DNA from: Streptomyces sp. NBC_00690
GTDB lineage: Bacteria > Actinomycetota > Actinomycetes > Streptomycetales > Streptomycetaceae
Length of the DNA: 64,000 bases
Direction of reading: 5' to 3'
Assembly (NCBI RefSeq): GCF_036226685.1
Contig: NZ_CP109009.1
Coordinates: 7,839,501 to 7,903,500, forward strand
Under the pieces are notes generated by a model. That model saw only the letters and a program-made list of their open reading frames with translations, did no database searches and had not been told where the DNA came from. Made by a program: the position numbers and the translations under genes. Position 1 is the stretch's first letter, and each line of letters begins with the position of its first letter. Below, in pieces: positions 1 to 64,000 of the stretch.

Positions 1-446
1 CCGGTGGCGGAGTCGTAGTGGTGGGCGATGCTTCGCTCGCCCACCACGGCCAGACGGCCGACCGGGCTCGCCCCTGACCTTGGACAGCGAGACGTCACCC
101 ATCGGCAGCGTCTGGGGCGCCGTCGCGTCGAGTCGGCGTCCGCCTGCTCACGCACGGCGGCACGTGTATCTCGACCGCGCGAGCGGGAAGTCAAGTCGTT
201 GCCCCGCCTCCCGGTGAACAGCAGGGTCGTGTGTCTCTCGTCCTGTGTGTGGTGCAGAACCGCCCCGCTCTGGCCTTCACATGGGCCCTGGCGGGGCGGT
301 GAGGCGGGGTTTCAGAGGAGTCTCAGCCCGGATCCACCGGCTGGCGTCTGTGGACAACTTCTCCGGGAACGAGGAAGAGCCTAGTGAGCTGCGATGGTGG
401 GAGTTCTTGAGGCTTCCAGCACGCACGATGACAAGGCTCTTCCGAG
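1..446. other. left-edge stretch without a supported gene
   Basis: No gene is convincing here. An 11-bp perfect inverted repeat (18-28 with 37-47, 8-nt loop) lies at the edge. A minus-strand reading frame through about 1-98 (GTG at 98) reads like protein (around AVVGERSIAHHYDSAT) and could be the N-terminus of a gene running off the window, but it is too short to name. Confidence 0.3.
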
Positions 447-655
447 ATGCAATCTTCCCATGCCGCCGTCCATGTCATGGAACGCCTCGGCGAGATCGAC
501 GCCGTCGCCCTGGACAAGACCGGAACCTCACCGAGGGGACACCCCGCGTCACCGCGATCCACCCCGTGAACGGCAGCGGACTGGACGAGACCGCGCTCCT
601 TGCCCTCACCGCGGCGGCCGAACACCCCAGCGAGCACCCACTGGCTGTCCAAACC
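447..655 (+). pseudogene. heavy-metal P-type ATPase fragment, frameshifted in the phosphorylation motif
   Basis: The frame from 447 reads ERLGEIDAVALDKTGT, the segment around the catalytic Asp of P1B-type (Cu/Cd/Zn) ATPases. One base is missing at about 527-528, so the next residues (LTEGTPRVTAI, then ALTAAAEHPSEHPLA) continue in the neighbouring frame. Restoring one C would rebuild DKTGTLTEG. The transmembrane part upstream and the nucleotide-binding and hinge regions downstream are absent, so this is an internal island of about 70 codons out of a usual 650-750. It cannot make a working pump. A single-base sequencing error would explain the frameshift but not the missing ends. Confidence 0.8.
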
Positions 656-816
656 CCGCCACGATCTGCGCTCGTACGCACGCCACCGCGCAGGGCCACG
701 GCGGTTGGCTCGCCTTGGGCCGCACAGGGACTCGGAGTGAAGTGCCCTGCACAGAGACGGCCCTACGGTGTCGTGACACGAACCCTGGTCCATATCCCTG
801 GACCGGGAAGAAGGGG

Positions 817-1165
817 GGCAGGGCGTGTCGATCTCCCAGTCCCATTTCAGCGGTTCCCCGGGGCGGGGTCGGTACAACGCCCGCCCGCCGACGAACCGCC
901 CCAGCTAGGTAGACAGAGCTGCGCCGGTAGCAAGCTCGCCCGACGTCCACCCGGAGACATCGAGGAGTGGTCCGTCCAGCGGTCCGCCGGTCAACTCGAC
1001 GTAGTCGCGTCCTGGCACCGGGCCCGGGTCTGGGTCGTCATGATCCCTCCCGTAGACCCGCCTTCGCATGATCTGTTCGTCCATGTCCGCAGTCTCCCAA
1101 CCGCCACCGACACTGCCGGTGAGCCCTCTTTGCCCGCCGGTAGGTTGACGGGATGACTGAGACAT
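817..1165 (-). pseudogene. broken actinobacterial hypothetical protein (YVELTGGPLDG family)
   Basis: The first frame contains YVELTGGPLDGPLLDVSGW and a short run after it, then stops at a TAG near 903. The second half, ALYRPRPGEPLKWDWEIDTP, lies in another frame at about 820-885. I recall these two blocks side by side in small Streptomyces proteins of unknown function. The join needs at least one indel, and the usual spacer is short or scrambled. The true start may be the internal Met of MDEQIMRRR. The call rests on remembered family resemblance, not on a search. Confidence 0.55.
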
Positions 1166-1250
1166 GGGGTGGATGGGTGAGCACAGCTACCCTGAGCGTG
1201 CTCGAAACGTGTGCGCGGTGCTCCGGAGTGGGAGGTTCTTCGTCCTGAGG

Positions 1251-2126
1251 CTACGGTTCAAGCCGCGCGACCCCTCCCGTTTCAAGGGCCGCCCACAGAG
1301 CGCCGTCGGGACCCAGGGTGATGCCGTGCGGCTCGGACGACGGTGACGGCAGGGTGTACTCGGCGATCTTGCCGCTACCGGTGATGTGGCCAATGCTGTT
1401 GGCTCCCCATTCGGTGAACCAGCAGTCACCGGTGGAGGCCGCGACGATGGCGTGGGGTTTGGCCGTGCGGTCAGGCAGCGGGAACTCCTTGACCGCGCCG
1501 TCCACCGAGATCCTGCCGACCTGGCCCGCCGCGATCTCGACGAACCACAAGGCGGCGCCGTCGCTGGTGATGCCCACGGGTGCAGCGCTCGGGGTGGGGA
1601 GCGGATGGATAGCGATGTCTCCGTGGACAGTGATGCGGCCGATCGCGTTCGCCTGGTTGAGGGTGAACCACAGGGCGCCATCAGGGCCTGCGGTGATCGC
1701 CGCGGGATAGGCGCCTGTACAGGGAAGGGCGAACTCGGTGATCTCTCCCGTGCTGGTGATGCGGCCGATCCGGTCGGTGTTCATCTCCGTGAACCACATC
1801 GCATCGTCCGGACCGGCGGTGATCCCGAAGGGCCCACTGTCGGGCGTCGGCACGGGAAAGGACTTCGTTTCACCGTCGGTGGTGATGCGGCCGATCCGGT
1901 GGTCCTGGGACCGGGTGAACCACAGTGCTCCGTCGGGCCCGGGGGTGATGACCGTAGGGCGACACTCGGGCGAGTCCAGGGGGTATTCGTTGAGTTCGCC
2001 GTCGAGGGTGAGGCGCGCGATGCGGCCGCTGTGCGCGAAGGTGAGCCACAGTGCGCCGTCAGGTCCGGCCGCGATGCCGTACGGCCCAGCGCCCTTGTCT
2101 GCCACGGACATCTCGCTTACGGCCAC
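1251..2126 (-). CDS. vgb: virginiamycin B lyase-like seven-bladed propeller
   Basis: A 291-residue protein built of repeated blades, each with a GPDGALWFT- or GRIT-type signature about every 42 residues. Length and repeat pattern match virginiamycin B lyase, which linearises streptogramin B antibiotics by an elimination at the ester bond. By my count the active-site positions are kept: His225 (KPHAI), Glu265 and His267 (SSEPHGI) and Glu282, at an offset of about 2-3 from the staphylococcal His228, Glu268, His270 and Glu284. No signal peptide is visible, so it is probably cytoplasmic. It stands 28 nt downstream of an alpha/beta hydrolase gene on the same strand. Chromosomal vgb homologues are common in Streptomyces and may have other substrates. 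Confidence 0.85.
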   Translation of the reverse strand: MAVSEMSVADKGAGPYGIAAGPDGALWLTFAHSGRIARLTLDGELNEYPLDSPECRPTVITPGPDGALWFTRSQDHRIGRITTDGETKSFPVPTPDSGPFGITAGPDDAMWFTEMNTDRIGRITSTGEITEFALPCTGAYPAAITAGPDGALWFTLNQANAIGRITVHGDIAIHPLPTPSAAPVGITSDGAALWFVEIAAGQVGRISVDGAVKEFPLPDRTAKPHAIVAASTGDCWFTEWGANSIGHITGSGKIAEYTLPSPSSEPHGITLGPDGALWAALETGGVARLEP

Positions 2127-2154
2127 AGCAACTCCTTGGAAGGGTGGGGATCAA

Positions 2155-3063
2155 TCAAAGGTTCCCGACCGATGCCGCAGCTCGGTCTCGCACCAGGTCG
2201 AGAATGATCGCGGCGAGGTCAGCAGGCCGGGTCATGGGGATGTTGTGGTTCGAGCTGATGTCGGTCAGCCGGCGGTCAGGGGCGGCATCGACGACGGTAC
2301 GCACTTCGTCGTGCCGCGAGGCGTAAAAGCCATGATCGGCCAGCACGATCGTCATCGGACAGGTGAGGCGGTCGTACACCTCGATGCTCGGGAAGACTTC
2401 TGCGTCGGGCTCCACGGCGGTGACAGTCGCGATCTCCTCGATGGCTGGTCGGCGTACCCACCGCTGGCCGCGGCGCAGGAAGGAGCGCCGCGTGACCTCT
2501 TCGACAAGTTCGTGCCGTGCTCCGGCGTTGAGCCAGTCCCCTTCGGCCTCCCGCGCGCACTGCTCGACATAGGCATGCATCTTGTCGTCGTTCGTTTCCC
2601 AGCCGTAGCGGAACATCGTCCGCAAACGGTCCGCCGCCTCGGTGGTCCGCGCAGCGGCATGCTCGGCGAGTGACGCGTTACGGTCATTGAGTACCATGCC
2701 GTCCACGATGCAGAGGGCGGCCGGTTCCACGAGGCCACTGGCGGTGGCAGCCGTCACCGCGTACCCGCCGGTGGAATGGCCCACCAGTACGGGGTGGTCC
2801 CAGCCCAGCGCGGTGACGACGCCACCGATGTCTCGCCAGTATTGCTCGGGGCCGGTGGAGTCGAGCTGGGTCTGCCCATGGCCACGCAGGTCGATGGCGA
2901 TCGGATGACACTCGCTCACCAGATGGGGCGCCACATCCGCCCAGGCGGCGGCGTTGTGTCCGCTGCCGTGGACAAGTAGCACCCCCTCACCGTGGCCGCC
3001 GAAGTCCACACCCGAAAGGACCCCGTCCACGACGGGGATTTCGATCTCCGTTCCGATCACCAC
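2155..3063 (-). CDS. alpha/beta hydrolase
   Basis: An alpha/beta-hydrolase fold enzyme of about 302 residues. Visible are the oxyanion-hole strand (LLVHGSGHN), the nucleophile elbow GHSTGG and a late His in NHNIPM as the likely third triad member, with an acidic candidate near LADHGFYASR. The longest frame opens with TTG at 3096, but two adjacent GTG codons at 3063 and 3060, preceded by AGGG, are the more likely start. It is probably co-transcribed with the vgb-like gene (28 nt gap). The substrate is unknown; haloperoxidase-like and esterase members share these motifs. Confidence 0.8.
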   Translation of the reverse strand: MVIGTEIEIPVVDGVLSGVDFGGHGEGVLLVHGSGHNAAAWADVAPHLVSECHPIAIDLRGHGQTQLDSTGPEQYWRDIGGVVTALGWDHPVLVGHSTGGYAVTAATASGLVEPAALCIVDGMVLNDRNASLAEHAAARTTEAADRLRTMFRYGWETNDDKMHAYVEQCAREAEGDWLNAGARHELVEEVTRRSFLRRGQRWVRRPAIEEIATVTAVEPDAEVFPSIEVYDRLTCPMTIVLADHGFYASRHDEVRTVVDAAPDRRLTDISSNHNIPMTRPADLAAIILDLVRDRAAASVGNL

Positions 3064-3163
3064 TGCACCCTGACGACCAGAAGCCAACAAGCGCAACTGC
3101 TTTTTCGCAAGAGGTCGGCGCGGGGTGAGGACTTTTTCAGGCCGCCGAGAACGGACAACGCTC

Positions 3164-3273
3164 CTGCCGCAGTAGATACCGGATTTACTGCGGTGGAGCC
3201 CCTCCCGTGATCATCGTGACCTGCGGCGGGCCAAGTCGGCCGCAGGGTGAGGTGTACGCATTTACTGCGGCAG
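3164..3273. promoter_or_regulatory. inverted and direct repeats upstream of the hydrolase gene
   Basis: CTGCCGCAGTA (3164-3174) is the exact reverse complement of TACTGCGGCAG (3263-3273). The decamer TTTACTGCGG occurs twice in direct orientation (3184-3193 and 3261-3270). The set sits 100-210 nt upstream of the divergently reading hydrolase/vgb pair and could be a regulator site. No promoter hexamers were assigned. Confidence 0.35.
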
Positions 3274-3316
3274 TTCCGGAAGGGTGGAAGGGTGGGACGG
3301 GCGCGAGGATCGACCA

Positions 3317-3454
3317 GTGACCGAACTCGGAGTGGGATACCGCGGCGCGTTCTGGGCGAAGTGGAGAGAACGTGACACTATCCTCGCCGAAGCCGAGAGG
3401 CGGAGGATCACCTGACGGCCGGACGTCGGCGCCAGCTGCCCGGTCCAGCCTTAA
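3317..3454 (+). other. short leader stretch with a 32-codon ORF before the IS
   Basis: A GTG-started ORF of 32 codons (3317-3415) reads VTELGVGYRGAFWAKW and on to a stop just left of the insertion sequence. I do not recognise it. It may be the end or start of a gene cut by decay. Confidence 0.2.
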
Positions 3455-4347
3455 GAGGAGCTAACAGAAAGCTGTGGTGGAAGCCATGTCCTCTTCCCCT
3501 GGCGGATCGTTGGGCGGGGTATGGGGAAGGGGAATGGTCCGCCGTGGGTGGTGTCGGACGACCTGTGGATGCGGGTCGAGCCGCTGCTGCCGGTCAGGCA
3601 GCGCCGGTCGTGCAACCCGGGGCGGCTGCCGCTTGATGACCGCGGTTGCCTGCAGGGCATCTTGTTCGTGCTGCACACCGGGATCCAGTGGGAGTGGCTG
3701 CCGCAGGAGCTCGGGTTCGGCTCCGGAATGACGTGCTGGCGGAGGCTGCGGGACTGGCACGAGGCCGGTGTCTGGGACCGGCTGCACCAGCTGCTTCTCA
3801 CCGAACTGCATCGCGCGGGGAAGCTGGACTGGTCCCGGGCGGTGATCGACGGCTCGCACCGCCAAGCCCGTCGGGGCGGCCCAAAACCGGGCCGAGCCCG
3901 GTCGACCGCGCCCGGCCCGGCTCGAAGCACCACATCATCACCGATGCCGTCGGCACACCGCTTGCCATCACCCTGACCGGCGGAAACCGCCACGACGTCA
4001 CCCAGCTACTGCCCCTACTCGACGCGATCCCCCGCATCCGCGGGACCACCGGCCGGCCACGCCACCGTCCCCGGCAGCTGTTCGCCGACCGAGGCTACGA
4101 CTACGACAAGTACCGCCGACTGCTGTGGAAGCGCGGCATCAAACCAGTCATCGCTCGCCGGGGCGTGCCCCACGGCTCCGGCCTAGGCACTGTTCGGTGG
4201 GTCGTCGAGCGCACGAACGCTTGGATTCATGGCTTCCGACGGCTACGGATCCGCTGGGACATCCGCGACGACATCCACGAAGCGTTCCTGAAACTCGCCT
4301 GCTGCGTGATCACCTACAGACGAGTCCAGGCATTGTGTTAGCTCCTC
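3455..4347 (+). mobile_element. IS5-family insertion sequence (IS427-like), apparently complete
   Basis: About 893 bp bounded by 12-bp perfect terminal inverted repeats GAGGAGCTAACA (left, from 3455) and its complement (right, ending 4347). TAA flanks both ends (3452-3454 and 4348-4350) and fits a target duplication. The boundary is ambiguous by a base because the next pair also matches. One transposase gene split into two frames fills the element, the usual IS427 plan. Confidence 0.85.
3521..4341 (+). CDS. IS5-family DDE transposase, two frames joined by -1 frameshift
   Basis: Frame A from ATG 3521 encodes the N-terminal half (DLWMRVEPLLP, then the first catalytic Asp in VIDGSHRQ). The rest (GSKHHIITDAVG, second Asp in LFADRGYD, Glu in WVVERTNAW) is in the -1 frame ending at 4341. 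At the junction lies C CCA AAA (3880-3886) in the correct phase, a classical X XXY YYZ slippery heptamer, so a -1 slip yields one transposase of about 273 residues. All three DDE residues are present, so the element may be active. Two-frame organisation is normal in this group, so this is not called a pseudogene. Confidence 0.85.
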
Positions 4348-4350
4348 TAA

Positions 4351-5052
4351 GTGAGGAAAGCTACCAACCTCGGGACTCCACCGGCCGCCAGCGCCACCAC
4401 CTCCGAACACTCTGGCCACGCGAATCATGCAGCCGGGCAGCTGCCGGAACAAAGACGCCCGCATCCCTGTACCCGAACACTCAATGGGCAATGCCATCAG
4501 CCGAGGCGCGCTCGGGCAGCCCGTATCGGAAAAGGAGGTGCTCGGGGTATTGGTCGGGATCGGGGGAGCGGTCGTAGCGGCTCGTTTGATGGTGGGGGTC
4601 GTAGTAGGCGGACCGGTGCAGCATGACGACGGTCTTCATGCGCGAGGAGTGCCTTCTCGTGGGCCATGTCGGTGAGCCGTGGCCGGGGGGCGTCGCGGTA
4701 GAGCGGGCTGCAGGTGAGTTGTTCCACCACGACGACAGCCGCCTGCCAACACACCCGGCGAGCCCGTGAAACTCTGCCACGACGCCGGCCATTTGAGCCT
4801 CCCGGTCCATGACTTAAGTGCGCAGCGGTCCGTCCATCGGGCAGAGATACGGGCGCAGCCCTATGCAGGGGACGAAGGCGCATCTGGAGGGCCGACGCAT
4901 CAACACCAGCATTCACCTACCACGACTTGCCTGCATCCCTGCCTCGGGGAAGTACGCGGTGCGGAGGACGGTGGAGGATGCCTCAGACGATGTGCGCCCA
5001 TGGGTGGAGCCTGCCCGTAGAGCAGGACGAAGGGACCCCTTAGGCTCGGGCC
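4351..5052. other. 700-bp stretch right of the IS, mostly without recognisable genes
   Basis: Apart from one weak minus-strand small ORF (4481-4639) nothing is supported. Several 80-140 codon frames overlap each other on both strands with arginine/proline-rich translations typical of antisense GC-rich DNA. Confidence 0.4.
4481..4639 (-). CDS. possible small protein, 52 aa
   Basis: An ATG-started frame reading MKTVVMLHRSAYYDPHHQTS and ending ERASADGIAH. Its composition is more protein-like than the neighbouring frames. A GAGAAGG about 16 nt upstream is too far for an ideal ribosome binding site. It could also be the tail of a gene cut by the nearby IS insertion. No family recognised. Confidence 0.3.
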   Translation of the reverse strand: MKTVVMLHRSAYYDPHHQTSRYDRSPDPDQYPEHLLFRYGLPERASADGIAH

Positions 5053-5553
5053 ATGGCCAAACAGCGTCGGGACACCGCCGAGGTACGGGCGAGTGCCCTA
5101 GCATCGGGGGTGCGGCTGCGCATCATCCGGCTCACACGCACGCACGCTCTGACGAACAAGGAGCTTGCTGAGCGGTTGGGTAGGGACCCCGCGACCACAC
5201 TGCACCATGTGCGCAAGCTGGTGGAGGCCGGACTCCTGGAGCCGCAGCCACCTCGCCGCGGGAATCGAGGCGCCCGGGAGATCCCCTATCGCTCTCTGGG
5301 CCTCCCTTGGACCAGGGGCCCTCGGAACGAAGGACCCATCGCCGAGGCGATGTTGGAGGCATTTCTCGCCGAGGCGGGTGAGCTCGATATGAAGGACGTC
5401 GACCAGGTCCGCTTCGTACTGGATCTCACGCCGGAACGGCGAGAGGAGTACCAACGCCGTCTGGAGAAGCTCATCGAGGAGTTCGATCACGACGACGCCG
5501 CCCCGGAAACCCAACGAACGGCGGTCTACATCGCCGTGTACCCGAGTCTGTGA
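5053..5553 (+). CDS. ArsR-type winged-helix transcriptional regulator
   Basis: A 166-residue regulator with an N-terminal winged helix at about residues 15-75: ALASGVRLRIIRL, then ALTNKELAERLGRDPATTLHHVRKLVEAGLL. The C-terminal half carries helical, charged segments (FVLDLTPERREEYQRRLEKL), a layout common in Streptomyces regulators paired with MFS exporters. It converges on the MFS gene with 33 nt between the stop codons, so it probably controls that promoter in trans. No metal-binding cysteines are seen, so metal sensing is unlikely. Confidence 0.85.
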   Translation: MAKQRRDTAEVRASALASGVRLRIIRLTRTHALTNKELAERLGRDPATTLHHVRKLVEAGLLEPQPPRRGNRGAREIPYRSLGLPWTRGPRNEGPIAEAMLEAFLAEAGELDMKDVDQVRFVLDLTPERREEYQRRLEKLIEEFDHDDAAPETQRTAVYIAVYPSL

Positions 5554-5586
5554 TCGTCACCCGTTGACCGGTACGAAGGAAGCGAC

Positions 5587-6852
5587 TCAGATACGGGATG
5601 GAACCTCTTCCTCATCCTCGGTTCGAACGACGGGAAACTCCCGCAGCGTGCGCAGGGGGGACAGTAGGAGGGGCAGGGAGGTCAAGGCAAGGGCTGAGCA
5701 GGTGACCCACAGGGTGGCCCGGACGCCGATCCAGTTGCCGAGTACGCCGCCCAGCAGACCACCCACAGGCATCACACCCCAGGTGATGAACCGTACGCTG
5801 GCGTTGACCCGGCCCAGCAGCCGACCGGGGCAGATCGCCTGCCGGTAACTGACGTTGACGACGTTGAAGACCGTGGTGCCGTAGGCCCGGATGGCAAGAC
5901 CGAGCACACACAGGACGGTCAGCCAGCCGGGCTCCGCGATGGGTATCACCAGCGCCACGGGTGAGATGACCAGCGGGATCAGCCAGATGGCGCGGGCGGG
6001 GCCGATCCACTGTGCACAGCGACCGGCGGTGAGCGCCCCCAGTAACCCACCCACACCACTCAACGCGAGTACGGCGCCGACAGCGCCCGGAGTCAGAGCG
6101 AGGTCCCGGGTGAGGAAGAGGATCTGCATCGAGAGCAGCACCGTGATCGCCAGATTGGATAGAGCGGTGGAAACGGTGATGGCCCGCAATGACTTCTCCC
6201 TGCGGACGAACCTCAACCCTTCTCTCATCTGCGCGCGCACCCCTGTGCCGTCCTGGCTTCGGGGGCGGGGCTCCGCGCGCCTGATCCGGAGCAGGAGAAG
6301 GCCGGCGACTAGGTAGCTGACGGCCGTCGTCAGGGCGGCGGTTGCTGCTCCCACCAGTTGTGCGAGTCCGCCGCCGACGCCAGGACCGACGACCTCGGCG
6401 GCCGAAAGGCTCGACTGGAGCCTGGTGTTGCCCTCCATGAGTTGGGGGCGCCCGACCAGAGACGGCAGATAGGACTGGTAGGCGACGTCGAAGAGCACTG
6501 TGGCCACACTGACGAGAAAGGCAACCGTCATGAGATGCATAAGTGTGAGCACATCGGCCCAGGCGGCGAGGGGGACGGTGAGCAGTAGTGCGGCCCGCGT
6601 GAAGTCCGCCGTCAGCATGACTGGCCTTCGCCGTACGCGATCCACCAACACTCCGGTGGGTAGGCCGATCAGGAGGAAGGCGGCTGTTCCGGCCGCGGTC
6701 AGTAACCCCATCTGCAACGGAGACGCATGCAGCGTAGTTGCCGCGAGCAGGGGCAGCACGGTCTGCCCCACATAGGTGCCGAACTGACTCACCGTCTGGC
6801 CCGCCCATAGCTGACGGAAATCGTGGTGGAACCAGAGGGAGTCTCGGCGCAT
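5587..6852 (-). CDS. MFS exporter (MFS_3 / macrolide-efflux type)
   Basis: A 421-residue membrane protein with about 12 hydrophobic segments. The N-terminal FRQLWAGQTVSQFGTYVGQT and the loop GLPTGVLVDRVRRRPVM mark the transmembrane-secretion-effector (MFS_3) group of drug, macrolide and siderophore exporters. Length is typical. The gene ends 33 nt from the convergent ArsR-type gene. Its upstream region holds inverted repeats that could be an operator. Substrate unknown. Confidence 0.85.
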   Translation of the reverse strand: MRRDSLWFHHDFRQLWAGQTVSQFGTYVGQTVLPLLAATTLHASPLQMGLLTAAGTAAFLLIGLPTGVLVDRVRRRPVMLTADFTRAALLLTVPLAAWADVLTLMHLMTVAFLVSVATVLFDVAYQSYLPSLVGRPQLMEGNTRLQSSLSAAEVVGPGVGGGLAQLVGAATAALTTAVSYLVAGLLLLRIRRAEPRPRSQDGTGVRAQMREGLRFVRREKSLRAITVSTALSNLAITVLLSMQILFLTRDLALTPGAVGAVLALSGVGGLLGALTAGRCAQWIGPARAIWLIPLVISPVALVIPIAEPGWLTVLCVLGLAIRAYGTTVFNVVNVSYRQAICPGRLLGRVNASVRFITWGVMPVGGLLGGVLGNWIGVRATLWVTCSALALTSLPLLLSPLRTLREFPVVRTEDEEEVPSRI

Positions 6853-6910
6853 GGTTGCTAGCGTAAGCTAAGCGATTGGAGAGTGGCAATCACTTTGCGA
6901 TGGCAACCAT
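6851..6910 (-). promoter_or_regulatory. candidate operator in front of the MFS exporter
   Basis: ATGGTTGCTA (6851-6860, containing the start codon) and TGGCAACCAT (6901-6910) form a 9/10 inverted repeat. A further TGGCAATCA lies at 6884-6892, and a TAGC-N4-GCTA dyad at 6859-6870. Placement over the start and the likely promoter suits repression by the neighbouring ArsR-type protein. This is inference. Confidence 0.35.
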
Positions 6911-7392
6911 TTCTTCTGTGGTAGGTGCGGAGACTGTTTTCATCACGTGATGGCACTAGGGGTGTTCAGTGATGCCATTCGGCCATTTCCCCCACTCTGC
7001 TCATCGCCCTCTGCCGAGAATGGTGGCGGTGGTCGCGACCTGCGTCGATGCCAGGAGAGCGCTCCCTCTGTCGGGGTGAGGCTTCTTCTCGTTCGCGCGA
7101 GAGTCAGCCGTCGCGCGAATTTGGCAGATGCACCTACATGTTGCACGTCAGTGACGTGGTCCCTGGTACCCGCCCCGGCGAGATACGAGGGGGGCGGTGT
7201 CGGGGCTTGAAGATGTCCGTCCTGCTGTCGCATGAACCTCTCGCTTCACAGGCGCTCTTGTCGCAACGAAGGGGATGCCTGATAGTGAATTTGTATCAAA
7301 TCTATCCCATTCCTTTGCCGTCATTCTTGGCATGGCAGTCATAGCTCATGCTCGCGCTTCGCGGAATCTGCGACTGGAACGAGGTGGTTAGC
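6911..7392. other. intergenic region upstream of the SARP gene
   Basis: No gene is supported. The right end, from about 7260, is AT-richer than its surroundings and presumably carries the SARP promoter, but I could not assign hexamers. Confidence 0.4.
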
Positions 7393-8259
7393 GTGACGGA
7401 AATTCGGAAGTTTGAGCGCATCCGAATCGAGGTACTGGGATCGCTTCGGCTGGTCACAGAAGCTGATTTGGGCGAGCCAGTTCGACTCACCGCACCAAAG
7501 CCACGCCAAATGATTGCCCTGCTCGCACTACAAGCGAACCGAGTGGTTTCCGTTGCAGCGCTGGCCGAGGAATTATGGGGCGACCGGCCGCCGGTGAGTA
7601 TGCGGACAGCGCTTCAGACGTATGTCGTACAGATTCGCAAGTTCCTGGCCCGTCATCTAGGGCGGTCAACAGAAGTCGTAGCCCACGAGATCCTGGTGAC
7701 AAAGCAGGACGGCTATCAGTTCAACGTGGAGCGCGGAGATCTAGACGTTCATGAATTTGAGCGCCTCGCGTCCGCTGGTAGTAGGGCATTGGCAGAGGGA
7801 AACGATGTCCTGGCCGAACGGCTGCTGACCGCTTCCCTGGACTTCTGGCGGGGCCAGCCGCTTGCAGACGTCCAAGCGGGCCCCCTGCTTGAGCCGGCTG
7901 TGGCGTACCTCAAAGAGAGCCGTCTCGCGGTCCTGCAACAAAGGGTAGAGATCAGGCTTCGGCTGGGGCTCCACCATGAACTACCCGCAGAACTCGCGGC
8001 CCTGGTACTGGAGCACCCGACGAACGAAGAGTTTCACGCCCAATACATGCTTGCGCTCTACCGATGTGGTCGGTGTGCCGACGCGTTGAATGTCTACCAT
8101 CGCCTGCGTGAGTATCTGGTGGAGGAACTCGGTATCGATCCTTCGATGAAGGTGCAGAAATTGCATCAGGCCATGCTCGATGCAAATGCGACGCTCGATT
8201 GGCGACGGTATCCACGGCTCGACTCAACAGTCCGACAGGGCGAGCGGCCCGCCGCTTGA
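7393..8259 (+). CDS. SARP-family pathway-specific activator with a TTA codon
   Basis: A 288-residue small SARP. The N-terminal OmpR-like winged helix (about 10-105) contains APKPRQMIALLALQANRVVS, ELWGDRPP and TALQTYVVQIRKFL. The bacterial transcriptional activation domain follows (ALAEGNDVLAERLLTASLDF, then LVEELGIDPSMKVQKLHQAM). There is no NTPase domain, as in ActII-ORF4. GTG 7393 is preferred over the upstream ATG 7348 because GAGGTGG lies at 7381-7387. Codon 61 (7573-7575) is TTA, the rare Leu codon read by the bldA tRNA, so translation is probably tied to development. Phased heptamers start at its own stop codon, just upstream of the MRYAY/P450 genes, which makes those its probable targets. 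Confidence 0.92.
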   Translation: MTEIRKFERIRIEVLGSLRLVTEADLGEPVRLTAPKPRQMIALLALQANRVVSVAALAEELWGDRPPVSMRTALQTYVVQIRKFLARHLGRSTEVVAHEILVTKQDGYQFNVERGDLDVHEFERLASAGSRALAEGNDVLAERLLTASLDFWRGQPLADVQAGPLLEPAVAYLKESRLAVLQQRVEIRLRLGLHHELPAELAALVLEHPTNEEFHAQYMLALYRCGRCADALNVYHRLREYLVEELGIDPSMKVQKLHQAMLDANATLDWRRYPRLDSTVRQGERPAA

Positions 8260-8298
8260 CCGCTCTTTGAGCGCTCTTTGACCGATGGCTGCGATTAT
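8256..8298 (+). promoter_or_regulatory. SARP-type heptamer array and -10 element
   Basis: Three direct heptamers TTGACCG (8256-8262), TTGAGCG (8267-8273) and TTGACCG (8278-8284) are spaced exactly 11 bp apart. They are followed after exactly 8 nt by a -10-like GATTAT (8293-8298). That is the known SARP-box geometry: tandem heptamers on one face of the helix, the last 8 bp before the -10. The first heptamer overlaps the SARP stop codon. The predicted start site, near 8305, would give a leader of about 58 nt ahead of the pentapeptide ORF. Confidence 0.7.
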
Positions 8299-8307
8299 CA
8301 ACGAGTG

Positions 8308-8325
8308 CTTGAACCCCGGTTCAAG
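8308..8325. repeat. 18-bp perfect palindrome in the leader
   Basis: CTTGAACC and GGTTCAAG separated by CC, placed just after the predicted transcription start. It could be an operator for a second regulator or a short 5' hairpin in the RNA. Confidence 0.6.
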
Positions 8326-8362
8326 TCACGATGAAACACCAGCCGGACGAAGGGAGTTCATC

Positions 8363-8380
8363 ATGCGTTACGCATACTGA
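8363..8380 (+). CDS. bytA: five-codon RiPP precursor MRYAY (biarylitide-type, bytA-like)
   Basis: ATG CGT TAC GCA TAC TGA, preceded by AGGGAG (8351-8356) six nt before the ATG. Biarylitide loci are known to use an 18-bp gene for a pentapeptide (MRYYH in Planomonospora) immediately before a P450 that cross-links the aromatic residues of the last three positions. Met-Arg is kept here, and the predicted core is Tyr-Ala-Tyr. It lies 82 nt before a P450 gene and downstream of a SARP-type promoter. Expected chemistry is a Tyr3-Tyr5 aryl-aryl or aryl-ether bond giving a cyclic tripeptide after loss of Met-Arg. A chance five-codon ORF is the main alternative; the ribosome binding site, the MRY start and the context argue against it. 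Confidence 0.75.
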   Translation: MRYAY

Positions 8381-8387
8381 TTCTCTA

Positions 8388-8420
8388 GGTGGGGGCTCCG
8401 ATCCAGTCGGTGCCCCCACC
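8388..8420 (+). terminator. hairpin between the precursor and the first P450
   Basis: GGTGGGGGC (8388-8396) pairs perfectly with GCCCCCACC (8412-8420) around a 15-nt loop. No U-run follows, so it is more likely an attenuating or mRNA-protecting hairpin that raises precursor over enzyme dosage than a full terminator. Confidence 0.55.
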
Positions 8421-8462
8421 CGTCACCCCCGGCCGCCGCTGACCCTCCGGAGCAGGTGCGTG

Positions 8463-9629
8463 ATGGATTACAACCCGCTGAGCCCTGCCGCAATTGACAA
8501 TCCGTACCCCATATACTCCAAACTGAGAGAGTCTTCTCCAATATTCTGGAGCAGACGTATGAATTCTTGGGTGTTGACGCGATATCAGGATTGTCTCTCA
8601 CTCCTCACCGACGCGGACACCTTCGCTAGCGACTGGGCCAGGGCCGGGCATGAGGAAACGGGCTCCGCTGCCAGCCTTCAGGAGTTGGACCCTCCAGAAC
8701 ACACCCCGGTGAGACGTCTGTTCACCGTGGCGATGCGCAACCAACCGCTCGACCGGATCGGTTCTGATGTCCGGGACCTGGCCGACAAGATCATCAGCCG
8801 TCAGTCCAGAAGCTCGGAGAGCTTTGACTTCACCGCCGAAGTGGCCCGCCCCGTCGCTCTCCTCGGAGTGTGTGAACTCCTGGGCATCGAAGAGCCCCCG
8901 GTGGATGATTTCGCCGCGCTTGCGGACGCGATGACCCGGGGCATGGACGCCGGACTCCTTCCCGAGGTGCTCGCCCCCGCGCTCGCCGCGCGGACGGAGT
9001 TGAACCGCCTGATAGCCCACTGGTTCGACGGCTGCGACGACCGGGGGCTGCTGAGCGAGGTGTTGGCCGGAGCCCAGGACGCGGGGCTGTCGAGGGAAGC
9101 GGTCTGGAACAGCGCACGCGTCCTCTTCCTGGCCGGCTTCAGTACCGCCGTCGGCGCTGCGGCCAATGCCGCGCTGGCTCTGGCGACCCACCCCGATACC
9201 TGGGATCAGGTGCGTCGATCCGACGTACTGAGCAGCGGGGTGGATGAATTCATGCGCTTCGACGGCCCCGTCCAAGGGACGACCAGGGCCTGTGTTCGGG
9301 AGACGAAAGTCGGTGACGTCACCATCAAGCGGGGAGACCTGGTGATGGGGCTACTGGGTTCCGCCAATCGCGACCCGGAGCAGTTCCACGACCCGGATGC
9401 CATCGTGCTGACGAGACAACCCAATCGACATCTCGCTCTTGGTTGGGGAATACACGGCTGCTCGGGGGCCATTCTGGCCCGCATCATGATTCGCGCCCTC
9501 CTGGAGAGCGTGACCGAGAACCGTGGGCGTCTGTGCCTCGCGGGGGCGCCCGAACGGCTGCCCCGGGCCACCCTTCGCTACCCGGACCGGCTTCCGCTGT
9601 CCTTTCACCGACGGGAGACACCGCTGTGA
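8463..9629 (+). CDS. cytochrome P450, first of a tandem pair (probable peptide cross-linking enzyme)
   Basis: A 388-residue P450. The I-helix shows AGFST (about 224-228), the K-helix ExxR is EFMR, and the heme loop reads GWGIHGCSG with the thiolate Cys at 333. The conserved Phe that starts the heme motif is replaced (LALGWG instead of FxxG). The frame extends upstream to 8331, but ATG 8463 begins the usual N-terminus (NPLSPAAIDNPYPIYSKLRE) and has GGAGCAGG before it. By analogy with biarylitide P450s it would oxidatively couple the two Tyr rings of the MRYAY peptide. It needs ferredoxin partners that are not encoded here. It overlaps the next gene by 4 nt (GTGA). Confidence 0.9.
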   Translation: MDYNPLSPAAIDNPYPIYSKLRESSPIFWSRRMNSWVLTRYQDCLSLLTDADTFASDWARAGHEETGSAASLQELDPPEHTPVRRLFTVAMRNQPLDRIGSDVRDLADKIISRQSRSSESFDFTAEVARPVALLGVCELLGIEEPPVDDFAALADAMTRGMDAGLLPEVLAPALAARTELNRLIAHWFDGCDDRGLLSEVLAGAQDAGLSREAVWNSARVLFLAGFSTAVGAAANAALALATHPDTWDQVRRSDVLSSGVDEFMRFDGPVQGTTRACVRETKVGDVTIKRGDLVMGLLGSANRDPEQFHDPDAIVLTRQPNRHLALGWGIHGCSGAILARIMIRALLESVTENRGRLCLAGAPERLPRATLRYPDRLPLSFHRRETPL

Positions 9630-10792
9630 AAGAGCTCCTCGTTCACTATGACCCGCTGGACCCCGACACCATTCGTGACCCCTACCCCACCTATGCGGCG
9701 ATGAGGGAGCTGAAGGTCCCCTGCTGGAACGAGATCATGAAGTGTTGGGTCATCACCTCCTACGATGAGTGCAGACGCGTTCTTGGCGACCATGAGAACT
9801 TTGCGGCGGACTGGCGCCGTGGCGGAGAGTCACTGCCGGACAGCGCGCTGAGTGTGCATTCACTCGATCCACCCGACAGTACGGTGATCTACCGGGAGTT
9901 GGCTGCCACCCTGCGCCAGGTCACCACACCAGACCTCTCCAGTCGGTTGCGCCGGACCATCTCCGACAGGCTGCGTGCGCTCTCCGGCCGGGCGGTGGAT
10001 CTCGTCCCTGACTTCACCGAGCCTCTGGCCTGCTGGTTCCTCTCCGAAGTGCTTGAGGTTCCCTCACTCGACACCCCTGAGATCCGACGCGTGGGTGAGG
10101 CCATCCACCGCGCCATGGACGCAGGTCTCGTACCCGAGGCGTTCCAGCCTGGCCGGGACGCGCACCGGAAACTGGCGGCCCTCATCGAGACCTGGGTCGC
10201 ATCGATGAGCCCGGAGCAGCCGCTGCGCAACCTGGTGGACCGGGCGGCTGACGAGCAGCTGGCGAGGACCATGGTCCTGAACTCAGTCAGGACGTTGATC
10301 GCGAACGCGTTCACCTCCCTGCCCGCGTCGCTCGGCACCATCGTGCACGGGTTCGCAGCTGACCCCGAACTCCTCAAGGGGACCGTGGACGAGAAGCGGC
10401 TAGACATGGCTGTCCATGAGTTCCTCCGCCATGAATCGCCGTCACAGGGCACGACCCGCCTCTGTGTGGCGGACACGGTGCTGTCCGGGACGAAGATCCG
10501 CCGGGGCGAGGACGTTCTGACACTGATCTCCGCGGGGAACCGCGATCCGGCGAAGTTCGATGACCCGGATCGGCTCAGGCTGGCGCGCTGGCCCAACCAA
10601 CACATCGCGTTCGGGCACGGTCCGCACAGCTGTTCCGCCGCGATGCTCTCCCGCTTTCTGTTGCGCGAGCTGGTGGCTGTACTGGCTGAAGGCGGTGTGT
10701 CGATTCACCTCACCGGTCCCGTGACATACAAGTCGGCGGCGACCATTCGGATGCGGGCCACTCTGCCGGGAGTGGTGACGCAGCACGCGTAG
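9626..10792 (+). CDS. cytochrome P450, second of a tandem pair
   Basis: Also exactly 388 residues and clearly paralogous to the preceding P450: shared DNPYP/RDPYP start, FA(S/A)DW, A/GMDAGL(L/V)PE, E F (M/L) R, QGTTR and NRDP. The GTG at 9626 overlaps the upstream TGA, so translation is coupled. The heme loop is good (FGHGPHSCSAA, Cys about 336) and ExxR is EFLR. The I-helix reads ANAFTSLPAS and lacks the usual acid-alcohol pair (A/G-G-x-D/E-T), so oxygen activation may differ or it may have become an auxiliary enzyme. The longer frame from 9443 overlaps the first P450 and is not used. Confidence 0.9.
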   Translation: MKELLVHYDPLDPDTIRDPYPTYAAMRELKVPCWNEIMKCWVITSYDECRRVLGDHENFAADWRRGGESLPDSALSVHSLDPPDSTVIYRELAATLRQVTTPDLSSRLRRTISDRLRALSGRAVDLVPDFTEPLACWFLSEVLEVPSLDTPEIRRVGEAIHRAMDAGLVPEAFQPGRDAHRKLAALIETWVASMSPEQPLRNLVDRAADEQLARTMVLNSVRTLIANAFTSLPASLGTIVHGFAADPELLKGTVDEKRLDMAVHEFLRHESPSQGTTRLCVADTVLSGTKIRRGEDVLTLISAGNRDPAKFDDPDRLRLARWPNQHIAFGHGPHSCSAAMLSRFLLRELVAVLAEGGVSIHLTGPVTYKSAATIRMRATLPGVVTQHA

Positions 10793-10920
10793 GCAGGTGG
10801 CCTCGAACACGAGGAGGATCGGCTCGGCACCTCACAGCGACTCCTCGACGGCGTTGCCCTCCCCGCCTGTGCGACTCCCACCGCGCGGTGGACAAGACGG
10901 TGAACGAAAGGGTGTGAACC

Positions 10921-11904
10921 ATGCTCGATCAGCCTGTGCGGTCGCTGGGAGCCAGTGACATGCAGATCACCCGGGTGGGCCTCGGTGGTGCCGGTTGGGA
11001 CGGCTGCGATGACCAACAAGTCATCGACACCATTCGCTACGCCATCGAGCACGGCGTTAACTGGATCGATACGGCGGCGGTGTACGGCCGGGGCCGTTCG
11101 GAGAGGTTGGTCGCCAAGGCACTGGCCGGGGTGGCTGCGGCCGACCGGCCCCAGGTGTTCACCAAGTGCGGACACATCTGGGACACGACCGGGGCGTCCA
11201 AGGAGTTGCGGAAGGTGGGCAGGCCGTCGAACATCCGGCGAGAGGTTGATGATTCGCTGCGCCGATTGGGCGTGGACCGCATCGATCTCTATCAGATGCA
11301 CTGTCCCCCAGAGGACGGGACACCACTGGCTGCGTACTGGGAAACGCTGCTGGAGCTGAAGCAGTTGGGCAAGGTCAAAGCGGTGGGTCTGTCGAACCAC
11401 GGTGTCCGGCAGCTCGCCGAGGCCGAGAAGATGGGACACGTCGACTCTCTTCAACCTCCGTTCTCCGCGATCAGGCGACAGGTGGCGGACCGCGAGATCC
11501 CCTGGTGTGTGGAGCACGGCACAGGCGTGCTCGCCTATAGCCCGATGCAAGCGGGTCTGCTCACCGGGCGATTCACCCGGGCCCGTGCCGAAGCACTGGG
11601 CGAGGACGACTGGAGGGCGGCCGTCGCTGACTTCCAAGGAGCGAGGCTGGAGCGCAACCTTGCCCTCGCCGACTCGTTGCGGCCCATCGCCCGACGGCAC
11701 GGTGTCGGTGTGCCGTCCGTGGCCATCGCATGGACCCTGAGCTGGCCGGGTGTGACAGGGGCGATCGTGGGTGCGAGACGACCCGAGCAGGTGAACGGTT
11801 GGCTCTCCGCTCTGCACCTCGAACTGACGGCGCAGGACCTGATGGACATAGCCGACGCCATAGAGCGCACGACAGCGGGTTCGGGTCCCGTACACCCGGG
11901 CTGA
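10921..11904 (+). CDS. aldo/keto reductase
   Basis: A 327-residue NAD(P)H-dependent (beta/alpha)8 reductase. The catalytic tetrad is visible as Asp and Tyr in WIDTAAVYGRGRSE, Lys in VFTKCG and His in YQMHCP. The late phosphate-binding stretch is AIVGARRPEQV. It starts 129 nt after the second P450 on the same strand, behind GAACGAAAGGGTG. It may act on the cross-linked peptide or on a detached aldehyde or ketone, or be an independent gene. There is no evidence for the substrate. Confidence 0.88.
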   Translation: MLDQPVRSLGASDMQITRVGLGGAGWDGCDDQQVIDTIRYAIEHGVNWIDTAAVYGRGRSERLVAKALAGVAAADRPQVFTKCGHIWDTTGASKELRKVGRPSNIRREVDDSLRRLGVDRIDLYQMHCPPEDGTPLAAYWETLLELKQLGKVKAVGLSNHGVRQLAEAEKMGHVDSLQPPFSAIRRQVADREIPWCVEHGTGVLAYSPMQAGLLTGRFTRARAEALGEDDWRAAVADFQGARLERNLALADSLRPIARRHGVGVPSVAIAWTLSWPGVTGAIVGARRPEQVNGWLSALHLELTAQDLMDIADAIERTTAGSGPVHPG

Positions 11905-12042
11905 GAACCTCCGACCTGGCGCATATCGCGTGAGAGTTGGACTGCTGTTGGCGCGTACACCATCACGTGGTGCCCTGCCGTGCCGCAGTTCCTCGATAGG
12001 GTTGAGTGCATCGCTGTCACCAATGCCGAGCAGGGGTGGGCC

Positions 12043-12729
12043 ATGAGCGGAAGCGACGATGCAGGGGCGACCGGGAGCGTGCGGGAGTGGTTGCGCGGCC
12101 TGGAGGTGTTCGCGGGCCCGCTGGCGGACTTCGACCCCGGTGATGCCCCAGCCGAGCCGGTCGCATTGTTCCTCGGCTGGCTGAGGGAAGCGATCGCTGC
12201 GGGTGTGCCCGACGCCCATGCCATGACGGTGTCGACGGTCGGTCAGGACGGCGGCCCCGATGCCCGGGTACTCATCCTCAAGAACGTCGACTTCAACGGC
12301 TGGCAGTTCGCCGCCCACGGCAACAGCCCCAAGGGCCGCCAACTGGCCGACCTACCCCGTGCCTCGCTCACCTTCTACTGGCCACTGCAAGGCCGCCAGG
12401 TACGGGTACGGGGCACAGTGGAACCCCAGACTCCCGAGCAGAGCGCCCCCGACCTCCTGGCTCGCGCACCCTCCGCCCGTGCCGAAGTCCTGGTTGGCCG
12501 CCAGAGTGACCATCTCGACAGTCCCGAAGAGCGCGACCAGGTCCTTGGTACGGCACTCGCTCGCATCGAGGCGGAACCCACCCTCGTCAGCCCCGCATGG
12601 ACGCTCTACACCCTCATCCCGGTGGAGATCGAGTTCTGGCAGGCCGACAAGGACCGCATCCACAAGAGGCTGCGCTACGAACGCTCTGACCACCACGGCT
12701 CCTGGCAGCGCCATCTGCTCTGGCCGTAA
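12043..12729 (+). CDS. pdxH: pyridoxamine 5'-phosphate oxidase-family flavoprotein
   Basis: 228 residues with the PNPOx signatures: MTVSTVGQDGGPDARVLILK (FMN binding), FAAHGNSPKGRQL, ASLTFYWPLQGRQVRVRG, and a C-terminal dimerisation part ending in WQRHLLWP. ATG 12043 is preferred over the frame's earlier 11980 start because it begins the usual acidic N-terminus. Canonical PdxH makes pyridoxal phosphate with FMN and oxygen. Some Streptomyces paralogues near biosynthetic genes act on other substrates. It follows the aldo/keto reductase by about 139 nt, so membership of the same transcript is uncertain. Confidence 0.82.
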   Translation: MSGSDDAGATGSVREWLRGLEVFAGPLADFDPGDAPAEPVALFLGWLREAIAAGVPDAHAMTVSTVGQDGGPDARVLILKNVDFNGWQFAAHGNSPKGRQLADLPRASLTFYWPLQGRQVRVRGTVEPQTPEQSAPDLLARAPSARAEVLVGRQSDHLDSPEERDQVLGTALARIEAEPTLVSPAWTLYTLIPVEIEFWQADKDRIHKRLRYERSDHHGSWQRHLLWP

Positions 12730-13826
12730 CCCATGACCCGACAGGGCCCACCTCCACGAGATGCTCGGTGCCGGGTCGGTGAGATGGGGCCCGAACCGTC
12801 GTTTGCTGGGGATGTGATACCGCGACGCTGCGGCGGGCGGTTCTCCTCCTCGCTCGTACGCCAGCGGCCCAGCAGGAGACATGTGTGCCGGGCGTGAGGG
12901 GCAGCCGACAGGCGACCGTTCGCATATTCCTCCTGGTAGGGGTTGCGGCGACCCCCCTTCCGGGCGAATACATGAGTGAGGGGGAGAGGTGACGGGCTGC
13001 CGGGTAGCGCACTGTTCCGCAGAACCAGCGCCGTACCGTCCGCGGGGTCACCCGGCAGGAGTGGCCGAAGACCTGTTCGCCGACCCGGTTCAGCTCCACC
13101 GCCAGCGAACCGCTCGTGTACCCGTGCGAACAAAGCAGCTCTTCCAGGGCGGTGTTGCGTCGGCTAGGTGTCCACTCTCCTGGGTCGGCGGCCCGGGCCG
13201 GCCTGCCCGGCCAGCTCCGGGCCGCCTCCCTCACGACGCGGCGCCCGGGGGAAGGCCACAGCACCGCGCCTGAACCGGTCCCGCAGCGACCGGCCGATAG
13301 CCATCCTTCCCAACGGGGACAGTGACAGCGCCCGCCCCGGCCCCTGGACACACCGGGTGTCACCGCCCTAGCTCAGCGCCAGCCCGGCAGAGAACATATC
13401 GGTATGAACTTTGCGTCCCTGAGTTTGATCGCCTCCGGGACTCCCCTGCTCGTCGACCTGCACGGCGCTACCGGCCCGGTGTCGTCGTCGGGAGGGGCCA
13501 CCTGCGCTTGGCGGAGTACTTCGAGTTCGGTGCAAAACACAATGAATGGCGCGATGCGCCCCTTCCGCCGCGCCTGGGTTCCGTTCCGAGCCCGGCGGGG
13601 CGGGCGCTACGCAACAAGGGACAGGCCGGTATCGGTGAGCCGTCCAAGAACAGGGCGATGAGCCAAGTCAATAGTTCGGGTCTGCCACTGCGTCAACGCC
13701 CCGCGCGAACGGCGGGGAGAGCCGGCGGGCACACTGTCAAGGTAGATCCATCCCCGCAGCGCGGGGCCGACGCCAGCGGTGCATACGCGGAGCCCCACGG
13801 GTAATTTTAGGAACGGAGCAGACGTC
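12730..13826. other. 1.1-kb stretch with one regulator remnant only
   Basis: Apart from the remnant at 13001-13165, none of the overlapping frames on either strand carries a recognisable domain. Confidence 0.4.
13001..13165 (-). pseudogene. remnant of a Streptomyces XRE-like regulator N-terminus
   Basis: The frame reads NTALEELLCSHGYTSGSLAV and then VTPRTVRRWFCGTVRYP, matching the N-terminal helix-turn-helix of a large Streptomyces regulator family (NTALxxLLxxxGxSxxxLA ... RWxxGxxP). No start codon fits closely and the sequence loses similarity after about 55 codons. Function is surely lost. Confidence 0.45.
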
Positions 13827-14423
13827 GTGAGTGATGCAACCGGGCCAGTGCGCACATACCGCCTCCTGCACGGCAAGCGGCTCGTGATGGGACTCAGGGG
13901 CGAACCGGGGGTGCTAGTAAGCACCTCAACCCCGCCGCCGCTGCCAGGGGCTGCACCGGTCACGCATCCGTTCGCCACTGCGACGTTCCACGTGGCCGAA
14001 TGCGAGGGCGAGCTCGGAGCGCTCCTGCGCGAGGCATCCGATCTTCATGCATTCCTTGACGCTGCCGAGCGTTCCGGCTACGCGGTCGAGGCGGTCGAGG
14101 ACCGCACGGCACCATTGCCATCTGCCGCAGACGGCAGCGACGCGGCATCCGAGGGCGTCGACCGGCTCATAGTGGTGGGCAGAGCGTACTTCGCTCAGCT
14201 CAGGACCGACCCGGTGCTGAACGTCGTTGAGCTGCCCGACGGGCTCGGCGTCTGCCTCGTGCACGCTGTACGCGGCGGAGGCAAGATCTACGTTGCACCC
14301 GACGAATCTGCGCTGTTCGCGGGGTCAGCGGTCGACTTCGAGACGGGCCTCGACGCGTTCCGCGACGGCGCCCGCACGCAGTTCGAGAAGTTCGACAACA
14401 ACGGCAGCGGTACGCAAGGGTGA
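13827..14423 (+). CDS. hypothetical protein, 198 aa
   Basis: GTG 13827 is preceded by GGAACGGAG. The protein reads VSDATGPVRTYRLLHGKRLV and has a well-formed C-terminal alpha/beta region (VVGRAYFAQLRTDPVLNVV, then GLGVCLVHAVRGGGKIYVAP). No transmembrane or signal segment and no known domain. It may be an immunity- or SUKH-like cytoplasmic protein, but that is a guess. It stands alone between decayed sequences. Confidence 0.6.
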   Translation: MSDATGPVRTYRLLHGKRLVMGLRGEPGVLVSTSTPPPLPGAAPVTHPFATATFHVAECEGELGALLREASDLHAFLDAAERSGYAVEAVEDRTAPLPSAADGSDAASEGVDRLIVVGRAYFAQLRTDPVLNVVELPDGLGVCLVHAVRGGGKIYVAPDESALFAGSAVDFETGLDAFRDGARTQFEKFDNNGSGTQG

Positions 14424-14459
14424 CGCCGCCGCCCTTGCCTGGGCTCCGCTCCTTGACGC

Positions 14460-14690
14460 AGAACATGGATTGCGTTTGCCGGAGCCGAGGTGGTCGGTGA
14501 TCCCGACCACCGACCGGACAGCGGCAGCCACTTCGTCAGCGGCTGAAGGATGCCCCTTCATCTGTCAGCCGAAGGTTCTCGGCCTGCAGCCCGCACCACC
14601 CAGTCGTGGATCAACTGACCGTCAACCGTCCTCGGCTGCTTCGGCTCTGTCGTCTCGGCGGCCTCGGTCACGTGCTCACTGGACACCGAT
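14460..14690 (-). pseudogene. IS256-family transposase N-terminal remnant
   Basis: Three blocks in different frames match the start of Streptomyces IS256/mutator transposases: TVDGQLIHDWVVR, then LQAENLRLTDEGA, then ITDHLGSGKRNP. Several indels separate them and the catalytic domain is gone. A relic only. Confidence 0.6.
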
Positions 14691-14814
14691 GAATCTTCCT
14701 GGATCAGGGATTGCACCGGACACTCAGGGCCACCGAGGAGGAGACTGTGGCGGAGGAGCGGGGGGCGGGGCGGCCCGTCCGCGTAGGCGGCGGGGCCTGC
14801 CACCACAGGCACGA

Positions 14815-15465
14815 TCAGCCCGTGAGGAACGCGCCCTCGGAGCAGGGGCGGCAGACGAACACGTAGCCCAGCTGGCCGCCGAGGTTCATCGCGGTCTGCC
14901 GGTCGATCCCCTCCTCCAAGTGTGCCGCAAATTCCGTCGTGCCGGAGCAGGAGGGGCACCCGGGCAACCGGTCGTCGTCCAGGTAGGAGGGGCTGCCGCC
15001 GAGCGATCCGAGCACCTCGCGTTGCTTCCCGAACCGCTCGCCGGACTCCCGCTTCCACCCTGAACGGGCGAGGTCGTATGCGTCGAGCGGGAGATCGTCG
15101 CCGCTATTCTCCTCGGGTTCGAGCGTCACGACCCGGGTCGTGATCGCCGACACTGCGGGCAGCAGCGTCACGCCCTTCTCGGGTACGGCCACCGGTACCA
15201 GTCCCGCGGACGGGAAAAGAAGGACCCGATTCGCCCCGGAGGTCGCGTCCCACAGCTCGCAGGCGCCCGGATCGTTCTGGCACACGAACACCGACAGGAC
15301 GCCGTACTCGACCGGCAGATGCGCGAAGAACTGCATCGGCCCACCGCAGTAGTCGCCGCACACCGGCCAGGTGAACCCCTCGGGGGCCAGCGGCACACCC
15401 CCGGTACGTGGCACGTCTGCGTCGGGCGCGGCCGTGCCGTCGTAGATCATCAAAGTTGCCTGCAT
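14815..15465 (-). CDS. hypothetical protein with paired cysteines (DUF1963-like)
   Basis: A 216-residue protein opening MQATLMIYDGTAAPDADVPR. CGDYCGGPMQFFAHL and the FVCQNDPGACELWDA stretch resemble the YwqG/DUF1963 fold, and a later CPSC...CRPC set could bind zinc. Length and composition are normal for Streptomyces. No signal peptide. Role unknown. Confidence 0.7.
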   Translation of the reverse strand: MQATLMIYDGTAAPDADVPRTGGVPLAPEGFTWPVCGDYCGGPMQFFAHLPVEYGVLSVFVCQNDPGACELWDATSGANRVLLFPSAGLVPVAVPEKGVTLLPAVSAITTRVVTLEPEENSGDDLPLDAYDLARSGWKRESGERFGKQREVLGSLGGSPSYLDDDRLPGCPSCSGTTEFAAHLEEGIDRQTAMNLGGQLGYVFVCRPCSEGAFLTG

Positions 15466-15553
15466 GGAGGAAGGCTACGGGCAGTCGGCGGTCAGGCTAC
15501 GGTCCAGGTTGGACATGCCTCCGACGGCTGGGGCAGCCGGCGTGACACGGACG

Positions 15554-15826
15554 TCACAGTGCTGTTGGACTGCACGCCCCTGAACCGGGCTCGCCCTCCT
15601 CGATCAAGCATCCGGCTGGTGGCGGCGGAGGCAACCACGGCCCCCGCTCCAGAAGGCGGCGGAGATGCGGCGGCACCGGAGCTTTGACAATCGGGCTTGC
15701 CGGACCACGCTCCGGGAAACAGGCCAACATACCGCTGCTGACGTGTACCAACCCTATCTCCGGTGCGCCCCCCATGGGGGGCGCGTGTTCATACTCAGTT
15801 TCTTGTCCACAGTTAACGCAACGCAT
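15554..15826 (-). CDS. small zinc-ribbon-like hypothetical protein, 90 aa
   Basis: ATG 15826 has GGGTGAG just upstream. The N-terminus MRCVNCGQETEY gives a CxxC pair, and GLVHVSSGMLACF a third Cys, a pattern I recall from short Streptomyces proteins. The C-terminal half is Pro-rich and may be out of register. Confidence 0.5.
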   Translation of the reverse strand: MRCVNCGQETEYEHAPPMGGAPEIGLVHVSSGMLACFPERGPASPIVKAPVPPHLRRLLERGPWLPPPPPAGCLIEEGEPGSGACSPTAL

Positions 15827-16102
15827 GTCTCACCCCCGCTCCTGGGCCGAGCACCGCAAAAGCGGAGCCTAGATTTCCTGGGGCTCGCGCAGCCCCACTA
15901 CTTGGTCGTCGACGTTCCCCGGGCGGTTCCCCGGGCGGCGTCGCCGCAGCCGGTGGACTGCACGCTCATGCCCCCGGTGGCGGTGTCCTCTCAGTGAACG
16001 TTTGACCGGCAGCCGCCTGCCGTGAACGCCAGCCGGGCACTACGTTGTGACACGCAGACCGCCGCCCGCGGTGAAGTGTGCGGCTATCCGAGGTCTACCG
16101 TC

Positions 16103-17455
16103 ATGTCAGGTGGAGGGCCGGGTATACGGCTCCTCGTGACTACTCCCTCCACCACGCCCGACACGCCGACGGCATTCAAGAAGGTTCTGACCACTCCACT
16201 GTTGTACTTCTTCATTCTCGGAGACGTCCTCGGGGCAGGTGTGTACGTGCTGGTCGGTCAGGTCGCGGCCGACTCCGGAGGTGCCGTCTGGGCGCCCTTG
16301 ATCGTGGCGTTGTGCCTGGCTCTGCTGACAGCCGCCTCGTACGCCGAGTTGGTCACCAAGTACCCGCGTGCCGGCGGAGCGTCCCACTACGCAACTCTGG
16401 CTTACGGACCCTTCGCCGGGTTCCTCGCGGGATTCTGCATGCTCGCCGCCGGCGTCGTATCCGTGGGTGCGCTGGCCCGCGGGTTTGGCGGCGACTACCT
16501 GGCCGAGTTCATCTCCCTCCCCGTAGTGCTCGTCGCGGTCGTCTTCCTGACAACGCTGGCGCTGATTAACGCACGAGGCATCAGCGAGTCGACACGATCC
16601 AACGTGGTCGCCACGGTCACCGAGGTGGGCGGCCTGCTTCTGGTGATCGGCCTCGGCACGTGGGTCGTGCTCCGCGGCGACGGCGACATGTCCAGGCTGA
16701 CGGACCTGGGCACCACGAATCAAGGACCGACAGCAGCCCTGCTCAGCGGAGCGGTGCTGGCCTACTACTCCTTCGTCGGATTCGAGACCTCCGTCAACGT
16801 TGCGGAGGAAACCCGAAACCCCCGGCGCTCGTATCCAACGGCGCTCTTCGGCGCTCTGATCACCGCAGGCGCGGTGTACGTCCTGGTCGGCGCAGCCGCA
16901 GCGGCGGCCGTACCGACGGCCGAGCTGGCGGATTCGAGCGGACCGCTACTCGAAGTAGTTCGCGTGGCCGGCGGCGTTCCCACCGAAGTCTTCAGCGCCA
17001 TCGCCCTGGTCGCCGTCGCCAACGGCGCACTGCTCACCGGCATCATGTCCTCCCGGCTGGCCTACGGTATGGCGCGGGACGGGCTCCTCCCATCGTTCCT
17101 TGCGAAAGTACTACCCGGCCGCCGCACCCCCTGGGCGTCGATCGCCGCCACCACTGCTCTCTCCCTGCTCCTCGCACTCACCAGCGACGTCGCCACCCTC
17201 GCCTCGACTCTTGTCCTGCTCCTTCTGGTCGTCTTCTTCCTCGTCAACACTGCGGCCCTCGTGCTGCGCCGCGATTCGGCACCGGGGGACCACTTTCGTT
17301 CCCCGTCCGTCGTTCCGGTACTCGGGGCGGTGTCCTGCCTCGTACTCGCCACGCAGATCGATGGCGAGGTGTGGCTCAGAGGACTATCCGTGCTCGCCGT
17401 GGGTGCAGTCTTTGGGATCGTCGCAGCAGTACGCCTGCGGCGGCACCGCCCCTGA
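16103..17455 (+). CDS. APC-superfamily amino acid permease
   Basis: About 450 residues with about 12 hydrophobic segments. The N-terminus FFILGDVLGAGVYVLVGQVA is the first APC helix with its substrate-contact G-G motif. YSFVGFETSVNVAEETRNPR is the conserved TM6-loop signature, and MSSRLAYGMARDGLLPSFL follows. The frame opens at 16022, but ATG 16103 or GTG 16137 are more likely starts. It probably imports a cationic or neutral amino acid by proton symport. No partner enzyme is adjacent. Confidence 0.88.
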   Translation: MSGGGPGIRLLVTTPSTTPDTPTAFKKVLTTPLLYFFILGDVLGAGVYVLVGQVAADSGGAVWAPLIVALCLALLTAASYAELVTKYPRAGGASHYATLAYGPFAGFLAGFCMLAAGVVSVGALARGFGGDYLAEFISLPVVLVAVVFLTTLALINARGISESTRSNVVATVTEVGGLLLVIGLGTWVVLRGDGDMSRLTDLGTTNQGPTAALLSGAVLAYYSFVGFETSVNVAEETRNPRRSYPTALFGALITAGAVYVLVGAAAAAAVPTAELADSSGPLLEVVRVAGGVPTEVFSAIALVAVANGALLTGIMSSRLAYGMARDGLLPSFLAKVLPGRRTPWASIAATTALSLLLALTSDVATLASTLVLLLLVVFFLVNTAALVLRRDSAPGDHFRSPSVVPVLGAVSCLVLATQIDGEVWLRGLSVLAVGAVFGIVAAVRLRRHRP

Positions 17456-17744
17456 TGACCTTCCTGGCGCACCTCGATGGTACGAACGGGCTGCCCAGGG
17501 TCGACGTACCGGGCAGGTCCGGTATGCGCCGCGACGAACTCCTCCACGCCCTCACCCACACCTGACGTGGCGGCACTGCTGATCTGCCCGAGGAAGCTCG
17601 GGCGGTTCCACCGGATCGCTCTCGGCGACGGTCCCGTCATCCGGGGGCATCGCTGGGGCTTTTACCTGCCGTCGGGCGGGGGACCCATGAGTGTTCCCGG
17701 CGGATGCCTCCAGCTACGCCGACGTCGAGGAAGGAGAGCCAGCG
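17456..17744. other. intergenic stretch
   Basis: No supported gene. GAAGGAG at its right end is the ribosome binding site of the next (broken) gene. Confidence 0.4.
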
Positions 17745-18826
17745 ATGAGCAGCGACGAGGGTCTGCGGGTGGTGGTCACCGGGGCGACTGGAAACGTGGG
17801 CACCAGTGTGGTGCGAGCGCTGGCCGCCGACCCCCGGGTCGGTTCCGTGGTGGGCCTCGCCCGCCGCATCGCGCGTCTGGAGGTGGCCCGGACGCATTGG
17901 GCGGCCGTCGACCTCAGCACGGAAACCGCCCCAGCAGAACTGACGCGGCACCTCAACGGAGCTGACGCGGTCATCCATCTGGCCTGGCGCTTCCAGCCCA
18001 CCCACCGGCCCACCGTCACCTGGCAGAGCAACGTCCTCGGCTCCCTGCGCTTGTTTGAGGCGGTCGCTGCCGCCAAGGTGCCGGCCCTGATCCACGCCTC
18101 CTCCGTCGGCGCCTACTCACCGGGCCCAAGATGGAGCCCGGGGTCGGCGAGACCTGGCCCACGCACGGCTGGCCGGACGCCGCCTACTGCCGCGAGAAGG
18201 CATACCTCGAACGCGCTCTCGACACCTACGAGCACCGACACCCACACATCCGCGTCGTGCGGATGAGGCCCGGGTTCCTGTTCAAGGAAGCAGCCGCGAG
18301 CGAGCAGCGCCGTATCTTCGCCGGGCGCCACCTGCCCGGCCCCTTGATCCGGCCCGACCTGCTCCCCTTCCTCCCCGGCCTGGACGGCCTGCGGTTCCAT
18401 GCCCTGCACACCGACGACGCCGCAGATGCTTACCGCCTCGCCCTCCACCACGACGTCAACGGCGCGTTCAACCCTGCCGCCGACCCGCCCCTCGACACCG
18501 GCAACCCTCGCCAGGCTCCTGGGCACACGCACCGTGCGCGTCCCCCGGGCCGCCGCACGCACTGCGCTGTCCGCCGCCTGGAGGCTCCACGCCGTACCGG
18601 CCTCCCCCACCTGTTCGACGCGGTACTGCGCCTGCCACTGATGAACACGGCACGAGCCCGCGACGAGCTCGGCTGGACACCCCGGCGCTCGTCCACCGAC
18701 GCACTGAGCCAGTTCTGCGCGGCGTACGCCACGGAGCCGGAGAAGACACCCCGCCGCTCCAGGGGCACCAAGCGAAATGAACCGTGTGGCGCGGGCGATC
18801 AGGGAACTGAAGGGGTGGCGCGTTGA
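17745..18826 (+). pseudogene. NAD-dependent epimerase/dehydratase with three frameshifts
   Basis: ATG 17745 starts LRVVVTGATGNVGTSVVRAL (Rossmann GxxGxxG), then GADAVIHLAW and ALIHASSVGAYSPGP. Near 18128 one base is missing and the protein continues as MEPGVGETWPTHGWP with the usual Y-x-x-x-K region replaced by YCREKAYLE. It shifts again near 18500 (ATLARLLGTRTVRVP) and near 18605 (LFDAVLRLPLMNTARARDEL). With three corrections it would be a full-length SDR of about 340 residues. The shifts lie in GC-rich runs, so sequencing error is a real alternative to decay. Confidence 0.7.
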
Positions 18827-19645
18827 GCTGGACTGCCGTGCTTGTTCCCCGGTCGGCGGCGTTGCCCGCCACAACCGGCGGGACCCTGCCCGCCGGTGCG
18901 AGGTGTCGCTGTATCAACGGTGAAAGCCGATGCCTCGAGTCAGGGCCTTTCGCCGGGGTCGGGCACTGAAAGCAGCTTGGTATCGGGGACCCTTCGGTGG
19001 CCCTGCCGCTCGCGCGACGGACTCGGTGGCCTCAGGTCAGCCGGTCGGTTCGTCGGGAATCGGGTGCTCGGGGTGGATCCTGCCGTTCCGAGGCCCGCTT
19101 CGGGGGCCTGTGCCGGACTCGTCGGTTTCGGGCAGTTCTTCGCTGTCTTCCGTCTCGCTGAGGGCGGGGCCCGCGAGAGGGTCCTCGTCGTGGTCACTGG
19201 TTGCCTGTTGGTCCTGCGGGTCCCGGGGCAGCGGCTCCTTCGGGTCCTGCTCCTGCCCGCCAGGCTCGTCTCGGCTGCTCACCTGCGGATCATTCCCTTC
19301 ATCGATCGGTGGGTGTTTCCGGTTGGAAAGCCGGTCGGCACCCGCCCGGCGCACACGGGTGGCTCCACCCGGCGGGAGGGCTCTCGGAGACCGAATCAGC
19401 CCTCACCCCACTCTCCCTTCCGAGTCGCCGCACTGCACCTGCTGCCGCGATCGCAAGCGCCCAGATGCCCTGCTCGAAGGGACTCGGAAGCCTGGTCGGA
19501 TTGCAACGGCGGGGTTCGGGTAATCGGTGGTCAATGGCGAACTCTCGCAGAAACACGGAGGATGGAAACCGTGGCAGTCCAGGCCGCGAGGGGGCAAAGG
19601 CACCTGGTTTCCGGTTCCTCTTCTCACCGACCGATAGGGGGCCAC
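18827..19645. other. region with one possible acidic ORF
   Basis: Besides the minus-strand acidic ORF at 19037-19354 no gene is supported. The plus-strand frames here are arginine/serine-rich antisense translations. Confidence 0.35.
19037..19354 (-). CDS. acidic, probably disordered hypothetical protein, 105 aa
   Basis: Rich in Asp, Glu, Pro and Gln (LSETEDSEELPETDESGTG) with a tail HPEHPIPDEPTG of a type seen in short Streptomyces proteins. No domain. The opposite strand also has an open frame, but its Ser/Arg-rich translation looks like the shadow. Confidence 0.45.
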   Translation of the reverse strand: MRRAGADRLSNRKHPPIDEGNDPQVSSRDEPGGQEQDPKEPLPRDPQDQQATSDHDEDPLAGPALSETEDSEELPETDESGTGPRSGPRNGRIHPEHPIPDEPTG

Positions 19646-19954
19646 ATGACCCACCGTCAGGCACCGGGTTCTCAAGGGCCTGCGGGCGATGGGGAAGAGC
19701 GTCAGGGCCGTCGGCGCAGGGCCGGCACGGAACCTACGCAGGCGCGCAGTGCCCTCGGCGTACGCTTCGCGCTCGCCACCGTCGCACTGGTCGTGTTCGC
19801 CGCGGCCACGGTGATCTTCGCCGTTCTCGCCACGACCAGCAACCCCGGTGGAGCTATGTCCTCGGGCGAGTACGGAGCGCTGGCCGCGCTGTGCGGCGTC
19901 GTCGCCGTCACCGCGGTGGTCGATCTCACCGTCCTGCGGCACCGCAGGAAATAA
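19646..19954 (+). CDS. DUF6343-like small membrane protein, 102 aa
   Basis: The motif RAGTEPTQARSALGVRFALA is characteristic of this Streptomyces family. Two hydrophobic segments follow (VALVVFAAATVIFAVLAT and ALAALCGVVAVTAVVDLTVL), so it is a two-pass membrane protein. ATG 19646 follows AGGGGG. The frame extends far upstream without similarity, so the short start is preferred. Function unknown. Confidence 0.7.
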   Translation: MTHRQAPGSQGPAGDGEERQGRRRRAGTEPTQARSALGVRFALATVALVVFAAATVIFAVLATTSNPGGAMSSGEYGALAALCGVVAVTAVVDLTVLRHRRK

Positions 19955-20103
19955 CGCCGACGCACGACACACTGAGCGACACCACCGGCAACGGATCGAC
20001 CTGAGGCTCGTTTCCGGATTGCCGAGCGGGCGGCGTTGGCTCCGGGGGCACCATGGACGTCACTCTCGTAGCTCCTTCAGTGCCCGCTGATGTAATGACG
20101 CTG

Positions 20104-20256
20104 TCATCTGTCTCTTGGCTGGCGGAGTGCCAGCAGCGACCGCAGTACTACCCCGGCCGCTCCGCTTGCCAGTGAGCTGGTGACGACATCGCGGATCACT
20201 ATGAGCAGGATCGACGCAGTTGCCCCGGCCATCACTATGGCCACCACACGGACCAT
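20104..20256 (-). CDS. small single-pass membrane protein, 50 aa
   Basis: ATG 20256 with GGGCAGG upstream. The translation MVRVVAIVMAGATASILLIV continues into a charged tail ending RQPRDR, giving one clear transmembrane segment. Too small for automatic calling and not recognised as a named family. Confidence 0.4.
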   Translation of the reverse strand: MVRVVAIVMAGATASILLIVIRDVVTSSLASGAAGVVLRSLLALRQPRDR

Positions 20257-20342
20257 GACCTGCCCGCCCCGCAGCCCATCCGCGGTCAGGGGCAGGGTGG
20301 ACCCGATGGTTCGCCAGGTCGTGCGTCCGTCCGTGCGCGTCG

Positions 20343-20775
20343 GTGATCAGATGCCGTCCGGCTGCCTCCCGGACCACTTCCCCGACTGGATCCACCGGGT
20401 GGAGCTGCCCAAGGAGAACGGCAGTGTCACCCATGCGATCTGCGACGACACCGCCACTCTGCTATACCTCGCCGACCAGGCGTGCATCACCCCGCACCGC
20501 TTCCTTTCCAGGTCCGACCGTCCCCACCACCCCGACCGCTTCACCACCGCGCTGAGGAAAGACGCCCGCCGGGGACGTCTCTACCTGGACATCCAGCGCA
20601 ACGCCTACGCCCAGATCTCCTTCGCGCCCTACGCCGTCCGCGCCCGCCCCGGCGCTCCGGTCGCCGCCCCGGTGTCCTGGGCCGACCTCGACGCCCCGGG
20701 ACTCACCGCACGCGGCCGGACCATCGCCGATATCGACCGGATCCTGCGGGAGAATCCCTGGCGGAACCCTCCACG
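20343..20775 (+). pseudogene. LigD-type primase-polymerase remnant with an internal deletion
   Basis: The frame starts abruptly at PDHFPDWIHRVELPKENGSV, runs through THAICDDTATLLYLADQA and RPHHPDR, then jumps to FTTALRKDARRGRLYLDIQR, NAYAQISFAPYAVRARPGAP and ends ENPWRNPP. In intact LigD-pol (NHEJ polymerase) about 80-90 residues lie between these parts, beginning and ending with an HPDR-like sequence. The deletion therefore looks like recombination between the two HPDR-coding repeats. The lost segment carries part of the metal site, and the N-terminus is also missing, so it should be inactive. Confidence 0.75.
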
Positions 20776-20844
20776 GCCCCGCTCGCTCCGCAGGCCCCGG
20801 CGTCTCCATTCCCGCCTGGCGGGGCGATCGAGAAAGGCCCGTCC

Positions 20845-21059
20845 ATGACGCGACGCACCACAGTACGACGGCTGATGAACGAGTACGGCCGCACCCACGC
20901 GGCCGAGTCGGGTATCCGGCAGCCGCCCTCGGACTCCCGGAAGATCCGGAAGTGCTGGCCCGCCTGGTCACCGCCGCCGAGTTGCCCGGACTGGCGGCCG
21001 CTCTGGTCCGGGTCAGCCTCTCCGAGGGAGCCGCGGAGGAGCTTCGAGGAAGCCACTGA
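20845..21059 (+). pseudogene. HhH-GPD endonuclease remnant with an internal deletion
   Basis: ATG 20845 behind GAGAAAGG opens MTRRTTVRRLMNEYGRTHAA (family N-terminus), then near 20915 it switches frame straight to the C-terminus AALGLPEDPEVLARLVTAAE, ending LRGSH at the TGA 21057-21059. The central catalytic HhH-GPD part, about 130 residues, is missing. I recall this endonuclease family close to LigD-type genes in Streptomyces, which fits the neighbouring LigD remnant. Confidence 0.65.
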
Positions 21060-21217
21060 ACTCGGCTCGCGCCGGCGGCCGAGCCCGCCCGCGGTGCGTT
21101 GCGCAACCATCGGCCTCAGGGTCGGAGCCTCGCTCGCCTGATCGGCTTTCCCTTCCGGACGGCAGCCGTTCGGCGGGGTGTGTTGTCCTCCCGGGAGTGA
21201 TCCGTGACCATCGGGGA

Positions 21218-21631
21218 ATGACAGCAACCCCATGCGTCATCAGGGCCATCGTCATCGACTGCGCCGACCCCGAACGTCTGGCCTCGTTCTGGTCCCGGCT
21301 TCTCGGCAGCCCCGTCGAGGAACGGTTGGGTCCTTACATCTGGCTCGCGCACTGCGGGAGTACCCAAGTGGGATTCCAGAAGGTTGCTGAGCCGAAGAGC
21401 GCAAAGAACCGCGTCCACCTCGATCTCGCCTCGCCGGATTCAGCCGCCGAACAGAATCGGATCGAGGCGTTGGGCGGCCGTCAGCTCCATGAGTACGAGA
21501 TCGGAGGATTCCTGGTCATGGCCGACTCCGAGGGGAACGAATTCTGCGTCATCCCAGACGGCTCGGTCGAACTCGACGAGCAGGGGCACGCACACTACCT
21601 CGGCGATCGCTCCGCCGGCCGGCAGGTCTGA
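21218..21631 (+). CDS. VOC/glyoxalase-like protein, 137 aa
   Basis: ATG 21218 begins MTATPCVIRAIVIDCADPER. LASFWSRLLGSPVEERLGPY, VHLDLASPD and a terminal GFLVMADSEGNEFCVIP form the single-domain glyoxalase-like fold common in Streptomyces. His (VHLDL) and Glu (NEFCV) could be metal ligands. Substrate unknown. Confidence 0.8.
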   Translation: MTATPCVIRAIVIDCADPERLASFWSRLLGSPVEERLGPYIWLAHCGSTQVGFQKVAEPKSAKNRVHLDLASPDSAAEQNRIEALGGRQLHEYEIGGFLVMADSEGNEFCVIPDGSVELDEQGHAHYLGDRSAGRQV

Positions 21632-21849
21632 CCTCCGTGCATATGGCCCTTGTCCAGACAGAAGCATCAGGTCGGAGAACTCCCTCTCCTGCTGCTGGCG
21701 GCGGCGAGTGCCTCGCCGATGTCATGGAATCCGGTCGTGACGCGCAGCGCGCAGGCGGTGTCCCGAAACCGCCGGGTACTCGTGGCGACGACAGGGCAGA
21801 CCGGCCCCGTGTGCAGGGACTCGTCGGTGTCGAGCAGCTTCCGTACTGT
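21632..21849. other. intergenic stretch between convergent genes
   Basis: Lies between the plus-strand VOC gene and the minus-strand Asp23 gene. No gene or clear terminator hairpin was identified by eye. Confidence 0.3.
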
Positions 21850-22296
21850 TCACTCCACCCGGGAGCCACTGTCGGAGGAACCGTCCTCGTCATCGTCGCT
21901 CGGAACGTGCACGTCAAAGATGTTGATATTGATCTCAACGACGTCCAGACCCGACATCGTCTCCACCGCGTCCGTTGCGTGGACTCTGATCTGATCGGCG
22001 AGTTCATGGATCGGAATGCCGTACTCCACCTCGACATCGACATCCATGGCCGTCTGCTTCTCACCCACCTCGACCTTGACGCCGCGCCCGGCCGCGGACG
22101 CCCCGGAGAGCCGTCCCGTAACGGCTCCGACCGCCTTTGTGGCTCCTCTGCCGATGGAATGCACGCCCTCCGTCTCACGGATCGCGATTCCGGCGATGGT
22201 CGCGATCACAGAGTCCGCGATAGTGGTCGTGCCGCGCGCGGAAGACCCTTCGGTCTTCCGGTCAGTGACCGTTGTCCCGCTTCCTGTATCAACCAT
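21850..22296 (-). CDS. Asp23/Gls24 family envelope-stress protein
   Basis: 148 residues. The start MVDTGSGTTVTDRKTEG (ATG 22296, GAGGAAG upstream) is chosen over 22404. The core GTTTIADSVIATIAGIAIRE, GVHSIGRG, VGEKQTAMDVDVEVEYGIPI and VNIFDV-like end (EININIFDVHV) define Asp23/Gls24. The tail is acidic. It lies 130 nt downstream of gvpK on the same strand and may be read through from the gas-vesicle operon. Confidence 0.88.
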   Translation of the reverse strand: MVDTGSGTTVTDRKTEGSSARGTTTIADSVIATIAGIAIRETEGVHSIGRGATKAVGAVTGRLSGASAAGRGVKVEVGEKQTAMDVDVEVEYGIPIHELADQIRVHATDAVETMSGLDVVEININIFDVHVPSDDDEDGSSDSGSRVE

Positions 22297-22425
22297 GACT
22301 TCCTCACAGACGCTTGCTGCGACAGGGGCTGTGCGCGCCCCCGAATGGCCCCCATTCCACTGTGCGCCCACAGGGAACCATTCGCCATGGGAGTGCCCGT
22401 GCACACCGTGCGCAGGGTTCGACTC

Positions 22426-22707
22426 TCAGTGACGGGGGAGCAGAGAACCCAGCGGTCCGAGGTCCAGGTTGAGGTCTTCCGGGCGCACTCCGTGCTGTGC
22501 GCACAGTTCCGCCATCCGCTCGTCGAGCAGCATCAGCGTGGTGCCGATCTCCTCGACCTGCTCGTCGCTCAGGTCGCCCTGCTCTACGCGTCGGATGGCC
22601 TGCCGTTCCATCAACTGCCGCAAGAGCTCGACCACGGTGAGAACCAGGGCCACCAGGTCACGCCCCATCTGCTGGGACTGTACGTCCACCCGTGATGAAC
22701 TCGTCAC
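22426..22707 (-). CDS. gvpK: gas vesicle protein GvpK
   Basis: 93 residues with the GvpK core QMGRDLVALVLTVVELLRQL, MERQAIRRVEQGDLSDEQVE and a closing DLNLDLGPLGSLLP. GvpK is a minor assembly protein needed for vesicle formation. GTG 22707 overlaps the gvpS stop by four bases. Last gene of the operon. Confidence 0.95.
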   Translation of the reverse strand: MTSSSRVDVQSQQMGRDLVALVLTVVELLRQLMERQAIRRVEQGDLSDEQVEEIGTTLMLLDERMAELCAQHGVRPEDLNLDLGPLGSLLPRH

Positions 22708-22940
22708 AGCGGCCCTCCGTCGTCCCAGGGTGCTGGAACCCGCTCGTTGACCGAGGACAACAAAGCGTGCAGCGACAGCCGTACGAGCGGCACGTCGGCG
22801 ATGGCGATGACGAGGTCTCCGCTGATCACGACCCCAGTGGCCAGCACCCGGTCCAACAGGTCAACCAAGGGCACCCCGATGGGTCCACTCAATGGTTCAG
22901 GACTGTCCCATGGCACCACATCATGCGCCACTGCCGTCAC
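22704..22940 (-). CDS. gvpS: gas vesicle protein GvpS
   Basis: 78 residues, a GvpA-type fold: VPLVDLLDRVLATGVVISGD, then VPLVRLSLHALLSSVN. In Streptomyces this short GvpA/J paralogue sits between gvpL and gvpK, as here. It may cap or nucleate the vesicle. GTGA overlaps on both sides show translational coupling. Confidence 0.92.
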   Translation of the reverse strand: MTAVAHDVVPWDSPEPLSGPIGVPLVDLLDRVLATGVVISGDLVIAIADVPLVRLSLHALLSSVNERVPAPWDDGGPL

Positions 22941-23746
22941 ACCTCACTGACGAAGGAATAGGGGACCCACGGCCCGGAGAGCTCGATCCGTGTACCGGCC
23001 CGTTCGCGCAGCGTGTCGACCAGCAGTGCGAACTCAGTCGCTTGCTCCTCGGCGACCAGGTAGGTGGCGTTGAGAACCTGCACCTGTCGATTGTCCTGGT
23101 GATCCGGGAGAGCGGAGCGAAGCCTGCGTGCCGCGGTGGCGAACATCTGCAACTCGACGTCCACGGACTCCGCGGTACGCAGAGCCTGTTCCCTCCGCCG
23201 CTCTCGGCGCTCCTGGATGCCGCGCTTCCGGTTCAGATAGGCCAGCCCCGCTCCGGGAGCGGTGGACACCCGCACTGCTTCCCTGGGCGGCTCGCTCGGT
23301 GCCGGATCCGGCTCGTCGACCACGTACACCTTCACCCCCCATTCGGAGTGATGTGCAACCCGCCGCAGCGCCGTGTGGAACCGGTCCGCTTCGCCGATCA
23401 GGGTCTGACGCACTCTGCCGTCATCGTGGTACAGAGTGGCGAGCGGGAGGGGAACGGTGGCGCCGCACGCCGCGAGTGCGGACACCACCGTGTGATGTGC
23501 CCGTGCGTACGTTGCCAACTCCTGCTGGTCGGTCAGACGTGCCTGCCATACGGCATCTGTGAAATCGTCAGCCCGTACCGATTGGACGACCGCCGACAAC
23601 GCCCCGCCACGCAGTACCCGAACGGGTCCGCCACCGGGCATGCCTGGCAGATGGCCAACGCTTGCACCGCCGGAGTTGGCGTCCTGACAGACCGCGAACA
23701 CATACGTGACACTGGGGCCGGAAGCTGCCGCGCCGAGGTGCGTCAT
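22937..23746 (-). CDS. gvpL: gas vesicle protein GvpL
   Basis: 269 residues of the GvpL/F family: TYVFAVCQDANSGG start, a central LIGEADRFHTALRRVAHHSE part, and the terminal TRIELSGPWVPYSFV motif. GvpF/L proteins are accessory, binding GvpA subunits before assembly. ATGA overlap with gvpJ upstream. The spacer around 135-165 is Pro/Ala-rich. Confidence 0.95.
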   Translation of the reverse strand: MTHLGAAASGPSVTYVFAVCQDANSGGASVGHLPGMPGGGPVRVLRGGALSAVVQSVRADDFTDAVWQARLTDQQELATYARAHHTVVSALAACGATVPLPLATLYHDDGRVRQTLIGEADRFHTALRRVAHHSEWGVKVYVVDEPDPAPSEPPREAVRVSTAPGAGLAYLNRKRGIQERRERRREQALRTAESVDVELQMFATAARRLRSALPDHQDNRQVQVLNATYLVAEEQATEFALLVDTLRERAGTRIELSGPWVPYSFVSEV

Positions 23747-24099
23747 GTGTTGTCTTCCTTGGTGGTCTCTCGATCCACCGAGGCATCCGAGGGAGATTCG
23801 AGTGCCTTCAGACGATTGCGCAGCTCACGGTTCTCATCCTCCAACGCATGGCGGCGCGCACCGGAGCTCAACGCCGGGTCGCTCTCCCACCAGTCGATAC
23901 CGGCCTTCTTCGCGGTGTCGACGGATGCCACGAAGAGTCGCAGCCGGATAGTGAGCAGCTCGATGTCCAAGAGGTCGATCTTGATGTCTCCGGCGATGAC
24001 GATTCCCTTGTCAAGGACGCGTTCGAGGATGTCGGCGAGGTTCGTGGTCTGCGGGCCGGACGTTGGCTGTCCGGCCTGCCGGAAGTCAACACTGCTCAC
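23743..24099 (-). CDS. gvpJ: gas vesicle protein GvpJ
   Basis: 118 residues. The GvpA-like core LADILERVLDKGIVIAGDIK, IDLLDIELLTIRLRLFVASV is followed by a coiled-coil-prone tail (ALEDENRELRNRLKALE). GvpJ is a minor tip or nucleation protein. The GTG start overlaps the gvpZ stop. Confidence 0.95.
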   Translation of the reverse strand: MSSVDFRQAGQPTSGPQTTNLADILERVLDKGIVIAGDIKIDLLDIELLTIRLRLFVASVDTAKKAGIDWWESDPALSSGARRHALEDENRELRNRLKALESPSDASVDRETTKEDNT

Positions 24100-25136
24100 C
24101 GCGAACCCCGCCGCCCTCGGCGGCTGCTGACCGCAGGCTCGTCATCGGGTTCATCCTCGGGTTCATCCTCTTCGTCCTCAACTTCATCTTCGTAGTCGTC
24201 CTCTTCGTCCTCTTCGTCCTCCGGCTCCTCGTCTTCGTAGTCTTCCCCTCCGTCCTCCTCGTCTTCAGACTCCTCGTCTTCGTCGCCCGGGTCCTGCTCG
24301 TCCTCGGATTCCTCTTCGGCGACAGCGTCTTCGTGGGAGACGACCACCTCGCCATCACGGATCTCTCCGCGCCAGCCCTCCGGCTCGTCCTCGGTGAGCG
24401 TGACGTAGCGCTGGAACAGCTTGAAGTCCAGCCGGATACGCCTGCCCTGGACGCGCCACAGGTTGCCCGTCTTCTCGAAGAACCCTGACGGGTAGTACTC
24501 CACGACGAGCACGATGCGCGTCAGGTTCGGGGCTAGTTCGTGGAAGCTGACAGCGCCACGCGTGGTGCCCTTGGCGCCTTCGGACGTCCAGATGATGCGG
24601 TCGTCGGGAACCTGTTCCTGCACGGTTGCCTTGAAGCTGCGTGCGGAGGGGCCGATCTTGACCTTCCAGTCGCTCAGCGTCTCTTCGCTCTTCGAGACAT
24701 CCTGCACGCCCTTGGCGAAGCTGCTGAACTCGTCGTACTGGGTCCAGGCGTCGTATGCGGTGCGCAGCGGCACTCCCACGTCAAGAACCTCGACGATGTT
24801 CATGGACTTACCCCCACCGGACTTGCCCTTGCTCTTGCCACCTCCCCCGAAAGCGTTCTTCGCCTTGTCCACGACCGAGTCTTTGACGCCTTTCGCCTTC
24901 TCGGAGACGAGAGCCTTCATGGGTGACTCGCCCTGAAGTACACGTGAGCCCACCGCAGGTAGCGCCCCACCGTTCTGCGCTACTCCGCTCAATTGCTCCG
25001 TCACGTCGCTCAGTTTGTCGCCCGCCTTCTCCACGAGCTTCTGTACCTGGGCGCTGGCAAACCTCGACAGTTCGTCTCGGAGCCGCTCAGAGGCCGACTC
25101 CTCCGGAGCATCGGGCTCTTCATCCGTTCTGGCCAT
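24096..25136 (-). CDS. gvpZ: gas vesicle-associated SRPBCC protein GvpZ
   Basis: 346 residues. The N-terminus is helical and charged; a polyketide-cyclase/START-like SRPBCC domain spans about 115-255 (MNIVEVLDVGVPLRTAYDAW, FHELAPNLTRIVLVVEYYPS). The last 80 or so residues are almost all Asp/Glu, ending SSRRGRRGSR. Its order, between gvpY and gvpJ, matches the Streptomyces cluster. Its function in vesicles is not established. Confidence 0.9.
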   Translation of the reverse strand: MARTDEEPDAPEESASERLRDELSRFASAQVQKLVEKAGDKLSDVTEQLSGVAQNGGALPAVGSRVLQGESPMKALVSEKAKGVKDSVVDKAKNAFGGGGKSKGKSGGGKSMNIVEVLDVGVPLRTAYDAWTQYDEFSSFAKGVQDVSKSEETLSDWKVKIGPSARSFKATVQEQVPDDRIIWTSEGAKGTTRGAVSFHELAPNLTRIVLVVEYYPSGFFEKTGNLWRVQGRRIRLDFKLFQRYVTLTEDEPEGWRGEIRDGEVVVSHEDAVAEEESEDEQDPGDEDEESEDEEDGGEDYEDEEPEDEEDEEDDYEDEVEDEEDEPEDEPDDEPAVSSRRGRRGSR

Positions 25137-25142
25137 GACCCG

Positions 25143-26054
25143 CTACCTCCGGCGATCGGTGCGCTTGGAAGCTGTCCGCTTCGACGACGTGGTCTTCTTG
25201 GCGGCCGGTTTCCTGGCCGCCGACTTCTTCGCCGGCGCCGACTTCTTGGCGGTGGTCTTCTTGGCGGCCGGTTTCCTGGCCGCCGACTTCCTGGCCGGCG
25301 CGGACTTCTTCGCGGTGGCCTTCTTCGCCGGCGCGGACTTCTTGGCGGTGGTCTTCTTGGCGGCTGGTTTCCTGGCCGCGGACTTCTTCGCGGCTGGCTT
25401 CCTAGCCGAAGGTGATCTCTTAGCTGTCGACTTCTTCTCCGGCGTCGCCTTCTTGGCGGACGGCTTGGCGGGCCGCTGCTTTGCCGGTGCCGCGCGTCCA
25501 CGACGGCGTCGGGGTTCAGGCTCCGGCTCCTCCTGCTCCTCGTCCTCGTCCTCGTCCCATTCTTCGTCCTGCTCTTCGTCCTGAGGCTCTTCGTCCGCCT
25601 CGTCCTCGTACTCTTCGTCCTCCTCGCCTTCGTCTTCTTCATCCTCGGGCGCGCCCTCGTCGTACTCCTCTGCGGGCTCGTCCTCGTACTCCGCGTCCCC
25701 TTCTTCGTCCTCGTCGTACTCGTCCTCGGGCTGCTCGCCCAAGCGGGCAGTCCGGTCGCTGATGGCGTCTGCCAGCGAGAGCATTCCGCGATTGGCAGCC
25801 GCGGTCACGGCCTGCCTGCCGGCATCGAGGACTTCGCCCCTCAACTGCTCCTGCAACTCGGCGAACTGAGGAACCTCGCTCAGCCTCCGCATCCCCTCAG
25901 CGGCCAGCTCGCGTGGTTCGAGCCCAAAGCGGCGGCCTGCCAGGTAGGTAGCGACGCTCAGTGCCAAACGCCCCTTCTTGGTGCGGCCCAGAACATAGCC
26001 ACCCACCAACGCAGCTGCGAGCGTCACCTTGGCCTGGTCATCCATAATTGTCAC
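25143..26054 (-). CDS. gvpY: gas vesicle-associated protein GvpY with acidic block and histone-like tail
   Basis: 303 residues in three parts: a conserved N-terminal domain (1-105; VTLAAALVGGYVLGRTKKGR, LAGRRFGLEPRELAAEG), a Glu/Asp block (about 108-185), then Arg-rich and repeated Lys/Ala/Pro/Thr sequence (AAKKTTAKKSAPAKK units) to the end, resembling histone H1. GTG 26054 or ATG 26045 are possible starts, overlapping gvpG. Six nt separate it from gvpZ. The tail could bind nucleic acid or polyanions. Confidence 0.9.
   Translation of the reverse strand: MTIMDDQAKVTLAAALVGGYVLGRTKKGRLALSVATYLAGRRFGLEPRELAAEGMRRLSEVPQFAELQEQLRGEVLDAGRQAVTAAANRGMLSLADAISDRTARLGEQPEDEYDEDEEGDAEYEDEPAEEYDEGAPEDEEDEGEEDEEYEDEADEEPQDEEQDEEWDEDEDEEQEEPEPEPRRRRGRAAPAKQRPAKPSAKKATPEKKSTAKRSPSARKPAAKKSAARKPAAKKTTAKKSAPAKKATAKKSAPARKSAARKPAAKKTTAKKSAPAKKSAARKPAAKKTTSSKRTASKRTDRRR
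25150..25420 (-). repeat. in-frame tandem repeats in gvpY
   Basis: The C-terminal coding DNA is built of near-identical 27-60 bp units specifying AARKPAAKK, TTAKKSAPAKK and variants. Such repeats can change number by slippage or recombination without breaking the frame. Confidence 0.75.
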
Positions 26055-26310
26055 CTTCTGTCAATCGACGTGGGCCGGCCTGCTCGGCGCAACCGTGGAG
26101 CCGGTCCAGCAACCTGTCCTCTTCCGCTTCGAATTCCTCCCAACTGATGCACCCGTCATCGAGTTCTCGGTTGAGTTCGCACAGTTGTGCACGGAGCACA
26201 GCGGGGTCATTCAACTCACGCTCGGCAGCGTCCTGAAACCGTTCGGCGACCCACACCACGCCCCGGACCGGTGCGAGGGGAAGAAGAAGGATCCCGGAGA
26301 TCAACCCCAT
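26038..26310 (-). CDS. gvpG: gas vesicle protein GvpG
   Basis: 90 residues, typical GvpG: MGLISGILLLPLAPVRGVVW, VAERFQDAAERE and CELNRELDDGCISWEEFEAE. It is a small helical assembly factor. It follows gvpF by three bases. Confidence 0.95.
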   Translation of the reverse strand: MGLISGILLLPLAPVRGVVWVAERFQDAAERELNDPAVLRAQLCELNRELDDGCISWEEFEAEEDRLLDRLHGCAEQAGPRRLTEGDNYG

Positions 26311-26313
26311 TCC

Positions 26314-27069
26314 TCAGCCCTTTCCGATCAGTGGTGCCGGCGTGTGTGCGCCGACGAAGCTGTAGCAGGGCAGTGGGCCCGCGAGCCGGACCTCAAGATG
26401 CTCCCGATGGTTCTTCGCGAAGTGCTCGACAGTCGAGCCGAACCTTTCGCTGGCGACTCGTTCGACAAGGAAGGAGACATTCAGGGCGCACCCGCTGACC
26501 TCGGGCCCCTGAACCGTCGCGCGGGCCATCGGCGCCAGGTCTCGCATCATGCGCCGACCGGCCTCAATCGCCCGGCGGGACAGCGCAGCCACCACTGCTT
26601 CTCCCAGCCGCACACTCGCGTCGTAGCCGGGGCGGCGGCGGGCTTCCTCTCGCAGGCGCCGTACTTTCGTGTCTGCGGCAACCAGAGCGCCCAACGCGTC
26701 TTGAGCCGGCAGTACCTTGACGTTCATCTCCAGATGACCCACCAACCTGTCCAAGGTGGCCAGATGGTTCATCTCCTCGGCCGCCAGCTGCTCGCGGAGG
26801 ACTTCCTCATCTGGTGCGACGACACCGAACCGCATGGGCAAAACCGGGCCGACTTCCGCCAAGGCCATCAGGAGTTCCTGGTGTGCCAACAGGTCCCGAC
26901 GCCGCGCCCGGAGCTGCGCCGGAGCATCGCTCACAACGGCAGCGACCTTCCCGACACTCACCGCCCGCACCGCCACCGCCGGGCCACCCACACCGGTCAG
27001 CCGCCCCGGAGGCACAGCACCGGCCCGGATGATCGCATAGACAGAAACACCGGGGGCCACCGTGATCAC
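26314..27069 (-). CDS. gvpF: gas vesicle protein GvpF
   Basis: 251 residues of the GvpL/F family: VSVYAIIRAGAVPPG start, LPMRFGVVAPDEEVLREQL in the middle and LAGPLPCYSFVGA near the end. It is paralogous to the gvpL product. The GTG start overlaps the gvpA stop (GTGA), so it is translationally coupled to the structural gene. Confidence 0.95.
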   Translation of the reverse strand: MITVAPGVSVYAIIRAGAVPPGRLTGVGGPAVAVRAVSVGKVAAVVSDAPAQLRARRRDLLAHQELLMALAEVGPVLPMRFGVVAPDEEVLREQLAAEEMNHLATLDRLVGHLEMNVKVLPAQDALGALVAADTKVRRLREEARRRPGYDASVRLGEAVVAALSRRAIEAGRRMMRDLAPMARATVQGPEVSGCALNVSFLVERVASERFGSTVEHFAKNHREHLEVRLAGPLPCYSFVGAHTPAPLIGKG

Positions 27070-27536
27070 GCGTCCACGCGACGCCGTCGACCGGCGCTGG
27101 TGCGGGCAGGAGCACGCCGCTTCTTCGGCCGCTCCTGCTCCTCGGCTTCGTCTGCGTCGTCGTCGGCTTCATCAACGGAATCGTCGCCGCCACCCACCGC
27201 CTTGCGCACCGTGTCACCGACAGTCTCCGCGGCCCTGCGCACCTTGCGCTTCCCGATCGACTTTGCCGCGCCCCCGTGCAGCAGTTCAGGGACGGTCGTA
27301 CTGCCCGAGTCGCGTTCGAGGTCCAGGCGATTGCACGCCTCAGCGAAGCGAAGGTAGGTGTCCACACTCGCCACGACGATCCGCGCGTCGATCTTGAGGA
27401 TCTCGATGCCGACCAGCGAGACACGGACGAAGACATCGATCACCATCCCGCGGTCGAGGATGAGCTCCAGCACGTCATACAAGGTGCCGGCGCGTGGTGG
27501 GCAGGGAGCCACCTCGTCGGAGTACGTCGTGGTCAC
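27066..27536 (-). CDS. gvpA: gas vesicle structural protein GvpA with extended tail
   Basis: The shell protein core (about 16-75) reads LYDVLELILDRGMVIDVFVR, VSLVGIEILKIDARIVVASV and DTYLRFAEACNRLDL. Cyanobacterial GvpA is about 70 residues. Here 156 residues include a tail with an acidic stretch (DDSVDEADDDADEAEEQE) and a basic end (RPKKRRAPARTSAGRRRRVD), as in other Streptomyces GvpA proteins but long. The tail probably faces the cytoplasm. Confidence 0.95.
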   Translation of the reverse strand: MTTTYSDEVAPCPPRAGTLYDVLELILDRGMVIDVFVRVSLVGIEILKIDARIVVASVDTYLRFAEACNRLDLERDSGSTTVPELLHGGAAKSIGKRKVRRAAETVGDTVRKAVGGGDDSVDEADDDADEAEEQERPKKRRAPARTSAGRRRRVDA

Positions 27537-27569
27537 GATGGGTCCTTCCCGTTCGGGGAACTCGGGCTG

Positions 27570-27890
27570 CTACTCGTCCGCTGCGCCACGCCTGTATCGG
27601 CGGACTCGGCGGTACTCCACGAGATCGCCTCCCGGATCCAGTTGGACCTCGTAGGAGGCGAGAAGGCTCGTGGTGTCCGGGATACGGGCCAGTTCGAGGA
27701 CATCCACGACAACACACCAACCGTCCTCGGAGCGCCGCACCGCGGACACGCCTTCGGTGGGGTGGTCGATCAGTCGCTCCAGGCTTTCGCAGGCAGCCCG
27801 AGCAGCATGCTCAGGACCCTTCGCCGCCGGAGCCCTTCTCCTCGCTCCCGCTGAAGGACGGCCGGTGCGCACTCCACGTTGATCCGCCAT
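27570..27890 (-). CDS. gvpO: gas vesicle protein GvpO
   Basis: 106 residues from ATG 27890, first gene of the operon. The GvpO core is LERLIDHPTEGVSAVRRSED, GWCVVVDVLELARIP and YEVQLDPGGDLVEYRRVRRY. In haloarchaea GvpO is an assembly or regulatory protein; in Streptomyces it always leads the cluster. It lies 33 nt before gvpA. Confidence 0.93.
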   Translation of the reverse strand: MADQRGVRTGRPSAGARRRAPAAKGPEHAARAACESLERLIDHPTEGVSAVRRSEDGWCVVVDVLELARIPDTTSLLASYEVQLDPGGDLVEYRRVRRYRRGAADE

Positions 27891-28540
27891 GACGACCAGT
27901 CTTGTCACTCTGGCACGAGCCGCATCTTTTGCGGGGCTGACCGTGGCCAACAGGGCTTCGTCGCTGCCACCCACGCTTGAGTCGCGGGTGGCAGCCGCCC
28001 GCTGGGGGATACGTCGCGGGGCGCGCCACGGGGCCCGTTTGTCTCGTACCGAAAGGCACCCACCTTCGCTGCGGTGATGCATTCATCCGCCCGTTACAGG
28101 CATGCACGTCCGGCTCTGCCCGCCCACGCTGCGGGAAGCGATTGACCACACGACCACCCCCGCGCATCCACTCGGGCGGATGTGCCCCTTCGGAAGGCCA
28201 CAACGCAGCGGCCTCGGTGAAGCAGGAAATCCGTCCGCTGGACGGGATTCGAGGTCCTGGGCGCATCTATTTCAACGATTTACTGTGTGACTGTGGGCTA
28301 TCGAAATGATTGTGCTTCAATTCGTCGTCCGCCCGCACCGGACCCAGCGCAGGGTGAGCGCTGCAGGACACAAAAACACCCGACAGGTGGATCCCACGCG
28401 GTTCCGCAGGCGAAATCCTCCACCGATCCCCAGAATCCCATGTAGACCCAGGTGGGACGACCTCTTATTGGGGCCGCCGCGAACGAAGCGCTGCGGTCCG
28501 AATTCTTCGCCATGCCAGGCTCACATCACCGACGTGGCAC
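27891..28540. other. 650-bp upstream region of the gas-vesicle operon
   Basis: Presumably holds the gvp promoter. An AT-richer patch lies at 28265-28320. No convincing SigB-type (GTTT/GGGTA) or vegetative hexamers were assigned, and the 71-codon minus-strand frame at 28298-28513 is not convincing. Confidence 0.35.
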
Positions 28541-28705
28541 TCAGTTCTTTCCGTGTCGACGTGCCTCCTCGGTCAACTCCTCCGCCTTGCCCGTGATCTG
28601 CTCGCCCCGGCCCTTAGCCTGCTGGCCCTTGTCGCCAGTGACCTTTCCTACCGTCTCCTGGACTTTTCCCTTCACCTGCTTGGCCTTGCCCTTGCCGGTT
28701 GCCAT
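28541..28705 (-). CDS. CsbD-like stress protein, 54 aa
   Basis: MATGKGKAKQVKGKVQETVG, KVTGDKGQQAKGRGEQITGK and an AEELTEEARRHG end are the CsbD pattern. ATG 28705 has AAAGGAGAG upstream. CsbD proteins are small, hydrophilic and induced under general stress (SigB-type) in Gram-positives, which fits the nearby gas-vesicle and Asp23 genes. Confidence 0.9.
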   Translation of the reverse strand: MATGKGKAKQVKGKVQETVGKVTGDKGQQAKGRGEQITGKAEELTEEARRHGKN

Positions 28706-28935
28706 GGCCTCTCTCCTTTCAGCGCAACTCAAGCCTCTCGCTCCGGCCTGAATCATGCAAACCACCACAAAAGACCAGGCGCGCTGGCGCAATGAGGACG
28801 GAATCGTGGAGGGCACGGATGGAATGAAACCAGCCGCGCTCACCGTCCAGCTCCCCTGTCCGGATCCTCATTCAGGCCGGATGAGGCCCCACCGCTTGGG
28901 AAGGAGCGGCTCCACCGTCGATCCCGCCCTGCGAC

Positions 28936-29301
28936 CTAGCCGAGCCCAAAGCCAGGCTCGGCTATGGGGTGTAAAGAAAGCGCCCGCGAGTTGCACCGAG
29001 CATCACATTCACGGACGCCCCAACAGGCCCGTAGGCACCGAAGGCCGGAATCCGGGCATTCGCGCTCTCGCCCCGACGGCACTGCACCCGATGCTTTGGT
29101 GTCGGCTCTGATCATGACGACGGTGGCGTGGGCGAGGTAGAAGGCAGCAAAGAAGCCCGCGACGACCAAGATGATCAGAAGGGGCCCTTTCGGCCAGCCG
29201 CGGCTCGCGTCCTGGCGGGGGCCGGTACTCGAGGGGCTGAACTGCCCGTTCCACAACCGTCGCCGAGGCAGGATGACGGCGCGAGACCGGTGATCACCCA
29301 T
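28936..29301 (-). CDS. possible small membrane protein
   Basis: ATG 29301 with GAGGGATGG upstream. One clear hydrophobic segment, PLLIILVVAGFFAAFYLAHA, is followed by a Cys-rich tail of uncertain reality. Many Streptomyces genomes encode short proteins with this helix, but this reading is unsupported outside the helix. Confidence 0.25.
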   Translation of the reverse strand: MGDHRSRAVILPRRRLWNGQFSPSSTGPRQDASRGWPKGPLLIILVVAGFFAAFYLAHATVVMIRADTKASGAVPSGRERECPDSGLRCLRACWGVRECDARCNSRALSLHPIAEPGFGLG

Positions 29302-29775
29302 CCCGCCATCCCTCGCGACGCGTTGTGGGATGGCCGGGCGCGTGGGGCCTTCGCCGGAAACGGCACGGAGCGCTCCGAGGCACACGTCCACGGCGATGAA
29401 TCCCCGCGACCCTTCGTGAACGTGCAGTGCCGGAACGCTTCCCAGACGTTCCCGACCGGCGACGACGGCGGCAAGGTGTGTACATGGAGCACGGTCGACC
29501 CGCCGGATGGGAACAGGCGGGCGCTTGTGAGGTAGCGCGGTCGCGCCGTGACGCCAAACCCTCCTGAGCGGTGAAGAGGAGATGATCGCTGACAGGTATC
29601 CCTGGCGCCGTCTAACTCGTCTGGCCGCTATCCGTCCCGGCGCCAAGCGGCGATTGCGGATCTCGAAGTTCATCGCGTTCCCGAAGGTTGGGTGTCGCGA
29701 CGACCGTTGGAACTGAAGCTGGTGGGGGGTGTGTATGGACTACAGCGGGGCGGTACGCGACAAGCCGGGAGCGGT

Positions 29776-30062
29776 CTACCGTGCCGGTCCGGCACCTCCG
29801 TCGCTGGTGCCTGCCTCGGCGGAACTTGGTTTGCTGCTGGCCAGGTTGGTGAGGAGTTCGGGGTGTTTCCCGATGAGGAGGTGTCCGGCTCCGGCGACGA
29901 CTTGTAGTTCGGTTCCGAGGGTGTCGCGGACTGCGCGGTGTACTCGTTGGAGTGGGAGGAAGATGTCGTGGGCTCCTGTGACGGCCAGCCGCGTGCACCG
30001 CTGGCCGGACGGTGGTTCGGCGAGGCCGGGTGCGCCGCTGGAGCGTGAGCGCCAAGCCCTGG
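29776..30062 (-). pseudogene. C-terminal remnant of an alpha/beta hydrolase
   Basis: The frame reads RLAVTGAHDIFLPLQRVHRA and VVAGAGHLLIGKHPELLTNL to a TAG at 29776-29778. These are the last Asp (GAHD) and His (GAGH) strands of an alpha/beta hydrolase. The nucleophile half is missing, cut just where the downstream lipase gene ends (30067). Confidence 0.55.
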
Positions 30063-30066
30063 TTAC

Positions 30067-31278
30067 TTAGTTCTGGTGGAAGATGGCTTCCGGGTTCTGG
30101 GGGGTGGGTCCGTCGAGGACGGGCCGGTCCTTCGCCCGTAGATGTTTGTCGAAGAAGGCTGTCACGTAGGTGCGGACGATCTCGGTGGATCTCTTCCCGC
30201 TCGGTGCCCCTGGCAGCTTGGGCGAGCCGTCGATCTGGTCGGCCAGTGTGGGAGCGTCGGTGAAGGTCATGTGGTGGCTGCCGGTCACGGTGATCCAGCG
30301 TTTCCAGCCGTCCAGCCGGGGCCAGTTCCGGTGCCAGCTCCAGAACTGGTCTTTGGCCTGGTCTTGGTCCTCGCCGAGGAGCATGAAGGGTCGTCCACCG
30401 AGCCCGGACTCGGGTACGGGGGCGAGGAAGGCGCCGTCCAGGTTGAAGCCGGCCCGCACGCGCCGGTCGTCCACCATGGTCTGCGCGGCGCTGTTCCCAC
30501 CGATGGAGAAACCGGCCATCGCGATCCGCTTCCGGTCGATCATGCCGGAGTGCTTCCAGACCGGCTGGTGCCCGGTCAGCCGGTCCAGAACGAAGGAGAC
30601 ATCCTTCGACCGCCCCTCGGGCACAACAGCCCACTCCTCCGCGCGCTCCGCCCCATCCATTTTGACGCATGCCACACAGGGCAGCACGCCCTTGCCCGGG
30701 AAGGCGGCGGCAACCGACTCATAGGCGTGGTCGAGCGAGGCGACGACGTATCCCCGGCTCGCCAGCTCCTCCGCGAGGGCGGTCATCGTGGCCCGGGGCA
30801 GCTCGAACCCAGGGGAGAGCACGACGAGCGGACGCTGTCCCGGTACGGGCACGGCACGGTCCCGCGCATGGGTACGCGTGGCGCTCACCCGCTCCGCGCT
30901 CCCGGCGGGCATCATCTGCCCCACCGACGACTTGGTGAGCAGCGCCTGGGACTCCTCAGGGGTGAGGTACGGCCGGGCGGTGGGCTTCCCCGTCCCCTTC
31001 CGGGCCGGGTAGTACATCGACACGAGCACCTCCCGCGCCCCGGAGGAGGGCACCCAGTGGTCGGTCCGGCTGGTGTCGGTCAGATGCAGGCTGCTGGTGC
31101 CGACGCCGTACCGGCCTTCCGGCACGGGCAGTTCGAGCCGGGGCGCGGGCTCGGGAACGGGCTGCGTGTTCGCCGGGAAGGAGGGGGTGGCGGGCGCTGC
31201 GGAGGCGGCCCCGATGAGGGGCAGCGGGAGGGTCAGTGCGAGCAGCGCGGAGACGGTACCGCGGCGGAAACTGGTCAT
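30067..31278 (-). CDS. secreted PAF-acetylhydrolase/lipase-like protein
   Basis: 403 residues. ATG 31278 begins MTSFRRGTVSALLALTLPLP and an Ala-rich signal peptide ending near ASAAPA, so it is exported. Motifs: PLVVLSPGFELPR (oxyanion region), SRGYVVASLDHAYESV, the nucleophile GFSIGG, LDGAFLAP with the acid, and SHHMTFTD with the His. This matches plasma PAF-acetylhydrolase (isoform II)-type lipases of Streptomyces, which release short acyl chains. The frame continues upstream of 31278 without similarity. Confidence 0.85.
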   Translation of the reverse strand: MTSFRRGTVSALLALTLPLPLIGAASAAPATPSFPANTQPVPEPAPRLELPVPEGRYGVGTSSLHLTDTSRTDHWVPSSGAREVLVSMYYPARKGTGKPTARPYLTPEESQALLTKSSVGQMMPAGSAERVSATRTHARDRAVPVPGQRPLVVLSPGFELPRATMTALAEELASRGYVVASLDHAYESVAAAFPGKGVLPCVACVKMDGAERAEEWAVVPEGRSKDVSFVLDRLTGHQPVWKHSGMIDRKRIAMAGFSIGGNSAAQTMVDDRRVRAGFNLDGAFLAPVPESGLGGRPFMLLGEDQDQAKDQFWSWHRNWPRLDGWKRWITVTGSHHMTFTDAPTLADQIDGSPKLPGAPSGKRSTEIVRTYVTAFFDKHLRAKDRPVLDGPTPQNPEAIFHQN

Positions 31279-31637
31279 GATCGAAAGGTAGTTGAGGTGC
31301 TCGCCGGGCTCATCGGAGCATGGGCTGACGTTCTGTACGCCTGAAGAATGGACCTGGGAGCCGAGCCGTACGCCTCCGGTCTGACCCCGCCCCGGAGCCA
31401 GAACCCCTCCCGAGCGGGCAATCTCTTCCCGAACCGCGTGAACGCGCTTGCGTTTCCTCCCCCATGCCCAGCATCGAATTCCCCCCACTCCTGGACTGTC
31501 ACCTTCCCGGAGCCTCCCCGCCCCCGGACACCAACCGCCTGCACCACCCCCCGGCACACGAAGCCACAACGACCCCTGCTACCCCCATGCAGACGCCCCG
31601 GGGAGGGCGCATCTCCCCACCCTCAGCGGCTTGTTCA
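31279..31637. other. intergenic stretch
   Basis: No gene supported. It contains the upstream region of the lipase gene and the end of the small membrane-protein gene. Confidence 0.35.
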
Positions 31638-31835
31638 CTACAGGACGGCGTTGAGAGTGGCGGTGATGACGGCGGCGAGGGCGAGCGTGCCGGCGAACAC
31701 GGCCCCGGCGCGGGTGAGAGCGGCAGGGTAGTAAGCGCCACCGAGCCGGGCGAGCTTGCCTGCTCCCGCGGTGGTCAGAGAGGTGAATACCAGCACCAAG
31801 CCAACACCGAGCAGGACGACAGCGAAATGGTTCAT
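31638..31835 (-). CDS. small membrane protein, 65 aa
   Basis: MNHFAVVLLGVGLVLVFTSL, followed by a short loop and GAVFAGTLALAAVITATLNA, gives two transmembrane helices. GAGGGAGATT precedes ATG 31835. Not recognised as a named family; it is 334 nt downstream of the NACHT gene. Confidence 0.65.
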   Translation of the reverse strand: MNHFAVVLLGVGLVLVFTSLTTAGAGKLARLGGAYYPAALTRAGAVFAGTLALAAVITATLNAVL

Positions 31836-32169
31836 GGCGAATCTCCCTCAGAGAGTGGGACGTCGGGTGTGATCCGAACGTCGCAGGTGGGACGTTCGCC
31901 GGGTCCAGCCGGACGAAGACGAACACCACCGAACACCGCGCCCTCTGGGGGACGACTACGCCCCGCCGGCCCCCCGTGACCGCTGGCTGCGCCCCACGCG
32001 CCCGCCGCACCGCCCTGCCGGCCCCGGCTCCAGACACCTCTCACCCCGCTACGCCACCCCGCCCCGCTGCGCCTGTACGTTCTGCCGGGCCTGGTGTGCC
32101 CTGGCGTCTGCTGCGCCTCGTTCGTTCTGCGGGCCGTGCCGCTGTTGTCCGTGCTGGCGGGGTGTGCGG
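31836..32169. other. intergenic stretch
   Basis: No gene or clear signal seen; presumably the end of the NACHT transcript. Confidence 0.3.
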
Positions 32170-34191
32170 TTAGGGCGTCTGTGGTGGGTGTGGGTGCTGG
32201 CGGAGCCAGTGTTGGAGTTCGCGGTGTCGGTATTGGTACGCCGCTCCGCTGTTTCGCATCAGGCCCGTCCTCGCTGCCCAGTCGAGGAACCCGCCGAGGC
32301 GGAACGGCAGGCGCGTGCGCGACCAGATGAGGAACACCAGATACCTGCGTGAAGCCTTGCCGACCATGAGCCCGGCTATGAGTCCGAACGTGAGCCCTGA
32401 CACGATCCCGGCCCCGGCCCCGGCCGCTATGGCCCCGGTCGTGAGGCCGGTCGTGAGCCCGAAGAGGACGTCGGTTCTGATGGCGGCCCGTGTCCCGCGG
32501 CTCGTCACCGGCTCCTCCGTGACCCCGAACGTGACCCCGAACGCGATCCCGAACGCGATCCCGAACGTGATCACGGCCGTGATGCCTGCCATGAGCCCGA
32601 GGATGAGCCCGATCGTGATCGTGGTCGTGAGCCCGATCGTGATCGCGGCCACGGTTGCACGGCGCGTGCGGGTTCGAAGCGCCCGGAGCGGGTTTGTCCA
32701 ACGCCGGGGCCGGCCTGCCGAGACAGTGAGCGCTGCTACCGGCAGAGTGGACAGCGCCACGACCGGCGACATCGGGAGAACATCGGCGGCGAGTGCTGCT
32801 TCGAGAACGATCAGGGAGGCCAGGGCGGTGAGGGCGGCCTCGGTCGCCTGAACACGCCGGCGCCCGGCGAGTGGCCACAGTTCGTGGAGGAGTAGATCAG
32901 TGCCCTCCGGATCTCCCGTCCCGGTGCCGGCTGTTGTGCCGGTGGGGTCGAGGTGTACCGACAGGTGGTGGAGCCAGCGGTGGACCTCCTCCGCCGTGTA
33001 CCCGTCGGGGTTGGGTGCGGTACGCAGTGTGGCAGGGATGTAGCGGGCGAGGAGATGTTCGTCTATCGCGTCCGGGGTGGGGAGGGTGAGGAGTTCGGCG
33101 GGGTTGCCGTCGTGGTGGTAGACGGTCGCTACCAGTCCCAGGCGCCACGGCGTGGACAGTACCCCGGCCAGCATCCCGCCGGGTTCGGTGGCCAGGTGGT
33201 CGGTGAGGGACTGCCAGCGGGCCGTGTCCCGTGCCCGCCCGGCCAAATACCCCCGTGCGTCTGCGGCGCCGACGGGCTGGACCGCGATTCTGGCCGCATC
33301 GATCACGACCTGTGGCATCAGGGCGTCGTAGTGTGCGGTGCGGCAGGTTAGTACCAGCGCACCTGCCTCCCTGCCCTGCTGGTACGAGTTGAGCGCTTCC
33401 ACCACGGCGGTGGCGCGGGGCGCTGCCGGATCGGGCAGCCCGCCGGGGCCTTGCGGGTCCATTTCGTCGAGGCCGTCCAGGACCGGCAGCACCATCCCGT
33501 GCCGCACCAGGCTCGCCGCCATGTGCCGCGGCCAGTCGTAGGCCTCCACCAGCCGCTGTTCCAGCAGTTGGGGCAAGGTCTGTTGTTCGGTGTCCCACCG
33601 CGACAGCGGTATCCGCACCGGCACGGGTTCGTCCTCGCCACGGGCCTCGATCAGACCCAGCAGGAGTTCCAGGGCGGATACGGTCTTCCCGGCCCCTCCC
33701 ACACCGGTGATCACCAGCCGTAGCGGCTTCGTCGCTTGGTAGTAGGCCACGATGTCCGGCACCGCCGACCCACCCGGACCGTCCGTGAGCAGCCGCACCG
33801 CAGTCGGCGCCGCAGCGGGCCTTACCCCGCCGGGCACCAGGGTGTAGGCGAGGTTGATGCGCTCGGTGTCGTCGCCCAGCAGCTGCCGCCACACGGCGCC
33901 TTCCCCGGCCTGAACCTGACCGGCCAGCGTCCCGGCCCAGCCCCGGGCGAGCGTGGCGTCGGCGAACGCCGCGGTGTTCGCCTGGGACTGCTTCCATAAA
34001 GCGACCACCGCGACCAGCCCGGCGACCACCGCCAACGCCACCGCAAACAACCCCGCGGTGTCCGACGCCTTCAGCCCGCCATGGCTCAACTGCCGCACCA
34101 CATACCCGGCACTCACCACCGCCACCACACCGCACACCACACCCACCAGCAGCCACACACGCCGCTGACGACGCCCGCCGAGTCCCGTCAT
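32170..34191 (-). CDS. membrane-anchored NACHT NTPase
   Basis: 673 residues from ATG 34191. Two N-terminal transmembrane segments (about 9-30 and 43-65) precede a NACHT NTPase with Walker A GVGGAGKT and Walker B VLPVLDGLDEM, sensor-like LTCRTAHYD, and a winged-helix-like part (TAEEVHRWLHHLSVHL). Then six or more Gly/Ile/Thr-rich hydrophobic segments fill 460-640, and the C-terminus ends YQYRHRELQHWLRQH. This architecture is common in Streptomyces. NACHT proteins include antiphage and signalling STAND NTPases. No effector gene is adjacent, so the role is open. Confidence 0.85.
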   Translation of the reverse strand: MTGLGGRRQRRVWLLVGVVCGVVAVVSAGYVVRQLSHGGLKASDTAGLFAVALAVVAGLVAVVALWKQSQANTAAFADATLARGWAGTLAGQVQAGEGAVWRQLLGDDTERINLAYTLVPGGVRPAAAPTAVRLLTDGPGGSAVPDIVAYYQATKPLRLVITGVGGAGKTVSALELLLGLIEARGEDEPVPVRIPLSRWDTEQQTLPQLLEQRLVEAYDWPRHMAASLVRHGMVLPVLDGLDEMDPQGPGGLPDPAAPRATAVVEALNSYQQGREAGALVLTCRTAHYDALMPQVVIDAARIAVQPVGAADARGYLAGRARDTARWQSLTDHLATEPGGMLAGVLSTPWRLGLVATVYHHDGNPAELLTLPTPDAIDEHLLARYIPATLRTAPNPDGYTAEEVHRWLHHLSVHLDPTGTTAGTGTGDPEGTDLLLHELWPLAGRRRVQATEAALTALASLIVLEAALAADVLPMSPVVALSTLPVAALTVSAGRPRRWTNPLRALRTRTRRATVAAITIGLTTTITIGLILGLMAGITAVITFGIAFGIAFGVTFGVTEEPVTSRGTRAAIRTDVLFGLTTGLTTGAIAAGAGAGIVSGLTFGLIAGLMVGKASRRYLVFLIWSRTRLPFRLGGFLDWAARTGLMRNSGAAYQYRHRELQHWLRQHPHPPQTP
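32519..32566 (-). repeat. four 12-bp tandem repeats inside the NACHT gene
   Basis: Units GTGACCCCGAAC twice then GCGATCCCGAAC twice. On the coding strand they give FGIAFGIAFGVTFGVT within a membrane segment, a copy-variable hydrophobic stretch. Confidence 0.8.
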
Positions 34192-34525
34192 CCCCCAACC
34201 CTCCACCACCCACCCACCAACCCACACCCCGCTTCCCCCAACTTGTGACCACACCGACGAACAACCACCCCGCCAAACCACTTCTACCAGGCACCGCAGG
34301 ACCAGCGGGACGCCCTGCGGCTCGACCTTGGTGGGGACGATCTCCGCTGGGCACAGCGGGGGGTGGCTGCGCAACTCTCAACGAGTATCGATTGTCCATG
34401 AGTTCGGATGCCAGTAGGGGGGCTGCGCGCTTCTGAATGTCGGTGAGTTTCGATGCCACTCGGGTGAGCGGCAAGGAGACAGTGGCAGACCGTTTGGAGA
34501 GCAGACCCCGGCGCGAAGCGCCAGG
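34192..34525. other. intergenic stretch upstream of the NACHT gene
   Basis: Contains the NACHT promoter region, which I could not define. No gene supported. Confidence 0.3.
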
Positions 34526-34642
34526 GGCGGAGACGTCAACGACGAACTGCTGACGGTGCGCGACACAGTGCCGCGGGTCAGCGGCTCCCCGGCCAGACCC
34601 TTCCAACAGTGGGTCGCGGAGAACGCCGGCCTCTTCCGTTAA
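34526..34642 (+). pseudogene. C-terminal tail of an NmrA-like NAD(P)-binding protein
   Basis: The frame reads GGDVNDELLTVRDTVPRVSG then PARPFQQWVAENAGLFR and a TAA at 34640-34642. This resembles the end of NmrA/SDR-type proteins in Streptomyces (TGRPxRxFxxWxxxHAxxFR). Nothing upstream matches the Rossmann core, so it is a relic. Confidence 0.45.
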
Positions 34643-34821
34643 GACACCTGGCCCGTCGGAGCCGGCCGTCTGGTGGTTGTCGGTTGTGCGGTCAGAGTGT
34701 GGCTGCTTGTTCGGCTTGGGCCTTGGTCTGGGCGAGGCGGTAGGAGTCCGTGCCGGTCTCGAAGAGGCCGCGTCGGACGTGAGCCTGTCGATCTCTTTGC
34801 GGTGAGGAGTAGTTCAGTACA

Positions 34822-35472
34822 TTGGCGAGCAAGTCCCTGGCCCGGGGAATGGGCACATTTTTCAAGGATTGTGACCATCCGAGATCTGGGTGGTCAAGGT
34901 GCCCTCACCTGTACAGGATCCGGTACCGCACCTCAGCCGGACGGCAGCTTGAGGAATCAGGGTTCAGCACCCAGGACAAGGCCATCCGTCGACTGACTGA
35001 GCTGTTCGACGCGCGGAAGGCTGCGTCCCGAAACCAATCGCGAGCGGACCGCATCGCGAAGTACGGGGCGATGCGTTTCGAAGACTACGCCAGCCGCTGA
35101 GTGGAAAGAGGGCCAACGCGGCCTGGCCGCATTCTCTCTACGCCACCTCGACTCGTTGCTGAAACACCATCTCCTGCCAGCGCTCGAGAGCTGACGGATG
35201 GGCACGTTCGACCACAAGGTCGTGGACGGGTTCATCCGAACGATGGAGCGCAACGGCGCCGGTTTGGCGACCCAAGCCAACGCCTTCGACAAACTCAAGG
35301 CCATCCTGCTGGACGCGCACCGCCTGGGCATTTACGACGAGAGCCCCTTGGAGGGGGTCCGCCCCCCGCAGTACGACCCACGCCGCGCGGTCATACCTTC
35401 CCCCAGCCCAACTGCGAGATATTGGTGTAGCAGGTGACGACGTGTTCACGCTGGTTGCCGACTTGATTGAAT
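34822..35472 (+). pseudogene. tyrosine recombinase (integrase), N-terminal half, decayed
   Basis: Blocks in order: GMGTFFKDCDHPRSGWSRCP, YRIRYRTSAGRQLEESGFST, then after a frameshift at about 35097 EWKEGQRGLAAFSLRHLDSL, an in-frame TGA (35192-35194) where a sense codon is expected, DHKVVDGFIRTMERNGAGLA, and after another shift near 35405 QLRDIGVAGDDVFTLVADLI. This is the arm-binding and SAM-like core-binding part of an actinobacterial phage/ICE integrase. The catalytic domain is absent because an IS5-type remnant follows directly. It marks the site of a lost integrated element. Confidence 0.8.
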
Positions 35473-36110
35473 CACCGAGCGGACCAGAGGAAGATGCCCG
35501 CGATGTGGAATCCGGCCAGGTAGATGGTTGCGGTCTTCTCGTAGCGAGCGGCGATGCCTCGCCGTTGGTCAGCTGGGACGGGGATAGCCGCCCGGATACC
35601 GCGCTTGCGCAGGTGCTCACGGATCGCGCGGGTGGAGTACGCCTTGTCGGCCAGGACCATGTCCAGCCTGCTGCGGGGCCGCCCTCACCGCCGGGGAACG
35701 CGAAGGCGGCGGGGCGCGTCGCCTGCTTGTCCGGCGGTGAGATGGAAGGCCAGAGGCCGGCAGTAGGCATCGGACGCAAGATGGATCTTCGTGGTCAGCC
35801 CGCCACGAGACCGGCCGATGGCGTGGTCCGCCGGTTCGCGGGCCGGAGCCCCTTTTTTGCGGGCTCCGGCCGCGTGCTGGTGACCGCGCACGACAGTGGA
35901 GCCCACTGACACGACCCACAGGTCCTCCTCGGCGTCGGCCTGTGTAATGAGCGTAGTGAAGACCCGCTCCGAGGCACCGTCGACCGCACACATCCGCAGC
36001 CGGTTGTAGACCCCTCGCCAGTTGCCGTACTCCTCGGGAAGATGAACCCATTGCGATCCGGTCTGGAACGTCCACGCGATCGCATCGCCCGATACGGCTA
36101 CTGCAGGGTG
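35473..36110 (-). mobile_element. IS5-type insertion sequence remnant with broken transposase
   Basis: The minus strand encodes [20 protein letters not shown], the first Asp in [31 protein letters not shown], an in-frame TGA at 35685-35687, then MVLADKAYSTRAIREHLRKR (second Asp). It runs directly from PADQR to GIAARYEKTATIYLAGFHIA, so the segment with the catalytic Glu (usually ERCINRLKQ-like) is deleted. The N-terminus is also cut. Dead element, inserted in or beside the integrase. Confidence 0.7.
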
Positions 36111-36170
36111 GCGGCCACAGCTCTGGACCGCGCAGGGTGTGCCAGAAGGCGTGCGTCGACACGTCTCGTC

Positions 36171-38372
36171 TCACACTGCTCCGTACGGACCAAGGAAGCG
36201 GGGGCGGCTGTTCTCGATCCGGTAAAGGAAGATCCCGTTCTCGTGCCGTACCGCGCGGGTCGTGGAGTGGAAGGCGAGGGTGCGCACGATGCCTCGGTGT
36301 TCGGTCCGTACGAGCCGTTGGGCGATGCCTTTGCGGGCCTCTCCCGATGCGCTGGTGCTACTGGTGGCGCGGGTGATCAGGCTGACGGCGTCGTACGCCT
36401 CGGCAGCCCAGGTGGCCGGTGGTACGCCGAAGCGCCTGCGATGGGCGGCGGTGAAGGCGCGGGCTGAGGTGAGGGCAGTGGGGTCGGCGTACGCTTCGGC
36501 GAAGACCCAGCCCTCGGCGGCTTCGCCCGCTTCGCGGAGGAAGACGGGCCCGAGAGCGGGGCCGGAGCCGACGCGGGTGCCGGTGAAAGCTTCGTCTGCC
36601 AGGGCGGTGGCCAGGAGAGCGGCCCGGGAGGCGGTACCGCCCGCGAACACCACGGCGTCCGCCCGGCCGGTCACGGCCTTTTGGGCCGCCACGGCGAAGT
36701 CCCCACCTCCCCGGGCGAGCCGCTGTTGCATGAGCGCGGTGTTGGCCGGGGAGGCATGGCGGAACGCCCGTCCGAGGTGGCCGCCGAGCCCTGAGTCGGC
36801 CGTGTCCTCGACCAGCAGGATGCGCGCGGCGGGGCGGGTGTGGGCCAGGTAGCTGATCATGCCGGCGACGAGCTCGGGGTCCAGGGGGCGGGTCACACAG
36901 TGGTGGAGGCTGGTGCCGGTCTCGACGGTGCTGGTGCCCGCTGCGACGACGACCAGGGCGAGTCGTGCTGCGTCGTACTGCGCGACCAGCTCCTCGCGCA
37001 GTTCGTGCCCGGTCGGCCCGACGACGGCGACGACGGTGGGGTCCGCCGCCAGCCGGTCGACTGCCCGGAGCGCTGTTGCCGGGTTCCCCGCGTCGTCCTC
37101 GGTGCGCAGGGCGAGCTGGAACGCCTTGTCCTCGCGGGCGTTGTGGTCGGCGACTGCGAGCTGCATGCCGCGCTGGTGGGCCAGCCCTGTGGCGCGGCCG
37201 GGTCCGCTGAGGTCGGCGTGGAGCCCGATCGTGTGGGCGGGTGTTCTCAGGGACCCGGTGGGCGGGCCGCCCGGGGTGGTGTTGTGCTCCCGCAGGGCGA
37301 GCCAGGCCGTGGTGGGGCCGCCGACCACGAGGGCCGCCCCGGCCGTCAGCAGTCCCCGGCGGGAGCGATGGGAAGGGCCGGCCGCCGGGGCGGGTGCGGC
37401 GGGCGGCGGCCCGGGGTCCGGGAGCGCGAGGGCCGCCGCCGACCGGTCGGCGATCAGCGCGGGAAGCCCGGCCGGCATCCGCCAGGGAGCCGGAGCGGTA
37501 TGGGGAGACTCGCGCGGGTCCGGTGCCCCCGGTCGACCCGGGTACTCGCGTGGGTCTCCGGGCCCCTCCTCGTCGCCCGCCGTCAGCGTCTCGCGGACCT
37601 CGCTCGCGGTCGGCCGGTCGGCCGGGGCCTTGGCGAGGCAGGCGGTGATGAGGGGAACCAGACTCGGCGGGATGCCCGTCAGATCCGGCTCCTCGTGGAT
37701 TGTCCGGAACAGCGCGCCCGCGCCGCCGCCACCGCCGAACGGCCCCCTCCCTGTCGCCGCGTACGCGAGGACGCAGCCGAGCGAGAACACGTCGGATGGC
37801 GGCCCGGGCGTTTTGTCCGACGCTTGTTCGGGGGCGAGGAAGCCGGGTGTCCCGATCACCGCGCCGGTGGCGGTCAGCGTGGTGGCGTTCTCGTGGCGGG
37901 CGATCCCGAAGTCGATGAGGCGGGGGCCGTCGAGGGCGAGGAGCACATTGCCGGGCTTGACGTCGCGGTGGACCAGCCCGGTGTGGTGGACCGCTACGAG
38001 GGCTTGGGCGAGTCGGCGCCCGAGCGCCCGGACGGTGGCCGTGGGCAGTGCGCCGCCGGTGCCCACCACCTCGCCGAGCGAGGGTCCGGGGACGAACTCG
38101 GTCGCCAGCCATGGCTCGCGGGCCTCGGTGTCCGTACCGAGCACCGGCACCAGCCAGGGGCCGCTCACCCGGGCTGCCGCCTCGGCCTCGCGCCGGAAGC
38201 GCGCCCGGAAGCCGGGGTCGGCGGCGTGCTCGGCCCGGATGACCTTGACGGCGGCGAGCGCCCCGCCTGCCGAGCGGGCCAGATAGACGACGCCCATGCC
38301 GCCCGCGCCGAGCCGGACGAGCGTGCGGTACGGACCTACGGTGCGTGGGTCCTCAGAGGTGAGGGGCCGCAC
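36171..38372 (-). CDS. Ser/Thr protein kinase fused to a periplasmic-binding-protein sensor (copy 1)
   Basis: 733 residues from GTG 38372, one base after the stop of the upstream gene. Kinase domain (about 12-265): GAGGMGVVYLARS loop, catalytic LVHRDVKPGNVLL, LIDFGIARH and GTPGFLAPEQ. A transmembrane helix near 370-390 (GLLTAGAALVVGGPTTAWLA) leads to an external type-I periplasmic-binding domain (ADLSGPGRATGLAHQRGMQL, VAVVGPTGHEL, AEAYADPTALTSARAFTAAH) of the branched-chain amino-acid binder type. The design suggests ligand sensing outside and phosphorylation inside. Codon use and repeat with the next gene show tandem duplication. Confidence 0.9.
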   Translation of the reverse strand: MRPLTSEDPRTVGPYRTLVRLGAGGMGVVYLARSAGGALAAVKVIRAEHAADPGFRARFRREAEAAARVSGPWLVPVLGTDTEAREPWLATEFVPGPSLGEVVGTGGALPTATVRALGRRLAQALVAVHHTGLVHRDVKPGNVLLALDGPRLIDFGIARHENATTLTATGAVIGTPGFLAPEQASDKTPGPPSDVFSLGCVLAYAATGRGPFGGGGGAGALFRTIHEEPDLTGIPPSLVPLITACLAKAPADRPTASEVRETLTAGDEEGPGDPREYPGRPGAPDPRESPHTAPAPWRMPAGLPALIADRSAAALALPDPGPPPAAPAPAAGPSHRSRRGLLTAGAALVVGGPTTAWLALREHNTTPGGPPTGSLRTPAHTIGLHADLSGPGRATGLAHQRGMQLAVADHNAREDKAFQLALRTEDDAGNPATALRAVDRLAADPTVVAVVGPTGHELREELVAQYDAARLALVVVAAGTSTVETGTSLHHCVTRPLDPELVAGMISYLAHTRPAARILLVEDTADSGLGGHLGRAFRHASPANTALMQQRLARGGGDFAVAAQKAVTGRADAVVFAGGTASRAALLATALADEAFTGTRVGSGPALGPVFLREAGEAAEGWVFAEAYADPTALTSARAFTAAHRRRFGVPPATWAAEAYDAVSLITRATSSTSASGEARKGIAQRLVRTEHRGIVRTLAFHSTTRAVRHENGIFLYRIENSRPRFLGPYGAV

Positions 38373-38373
38373 G

Positions 38374-40593
38374 TCAGCCCTTCCACTCCGGGGCCGGGCC
38401 CAGGTAGCGGTAGCGGCGGTTCTCGACCCGGTACAGGTGGGCGTGCCGGCCGACGAGGCTCTGATTGTCCTCGTCGAAGGTGTAGGAACGGGAGATCCCC
38501 TCGTACCGGGTCGCGGCGACCGCGGCGGTGAGCGCGGACCGGGTGGGCGGGACGGTCTCTGCCTTCCGGGGAGGCCGGGTAGGTCGGGCGGATCCGCCGC
38601 GGCCAGACGGAGTGGCCCTCGCCCCGGTCCCGTCGGCGCCGCCGCCGACCAGGTCGGCCAGAGCGCGGGCGACGAGCCCCGCCGCGTCGTACGCCTCGGC
38701 CGACCACGCCGCCGGTTCGGCGCCGAAGCGCCCCCGGTGAGCGGCGGCGAATGTCGCCGCGGCGGGTGCCGTCGCGTGGGTGAACGGCGCGACGAACTCC
38801 CAACCTTCCGCCGCCGCGCCCGCCCGCTCCAGGAACTCCGCTCCCATGACCGTGTGCTGGGCCATGCGCGGTCCGGTGAAGGAGACGGCGGCCAGCGCGT
38901 GGGCGACCCTGGCGGCGCCGGCGGCGTCACCGGCGTAGAAGACGGCGTCGCCGCGGTGGGCGAGCAGGTCGGCGACGACCGGGCCGAAGTCGGTGGTTCC
39001 GGGGGGCACCACCCGGGGGTGGGTCGTGGCGTCGGTGAGATCGCGCGCTATCAGGTTGGCTGTGTAGCCCGCCTGATAGGCCGCCTGTCCGCCGGACCGG
39101 TTGATCAGAATGCCCAGCCGTTTCACCGCGGTGCGCGGCAGGATACGGCTGACGACGGGGACGGACAGTGCCGCGTAGGAGGAGGCAGCCTGGAAGAAGG
39201 AGCCGTTGGTCCGAGCCGGGAAGGCGATCTGGAGGGCCGAGACGGTCAGGACCGGCAGCGCGGCTTCGTCGTAGGCGGGCAAGGCGGCCTCGGCCGCCGC
39301 GTCGCCCGTGGGCCCGATGACCGCCAGGACTTCCGGGTCGCGGGTGAACTCCTCGGCGACCCGGGCGGAGCGACCGGCGCCGCCCCGGTCGTCGAGGACT
39401 TTCACGGCGAGCCGGAAGGGGTGTCCGGCACGGGAGTTGAAGCGGTCGACGGCGAGCCGGACACCGCGTTCCTGGGCCCGGCCGGCGGCGGCCCCCGGCC
39501 CGGTCAGGTCGGCGTGCACGCCGATGACCCAGCTCTTTCCGCTCTTTCCCCGAGGTGCGGCCTCCTCACGGGTGAGGCGCACGGCACCGAAGACGCCCGT
39601 GCCGAGGAGCACCGCGCCGCCGGCCGCGAACAGCAGGGTCTGTCGTCGGGTGGAGCCGGGGCGCGGCGGCCCGGGCCGCTCGTCGGTGACGGTGGCGTCG
39701 ATGTCGGGCAGGGCGAGGAGAGCGATGGAGAGGTCGGCGATGAGGCGGACGACGTCCTCGGGCAGCCAGCCGGCGGCGGCCCCGGCGGGCATGTCCTGGG
39801 GTATCAGGGTGTCGAGGCCGGCGGCGGATGGACGCTCGCCGGGCTCCTTGGTAAGGCAGTGCTCCAACAGCGCGCGCAAGGATGCGTCGTCGACGCCGTC
39901 GAGGTCGGGTGCGGCGTGCACCGTACGGTAGAGGACGGCGTCGACCGCCCCACCCCCGAACGGCGTCCGGCCGGTGGCCGCGTACACCAGGAGGCAGCCG
40001 AGCGAGAAGACGTCCCCCTCCGGCCCGGCCGTGCTCCCGGACACCTGCTCGGGTGCGAGGAAGCCAGGGGTGCCGACGAGGAGACCGGTGGCGGTCAGGG
40101 CGGTGGTGTCGGCGGCGCGGGCGATCCCGAAGTCGATCAGCCGAGGGCCGTCGGCCGTCAGCAGGACATTGCCCGGCTTGACGTCGCGGTGGACGAGCCC
40201 GGCGCCGTGCACGGCGGCCAGGGCGCGAGACAGCAGCCGGCCCAGGGCCATGACGCTGCGCACGGGCAGCGGCCCCCGGCGGGCGACGACGTCGGAGAGC
40301 GTTGGCCCGGGGACGAACTCCGTGGCGATCCAGGGACGTTCGGCCTCGGTGTCGGCGTCGGTGACCGAAACGGCCCAGGGGCTGTCGACCCGGCGGGCGG
40401 CCTCGGCCTCACGGCGGAATCGGGCACGGAAGTCCTCGTCCCCGGCATGTTCGGGCAGGATCACCTTGATCGCGGCGAGCGCTCCGGCGTCGGTGCGTCC
40501 GAGGTAGACGACTCCCATGCCGCCCGCGCCGAGGCGGCCGAGGAGCCGGTGCCCGCCGATCCGGGCGGGGTCGCCGGGTCGCAGATCGTCCAT
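38374..40593 (-). CDS. Ser/Thr protein kinase fused to a periplasmic-binding-protein sensor (copy 2)
   Basis: 739 residues, same plan as copy 1: GAGGMGVVYLGRT, AAIKVILPEHAGDEDFRARF, LVHRDVKPGNVLLTADGPRL and GTPGFLAPEQ, then a transmembrane helix (LLFAAGGAVLLGTGVFGAVR). The LivJ-like domain shows GVHADLTGPGAAAGRAQERG, AVIGPTGDAAAEAA and VFYAGDAAGAARVAHAL. Invariant Lys, HRD-type Asp and DFG are all present, so it should be catalytically active. It precedes copy 1 in the transcript and follows a lipoprotein gene by nine bases. Confidence 0.9.
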   Translation of the reverse strand: MDDLRPGDPARIGGHRLLGRLGAGGMGVVYLGRTDAGALAAIKVILPEHAGDEDFRARFRREAEAARRVDSPWAVSVTDADTEAERPWIATEFVPGPTLSDVVARRGPLPVRSVMALGRLLSRALAAVHGAGLVHRDVKPGNVLLTADGPRLIDFGIARAADTTALTATGLLVGTPGFLAPEQVSGSTAGPEGDVFSLGCLLVYAATGRTPFGGGAVDAVLYRTVHAAPDLDGVDDASLRALLEHCLTKEPGERPSAAGLDTLIPQDMPAGAAAGWLPEDVVRLIADLSIALLALPDIDATVTDERPGPPRPGSTRRQTLLFAAGGAVLLGTGVFGAVRLTREEAAPRGKSGKSWVIGVHADLTGPGAAAGRAQERGVRLAVDRFNSRAGHPFRLAVKVLDDRGGAGRSARVAEEFTRDPEVLAVIGPTGDAAAEAALPAYDEAALPVLTVSALQIAFPARTNGSFFQAASSYAALSVPVVSRILPRTAVKRLGILINRSGGQAAYQAGYTANLIARDLTDATTHPRVVPPGTTDFGPVVADLLAHRGDAVFYAGDAAGAARVAHALAAVSFTGPRMAQHTVMGAEFLERAGAAAEGWEFVAPFTHATAPAAATFAAAHRGRFGAEPAAWSAEAYDAAGLVARALADLVGGGADGTGARATPSGRGGSARPTRPPRKAETVPPTRSALTAAVAATRYEGISRSYTFDEDNQSLVGRHAHLYRVENRRYRYLGPAPEWKG

Positions 40594-40602
40594 CGTCCGG
40601 CC

Positions 40603-41451
40603 TCAGCTCTGCTTCTCGACGGCGGATTCCAGCCGGGCCAGCATGGCGGACTGCGCCTGCACGACCAGTTGGTCCACCTCCCGCTCGGTGCGGCCCTTCG
40701 CGCCCTTGCCGGTCACGGCGACGGTGAACTGCAGGGTCTGATCCTGGTGCCAGGAGTAGTGATGGGGCCCGCCCAGCTCGGAGCTCTGATACTGACCCGT
40801 CTCGCTGAAGGAGTCCTCGGAGTTCGTCTGGGTGGCCTCGCCGCCCAGGAGCGCGGCGGCGAGCAGAGGGCCGATCAGCTCACCCTCGCGCAGCTTCTGG
40901 GTGGGGCAGCGCATCGACTCCTCGATCGACTCCGCCATCTCCCAGGTCGCGTCCTCACGGGTGCGATGGACGGTGACCACGGCAGCGAGACGCAGCGGGC
41001 CCCTGCCTGCCACGGCGGGCACCTCGAACGACCGGGTGAGGGTGGCCAGGACGCTGTCCGCAGGCTTCCGCCGCTGCCAGACGCAGTCTTCGTCGAGCAC
41101 GGGCCAGGTCGTCGGGTCGCTCTCGTACGGGCTCCGCTTCACCACCTCGGCCCCGAAACTGTCGGTGTCGGCCATGACACGGTCGATGAGAGAGCGCGCC
41201 GCCGCAGGGGTTCTCGGGAGCCGGGCGGTGTCGGGCCGGAAACCCTCCGTGGCGTCGGCCGACTGCCCGGCCCCGGTGCTACCGCCTGAACCCGCCCTCG
41301 CGCCTCCGTTCGCCGGAGCACTCCGCTCCTCAGCCTCTCCGGAGCCGTCCGCCGTACTGGAGCAGCCTGTCAGCACCATGGCGATCAAAGCCAAAGGCAG
41401 TATTGAACGGTTCCCCGGTAAGAGCACGTGACAGTCCACAGCGCTTCCCAT
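40603..41451 (-). CDS. lipoprotein upstream of the kinase pair
   Basis: About 282 residues. An N-terminal hydrophobic stretch ends in the lipobox LTGC, so the mature protein is lipid-anchored outside the membrane, followed by a Ser/Gly/Ala-rich linker. The rest (DTDSFGAEVVKRSPYESDPT, DCVWQRRKPADSVLATLTRS, WEMAESIEESMRC) has no domain I recognise. It lies nine bases from the kinase gene and is probably part of the same sensory unit. The exact start is uncertain. Confidence 0.78.
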   Translation of the reverse strand: MGSAVDCHVLLPGNRSILPLALIAMVLTGCSSTADGSGEAEERSAPANGGARAGSGGSTGAGQSADATEGFRPDTARLPRTPAAARSLIDRVMADTDSFGAEVVKRSPYESDPTTWPVLDEDCVWQRRKPADSVLATLTRSFEVPAVAGRGPLRLAAVVTVHRTREDATWEMAESIEESMRCPTQKLREGELIGPLLAAALLGGEATQTNSEDSFSETGQYQSSELGGPHHYSWHQDQTLQFTVAVTGKGAKGRTEREVDQLVVQAQSAMLARLESAVEKQS

Positions 41452-41521
41452 TCCTCATCGACGTCACATCGATCCTAGGCTGCGGGTACCAAGGGACGGC
41501 CCCGTTCCGCGAGTTGTGACC

Positions 41522-41952
41522 ATGACTGGGCTGATTGCGGCCGGCCTGGCGGCGGCGTTGGTGACCGGCTGTCAGAGCGCCGCCGGCGGTACCGGAGGTG
41601 GTGCGACGCCGCTGAGTCTCATCGGACTGACCAAAGCCGCCGATGGGATGTCTGACGACGGGGCGGCTGCCTGCCCGTTGCCCTATGACGTGGCCGAGGC
41701 GGCGAAGACCGCGGGCCTGAACGAGGCGGCCGGAGCCGGACCTGCACAGGACGACGGCGAACCCGTGGCCACGGCCGAGGGCGGCACACGAGTCAAGTTC
41801 GGGGAGCCGTTGGCCGAGAATCCGGGTGTCCTGGTGAGCTGCACCTGCACATCGGCAAGGACGACGTGCAGGTGCACACCGTCATCGCCCCCAAGCCTTC
41901 GGCGATCGCCCCGCTGGCAAAGGTGTTCCGGACGCTGTCGGGTCGCCACTAA
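41522..41952 (+). pseudogene. lipoprotein gene with a frameshift
   Basis: ATG 41522 begins MTGLIAAGLAAALVTGCQSA (lipobox VTGC). The protein runs in frame to AENPGVLVS, then near 41838 it must shift to give ELHLHIGKDDVQVHTVIAPK and FRTLSGRH before the TAA at 41950-41952. With one base corrected it would be a 142-residue lipoprotein. Sequencing error is possible. Confidence 0.6.
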
Positions 41953-42066
41953 GCGACGCACCTTTTCGGTCCGCATTCCCGCTGGTGTCCGGAGCGGGCA
42001 GAAGATCCGACTCAGGGAACTTGGCGCGGCGGTACTGTGTTCAGATCTTCATTCAAGGGAGTCGTC

Positions 42067-42630
42067 ATGCGTCCGCTGTTACTCCGTCTGGCCATCGTTC
42101 TTTCCGTAGTCCCCCTTGCCGCGTGCAGCGACGGCTCGCCCGCCGGCGGTGCGGTGTCATCCGCGAGTACGCCTCCGGTCGCCAGCACACCGCGCTCTGC
42201 CAATGCCCCAACGCTTTCCGCGGATGACCAGGTCAAGCTCGTCGCGTGGTTCGAAAAGGGTCGTCACAAGCAGGGGATGGGCGTCCTCGACCGCGATCTC
42301 GGCAGATTCAAGCGCAGCGTGGCCATTGACCCCAGCACGCCTGCCGACTTCAGGAACGTCCATTCGGCCTGCAGAGACCTTGACCATGACCTCAACATCA
42401 TCAAGGACTTTGAGCCCATTCCCGACCCGCCCACCCAGGCACTGTGGTCCTCGGCGCTCATGAACCTGCGACAGGGCGCGACCCAGTGCCTCACCGGTTC
42501 CACCGCCAACGATGCCGCCCAGGTCACCAAAGCCAAGACCGCCCTCGTGAAGGGTGAAACCGACTACTCGGCTGTCGTGGCCCGGCTGGGCAAAGCCCTC
42601 GGCGTCGCCCCCACCCCCACATCCAGCTGA
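42067..42630 (+). CDS. lipoprotein, 187 aa
   Basis: ATG 42067 behind AAGGGAG. MRPLLLRLAIVLSVVPLAAC is a signal peptide with lipobox LAAC. The mature part is helical (DDQVKLVAWFEKGRHKQGMG, SALMNLRQGATQCLTGSTAN). No known domain. Confidence 0.8.
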   Translation: MRPLLLRLAIVLSVVPLAACSDGSPAGGAVSSASTPPVASTPRSANAPTLSADDQVKLVAWFEKGRHKQGMGVLDRDLGRFKRSVAIDPSTPADFRNVHSACRDLDHDLNIIKDFEPIPDPPTQALWSSALMNLRQGATQCLTGSTANDAAQVTKAKTALVKGETDYSAVVARLGKALGVAPTPTSS

Positions 42631-42989
42631 AACCTCCTCCCTCTACGGTTCGGTGCACCCCCAGCACACCGATTCCCGCCGCTCCTGACTCAGCTTTCAA
42701 AATGAGGATGGTGGGAGGTCTAGGGAGAGGCCGGTTCCGGTGAGGAAGCCGTCGAGGGTGTCTGTGCTGCAGCAGACCGGCGGCGTCGCCATCATCGCCT
42801 ACCAGATCACCCGAACCGCACTCCTGGTCACCGTCGTCCAACTCGTCGCCCGCTGATCAGCAAGGAGCAGAAGAGCCCGGTCACAGGATCTCCTCCCGCT
42901 GATCCCGGCACGGCCAATCGAGTCGGACGCAACGCCGTCAGCACCCAGCACCCACTCCCGCCTGACAGGCCAACCCGGGTGCGGGGCCT
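42631..42989. other. stretch with short unassigned relics
   Basis: A plus-strand piece (about 42779-42859) reads GVAIIAYQITRTALLVTVVQ and ends LVAR-stop, and a minus-strand piece near 42700-42765 reads TLDGFLTGTGLSLDLPPSSF-stop. Both look like tails of lost genes. Confidence 0.3.
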
Positions 42990-43160
42990 GTGACCAGCGA
43001 CGACGCCCGTCTTCGCCAGGAGGCAGGCCACTTCGTGCGCTGGGCCCTGGCCCAGAAGATCGCCCGCGATCTCACCTTCCCGGCCGAGCGATGGAACGGC
43101 CCCTCCCAGCCGATGGACGACGAGGCCCGCTGGGCCACCGCCCGCCGTCCCGGCTCCGAC
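42990..43160 (+). pseudogene. recombinase-like fragment
   Basis: The frame reads DDARLRQEAGHFVRWALAQK, IARDLTFPAERWNGPSQPMD and DEARWATARR, resembling the core-binding part of actinobacterial tyrosine recombinases. It ends without a catalytic domain. Confidence 0.4.
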
Positions 43161-43610
43161 TGGGGTGTCGCGAAGATGCCCATGTCGGTGCGAGGAGTTG
43201 GGCCGTGGTCAGAGACCTGACGTGACCCGGTAGCGGGGAGCGCTTTGTCGGCATGGTGCTGGGAGACAGGGCGTGGGGAGCATGTTGCGCGTCCGGCGGG
43301 GCCCGCTGACCCGTTCTGGACGTGCCGCAGTAGACCTGCTGCCACCGGACAGACTCGGAGGACAGCCGCCCTGATGGTTCTTGACCGGAGGCGCCGACAG
43401 GGTCAGCGGCCACGGGTGCCTGCCCGGAAATCACGCACTGATGACCTTGCGTGGAGATCAGCAGATGACCCGAGAGCAGCCGGGAGAAGAACCGGCTATT
43501 TCTCCTAGCCGCGTTGGCTGGACCTTTCGGCGTCCTTGGGCCCAGTAGCCCGCAGAGGAATGGCTCAGGGGCTGATCTCGGTGCGCCCCGGTCGTGCCGG
43601 TGCTTTGGTG
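43161..43610. other. stretch without a supported gene
   Basis: No recognisable gene; long overlapping antisense frames only. Confidence 0.3.
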
Positions 43611-44000
43611 CTACCGGGGAAGGAGGGCGCTGATGGTCTTGCCGCCGGTGGGCCGGCGGGTGACTGCGGTGGTGCGGGCGAGGTGGTTGACCATGTGCCG
43701 GCCGAAGCCTCCGGTGCCGCCGTTCAGGTCGGGGGTGCGCATGCGGGGCAGTTGCGGGCTGGGGTCGTGGACAGCCACCTCGATGCTGTCCGGGTACGCG
43801 GTCAGGTCCAGGGTGCAGGTGCCGCCGCCGTGGCGCACGGCGTTGGTGACGAGTTCCGAGACGACGAGGACCACGGTGTCGGCCGTGGCAGCCGCGACCG
43901 GGTGCACCAGTCCGTTGAGGAAGGCGCGGGTGTTCCGGCGGGCGGTGGCGACGGCGGTCGCGGAGCGGATGGTCGTGGCGTCGGCGCACATGGTTTCCAT
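43611..44000 (-). CDS. RsbW/SpoIIAB-like ATP-binding protein
   Basis: 129 residues from ATG 44000 (METMCADATTIRSATAVATA). HATPase_c N-box VVLVVSELVTNAVRHGGG, then VEVAVHD-like (IEVAVHDPSP) and the G-box GGFGRHMVNHLA. Such stand-alone anti-sigma-type kinases are numerous in Streptomyces and act with anti-sigma antagonists or regulators not encoded here. The catalytic Asn is present. Confidence 0.88.
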   Translation of the reverse strand: METMCADATTIRSATAVATARRNTRAFLNGLVHPVAAATADTVVLVVSELVTNAVRHGGGTCTLDLTAYPDSIEVAVHDPSPQLPRMRTPDLNGGTGGFGRHMVNHLARTTAVTRRPTGGKTISALLPR

Positions 44001-44139
44001 CAGGTTCACCCTGGCCTTCGGCTCGTTGCTGCCCGGTCTGCCTACCCGTCTCCTTGTTCCCCGGAGCGCATCCCTCAACCCGGCAGGGTCCGATTGCCTC
44101 ACTCTCGGACTCACAAAAATCTATGTTGGCCAGAGTAGA

Positions 44140-44800
44140 CATTGGGTGGTGGTGTGGTTATGGTTTCTCTCGTAGCCAGAAGGACAGCAGGGCCTGGCAG
44201 AGACGAACTGCCGGTCAGCAGTACAGGTAGGACCCGCAGGTGCAGTACGCAGGACGGTGCGGTGGTGGAGTTCCGAAGCCAGAGCAGTTCAGGACGGCGA
44301 CGGGACTGACGGCCGGACCGGGTGGCCCGCAGTGATCAGGGGCCGCCACGGAGCAGAACCGCAGTTCAGTGGCATGAAGTACGCGGTATCCAGCAGTGAA
44401 GTCAGAGCAGCACCTCGGTGAAGGCGTCGACTGCGGACGCGCGCACCGGGAGGTTCGGCAGTGGGGTTCCAAGCCAGAGCAGACGCAGAACGGGCAAGCG
44501 GGGCTGGCTGCCGGAGCGTGACGCTTGATCAGGTCACCAGCAGTACGCAGGAGAGCGGGACAGAGTAATTCGCAGGGCCCGCATGACAGGTAGTTGTTCA
44601 TTGAGGGAAAGAACGGAGGAACCAAACACCGTCAGGATCGCCCGGGCGGAAGACGTTGGGCCCGGGTACCGCAGGACATCGATAGTGAGGTGGTCTCCGG
44701 TCAAGCAACTGCGATCCCCGCACACGCCCCCACCCCCCGCGGGCTGGTGCGGAACAAGAAGGCCGACGCAGTACCGAAGTCGGCAGATGGTGTAGCAGCT
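44140..44800. repeat. repeat-rich non-coding region ahead of the MerR-type gene
   Basis: The 13-mer GCAGTACGCAGGA occurs at 44242-44254 and 44540-44552, and TTCC(G)AAGCCAGAGCAG at 44271-44287 and 44467-44482, with degenerate relatives (GCAGTACAGG near 44218, AGTCAGAGCAG near 44400). Frames through it are poor. It may be a structured leader RNA or a decayed repeat family. Confidence 0.5.
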
Positions 44801-44805
44801 CCTTC

Positions 44806-44837
44806 GGGGCCCTGGTGCCAAACAGCACCAGGGCCCC
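44806..44837 (+). terminator. strong 13-bp hairpin just before the MerR-type gene
   Basis: GGGGCCCTGGTGC pairs perfectly with GCACCAGGGCCCC around CAAACA. No U-run follows. It ends 14 nt before the ribosome binding site, so it could end upstream transcription or act as a leader structure. Confidence 0.7.
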
Positions 44838-44865
44838 TCCGACATGTTCCACAGAGAGGTGCACA

Positions 44866-45198
44866 TTGACAGCAGACGACTCGTTCCACCGGCTCGACGA
44901 CGATGACTACCCCGCCTACACCATGGGCCGAGCAGCCGAAATACTCGGCACCACCCAAGGCTTCCTCCGCGCCATCGGTGAAGCCCGCCTCATCACACCC
45001 CTGCGCTCCGAGGGCGGACACCGCCGCTACTCCCGCTACCAACTGCGCATCGCGGCCCGCGCCCGCGAGCTCGTCGACCAGGGCACGCCCGTCGAAGCCG
45101 CCTGCCGCATCGTCATCCTCGAAGACCAACTCGAAGAAGCTCAACGCAACAACGCCGAACACCGACGCGCCGTTGAATCAACTACGGCTGTGAGCTGA
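44866..45198 (+). CDS. MerR-family regulator with TTG start, 110 aa
   Basis: LTADDSFHRLDDDDYPAYTM starts at TTG 44866 behind AGAGAGGT. The winged helix is TMGRAAEILGTTQGFLRAIG, EARLITPLRSEGGHRRYSRY, QLRIAARARELVDQG, and a short coiled coil (VILEDQLEEAQRNNAEHRR) follows for dimerisation. There is no effector domain. The long repeat-rich leader and hairpin suggest post-transcriptional control. Confidence 0.85.
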   Translation: MTADDSFHRLDDDDYPAYTMGRAAEILGTTQGFLRAIGEARLITPLRSEGGHRRYSRYQLRIAARARELVDQGTPVEAACRIVILEDQLEEAQRNNAEHRRAVESTTAVS

Positions 45199-45652
45199 GA
45201 CGCACGGGACCCATCGGCTTCACCGGAAAGCTCTGCGGCGCGGCACGGACAATCTGCCTTCCCAGCACCACAGCGGCGCGGCCAAGGCGGATGGAACAGC
45301 GATGCCAGGCGATGATCCGGCCCTGCCGACGGTGCTGCTCCTGGGGAAACGAGCCGCCGATTCGACGGCCGAGGGCTGTCCCGGTCGGCCCTCGGTCCGC
45401 AGGATACTGTCCGGCGGGCGGCGCTCCGGTCGCCTTCTTACTGGTCCATGCAGCAGGTAGTGCCCGATCACACTGGTTCAGTGCGATGGGACTCGCTGAT
45501 GCACCACTTGGGCCCGGATACGCCGGTGAAGAACAGCATTGGCGGTACGCGGTCGGTTGACACCTTGCGGACGTGAAGATCGGCACGCGTCCGGTCCGTC
45601 CGCGATGCCGCCGTACAGCCGGTGCTTTCCCCAGGCCCCCAGGAGGGGCGCG
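45199..45652. other. intergenic stretch
   Basis: Between the convergent MerR-type and MocR genes. No gene supported on either strand. Confidence 0.35.
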
Positions 45653-47044
45653 TCAGTCGGGGATCGTGGTGGACTCCGCCAGGAGATCGGCGAGCCGGTG
45701 GCTCATTGCCGGCTCCATGCGTGAGGTCGCCACTCGAATGTGGGCGGGGCCGCGCGAGGGGTAGGAAGTGGCGCCGGCCAGTACCAGCACACCGTGGGCG
45801 GCCAGATACTCCACCGTGCGTGCCTCGCTGCGTACCGGTATCCAAGCGCAGAACCCGTCGGAGCCGGTGATTTCCACGCCACGGTCCCGCAGTAGTCCTG
45901 TCAGCACCGAGAGCCGTTCGGCGTACACGTCGCGGGCATGGGCGATGCCGTCGCTGGTCTGCTCGTCTTCCAGGAGCCAGGCGAGCGCATTCTGGAGGAT
46001 GCGGGAGGTCCACTGCCGGGTCAGCCGGATCTGCGCGTGGATCAGGTTCATTCGGGCGCTGGGCGCACCGACGACCGCCAGCCGTAGGTCGGGGCCGTAG
46101 GACTTCTCGTAGGATTTGATGTGGATGGTCTGCTCCGGCAGATGCTGTCCGACGCTGTACAACTCCTTCGAGGACAGGGAGTTGAGATCGTCGTACTCGA
46201 CGACCACCGTCGAGGGCTGCAGTCCCACGAGGGCGGCGATCCGCCGGGCTCGGCGTTCGACGGTGGCAAATCCCGTGGGGATTTGGGCCCGCGGCTGGAA
46301 GAACACCGCCACCGGACGGGTCTTGAGTGCGTCCGCGAGCCGCGCCGACGACAGGCCATCGTCGAGATAGGGCACCTCGATGACGGTCAGCCCCAGATCG
46401 TGCATCAGGTGCAGCATCTGGGGCTGGCTCGGGCTCTCCACGACGATGCGATCGCCGGGGACGGACAGCGACTGGAGCACTGTCCAGACGGCGTCCGAAG
46501 CGCCGTTGGCGACGGCGTACGCCTCCGCCCGGTACGGCCAGCCTGGCTCGACCACTGCGCGCAGCGCGGGCAGGATCGGCGAGTCGTAGTACTCGTCCAG
46601 GCCGGGCAGGTCTGCGGCGCTCGCCAGGGCGGGTGCCAGGAGCGGGAGCAGCCCGAGATCGGGGTAGAGCAATCGGAGGTCGGAACGGGCGTGGACGATC
46701 GACGCGGGTTCGATGTGGGTGACCAGACCGACGGGGCCGGTCACCCGGGTGCCGGACTTGCCGGTGCCCACGATGAGCCCCCGCTTCTTCAGGAGCGCCC
46801 ACGCCGACGACACCGTCGCGGGACTCACCCGTAGGACTTCTGCGAGGGCTCGTACTTGCGGGAGCCGGTCGCCGGGCGTCAGTTCCCCGGAGCGGATCAG
46901 CTCAGCGACGTGCGAGGCGATGCCGCGGGCGGAGGGGTCGCGGATGCCTGTGGTCAGCCGGGTCAGTCCGGGCGGTTTCCCGGGCCTGGGCAGGCCGTCG
47001 CGGTCCGGTGTTCCGTCGTTGGTGCCGTGTGCTGTCGCCGTCAT
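45653..47044 (-). CDS. MocR-type GntR/aminotransferase regulator
   Basis: 463 residues. GntR winged helix (about 38-105: HVAELIRSGELTPGDRLPQV, ALAEVLRVSPATVSSAWALL) fused to a fold-type I aminotransferase domain. The PLP lysine lies in HIKSYEKSYGPDLR and ANGASDAVWTVLQSL, VVVEYDDLNSLSSKE are the cofactor-binding parts. It lies 60 nt downstream of the transporter operon on the same strand, suggesting control of that operon by an amino compound. Confidence 0.9.
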   Translation of the reverse strand: MTATAHGTNDGTPDRDGLPRPGKPPGLTRLTTGIRDPSARGIASHVAELIRSGELTPGDRLPQVRALAEVLRVSPATVSSAWALLKKRGLIVGTGKSGTRVTGPVGLVTHIEPASIVHARSDLRLLYPDLGLLPLLAPALASAADLPGLDEYYDSPILPALRAVVEPGWPYRAEAYAVANGASDAVWTVLQSLSVPGDRIVVESPSQPQMLHLMHDLGLTVIEVPYLDDGLSSARLADALKTRPVAVFFQPRAQIPTGFATVERRARRIAALVGLQPSTVVVEYDDLNSLSSKELYSVGQHLPEQTIHIKSYEKSYGPDLRLAVVGAPSARMNLIHAQIRLTRQWTSRILQNALAWLLEDEQTSDGIAHARDVYAERLSVLTGLLRDRGVEITGSDGFCAWIPVRSEARTVEYLAAHGVLVLAGATSYPSRGPAHIRVATSRMEPAMSHRLADLLAESTTIPD

Positions 47045-47104
47045 CGTCGCCCGCTCATTCGCTGCTCGCTACCGTGGTCGCCTTTGTGTGCCCTCTTCAC
47101 CGGC

Positions 47105-47905
47105 TCACCGGTCGGGTGCGCCTGCGGCCCGCGTCCCGTACAGCGTGTTTTCCAGGAACGCCTGGGTCACCGGGTTGCGCGGCGCGTCGAGCACCTGTTG
47201 GGTGGGGCCGTCCTCCACGACCAACCCGTCCGCGATGACGACCACACGGGAGGCTGCGGCCCGTGCGAAGCCGATCTCGTGTGTGACCACGACCATCGTC
47301 GAGCCGCCGTCGGCGAGTCGTTTCATCACCGAGGTCACCTCTCCGACATTGGCGGGGTCCAGGGCGGATGTCGGCTCGTCGAACAGCAGCAGCTCGGGGT
47401 CCATCGCCAGGGCTCGTGCGATGGAGACCCGCTGTTGCTGCCCGCCCGATAGGTGCTTCGGGTATGACGACGCCCGATCTTCGAGGCCGACCGTCGCCAG
47501 CAGGCGTAGGCCCAGTTCCCGTGCCTCGTTGCGGTCCAGGCCGCGAACGCGGACCGGGCCTTCGGTCACATTGCGCAGCACGGTCCAGTGCGGGAAGAGG
47601 TTGAAGTTCTGGAACACCATTCCGGTACGACTGCGTTGGCGGGCGATCTCGGTCTCGGTGAGCATGCGCGGTCCGCGGCGGGTGGTGGTGAAGCCGACCA
47701 GTTCGCCGCCGAGCGAGATCGACCCGCTGTCGGGCCGCTCCAGGTGGTTGACGCACCGGAGCATGGTGGACTTGCCGGACCCTGAGGCGCCGAGGACGGC
47801 GACGGTCTCGCCGCGGGCCACGTCGAGGCTGATGCCGCGGAGTACCTCGGTCGCTCCGTAGCGCTTGCGTAGATCGCGGATCGACAGCAGGGGAAGATCG
47901 CTCAC
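47105..47905 (-). CDS. polar amino-acid ABC transporter ATPase
   Basis: 266 residues. Walker A GASGSGKST, Q-loop VFQNFNLFPHWTVLRNV, signature LSGGQQQRVSIARALA, Walker B LLLFDEPTSALDP and H-loop VVVTHEIGFA. This is the PotA/GlnQ-like polar amino-acid (PAAT) group. The GTG at 47905 overlaps the permease stop (GTGA). A longer frame upstream is antisense to the permease and binder genes. Confidence 0.93.
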   Translation of the reverse strand: MSDLPLLSIRDLRKRYGATEVLRGISLDVARGETVAVLGASGSGKSTMLRCVNHLERPDSGSISLGGELVGFTTTRRGPRMLTETEIARQRSRTGMVFQNFNLFPHWTVLRNVTEGPVRVRGLDRNEARELGLRLLATVGLEDRASSYPKHLSGGQQQRVSIARALAMDPELLLFDEPTSALDPANVGEVTSVMKRLADGGSTMVVVTHEIGFARAAASRVVVIADGLVVEDGPTQQVLDAPRNPVTQAFLENTLYGTRAAGAPDR

Positions 47906-48879
47906 TTGGGGTTCGCCTCCGTTCGTCCCCGGCCGCGAGGGCGCAGTCGTGAGACCCGCCGCGCGATCCAGGTCCCGGCGTTCGTCGGCACGGCGCGGGT
48001 GGCGCCCTTTGCGTAGTACGCCTCGATGAAGTACTGGAAGAAGTTCAGCACCGTGGTCAGCACCAGGTACCAGATACAGGCGACGATCAGCAGCGGGACC
48101 GTCTGGAAGGTGTCGCTGAAGATCTCCTGCGCCGAGAACAGCAGTTCGGCGCCGCCGATCACACTGACCAGGGAGGTCGCCTTGGTCATCCCGATGATCT
48201 GGCTGAACGTCGGTGGCACGATAAACCGCATCGCCTGCGGCAGCCTGATCTTCAGGAAGATCGTCATCGGCTTCATACCGACCGAACGCGCCGCGTCCGT
48301 CTGGCCCTCGTCGACGGCGAGGAGGCCCGCGCGGTAGATCTCCGCCTGGTAGGCCGCCTCGTGCAGCCCCAGCCCGACGACGGCTGCGAAGAAGGGGGTG
48401 ATCACCGCGTTGGCGTCCGCCTCCCAGAAGACGGGCCCGAACGGTATCCCGATGCCGATCTTCGGCATCAGCAGCGCGATGTTGAACCAGAAGATCAGCT
48501 GGACGAGCTGGGGCGTGCCCCGGAAGACCCAGATGTAGCCGGCCGCGAACGCCCGCAGCACCGGGTTGGTGGTGATGCGGAAGGCGGCGAGCACGCCGCC
48601 GAAGACCACGCCGATGGCCATCGCCAGAACCGTCAGGTAGCAGGTGACGAGCAGGCCGTGGAGGATCCGGGTGTCGAAGAGGTGGCGTGCGACGACGTCC
48701 CACTCGAAGTTCGGGTTGCGCACCATCATGGTGCCGAGCTGGGCGAGCAGGACGCCGGCCAGCAGTGCGGTCACCCAGGTCCAGGGCTGGGGCGCCCGGC
48801 GGGCGTCCTCGATGTCGGCTCGGGGGTCGGGTGCGCTCCGGTCGGTGGTGGGCACGGTGTCCGCGCCGGCCGTCTTCAC
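47902..48879 (-). CDS. polar amino-acid ABC transporter permease
   Basis: 325 residues with an N-terminal tail, one extra helix and the HisM/GlnP-type domain: GLLVTCYLTVLAMAIGVVFG, YIWVFRGTPQLVQLIFWFNI and the EAA loop AYQAEIYRAGLLAVDEGQTD, AARSVGM. It is probably a homodimer, as no second permease gene is present. Three bases after the binding-protein gene. Confidence 0.93.
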   Translation of the reverse strand: MKTAGADTVPTTDRSAPDPRADIEDARRAPQPWTWVTALLAGVLLAQLGTMMVRNPNFEWDVVARHLFDTRILHGLLVTCYLTVLAMAIGVVFGGVLAAFRITTNPVLRAFAAGYIWVFRGTPQLVQLIFWFNIALLMPKIGIGIPFGPVFWEADANAVITPFFAAVVGLGLHEAAYQAEIYRAGLLAVDEGQTDAARSVGMKPMTIFLKIRLPQAMRFIVPPTFSQIIGMTKATSLVSVIGGAELLFSAQEIFSDTFQTVPLLIVACIWYLVLTTVLNFFQYFIEAYYAKGATRAVPTNAGTWIARRVSRLRPRGRGRTEANPK

Positions 48880-48882
48880 CGG

Positions 48883-49812
48883 TCAGCTCCCGGTCTTCGC
48901 GAGGTTGACACCCGGGGCGTCGATCATCTGCTCGGTCAGCCCGTACTTCTTCATGATCCGCTCGTAGTCGCCGTTGTCGAAGAGCTTCTGGAACGCGGCC
49001 AGGACGGTGGGCGTCAGTGGCGACTTCACCGGGAGGATCATTCCCTGGAAGAGGTTGTCGAAGCCGTTCGCGGTCTCCTTCCCGGCCAGCTCCAGCGCTC
49101 CGTCCGACGTGGTCGCGTAGAACGACAGGGGGGCGCCGGAGGCGAAGAAGGCGTCCGCTCGCCGGGACTTGACGGCGAGCACGCCCTCGGGGACCGACTT
49201 CAGGGCGACGATGTTCACCGCCTGCTTCCCGGCGCTCTCGCACTTCTTCGACTGGTCGGTCAGGACCGCGTACGCCGAGCCCATTCCGGCGGGGCCGAGC
49301 GCCGCGACGGAACGGCCGCACATCTCGCCCAGGGTGTTGATCTTCTTCGGGTTGCCCTGGGGGACGAGGAAGGGGACGATCTCGCGGACCACGTCCACGA
49401 GTTCGACATTGGTGGCCTTGCCGGTGTCGCCGTAAGGGTTGAACCCGGCGTCGTACCGGCCCGAAGCCACTGCGGCGAACGCGCCCGCGAGGTCGTTCAC
49501 CGGGACGTATTCGAGCTTGACGCCCAGGACCTCGCCGAGCCTGCCGGTCAGCTCGGCGGCTGCACCCGTGTAGTTGGCGCCGTTCTTCTTCCACCAGGGC
49601 GGATTGACCCCGGGCATGACGACGACGAGCTTCTTCGCGTCCTTGACCTTCTGCGGCAGGGCGTCGTGCAGTGCCTGGTCGACCGCGGCGGCCTTCCGGG
49701 GGGTGCGGTCGCCCGCGTCTGCCCCGGATTCATTCGTGCAGGCCGTGAGGCCCGCGGCCACGGTCAGGCTCAGAACGGCCGCGGTGATGGTTCTCCGGCG
49801 TGGTGTGCGCAT
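48883..49812 (-). CDS. ABC transporter substrate-binding lipoprotein
   Basis: 309 residues. MRTPRRRTITAAVLSLTVAA and lipobox LTAC, then a SBP_bac_3 domain (VVVMPGVNPPWWKKNGANYT, VNDLAGAFAAVASGRYDAGF, GEMCGRSVAALGPAGMGSAY). The length and domain fit polar amino acids or small organic amines. The residues that contact an alpha-amino acid are not obvious, so the ligand may be unusual. Confidence 0.92.
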   Translation of the reverse strand: MRTPRRRTITAAVLSLTVAAGLTACTNESGADAGDRTPRKAAAVDQALHDALPQKVKDAKKLVVVMPGVNPPWWKKNGANYTGAAAELTGRLGEVLGVKLEYVPVNDLAGAFAAVASGRYDAGFNPYGDTGKATNVELVDVVREIVPFLVPQGNPKKINTLGEMCGRSVAALGPAGMGSAYAVLTDQSKKCESAGKQAVNIVALKSVPEGVLAVKSRRADAFFASGAPLSFYATTSDGALELAGKETANGFDNLFQGMILPVKSPLTPTVLAAFQKLFDNGDYERIMKKYGLTEQMIDAPGVNLAKTGS

Positions 49813-49817
49813 GCTCC

Positions 49818-50807
49818 TCAACCTCTTCTGCTCGTGTGGTCCACCACTTCGGCGGGGCGGGCCACGGGGTTCGGGGTGTGGGCGGTACGGGGAAGGGGGA
49901 CAGGGGCCGGGCCGGGGGTGCCCTGGGCCGGTGCGGTCCGTGTGATCAGCTCCGGGTCGACGCGGAACCGGCGTTGGGCCAGGACGGGCATCTCCTGGCG
50001 GGCCCGATCCAGGGCCGCGCGGGAGAGGCGGTGGGTCAAGGTGGTGACCTCGGGGCCCGCCATCGCGTGGACGACACCGTCCGGGGCGACGACGAGACTG
50101 CGGCCGATGCGATTGCCGCCGGCTTGCCCCGCAGCCGCGAGATAGCAGGTGTTCTCCAGGGCCCTGGCCCGGCACAGGGTCGTCCAGTGCTCTTCCTTGA
50201 GCGGGCCCGCGACCCAGGACGCAGGAGCCAGCAGCACATCGACGCCCCGGTCGGCGAGCAGCCGGGAGATCTCCGGGAAGCGAAGGTCGTAGCAGTTCAC
50301 CATCCCGATGCAGAAACCTTTCACCTGGAATGTCTCCAGGATTCCGTCACCGGGTGAGATGGTCGCCGACTCGATGAACGAGAAGGCGTCGTAGAGGTGG
50401 ACCTTCCGGTAGACCGCCACCACCTGGCCGTCCTGGGCGGCGACGAGGGTATTGAACGGAGGGCCGTCCGGATTGCTCTCGACAGTGCCGACGACCACGG
50501 TGGGCCCGGTCGCAGGGCCGCCGCGGTCGGCCCCGACAGGGTCGGGGGCTCCGCTTGGACCGTCGGACCGATCGGTTGCCGTCGCTGCGACGACCGCCGC
50601 TACGAACCCCTCGTCCAACCGTTCCGCGACGAGCCTGGTGCCCGGCTCGTCGGAGCGACTGGCGGTTGTCTCGGGAAAGACCAGCAGGTCTACCCCATCG
50701 GCCCGGGCCTCGGCGATTCCCGTCAGGACCGACTCCAGATTGCCGGCGGGATCGATCCCGGAGTGGAGTTGGACGCAGCGGACGAGCATTCCTTCCCCCG
50801 CGCTCAT
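49818..50807 (-). CDS. nitrilase-superfamily C-N hydrolase (omega-amidase-like)
   Basis: 329 residues from ATG 50807, which overlaps the upstream stop. The Glu-Lys-Cys triad is visible: LLVFPETT, VYRKVHLYD and GMVNCYDLRFPE. DAFSFIESATISPGD, WVAGPLKEEHWTTLCRARAL and ENTCYLAAAGQAGG are typical of omega-amidase/Nit2 enzymes that hydrolyse omega-amides of dicarboxylates. The C-terminal 50 residues are Pro-rich and dispensable-looking. Confidence 0.9.
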   Translation of the reverse strand: MSAGEGMLVRCVQLHSGIDPAGNLESVLTGIAEARADGVDLLVFPETTASRSDEPGTRLVAERLDEGFVAAVVAATATDRSDGPSGAPDPVGADRGGPATGPTVVVGTVESNPDGPPFNTLVAAQDGQVVAVYRKVHLYDAFSFIESATISPGDGILETFQVKGFCIGMVNCYDLRFPEISRLLADRGVDVLLAPASWVAGPLKEEHWTTLCRARALENTCYLAAAGQAGGNRIGRSLVVAPDGVVHAMAGPEVTTLTHRLSRAALDRARQEMPVLAQRRFRVDPELITRTAPAQGTPGPAPVPLPRTAHTPNPVARPAEVVDHTSRRG

Positions 50808-51463
50808 CCCAGGCCCCCGCGGTCGGCGCCGGTCAGGGCGGCCAGGGCGGTGCCTGCCCGGACTCCGCCGCGCAGATCCAGCCGGGCGGTCTCGTCCTCG
50901 AACCGCAGCAGCCGGCCGGCGATCTCCGCCGCCTCGTCGGCCGGGACGACCGCGATGCCGTCCCCGTCGCCGAAGATGATGTCGCCCGGCATGACGACCA
51001 CACCGCCGATACTCACCGGCACATTGATCCGGCCTTCCAACGACAGCACCCGGGTGGTGAGCGACGTGACCCCGCGGGAGTAGACCGGGAAGCCCAGTTC
51101 CCGTATCTCCTCCACGTCGTTGGTCGAACCGTCGCACACGGCGGCCACCGCGCCCAGGTCCGCCGCGATAGCGGCGAGGGTCCCGCCGAAGCTGGAGCGG
51201 CGGTCGTCGCCGGACTGGTCGATGACCACCACATCGCCTGGCCGGAGCAGGCTCATCGCACGGTGCACCGCGGTGGAGTCGACATGGGGGATCTTGATGG
51301 TGAGCGCCGGCCCGGCGAACGGCCCGCACTGCGCCACAGGGCGCAGCCCCCGCGGGAATCCGAAGTCCGTGAGGTGTCCCAGGGCGGCGGTGCCGACGCG
51401 GGTGAAAGCCTCGACGACCTCGGAATCCGGTCGCTTGAAATCGGAGCCGATCAGGAATGACAT
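50804..51463 (-). CDS. RraA-like / HMG-CHA aldolase-family protein
   Basis: 219 residues from ATG 51463. VDSTAVHRAMSLLRPGDVVV, IDQSGDDRRSSFGGTLAAIA, LGAVAAVCDGSTNDVEEIRE and GDIIFGDGDGIAVVP are the RraA-like fold with the G-G-x(20)-R-D region partly changed (the usual RD appears as DG). Catalytic members are 4-hydroxy-4-methyl-2-oxoglutarate/4-carboxy-4-hydroxy-2-oxoadipate aldolases of aromatic degradation. First gene of the operon. Confidence 0.82.
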   Translation of the reverse strand: MSFLIGSDFKRPDSEVVEAFTRVGTAALGHLTDFGFPRGLRPVAQCGPFAGPALTIKIPHVDSTAVHRAMSLLRPGDVVVIDQSGDDRRSSFGGTLAAIAADLGAVAAVCDGSTNDVEEIRELGFPVYSRGVTSLTTRVLSLEGRINVPVSIGGVVVMPGDIIFGDGDGIAVVPADEAAEIAGRLLRFEDETARLDLRGGVRAGTALAALTGADRGGLG

Positions 51464-51767
51464 GGTGCGTTCTCGCCGCCGCTCATACTCGGGAGTGGGA
51501 TGAGAAGGAGTATGGGCAGGCGTTCGTTCAGGTGCAATAGGTTCTGTTACTGAACGAAAACCATGGGTGGCCACTGCGGGAGGGGCCGGCACCCCATGGA
51601 GGCAGGTAACACCTGTTCACAGGGGTCAGGTGCACGTGAGCAGAGCCGGCTGGAGCAGTCGTGAGCGCCCCGCTTTTGTTCAGGAACATCAGCCCATGGA
51701 TTCCGGGTGCGGGCCTCGGGAGAATCAGATTACGACCGTTGAGAATTTCGACCGTGAGGGAATTCGT
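51464..51767. other. divergent promoter region
   Basis: Between the minus-strand transporter operon and the plus-strand hydrolase gene. A perfect inverted repeat (next entry) and CAGGTAACACCTG near 51602-51614, also dyadic, are the visible signals. Confidence 0.4.
51523..51558. promoter_or_regulatory. inverted repeat, candidate operator
   Basis: TTCGTTCAG (51523-51531) and CTGAACGAA (51550-51558) are perfectly inverted with an 18-nt spacer. The position between divergent genes fits an operator for the MocR or GntR protein of this island. Confidence 0.45.
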
Positions 51768-52667
51768 GTGCACCACGTCGAAGAAGGGGCTGTCGAATTC
51801 GACGGCCATCGGACGTACTACCGCGTCACCACCGACGCCCGATCCAATGGACGTTCGGAGCGACCCCTGGTGGTCGTCCACGGCGGGCCGGGCTGTACCC
51901 ATGACTACCTGCTGAGCCTCACCGACCTGGTGTCGCCCGAGCGGTCGGTCATCCACTACGACCAACTCGGGAACGGGCGCTCGACCCATCTGCCCAACCA
52001 GCGGGGCGAGTTCTGGACCGTTGAGTTGTTCCTCCGGGAACTCGATCGACTGCTGGAGACGCTCGGAGTCACCGACTACGACCTGTTGGGCCAGTCCTGG
52101 GGCGGCATGCTGGCGGCCGAGCACGCGGTACGGCGGCCCGCCGGACTGCGCAGGCTGGTGATCGCCAACTCACCAGCGTCGATGGACCTGTGGAGCCTAG
52201 AGGCCGCCCGGCTGCGAGCGGCACTGCCACGGGAGGTACAGGGAATCTTGGCCGCGCACGAAGAGGCGGGGACGACGAACTCGCCGGCGTACGGGGAGGC
52301 ATCCGCGGAGTACTACCGCCGCCATGTCTGCCGCGTTGACCCGACACCCCCTGAGGTCGCCCGTACCTTTGAGTGGATCGCCACCGACCCGACCGTCTAC
52401 CACACCATGAACGGCCCGACGGAATTCCATGTGGTCGGCACCCTGCGCGGCTGGTCGATCGTCGATCGGCTGTCCGCCGTCGCCGTCCCCACACTGGTGA
52501 TCAACGGTGCGTTCGACGAAGCGGGCGACGACACCGTGCGCCCCTTCGTCGAACGCATCCCGGACGCCCGCTGGATCCGCTTCGACGCGTCCAGCCATAT
52601 GCCACACATCGAGGAACGCGAGGCGTACATGGCCGCAGTCGCAGACTTCCTGAACGGACGCCCGTAG
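51768..52667 (+). CDS. proline iminopeptidase-like alpha/beta hydrolase (S33)
   Basis: 299 residues from GTG 51768, chosen because GAGGGAA stands just upstream and similarity begins at EGAVEFDGHRTYYRV. HGGPG (oxyanion), YDQLGNGRSTHLP, nucleophile GQSWGG, acid in NGAFDEAGD and His in SSHMPH. S33 members cut N-terminal Pro or hydrolyse amino-acid amides and small peptides. It fits the amide- and peptide-cleaving theme of the island. Confidence 0.88.
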   Translation: MHHVEEGAVEFDGHRTYYRVTTDARSNGRSERPLVVVHGGPGCTHDYLLSLTDLVSPERSVIHYDQLGNGRSTHLPNQRGEFWTVELFLRELDRLLETLGVTDYDLLGQSWGGMLAAEHAVRRPAGLRRLVIANSPASMDLWSLEAARLRAALPREVQGILAAHEEAGTTNSPAYGEASAEYYRRHVCRVDPTPPEVARTFEWIATDPTVYHTMNGPTEFHVVGTLRGWSIVDRLSAVAVPTLVINGAFDEAGDDTVRPFVERIPDARWIRFDASSHMPHIEEREAYMAAVADFLNGRP

Positions 52668-53230
52668 GCGGCCAAGACGTCCGGAGCGCCGCAGGAAACA
52701 TGAGAGTGCGCCCGAGATCCTCTCGACGCCTGAATCAGTGTGAACGGCCCATCGATCGTCCGGTGCAACATGCTCAGGGACGAGCGTCAGTGTGGCTGCC
52801 TCTGCCACTCCGCTGCCGTGGAGCCAGGGCGGTGGGGGCGGCTCGACATGAGAGGTCCAGGAGGACAGTGCCGGGTCCGGGCCGTCCAAGGCGCTCGGTC
52901 ATGTGAGTCCGGTGGCGTGCGCGCAGTGTAGACACCGCCTCACCGCCTGGAGAGTGGTGTTGCCGTGGTCTGAGCAAGGTGCATTCGGAGGAGCATGCTC
53001 CGGCCGTGCTTCCCTGCGAGTGAGTACGGTGCCGGGCCGGTTCGCCTGTGGAGCGGAGCTGTCGGGTCATCTGGCACCGCGGGCTGCGATGTCCGGTGAA
53101 CTCATCCGGTGCTTGCTCTGGTCGCGCGGCCGAGCTGGGAAGTTGCCACCAGCTCGGCCGCCGTTTTCGTACCGGTCTCGGTGCTCGCACGCACCGACCG
53201 GCACCAGGCTTGCCCCCGTTTCACGGACTC
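52668..53230. other. 560-bp stretch between convergent genes
   Basis: No gene supported. It contains the hairpin at 53127-53160. Confidence 0.4.
53127..53160. terminator. 12-bp perfect hairpin, probable bidirectional terminator
   Basis: CGGCCGAGCTGG pairs with CCAGCTCGGCCG around a 10-nt loop, and CCGTTTTCG follows. It lies between convergent genes and could serve both. Confidence 0.6.
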
Positions 53231-53623
53231 TTAGCCGAGTACGGCCGTGCACTCCACTTCCACCAAGAGCTCCGGCAGGGCCAATCCGGTGACGCCGACG
53301 ATGGTCTGGGGCGGGTCCGCCGCATCGCCGGTCACTTCGCGGACGGCCGTGCCGATGGTCGCCAACTCATGCGGGCGGGTGGTGTAGATGGTCCGGCGCA
53401 CGATGTCGTCCCAGCTGACACCGGCTGCCTTCATCGCCCTCTCCAGGTTCCGCATGGACGCCACGATCTGCTGGTGCAGATCGTCAGGGCCGATCACCGC
53501 CAACTCCGCATCGAGTGCGACTTGGCCGGCGAAGTACACCACCGTATGGCCCTCGGCTATCGCTATATGGCTGTAGCTCGGTGCGGGGTGCATCTCCGGG
53601 GGGTTGATCAGTCTGCGTGCCAT
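53231..53623 (-). CDS. RidA/YjgF-family deaminase
   Basis: 130 residues from ATG 53623 behind AGAGGTGG. PAPSYSHIAIAEGHTVVYFA, GQVALDAEL and AAGVSWDDIVRRTIYTTRP, ending LPELLVEVECTAVL. RidA members hydrolyse imines; close relatives include 2-aminomuconate deaminase. The catalytic Arg (RTIYTTR) and Glu (VEVECTA) are in place. Divergent from the VOC operon. Confidence 0.88.
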   Translation of the reverse strand: MARRLINPPEMHPAPSYSHIAIAEGHTVVYFAGQVALDAELAVIGPDDLHQQIVASMRNLERAMKAAGVSWDDIVRRTIYTTRPHELATIGTAVREVTGDAADPPQTIVGVTGLALPELLVEVECTAVLG

Positions 53624-53654
53624 GTCCGCCACCTCTCGTGATCTTGCCGGCTCT

Positions 53655-53745
53655 CTGGAACGTGAAAAAAGTATACTCATAAGGACCCCTTGACAACCTT
53701 TATCGGTCACCATGAAGCTAATCCAGCCTAATCAATAGAGCTTTA
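53655..53745. promoter_or_regulatory. divergent promoter and shared motif
   Basis: AT-rich 90-bp gap. A -10-like TATACT for the minus-strand RidA gene lies at about 53671-53676, a TTGACA on the plus strand at 53690-53695, and the decamer TAATCAATAG at 53729-53738. The decamer recurs at 63176-63185 before the second RidA gene. Confidence 0.45.
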
Positions 53746-53755
53746 GGTGGGTGTC

Positions 53756-54304
53756 ATGGCAAAGATCGAGAGACTGGCGCACGTGGGCGTCCATGTTCGA
53801 GACATGGACCGCTCCCTGGCCTTCTACCGGGACGTTCTCGGGCTGGAGGTCACCGACGACGACAGTGCGCACGGGATGGTGTTCCTGAGCTCGCGGCCGG
53901 AGGTCGAGCACCATGAGGTGCTCCTGTGCGGTGGCCGTACAGCAGGGGAGCAGGAGCTCTGGCTCCAGCAGATCTCCTTCCGCTGCCCTTCACTTGAGGA
54001 TGTCCTCGCGTACTACCAGCGGTTCCGCGAGCACAACGTTCGCATCGAGTACACCGTCACCCATGGCAACGCGATCGGTGTGTACTTCTTCGACCCGGAT
54101 GGGAACCGGTGTGAGGTGTACTGGCCGACCGGTCTGACCGCCAAACAGGGGTACCTGGAGGCGCTCGACTTCTCCCGGTCAGCGGAAGAACTCATTGAGC
54201 AGGTGCGACGCTCGGTCGCCGAACACGGCGCCGACGGATACGTCGACACGCGGTTGCTCAGCGGCATCGACGTCGGGCTCGACGAACAACCCGCTGCACC
54301 TTGA
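53756..54304 (+). CDS. VOC-family extradiol-dioxygenase-like protein
   Basis: 182 residues from ATG 53756 (GTGGGTG upstream). LAHVGVHVRDMDRSLAFYRD, VLGLEVTDDDS, EVEHHEVLLCGG and GVYFFDPDGNRCEVYW form a VOC domain with the His-His-Glu metal facial triad in place. I place it with single-module extradiol or ring-cleavage-type enzymes. An aromatic catechol or aminophenol is the likely substrate, by context. First gene of the plus-strand operon. Confidence 0.82.
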   Translation: MAKIERLAHVGVHVRDMDRSLAFYRDVLGLEVTDDDSAHGMVFLSSRPEVEHHEVLLCGGRTAGEQELWLQQISFRCPSLEDVLAYYQRFREHNVRIEYTVTHGNAIGVYFFDPDGNRCEVYWPTGLTAKQGYLEALDFSRSAEELIEQVRRSVAEHGADGYVDTRLLSGIDVGLDEQPAAP

Positions 54305-54322
54305 GCCGCGAGGAGACATGCC

Positions 54323-54889
54323 ATGGACACCGCACTGCTGATACTGCGTGTGCTGACCGGAGCGATCCTCGTCTGTCACGGATCGCAGAAGGCGTTCGGT
54401 TGGCTGCGTGGCCCGGGCCCGGTGGGGAGCGCCGCGTTCTTCGAGACGCTCGGGCATCGGCCCGGCCGGCAGATGGTGGTGCTCGCGGTCGGGTGCGAAA
54501 CGGTCTCGGGGGCTCTGCTCCTGCTGGGACTCGCCACCCCCCTGGCGGTCGCCATCGCGACCGGCACCATGCTGGTCGCCGCGCTGTCCATGATCGTCAA
54601 GGCTCGGGTCTTCTGGAACACGCAGGGCGGCGGTGAGTACCCCTTGCTGCTCGCTCTCACAGTGGCCGCGATCGGATTCGCCGGCCCCGGTCGGTGGTCG
54701 CTCGATGCGCTCCTCCTCGGCCCCTGGCCGGGGTGGATCGGGCCGTCCGCCGTCCTGCTCGCCGTCCTAGCGGCGACCGTTCCCGTGGCACGGGCACACC
54801 GGGTCCTCAAAGCCGATGCCCTGGTGGAGAACCGGCTCGCATCTGGCGCGACCACCACTTCAATCACTGAGAGGGGAGCCGACGAATGA
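54323..54889 (+). CDS. DoxX-family membrane protein
   Basis: 188 residues behind GAGGAG. Four helices: LLILRVLTGAILVCHGSQKA, VVLAVGCETVSGALLLLGLA, VAIATGTMLVAALSMIVKAR and AVLLAVLAATVPVARAH. DoxX proteins are membrane partners of oxidoreductases. It overlaps the next gene by ATGA. Confidence 0.88.
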   Translation: MDTALLILRVLTGAILVCHGSQKAFGWLRGPGPVGSAAFFETLGHRPGRQMVVLAVGCETVSGALLLLGLATPLAVAIATGTMLVAALSMIVKARVFWNTQGGGEYPLLLALTVAAIGFAGPGRWSLDALLLGPWPGWIGPSAVLLAVLAATVPVARAHRVLKADALVENRLASGATTTSITERGADE

Positions 54890-55734
54890 GGCTCATGGGA
54901 TACCGCGAAGGCCACGATCGGTGGATAGGCGCGGTCGACGAGGCGGGGCGCGTGACGCCCATCGCCACCACAGCGGAGTTCTACCGCAATCCCGCCACCC
55001 TGCTGGAGCAGGCCCGCCGCACACCGGCCGCCCCCATCACACTGCCGGATCAGACGTATCTCGTACCTCCGGTGCCCCAGTCCGCGAAGGTGCTCTGCGT
55101 CGGACTGAACTATCGGGGTCACGCCGAGGAGGCGAACGAAAAGGTCCCCGACTATCCGACCGTGTTCGGCCGTTGGGAGTCCACCCTGATCTGCGACGGC
55201 GTCACCATGCCGGTCCCGGCGTCCGAGCCCGGTCTGGACTGGGAGGGCGAACTCGCGGTGATCATCGGCGAGACACTCGTCGACGTGTCCGAGGAGGAAG
55301 CTCTGAGCGGAGTACTCGGCTTCACCTGCTTCAACGACGTCAGTGCCCGTAGGCGGCAGTTCGACACCACGCAGTGGACCCTGGGTAAGAACCCCGACCG
55401 CAGCGGACCGATCGGTCCCGCTGTGGTGACCGCGGACGAGTGGGGCGGCCCTGACGGATGGACCGATCGCAAGGTCATCACCCGGGTCAACGGCGAGGTG
55501 GTCCAATCGGGCAATACCTCGGAAATGATCTTCTCAGTGGGCCGCATCCTCTCCTACATCTCGCAGACCACCACCCTGCGCCCGGGGGATGTCATTGCCA
55601 CCGGCACCCCGGCAGGGGTCGGATTCGTCCGTACCCCACCGAGGTTCCTGACGCCCGGAGACGTCGTCGAGGTGGAGATCGACGGGATCGGGACCCTGCG
55701 CAACCCCGTCGTGGGCGCGGCGGGCCGACCATGA
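54886..55734 (+). CDS. fumarylacetoacetate hydrolase-family protein
   Basis: 282 residues. VLCVGLNYRGHAEEANEKVP, metal ligands in LDWEGELAVIIG (Glu-x-Glu) and CFNDVSARRRQ, then SGNTSEMIFSVGRILSYISQ, GDVIATGTPAGVGF. FAH-family enzymes include oxalocrotonate decarboxylase, hydroxypentadienoate hydratase and acylpyruvases, all acting after extradiol cleavage, which fits the neighbouring VOC gene. Confidence 0.92.
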   Translation: MRLMGYREGHDRWIGAVDEAGRVTPIATTAEFYRNPATLLEQARRTPAAPITLPDQTYLVPPVPQSAKVLCVGLNYRGHAEEANEKVPDYPTVFGRWESTLICDGVTMPVPASEPGLDWEGELAVIIGETLVDVSEEEALSGVLGFTCFNDVSARRRQFDTTQWTLGKNPDRSGPIGPAVVTADEWGGPDGWTDRKVITRVNGEVVQSGNTSEMIFSVGRILSYISQTTTLRPGDVIATGTPAGVGFVRTPPRFLTPGDVVEVEIDGIGTLRNPVVGAAGRP

Positions 55735-57149
55735 CGACCGACGACCCGGCCGACCGGGCGAACGTCCGCACCTGGCGTCCTGACAGACCCCCGCCCGTGG
55801 CCTCGGCGGTTCCCGAGGCCACGGGCACGACACCACTGTTGGGCTACAACCGCGCCCATACCCCGCGCCCCGCCCTCGTCGTCGCAGCGGCCAACGCCAC
55901 CGAGGTCGCCGCAGCCGTACGGTACGCGGCCGAGCGGCGCCAAAGTGTCGCCGTGCAGTGCACCGGTCACGGGTTGGTCGATGAGGTGCTCGGCTCCGTA
56001 CTCATCGACACCCACCGGATGAAGGCCCTGACCGTCGATCCTCATCGCCGTACAGCAAGGGTGGCGGCGGGCGTGGTCTGGTCGGAGGTCATCGAGGCCG
56101 CCGCGCCCCACGGGCTCGCTCCGCTCAACGGCTCCTTCCCCGGTGTCGGCGTGATGGGGTTCACCCTCGGGGGAGGTCTGGGGCCGATGGCGCGTGCGTA
56201 CGGGTTTGCGGCGGACCATGTGCGAGAGGTCGAGTTGGTGACGGCCGATGGGCGCTTGCGCAGGGTCAACGAGAAGAGAGAACCCGAGCTGTTCTGGGGG
56301 CTGCGCGGCGGGAAGGGCAACTTCGGTGTCGCCACGGAGATGGAGTTCTCCTTGGTCCCCGTTGCGGCACTGCACGGCGGTGGCATCTACTACCGGGCCG
56401 AGTCAGCCGTGGAGGCCCTGCACACTTACCGGACATGGACCCTTGATCTGCCGGAGGAGATCACCACCTCCATCGCCCTGCTGCGGATGCCCCCCACTCC
56501 TGACATCCCCGAACCCTTGCGTGGCCGTTTCGTCGTCCACCTACGGGTGGCGTACCTCGGGGACCGGCATGGCGCCGATTCACTGCTCGCTCCCCTGCGC
56601 AAGGTCGGAGGCATCCTCGTTGACGACGTCCGGGACATGCCGTACACGGAGATCGCCTCCATCCACAACGATCCACCGGACCCCTCGGCCTTCTGGGAGC
56701 GGAGCGCCATGCTCAGCGCACCGTCCGAGGGTGACATCGACGCACTGCTCCGCATTGCGGGACCCGAGGCGGAGCTGCCCCTAGCCATGGTTGAACTGCG
56801 CCACCTTGGTGGCGCGGTACGCCGTCCCCCCACGATTCCCAACGCCGTGGGCAACCGGGACGCCGAATTCGTCCTGCTGGCGCTGGGGTACCTCACAGAC
56901 CAGAACACCGGTGCCGGATTCCGTACCGATGAGTTGACCGCGGCGGGGGAGCGGGTGATCGGTGCTCTGGCGGGCTGCGACACCGGTGGCACACTGCTGA
57001 ACTTCCAGGGCACGGCCACCGCACCCGAGCAGGTGAGGTGCGCTTTTGACCCGGATTCGTACACTCGTCTGCGTCGATTGAAGCAGATCTACGATCCAGG
57101 CCATGTGTTCGGGTTCGGGCATGTGATTCCCGCAGGCATCCAGGAGTGA
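55731..57149 (+). CDS. FAD-linked oxidoreductase (berberine-bridge-enzyme type)
   Basis: 472 residues from ATG 55731 overlapping the FAH stop. PCMH-type FAD domain: AVRYAAERRQSVAVQCTGHG, with the His that normally binds FAD covalently, GVGVMGFTLGGGLGPMARAY, ELFWGLRGGKGNFGVATEME, and a BBE C-terminal piece (FDPDSYTRLRRLKQIYDPGH). The Cys of bicovalent members is absent. Oxidation of an alcohol, amine or phenol ring is likely. Confidence 0.9.
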   Translation: MTTDDPADRANVRTWRPDRPPPVASAVPEATGTTPLLGYNRAHTPRPALVVAAANATEVAAAVRYAAERRQSVAVQCTGHGLVDEVLGSVLIDTHRMKALTVDPHRRTARVAAGVVWSEVIEAAAPHGLAPLNGSFPGVGVMGFTLGGGLGPMARAYGFAADHVREVELVTADGRLRRVNEKREPELFWGLRGGKGNFGVATEMEFSLVPVAALHGGGIYYRAESAVEALHTYRTWTLDLPEEITTSIALLRMPPTPDIPEPLRGRFVVHLRVAYLGDRHGADSLLAPLRKVGGILVDDVRDMPYTEIASIHNDPPDPSAFWERSAMLSAPSEGDIDALLRIAGPEAELPLAMVELRHLGGAVRRPPTIPNAVGNRDAEFVLLALGYLTDQNTGAGFRTDELTAAGERVIGALAGCDTGGTLLNFQGTATAPEQVRCAFDPDSYTRLRRLKQIYDPGHVFGFGHVIPAGIQE

Positions 57150-58915
57150 CCATGGCGAATCCGCAAAGACGGTCGGACGACGGCCGCACCTGGCTCCTGC
57201 ACAGTGGAGTGGTCCATCCGCTGGGCGATGATTCCGCGGCCCACAACGCCATCCTGCTGCACGACGGCCGGGTGCTCGCCTCCGGGGACCGTGCGGACCT
57301 ACGCCGCGCTGCCCCACCCCAGGTACGCGAGATCGACCTCCGCGGCAAGACCGTCATGCCGGGTCTGATCGACATCCATCCGCACATGATGCAGCAGGCA
57401 GCCCAGATGGCCCCCCTGGTGGATCTCACGGACGCGGTGGACCACGCCGATATCGTTGCGCGGATCGCCGAGCGCGCCCGGATCACACCGCCCGGCGAAT
57501 GGATCATCACCACACCGGTCGGCGAACCCTTCTACTTCCAACGGCGTTCCTACCGGGACCTCCCCGAACGGATGTTGCCCGATCGGCGGGTGCTCGATGG
57601 GGCAACCAGCGAACATCCCGTACTCATCCAGGCATGGGCGCCCGTCACACCGAACATCTGCGCCTTCAACACGGCCGGGCTACGCCGGGTGGGCATCACC
57701 GACTTCATCCCCGATCGGGTGTGCGACGTCTGGATCGACAAGGAAGTGGGCCCGGGGGGCAACGGCTCGGTGACCGGAATCCTCCGGGGATCGGTCAACC
57801 AGATCTACAACTTCGATCCGTTCTGGACACAGATCCTCAGCAAGATTCCGCTGATGACCGCCGACCCGGCCACGGTCACCCGCCAAGCCATGGCCAGGTA
57901 CAACGCCATGGGCGTCACCACCGTCTACGAGCCGCACAACATGACCCCGGCCTTCCTCGACGGATACCGTGCCCTCAACGCCGCAGGCTCGCTCACCACT
58001 CGGGTCGCCATCTCCATGGAGGTGGAGAACTGCGCCCGACCGCCCTTCCAACCGCTCAGCATGAGCGAGTTCGCCCAGTCGTTGGAACGAGGCCGTCAGA
58101 CGCTCGACGAAGGCGACGATCTGCTCCGTGTGTGCGGGCTGACCCTCGCCGCATCGGGCGGGCCGTGCTGGCCAGGCCATATGCAGATGCCGGAGCCCTA
58201 CGACGACCCCTACGGCAGGCCGACCAAGGGGACGCCCTTCATCTCGTCCGAGAAGATCGAAGCGTTCGCCCGCTTCTGCCTGGACCATGACGTCCGCGCC
58301 AATTTCCTGGCCGCTGGCTTCACCGACCACGACACCATCCTCGATGTGCTGGACACCCCTGACATCGCCGCCCGCATGCCCCGCGGCCCGGGCCGTTCCT
58401 GGATCGTGCAGCACGTCCCCGTCATCACCGAACCCCAGGCCCGCCGTTACCAACGCCTCGGCTTCGACGTCACCACCTGCCCGGGATTCGCCTGGGCGAA
58501 GGGGGAGATGTACGGGCAGCGCATCGGGCCCCACATCTGGCGGGACGCCGGGCCGCTCAAACGGCTGCTGCGGGCGGGACTGACGGTCGCCTGCGGTACC
58601 GACTGGGGACCGAAGAACCCCTTCGAGCAGATGCAACTGGCCCAGACACACACCTTCGCCGTCACCGGCCGCAGCAACGCAACGCCCGACCATGTGGTGA
58701 CCCGGCGTGAAGCGGTCGACATGTGGACCACCAGCGGTGGACAGGTACTGAACTGGGCAGGCATCGGTACCCTCGCGCCCGGGGCGGCAGCCGACCTCAT
58801 TGTGCTCGACCGCTCACCGCTGACCTGCGGCATCGACGAACTACCCAACACCGAGGTCGAGCTGACCATGCTGGCCGGAACCGTTGTGCACGATCCCGGC
58901 GCCCTCGGCGACTGA
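57146..58915 (+). CDS. YtcJ-like amidohydrolase
   Basis: 589 residues of the amidohydrolase_3 group: GKTVMPGLIDIHPHMMQQAA (HxH metal site), IVQHVPVITEPQARRYQRLG, VACGTDWGPKNPFEQMQLAQ with the late Asp, and GQVLNWAGIGTLAPGAAADL at the C-terminus. YtcJ-like enzymes hydrolyse amide or N-acyl bonds. GTG 57146 overlaps the upstream stop; ATG 57152 is equally possible. Confidence 0.9.
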   Translation: MTMANPQRRSDDGRTWLLHSGVVHPLGDDSAAHNAILLHDGRVLASGDRADLRRAAPPQVREIDLRGKTVMPGLIDIHPHMMQQAAQMAPLVDLTDAVDHADIVARIAERARITPPGEWIITTPVGEPFYFQRRSYRDLPERMLPDRRVLDGATSEHPVLIQAWAPVTPNICAFNTAGLRRVGITDFIPDRVCDVWIDKEVGPGGNGSVTGILRGSVNQIYNFDPFWTQILSKIPLMTADPATVTRQAMARYNAMGVTTVYEPHNMTPAFLDGYRALNAAGSLTTRVAISMEVENCARPPFQPLSMSEFAQSLERGRQTLDEGDDLLRVCGLTLAASGGPCWPGHMQMPEPYDDPYGRPTKGTPFISSEKIEAFARFCLDHDVRANFLAAGFTDHDTILDVLDTPDIAARMPRGPGRSWIVQHVPVITEPQARRYQRLGFDVTTCPGFAWAKGEMYGQRIGPHIWRDAGPLKRLLRAGLTVACGTDWGPKNPFEQMQLAQTHTFAVTGRSNATPDHVVTRREAVDMWTTSGGQVLNWAGIGTLAPGAAADLIVLDRSPLTCGIDELPNTEVELTMLAGTVVHDPGALGD

Positions 58916-59079
58916 TCCACCCAGCGCGGGGCGCCGTTCTCACCCGTCCGGGCCCCGCCCCCTGCCCCACCAACTGCCGCATCGGTATGACCGCGCCACC
59001 GCGCGCCGGTCGGGCATGTCTCCACACCCTCACTCTTCCTCTTTCTTCATCTGACTCCGGTACGTCCGGGAGGTTCGAG
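58916..59079. other. short intergenic gap in the operon
   Basis: A 164-nt gap before the permease gene, probably transcribed; GGGAGG precedes the next start. No hairpin noted. Confidence 0.3.
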
Positions 59080-60471
59080 ATGCGAGACTCCATTACCCCG
59101 ACCTCATCGACCTCGCCCGCGCAGCAGAGCGACCCGCGTCGTGTTGCGCTGGCCTGCATGGTCGGCACCATGATCGAGTGGTACGACTTCTACATCTACG
59201 GCATGGCCGCGGCCCTCGTCTTCGGGCCGCAGTTCTTCCCCAGCCTCTCCCCGTTCGCCGGTGCGCTCGCCTCCTTCGCCACCTTCGCGGTGGGATTCGG
59301 CGCCCGCCCCCTCGGTGGTGTGATCCTCGGACACTTCGGTGACCGCGTCGGTCGCAAGACCGTCCTGGTGGTGTCCCTGTTGTTGATGGGGCTCTCCACC
59401 TTTGCCATCGGCTTGCTGCCGACGTACGCCACCATCGGTATCTGGGCTCCCATCCTGCTGGTCGTCTGCCGCTTCCTCCAGGGCGTTGGCCTTGGTGGGG
59501 AGTGGGGTGGGGCCGCACTGATGGCCGTCGAGCACGCCCCGAAGGGAAAGCGCGGACTCTACGGGAGTGCGATCTCGTTGGGGATTCCCGCCGGTCTGGT
59601 GCTGGCGAACATGGCGTTCCTGATCATGGCTCGACTCGCACCGGACAGCGCCTTCGCCGACTGGGGATGGCGAGTGCCGTTCCTCTTCAGCATCGTCTTG
59701 GTCCTGGTCGGCCTCTGGGTACGGCTGAACGTCGCTGAGAGCCCGTACTTCAAGAAGGCACAGGAACGTGAGGAAGAGCAACGGCTACCCGTACTGGAAC
59801 TCTTCACGACCTACCCCAGACAGCTCCTCCTCGCGGCCGGCTCCTTCATCGGCAACAGCGCGATCGGCTACATCGTCATCGTCTATCTGTTGTCGTACAC
59901 CACCACCGTCCTCAATCTGCCCAGACAGCGGATTCTGTGGATCGTCCTCCTCAGCATGAGCGTGCTGGCGATCACCATCACCCTGTCCGCCCGCTACTCC
60001 GACCGGCTGGGCCGACGACGTGTCTACCTCGCAGGTTCCATCGGGCTGCTGATCTGGTCCGCGGCGTTCTTCCCACTGATCGACACGGGCTCCACCGTGC
60101 TGATCGCGCTCGCCGTGACGGTGATGAACGCACTCTCCGGAATGGTGTTGGGACCGCAGCCCGCGCTGTTCGCCGAGATGTTCAGCACCCGGGTGCGCTA
60201 CAGCGGGGCGTCGCTCAGCTACCAACTCGGCGCACTGCTCGGTGGAGCCGTCGCGCCGCTCGCGGCAACCTCGCTCTACGAGTGGACGGGAAGCTCATGG
60301 CCGATCACCGTCTATCTGCTGGCCGTGTCACTGATCAGCCTGGTCTGTGTGTGGGCCTTCAGCGAGACCAGCACGCGGGATCTCGGCGACGATGACCAAG
60401 ACCCGGCGGTGAAGCCAGGGCTTGTGACGATCGAGCTACCCGAAGCGGGCCGCGACGGTGTGGCGCGGTGA
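59080..60471 (+). CDS. MHS-family proton symporter
   Basis: 463 residues, 12 helices. IEWYDFYIYGMAAALVFGPQ, GHFGDRVGRKTVLVVSLLLM, FLQGVGLGGEWGGAALMAVE and NALSGMVLGPQPALFAEMFS mark metabolite:H+ symporters (ShiA, ProP, citrate and aromatic-acid carriers). It probably imports the substrate or a partial product of the pathway. Overlaps the ggt start by four bases. Confidence 0.92.
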   Translation: MRDSITPTSSTSPAQQSDPRRVALACMVGTMIEWYDFYIYGMAAALVFGPQFFPSLSPFAGALASFATFAVGFGARPLGGVILGHFGDRVGRKTVLVVSLLLMGLSTFAIGLLPTYATIGIWAPILLVVCRFLQGVGLGGEWGGAALMAVEHAPKGKRGLYGSAISLGIPAGLVLANMAFLIMARLAPDSAFADWGWRVPFLFSIVLVLVGLWVRLNVAESPYFKKAQEREEEQRLPVLELFTTYPRQLLLAAGSFIGNSAIGYIVIVYLLSYTTTVLNLPRQRILWIVLLSMSVLAITITLSARYSDRLGRRRVYLAGSIGLLIWSAAFFPLIDTGSTVLIALAVTVMNALSGMVLGPQPALFAEMFSTRVRYSGASLSYQLGALLGGAVAPLAATSLYEWTGSSWPITVYLLAVSLISLVCVWAFSETSTRDLGDDDQDPAVKPGLVTIELPEAGRDGVAR

Positions 60472-62258
60472 GCCAGCCTTCCGGCGCGACGACCCGGCCG
60501 CAGCTCTCCGGCACGTTCGGCATGGTCTCTTCCTCGCACTGGCTGGCCAGTGGGGCCGCGATGGCGATGCTCGAACGCGGTGGCAATGCCTTCGACGCGG
60601 TCGCTGCCGCGGTGTTCACGCTCCAGGTCGTGGAACCGCACCAGAGCGGGCCCGGTGGGGACATGGTGCTCATCTTCGCGGGCGCCGAAGAATCCTCGGC
60701 GCACGTACTCTGCGGACAGGGCCCAGCGCCCGCAACCGCGACGATCGGTGCGTTCCACGCGCTCGGGCTGGAGCTGGTACCGGGGTCCGGGCTGCTGCCC
60801 GCGACCGTTCCGGGAGCCACCCCCGCCCTGCTGACCCTCCTGAGGGATCACGGCACCCTGCGACTCGGCGAGGTCCTGGAACCGGCCATCGGGTACGCCC
60901 GGGCCGGCTATCCGCTGGGGAGCGCGGCGGCGCAGACCATGGCAGCGATGTCGGAAGTGTTCACCACCCACTGGCCCACGTCGGCGGCCATCTATCCGGC
61001 GCGACCGCACGAGGGCAGCCGCTTCACCAACGAGCCACTGGCTCGGATGTATGAGCGGTTGGTGCGGGAGGCCGAAGGCGTCGGGACCTGCCGTGCGACA
61101 CAGCTCGATGCGGCACTCTCCGTCTGGAGCCAGGGCTTTGTCGCCGAAGCCATCGATGGGTTTGCGCGGCGACCGGTGCCCGATGCCACCGGGACACGAC
61201 ACAGCGGGTTCCTCTCGGGCCAGGACATCGCCGATTGGGCGCCCGCGTATGAGGCGGCGGTCAGCGTCGACTTCCGTGGCCATACGGTGTGCAAACCCGC
61301 CGCTTGGAGTCAAGGGCCGGTTCTCCTCCAGCAGTTGAAACTGTTGGAGCCGTTTGAGCTGGTCCCAGGCACCGAGGAGTACGTTCATCTGGTGGTGGAG
61401 GCAGCGAAGCTCGCCTTCGCCGATCGAGAGGCGTGGTACGGCGATGTGCCCGACGTCCCGTTGCCCGAGCTCCTTTCGGAAACGTACGCCGCTCAGCGCC
61501 GCGTACTGTTGGGGGAGAGCGCGTCGTTGGAGTTGCGGCCGGGTTCGCCCGGTGGGCGAACGCCTCGACTGCCCGGGCTGACGGCGACAGCGGCGCATCG
61601 CACCTCGGATGTCACCACCGCCGAACCGACCTTGGGAACCGCCTCGGTCGGTCGTCGCGGCACCGGCGCGACGGGGGGCGACACGGTCCATGTCGATGTG
61701 GTCGACCGGTGGGGCACGATGGTCGCCGCGATGCCGAGCGGCGGTTGGTTGCAGTCTTCGCCCGTGATCCCCGAGTTGGGGTTCGCGCTGGGCAATCGGC
61801 TTCAGATGACCTGGCTCCAAGAAGGGCTCGCCAGCTCTCTCATGCCAGGTCGCCGCCCCCGGACCACTCTTTCCCCCACCTTGGTGCTCCAGGGCGGACG
61901 TCCGGTGCTCGCCTGCGGATCACCCGGGGGCGATCAGCAGGACCAGTGGCAACTGCTCTTCCTGCTCCGGCGGTTGACGGGGAACCGTAGCCTCCAGGGC
62001 GCCATGGAAGCCCCGGTGTTCCACAGTGCGCACTTCCCGGGTTCGTTCTATCCGCGGCTGGCGCGACCAGGGCAGTTGGTGGCGGAGGAGCGACTCGGGA
62101 GCCGAGTGCTGGCCCAACTCGCCACGCGCGGACACGAAGTGGTGTCCGCGCCTGACTGGTCGCTCGGCCGTATGTGCGCAGTCGGTCGGGCACCGGAGGG
62201 ACTCCTCACGGCTGCCGCCGATCCACGCGGTGGGTTGAGCTACGCGACGGGGCGGTGA
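60468..62258 (+). CDS. ggt: gamma-glutamyltransferase
   Basis: 596 residues. The N-terminal part HWLASGAAMAMLERGGNAFD, AVAAAVFTLQVVEPHQSGPG, GGDMVLIF is typical. The small subunit would begin at the catalytic Thr in GATGGDTVHVDVVDRWGTMV, with ALGNRLQMTW and CGSPGGDQQDQ later. No signal peptide is seen, so it is probably cytoplasmic, unlike most GGTs. It may remove a gamma-glutamyl group from a conjugated amine. Confidence 0.92.
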   Translation: MSQPSGATTRPQLSGTFGMVSSSHWLASGAAMAMLERGGNAFDAVAAAVFTLQVVEPHQSGPGGDMVLIFAGAEESSAHVLCGQGPAPATATIGAFHALGLELVPGSGLLPATVPGATPALLTLLRDHGTLRLGEVLEPAIGYARAGYPLGSAAAQTMAAMSEVFTTHWPTSAAIYPARPHEGSRFTNEPLARMYERLVREAEGVGTCRATQLDAALSVWSQGFVAEAIDGFARRPVPDATGTRHSGFLSGQDIADWAPAYEAAVSVDFRGHTVCKPAAWSQGPVLLQQLKLLEPFELVPGTEEYVHLVVEAAKLAFADREAWYGDVPDVPLPELLSETYAAQRRVLLGESASLELRPGSPGGRTPRLPGLTATAAHRTSDVTTAEPTLGTASVGRRGTGATGGDTVHVDVVDRWGTMVAAMPSGGWLQSSPVIPELGFALGNRLQMTWLQEGLASSLMPGRRPRTTLSPTLVLQGGRPVLACGSPGGDQQDQWQLLFLLRRLTGNRSLQGAMEAPVFHSAHFPGSFYPRLARPGQLVAEERLGSRVLAQLATRGHEVVSAPDWSLGRMCAVGRAPEGLLTAAADPRGGLSYATGR

Positions 62259-62304
62259 TGTAGGCCCGCGGTGGACCATGGGTGCCTGCGGGGGCGGTCT
62301 CCCC

Positions 62305-63102
62305 TCAGCCGTGCGATCTGCCCGTTGCGGTCCCTCTCGGTGTCGTGTCCCATGCGCTCGCCGATTCCATCAGAGGATTTGCCGCGGCGGGTTCCTCCTG
62401 CTCGATGGGCGTGGTCATCGGGTTGAGCGCATGGCGCTCGGCCGCCGCTGTGGCCGCTTCGGGGTCCCCTGCTGCGATGGCCTGTACGAGGTCGATATGG
62501 ATGTTGAGGCGGTGCTTCTTGTACTTCGTGTGTTCTTCCAGGGTGTGGTGCGGCACCACTTCCGTTGCCTGGTCCTGGATGAACTGCACCAGTCCTAGAT
62601 ACACGGTCTGAAGGATGTGGTTGCGCACGATGTGGGCGATCCGCTCGTGCAGGCGCCAGTTGGCCCGCAGGAACCGCTCGGGGTCGTCCACGGCATCGGC
62701 CATCGCGTCGATGAGGACGCGCAGATCGGCGATGTCCCGGGTGCTGCGGAAGCGTGCGGCATCGCTCGCGATGATGGGTTCGAGGCCGTTGCGTACGGCG
62801 ATGGCATCGATGACGCTCACCGGTTCGCTGTGCACGGTGAGCAGGGTCTGGCCGAGTCGGACCACGGGATCGGTGGGGGCGACGAACAGCCCTCCACCGG
62901 GTCCGGGGCGCACAACGATGCGTCCTCGGGCCTGGAGGAGTCTGACCGCCTCGTTCACCGTCGCGCGTGCGACACCGCTTTCAAGGCGTAGCTCCTCCTT
63001 GGTCGCGATGCGTTCGCCGGGTGTGAGTCGCCGTTGTGCGATGAGGTCTTCAACATATTTGGCCAGGGTGTCGGCCTTGGGAGCGTTTCCAGACAGCGCC
63101 AT
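62305..63102 (-). CDS. GntR-family (FadR-type) regulator
   Basis: 265 residues from ATG 63102 (MALSGNAPKADTLAKYVEDL). Winged helix: IAQRRLTPGERIATKEELRL, ESGVARATVNEAVRLLQARG; then an all-helical FCD domain (NWRLHERIAHIVRNHILQTV). It is convergent with the ggt operon end and divergent from the second RidA gene, so it probably controls this island. Confidence 0.9.
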   Translation of the reverse strand: MALSGNAPKADTLAKYVEDLIAQRRLTPGERIATKEELRLESGVARATVNEAVRLLQARGRIVVRPGPGGGLFVAPTDPVVRLGQTLLTVHSEPVSVIDAIAVRNGLEPIIASDAARFRSTRDIADLRVLIDAMADAVDDPERFLRANWRLHERIAHIVRNHILQTVYLGLVQFIQDQATEVVPHHTLEEHTKYKKHRLNIHIDLVQAIAAGDPEAATAAAERHALNPMTTPIEQEEPAAANPLMESASAWDTTPRGTATGRSHG

Positions 63103-63284
63103 GGAACGAGTATAACCAAAAAGCCTTGAAGGGGATTGACAGTGGAGGGCAAGGCGAGCAGAGTCGGAAAGAGCATAATCAATAGCCTCGGAATCCCGGC
63201 CCGGATTCTTGAAGATCGGTTGACCGTAGTGGCGGCCGGAGAGCCAGTGCAGGGCGCACCCCCTAGAGCCAGGAGACAACAGCG
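63103..63284. promoter_or_regulatory. divergent promoter region with a shared decamer
   Basis: TTGACA (63136-63141), a CAGAGT 17 nt further (63159-63164) as a fair -35/-10 pair for the plus strand, and TAATCAATAG at 63176-63185. GAGTATAA lies at 63108-63115. Confidence 0.45.
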
Positions 63285-63707
63285 ATGGCCATTGAACGAA
63301 TCGACACCGATCCTTCCCGTGCAGGCGAGCTGCCGTATGCGCCTGTGGTGAAGATCGATGCTCCCGCGACGATGTACTTCCTCGGCGGGGCGACCGCCCT
63401 TCCGCTCTATCACAACCACCCGCACGTTCCGGAAGAGTGTGTACTGCCCGACGACATCGTCGAGCAGACGCACCGGGTCATGCGCAACATCCAGCAGGTC
63501 CTGGACCACTTGGGCCTGACCTGGCGCAACGTCGTGAAGACGACCGAGTACATCACCGATATTCGCGACGCGGACCTGATGCACGCGACGATGGACGAGT
63601 ACTACCAGGGGTGGACACCGGCGGCCACGATGGTCGCGGTCAACAACCTCAGCGCACCCGGGGCCCGCTTCGAGCTCGACGCCGTCGCCATGGGCCCGCA
63701 GACCTGA
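63285..63707 (+). CDS. RidA/YjgF-family deaminase (second)
   Basis: 140 residues behind AGGAGA. YFLGGATALPLYHNHPHVPE, HLGLTWRNVVKTTEYITDIR, MDEYYQGWTPAATMVAVNNL and FELDAVAMG. Same family as the protein at 53.4 kb but only distantly similar, so probably a different imine substrate. The usual catalytic Arg is replaced at the same strand by the K-T-T-E-Y-I-T-D sequence, so some members of this subgroup may act differently. Confidence 0.85.
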   Translation: MAIERIDTDPSRAGELPYAPVVKIDAPATMYFLGGATALPLYHNHPHVPEECVLPDDIVEQTHRVMRNIQQVLDHLGLTWRNVVKTTEYITDIRDADLMHATMDEYYQGWTPAATMVAVNNLSAPGARFELDAVAMGPQT

Positions 63708-64000
63708 GCCCAACCCGACGGCTCCTCGGTGCATCGCACACTGCCGGAGGGTGCCGAGTGCGGGGACATCTGATCGATCCGGGCCGCAGGTAGCCCAGGG
63801 AAACGAGTTCGCCACGAGGCCGATCCTCGTGCTCACGCTGCCGAGTTGGATCGGACACGTGGCCGGTGGCCCTCACCATCCGTCCCGATCTCCACGGCAC
63901 CAGGTCAGTCGAGTCTCGCCCTGGTAGGGGACGTGACGTACCCACCATGAACGGATCACCTACGAGAAAGCAGGGCACCTCCATGCCCAGATCGCGGTCC
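63708..64000. other. right edge with a possible start of the next gene
   Basis: An open frame from ATG 63947 reads MNGSPTRKQGTSMPRSRS to the window end. It is too short to support. Nothing else is clear. Confidence 0.25.

Follow-up and report, generated by a model that had tools for sequence, protein, structure and literature searches.

The question raised by this locus is what two P450 enzymes would do with a single pentapeptide that is encoded in no more than 18 bp of DNA. The window analyzed, to which all coordinates refer, is a 64-kb stretch of Streptomyces sp. NBC_00690 (NZ_CP109009.1, positions 7,839,501-7,903,500). A preliminary description had reported an 18-bp open reading frame for MRYAY before a P450 gene, and this was borne out on re-reading the sequence: positions 8363-8380 of the plus strand read ATG CGT TAC GCA TAC TGA, i.e., MRYAY plus a stop codon, preceded at a spacing of six nt by the Shine-Dalgarno-like motif AGGGAG (8351-8356, plus strand). 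The two adjacent P450 genes and the SARP gene beside the reading frame were likewise found as described, the former at 8463-9629 (P450-A) and 9626-10792 (P450-B), the latter at 7348-8259, all on the plus strand. By analogy with biarylitides, MR would represent the leader and YAY the core of a precursor which shows the five-residue form MxYxY/H of this class. For frames of the type ATG-x-Tyr-x-(Tyr/His/Trp)-stop, the base composition predicts about 3e-5 occurrences by chance in 200 nt, and a single one is present in the 64 kb when both strands are counted; no second five-codon frame fits this strict pattern anywhere in the window, and the exact 18-mer is present once in the genome.

The five codons are conserved across the loci carrying tandem P450 genes. 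In an alignment of eight of them, 15 of the 18 columns of the reading frame are invariant, compared to 10 in the remaining ~190 nt of the window's stretch, and the codon differences between the frames are synonymous, apart from Asp replacing Ala4 in two genomes of the Kitasatospora type. Accordingly, seven of the nine tandem genomes read at the DNA level encode MRYAY and two MRYDY; a purine-rich stretch precedes the frame in the other tandem loci as well. The pattern ATGCGNTAYGCNTAYTGA, which omits AGR arginine codons and TAA/TAG stops, was found in 4 of 392 Streptomyces genomes, namely at the same four loci with tandem P450s, while its reversed control gave zero matches in these 392 genomes. 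The search for MRYxY frames upstream of related P450 genes, which had been proposed as a check, recovered MRY[AD]Y before P450-A at the tandem loci. In all nine genomes read at the DNA level, MRYAY or MRYDY stands before P450-A and P450-B directly behind it, and the same arrangement surrounds all six P450-A relatives of a named scan, whose seventh match (30% identical) is unrelated. Among 394 genomes of the family, all six with a P450-A of at least 59% identity show the complete cassette, with MRY[AD]Y preceding and P450-B following, whereas P450-B follows none of the 24 remaining P450-A matches (all ≤43% identity). The linkage counts cover these two ranges of identity; relatives of about 44-55% identity occur in Micromonospora, Sorangium, and others. 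As judged from its sequence, the locus is therefore a real biarylitide locus, and pentapeptide, P450-A, and P450-B form a conserved cassette that is new here. No report of the tandem P450 arrangement was found in the main texts searched; a second P450 may be described in other papers or in supplements.

P450-A starts with ATG at 8463 (alternatively GTG at 8460), 82 nt past the stop codon of the precursor gene, which places a bytO-type P450 gene well within the 500 bp expected of biarylitide loci. Both P450s match the Pfam family p450 with intact heme-binding motifs, and in a 53-row tree each of them forms one branch supported at 100/100. Both group with the biarylitide-type P450s, so that neither of the observations named in the preliminary description as refuting it, codons that are not conserved or P450s that fall elsewhere, was made. 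The best solved relatives of P450-A are RufO and P450Blt, and the residues His234 and Glu238 of P450Blt are replaced by Leu and Ser, the former substitution being shared with Leu224 of SlyP, a comparison made on the S. sioyaensis homologue P0016. SlyP of S. lydicamycinicus NBRC 110027 has been shown to form a C-C bond between Tyr3 and Tyr5 of Nle-RYAY in vitro without any further P450 (PMC13417212). P450-A is most likely a SlyP orthologue, as suggested by sequence kinship, and since SlyP acts on MRYAY and P450-A shares the Leu at the His234 position, it is likely to join Tyr3 and Tyr5 in the same way. The preliminary description could not say whether a YAY core had been reported, which is answered by the SlyP study, and its expectation of a Tyr-Tyr rather than a Tyr-His link agrees with that work on the same precursor (PMC13417212).

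The second enzyme is the more unusual part of the cassette. P450-B overlaps P450-A by 4 nt and is about 33% identical to it in the window, and its origin as a recent copy of P450-A was rejected on account of this low value. Its dN/dS ratios are 0.136, 0.170, and 0.150 in three pairs, its identities track those of P450-A (r = 0.96, 28 pairs), and the ExxR motif and heme Cys are kept, all indicating an intact biarylitide-type P450 under purifying selection. P450Blt is its best solved relative, and a structure model with a well-modelled fold retrieves P450Blt in all eight best PDB matches, followed by RufO. The residues around the substrate have changed: Gln84 is replaced by His and Arg188 by His or Gln in 8/8 P450-B sequences, while Arg231 and Met172 are retained; His234 and Glu238 of P450Blt are replaced by Ala/Val and Thr. 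Overall, the peptide-backbone contacts and the I-helix of P450-B are altered. Such altered contacts could mean another substrate; in our reading, P450-B would oxidize the already cross-linked peptide. The lack of a second five-codon frame in the window and the overlap of the two genes suggest that P450-B works on the same peptide as P450-A, and a second P450 acting after the first has a precedent in LauB2, which installs an aryl-ether bridge after LauB1 (PMC11450843). It therefore seems probable, with some room for doubt, that P450-A joins Tyr3 and Tyr5 by a C-C bond and that P450-B then oxidizes the ring before Met-Arg is removed.

A different order of events appears rather unlikely, yet deserves consideration: P450-B may act first on linear MRYAY by hydroxylation or nitration, or the two enzymes may produce parallel alternative cross-links of the same peptide (C-C by P450-A, C-O by P450-B). 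P450-B descends from enzymes acting on linear pentapeptides, as its relation to P450Blt shows, three Tyr-Tyr links are chemically possible (PMC13383641), and RufO, a P450 of the same biarylitide fold, is capable of nitration (PMC11117315). However, the backbone contacts of the linear-peptide enzymes compared are those altered in all eight P450-B rows. A nitric oxide synthase gene, which is co-encoded in rufomycin-type clusters, is absent from the cluster; the only match in the genome lies at 1.31 Mb, outside the window and millions of bases away. Nitration is thus possible in this strain, but such a gene occurs elsewhere in 4/9 tandem genomes, including this one, and has no match in the other 5/9, so that nitration was set aside as a general role.

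Still less probable is a role of P450-B as a dispensable or decaying duplicate, with a product that is simply the SlyP-type cross-linked YAY. P450-B is indeed unnecessary for the cross-link, since SlyP alone suffices in vitro (PMC13417212), and the pair can collapse: in S. libani subsp. rufus, a protein record combines A and B in one hybrid, leaving one strain without a separate pair. Against this, P450-B is present at 9/9 loci with dN/dS values of 0.14-0.17, and its heme and ExxR motifs and fold are preserved. A coincidental 18-bp frame next to P450s with another substrate, for which its shortness is the sole argument, can be dismissed almost with certainty, being contradicted by the conservation island with its synonymous changes, the exact co-occurrence in 392 genomes, and the kinship of the P450s.

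The preferred sequence of cross-linking by P450-A and subsequent oxidation by P450-B also offers a place for the neighboring genes. Since these tailoring and export genes and the conserved, distinct second P450 belong to it, the locus is not "minimal" as described earlier. The SARP-type regulator (BTAD and Trans_reg_C domains), which may turn on the operon, is shared with Streptomyces sp. LaPpAH-108 (79%), as is an ArsR-like HTH protein (5053-5553, plus strand; 84%) at the left edge of the shared block. P450-A would close the Tyr3-Tyr5 ring as known from SlyP, and P450-B would then add a hydroxyl group or a second ring. This product may be modified by the aldo-keto reductase (10921-11904, plus strand; 80% in LaPpAH-108, 74% in Lentzea), which is found near the cassette in only three of the loci compared and is thus not essential. 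Of the "reductases" reported previously, this one was retained, while the second, a PNPOx/PhzG-like protein (11980-12729), lacks a counterpart in the related loci used for comparison and was set aside as a cluster member. Met-Arg may be cut off by a prolyl oligopeptidase, which is encoded in the cluster in other species and has a 61% homologue elsewhere in this genome (C1:4804163-4805944), and the product would leave the cell via the MFS transporter (5587-6852, minus strand; 81% in LaPpAH-108, 64% in Lentzea), the likely exporter. As judged from the companion genes, there are two cassette types, one with its own S9 oligopeptidase and one with aldo-keto reductase and MFS exporter, as in the window. 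An Asp/Asn beta-hydroxylase elsewhere in the genome was also considered but set aside, a search run without a positive control giving no match at 1e-5.

A hairpin (8388-8420, plus strand; stem of 9 bp, one mismatch, and 5 bp) follows the precursor gene and may serve as transcript end or attenuator, which would keep the precursor transcript in excess of that of the enzymes. By dinucleotide shuffling, the 82-nt stretch of the window has z = -2.11 (5/200 shuffles fold equally well), and z ranges from -1.13 to -4.08 in eight tandem loci. A strong hairpin 3' of the pentapeptide gene is present in most loci tested (ATG starts only, residue 2 restricted to R/S/K/G/F/D/Q, z from mononucleotide shuffles), and the control comparison covers 33 chosen loci with the frame upstream of the P450 gene (9 tandem, 24 single), under a strict stem rule (perfect pairs, loop of 3-10) which excludes the mismatched stem of the window itself. 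Outside this comparison, 17 additional loci with the frame downstream of the P450 gene show a mean z of -2.7. The hairpin pattern is weak in a locus where MSYNH is present in two copies. The stems of different loci do not align in a single register. No report of a hairpin behind such five-codon genes was found in the literature searched; one paper contains both terms. If real in vivo, the hairpin would offer a search handle for five-codon genes overlooked by annotation pipelines.

Biarylitide P450s are under development as catalysts for cyclic tripeptides, and P450-B would be an obvious candidate for a catalyst acting after ring closure. If it does so, the compound described for SlyP may be only a step on the way to the final metabolite. 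This would be relevant to the lack of bioactivity reported for the biarylitides tested so far (PMC13417212). A wider reading, which we regard as evenly poised, is that of a two-enzyme biarylitide family in which a co-evolved P450-B with a rebuilt carboxylate- and backbone-binding site re-oxidizes the macrocycle, the 18-bp gene is the smallest precursor for two sequential P450s, and the hairpin balances precursor and enzyme across biarylitides.

Among the known systems, SlyP is closest, with an identical pentapeptide and agreement of P450-A at the Leu224 position reported in PMC12951456; however, the published text (PMC13417212) presents one P450, whereas here another conserved P450 is found, along with tailoring genes. 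The AciB biarylitides (MRYWY) share the YxY core and the C-C link, but the precursor gene of the AciB clade lies about 1.4 kb from the P450 gene (PMC13417212) instead of 82 nt upstream. P450Blt and RufO (MRYLH) are related by fold and as pentapeptide P450s, but catalyze a Tyr-His C-N link or Tyr nitration, unlike the Tyr-Tyr C-C link predicted here. Two P450s for one ribosomal peptide are also known from laurentirubin and, by the title of the paper, from hyalucidin A. Laurentirubin belongs to the atropopeptides and derives from a longer precursor (PMC11450843), and MRYAY contains neither the KSLK leader motif nor the xWxxxx core given there for that class.

The gene proposed in the preliminary description, namely five codons with an AGGGAG six nucleotides ahead of them and a P450 gene behind, was borne out base by base. 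The Shine-Dalgarno motif occupies positions 8351-8356 and the ORF ATGCGTTACGCATACTGA positions 8363-8380, and the first of two overlapping P450 genes (P450-A, 8463-9629) starts 82 nt past the ORF and is followed by the second (P450-B, 9626-10792). The 18-mer of the ORF occurs a single time in the 9.17-Mb genome, and an ORF of this type, expected by chance at about 3e-5 per 200 nt, was observed once in the window. In an alignment of eight loci, 15 of the 18 ORF columns are invariant, compared to 10 in the other approximately 190 nt, and variation within the ORF is confined to third positions and an Ala/Asp change. The conserved island at the locus is the five codons.

A GC-rich hairpin follows the ORF (8388-8420), and GC-rich stem-loops of differing sequence lie about 7-10 nt past the stop codon in 9/9 tandem loci (five-codon ORF, P450-A, and P450-B). 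Among 33 chosen loci with 37 ORFs (L006-L080 range), stems with at least 8 uninterrupted base pairs were present in 23 of 37 post-ORF stretches, compared to 5 of 419 random windows from the same loci, and z values of -2.5 or lower in 28/37 compared to 10/419. Where MRYLH ORFs are doubled (L017, L076, L077), the strong hairpin stands behind the second copy; the doubled MSYNH ORF of L074 did not show this pattern. A terminator scan requiring a T tract did not report the hairpin, which is possibly a precursor-boosting attenuator or a transcript end.

A P450-A profile scan of named genomes yielded seven loci, one of them unrelated (30% identity) and six at 59-85% identity. In each of these six, a five-codon ORF immediately precedes the P450-A gene and a P450-B gene (48-86%) immediately follows it. 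The peptide is MRYAY in Streptomyces sp. LaPpAH-108, Lentzea sp. NBRC 105346, S. sioyaensis, Streptomyces sp. 1-11, and S. bungoensis, and MRYDY in Kitasatospora sp. Root107. Further genome searches contributed G064 (MRYAY) and G857 (MRYDY), giving nine distinct tandem genomes including the window (seven MRYAY, two MRYDY, P450-B in 9/9); G205, G281, and G799 share contig positions with named loci, each of which was counted once. In a family-wide search, 30 of 394 genomes had a P450-A match at 1e-75: all six with at least 59% identity have MRY[AD]Y and P450-B, whereas P450-B was found in 0 of the remaining 24 (43% or less), of which 18 carry some five-codon ORF within 1.5-kb flanks and five an adjoining other P450 (about 30% identity). 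Searching for the ORF first, ATGCGNTAYGCNTAYTGA was found in 4/392 Streptomyces genomes, exactly the four tandem genomes found by the enzyme search. Among the matches in a class-wide sample of 394 genomes, the pair occurred in the window's genome and LaPpAH-108 only. Protein searches listed further relatives among their matches, including P450-A-like proteins (44-55%) in Micromonospora and Sorangium, compared at the protein level.

The cassette may have moved; an IS5-family transposase match (3646-4341, plus strand) lies just left of the block common to the window and LaPpAH-108. The window also encodes a virginiamycin B lyase family protein (PF24684; 1251-2126, minus strand). Unlike the tandem cassette, MKYWH loci (L020, L021, L023, L024, L025, L027, L028; L071, L075, L078, L079, L080) adjoin a second P450, about 30% identical to P450-A, on the opposite strand. 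Other cores occur at single-P450 loci, namely MRYIY (L007), MRYFY (L042), and MRHAH (L031), the last without any tyrosine; since the enzymes of L007 and L042 retain the His/Glu pair of Tyr-His enzymes, their cross-link may differ from that of SlyP, the biarylitide P450 of S. lydicamycinicus.

The best solved relatives of P450-A are the pentapeptide P450s RufO (about 269 bits) and P450Blt (about 254 bits), those of P450-B are P450Blt (248 bits), two other P450 chains, and then RufO (170 bits). A tree of 53 P450s (midpoint root, some long rows) gathers the eight A rows of the tandem loci into one branch and the eight B rows into another (100/100 each), and sets A beside the MSYDH group at lower support (90/89). 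For a P450-B model (pLDDT 82.6, pTM 0.85), the top eight PDB matches are all P450Blt entries, among them the complex with biarylitide, and RufO comes next. Pairwise identities of A and B correlate (r = 0.96, 28 pairs), and dN/dS values for three pairs are 0.085, 0.114, and 0.151 (P450-A) and 0.136, 0.170, and 0.150 (P450-B). A natural A/B hybrid is P0025 of Streptomyces libani subsp. rufus (Srufu_006230), with residues 1-300 97-100% like the P450-A of locus L034 and residues 301-384 identical (84/84) to its P450-B; close to the junction, the L034 A and B genes have a 21-bp direct repeat in common.

RufO contact residues, taken from PMC12186263, were transferred by alignment; the Glu84 published there is a Gln in the RufO chain aligned. 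P450-A retains Gln84, Arg188, and Arg231 in 8/8. P450-B retains Arg231 and Met172, with Gln84 replaced by His and Arg188 by His or Gln in 8/8, and has Ala or Val at the place of P450Blt His234; its I-helix reads N-[A/G]-F-T, compared to A-G-F-S-T in P450-A. From these changes, we infer that P450-B may derive from a pentapeptide P450 and have been adapted to a different state of the substrate, the simplest candidate being the ring that P450-A has closed.

The tandem loci show two types of companion genes. A nearby S9 prolyl oligopeptidase (POP) marks S. sioyaensis, G064, Streptomyces sp. 1-11, S. bungoensis, Kitasatospora Root107, and G857 (assigned solely by where its POP lies, about 2.5 kb from P450-A); 1-11 and S. 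bungoensis additionally carry an MFS exporter and an Asp/Asn beta-hydroxylase (88% homology and Pfam match, respectively). An aldo-keto reductase with an MFS exporter characterizes the window, LaPpAH-108, and Lentzea, the last linking both types by its beta-hydroxylase. At 1e-100, all six peptidase-type genomes contain two POP copies (identity to the S. sioyaensis POP 71-100% for the cluster copy, 60-61% for the second), and LaPpAH-108 and Lentzea one each (62%, 55%). The window's own genome has one, outside the window (C1:4804163-4805944, minus strand; 61% to the cluster-borne S. sioyaensis copy), plus two partial, weaker matches. Together with a POP described in PMC12951456 as cleaving the cross-linked myxarylin precursor, these counts suggest that the genomic POP could act as leader peptidase in Streptomyces sp. 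NBC_00690. In the proposed pathway, the SARP would drive transcription, MRYAY would, as read from the sequence, be translated from its own Shine-Dalgarno, P450-A would form a Tyr3-Tyr5 C-C bond as its homologue SlyP does, P450-B would perform a second oxidation and the aldo-keto reductase possibly a reduction, POP would take off Met-Arg, and the MFS protein would export the product.

SlyP, whose native substrate is MRYAY, forms a Tyr3-Tyr5 C-C bond in Nle-RYAY, tolerates Trp or Leu as the fourth residue, and forms no Tyr-His link (PMC13417212); therefore, neither the core nor the cross-link is new. P450-A resembles SlyP in having Leu where P450Blt has His234: PMC12951456 reports Leu224 there for SlyP, and the S. 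sioyaensis protein P0016 likewise has this Leu as its residue 224. No mention of a second P450 beside SlyP was found in the literature searched, which consisted of article texts, supplements apart, other than the original SlyP paper. It is the second enzyme, P450-B, that makes a bench test worthwhile, and the window locus should be regarded as a conserved two-P450 biarylitide cassette around an already known core peptide.
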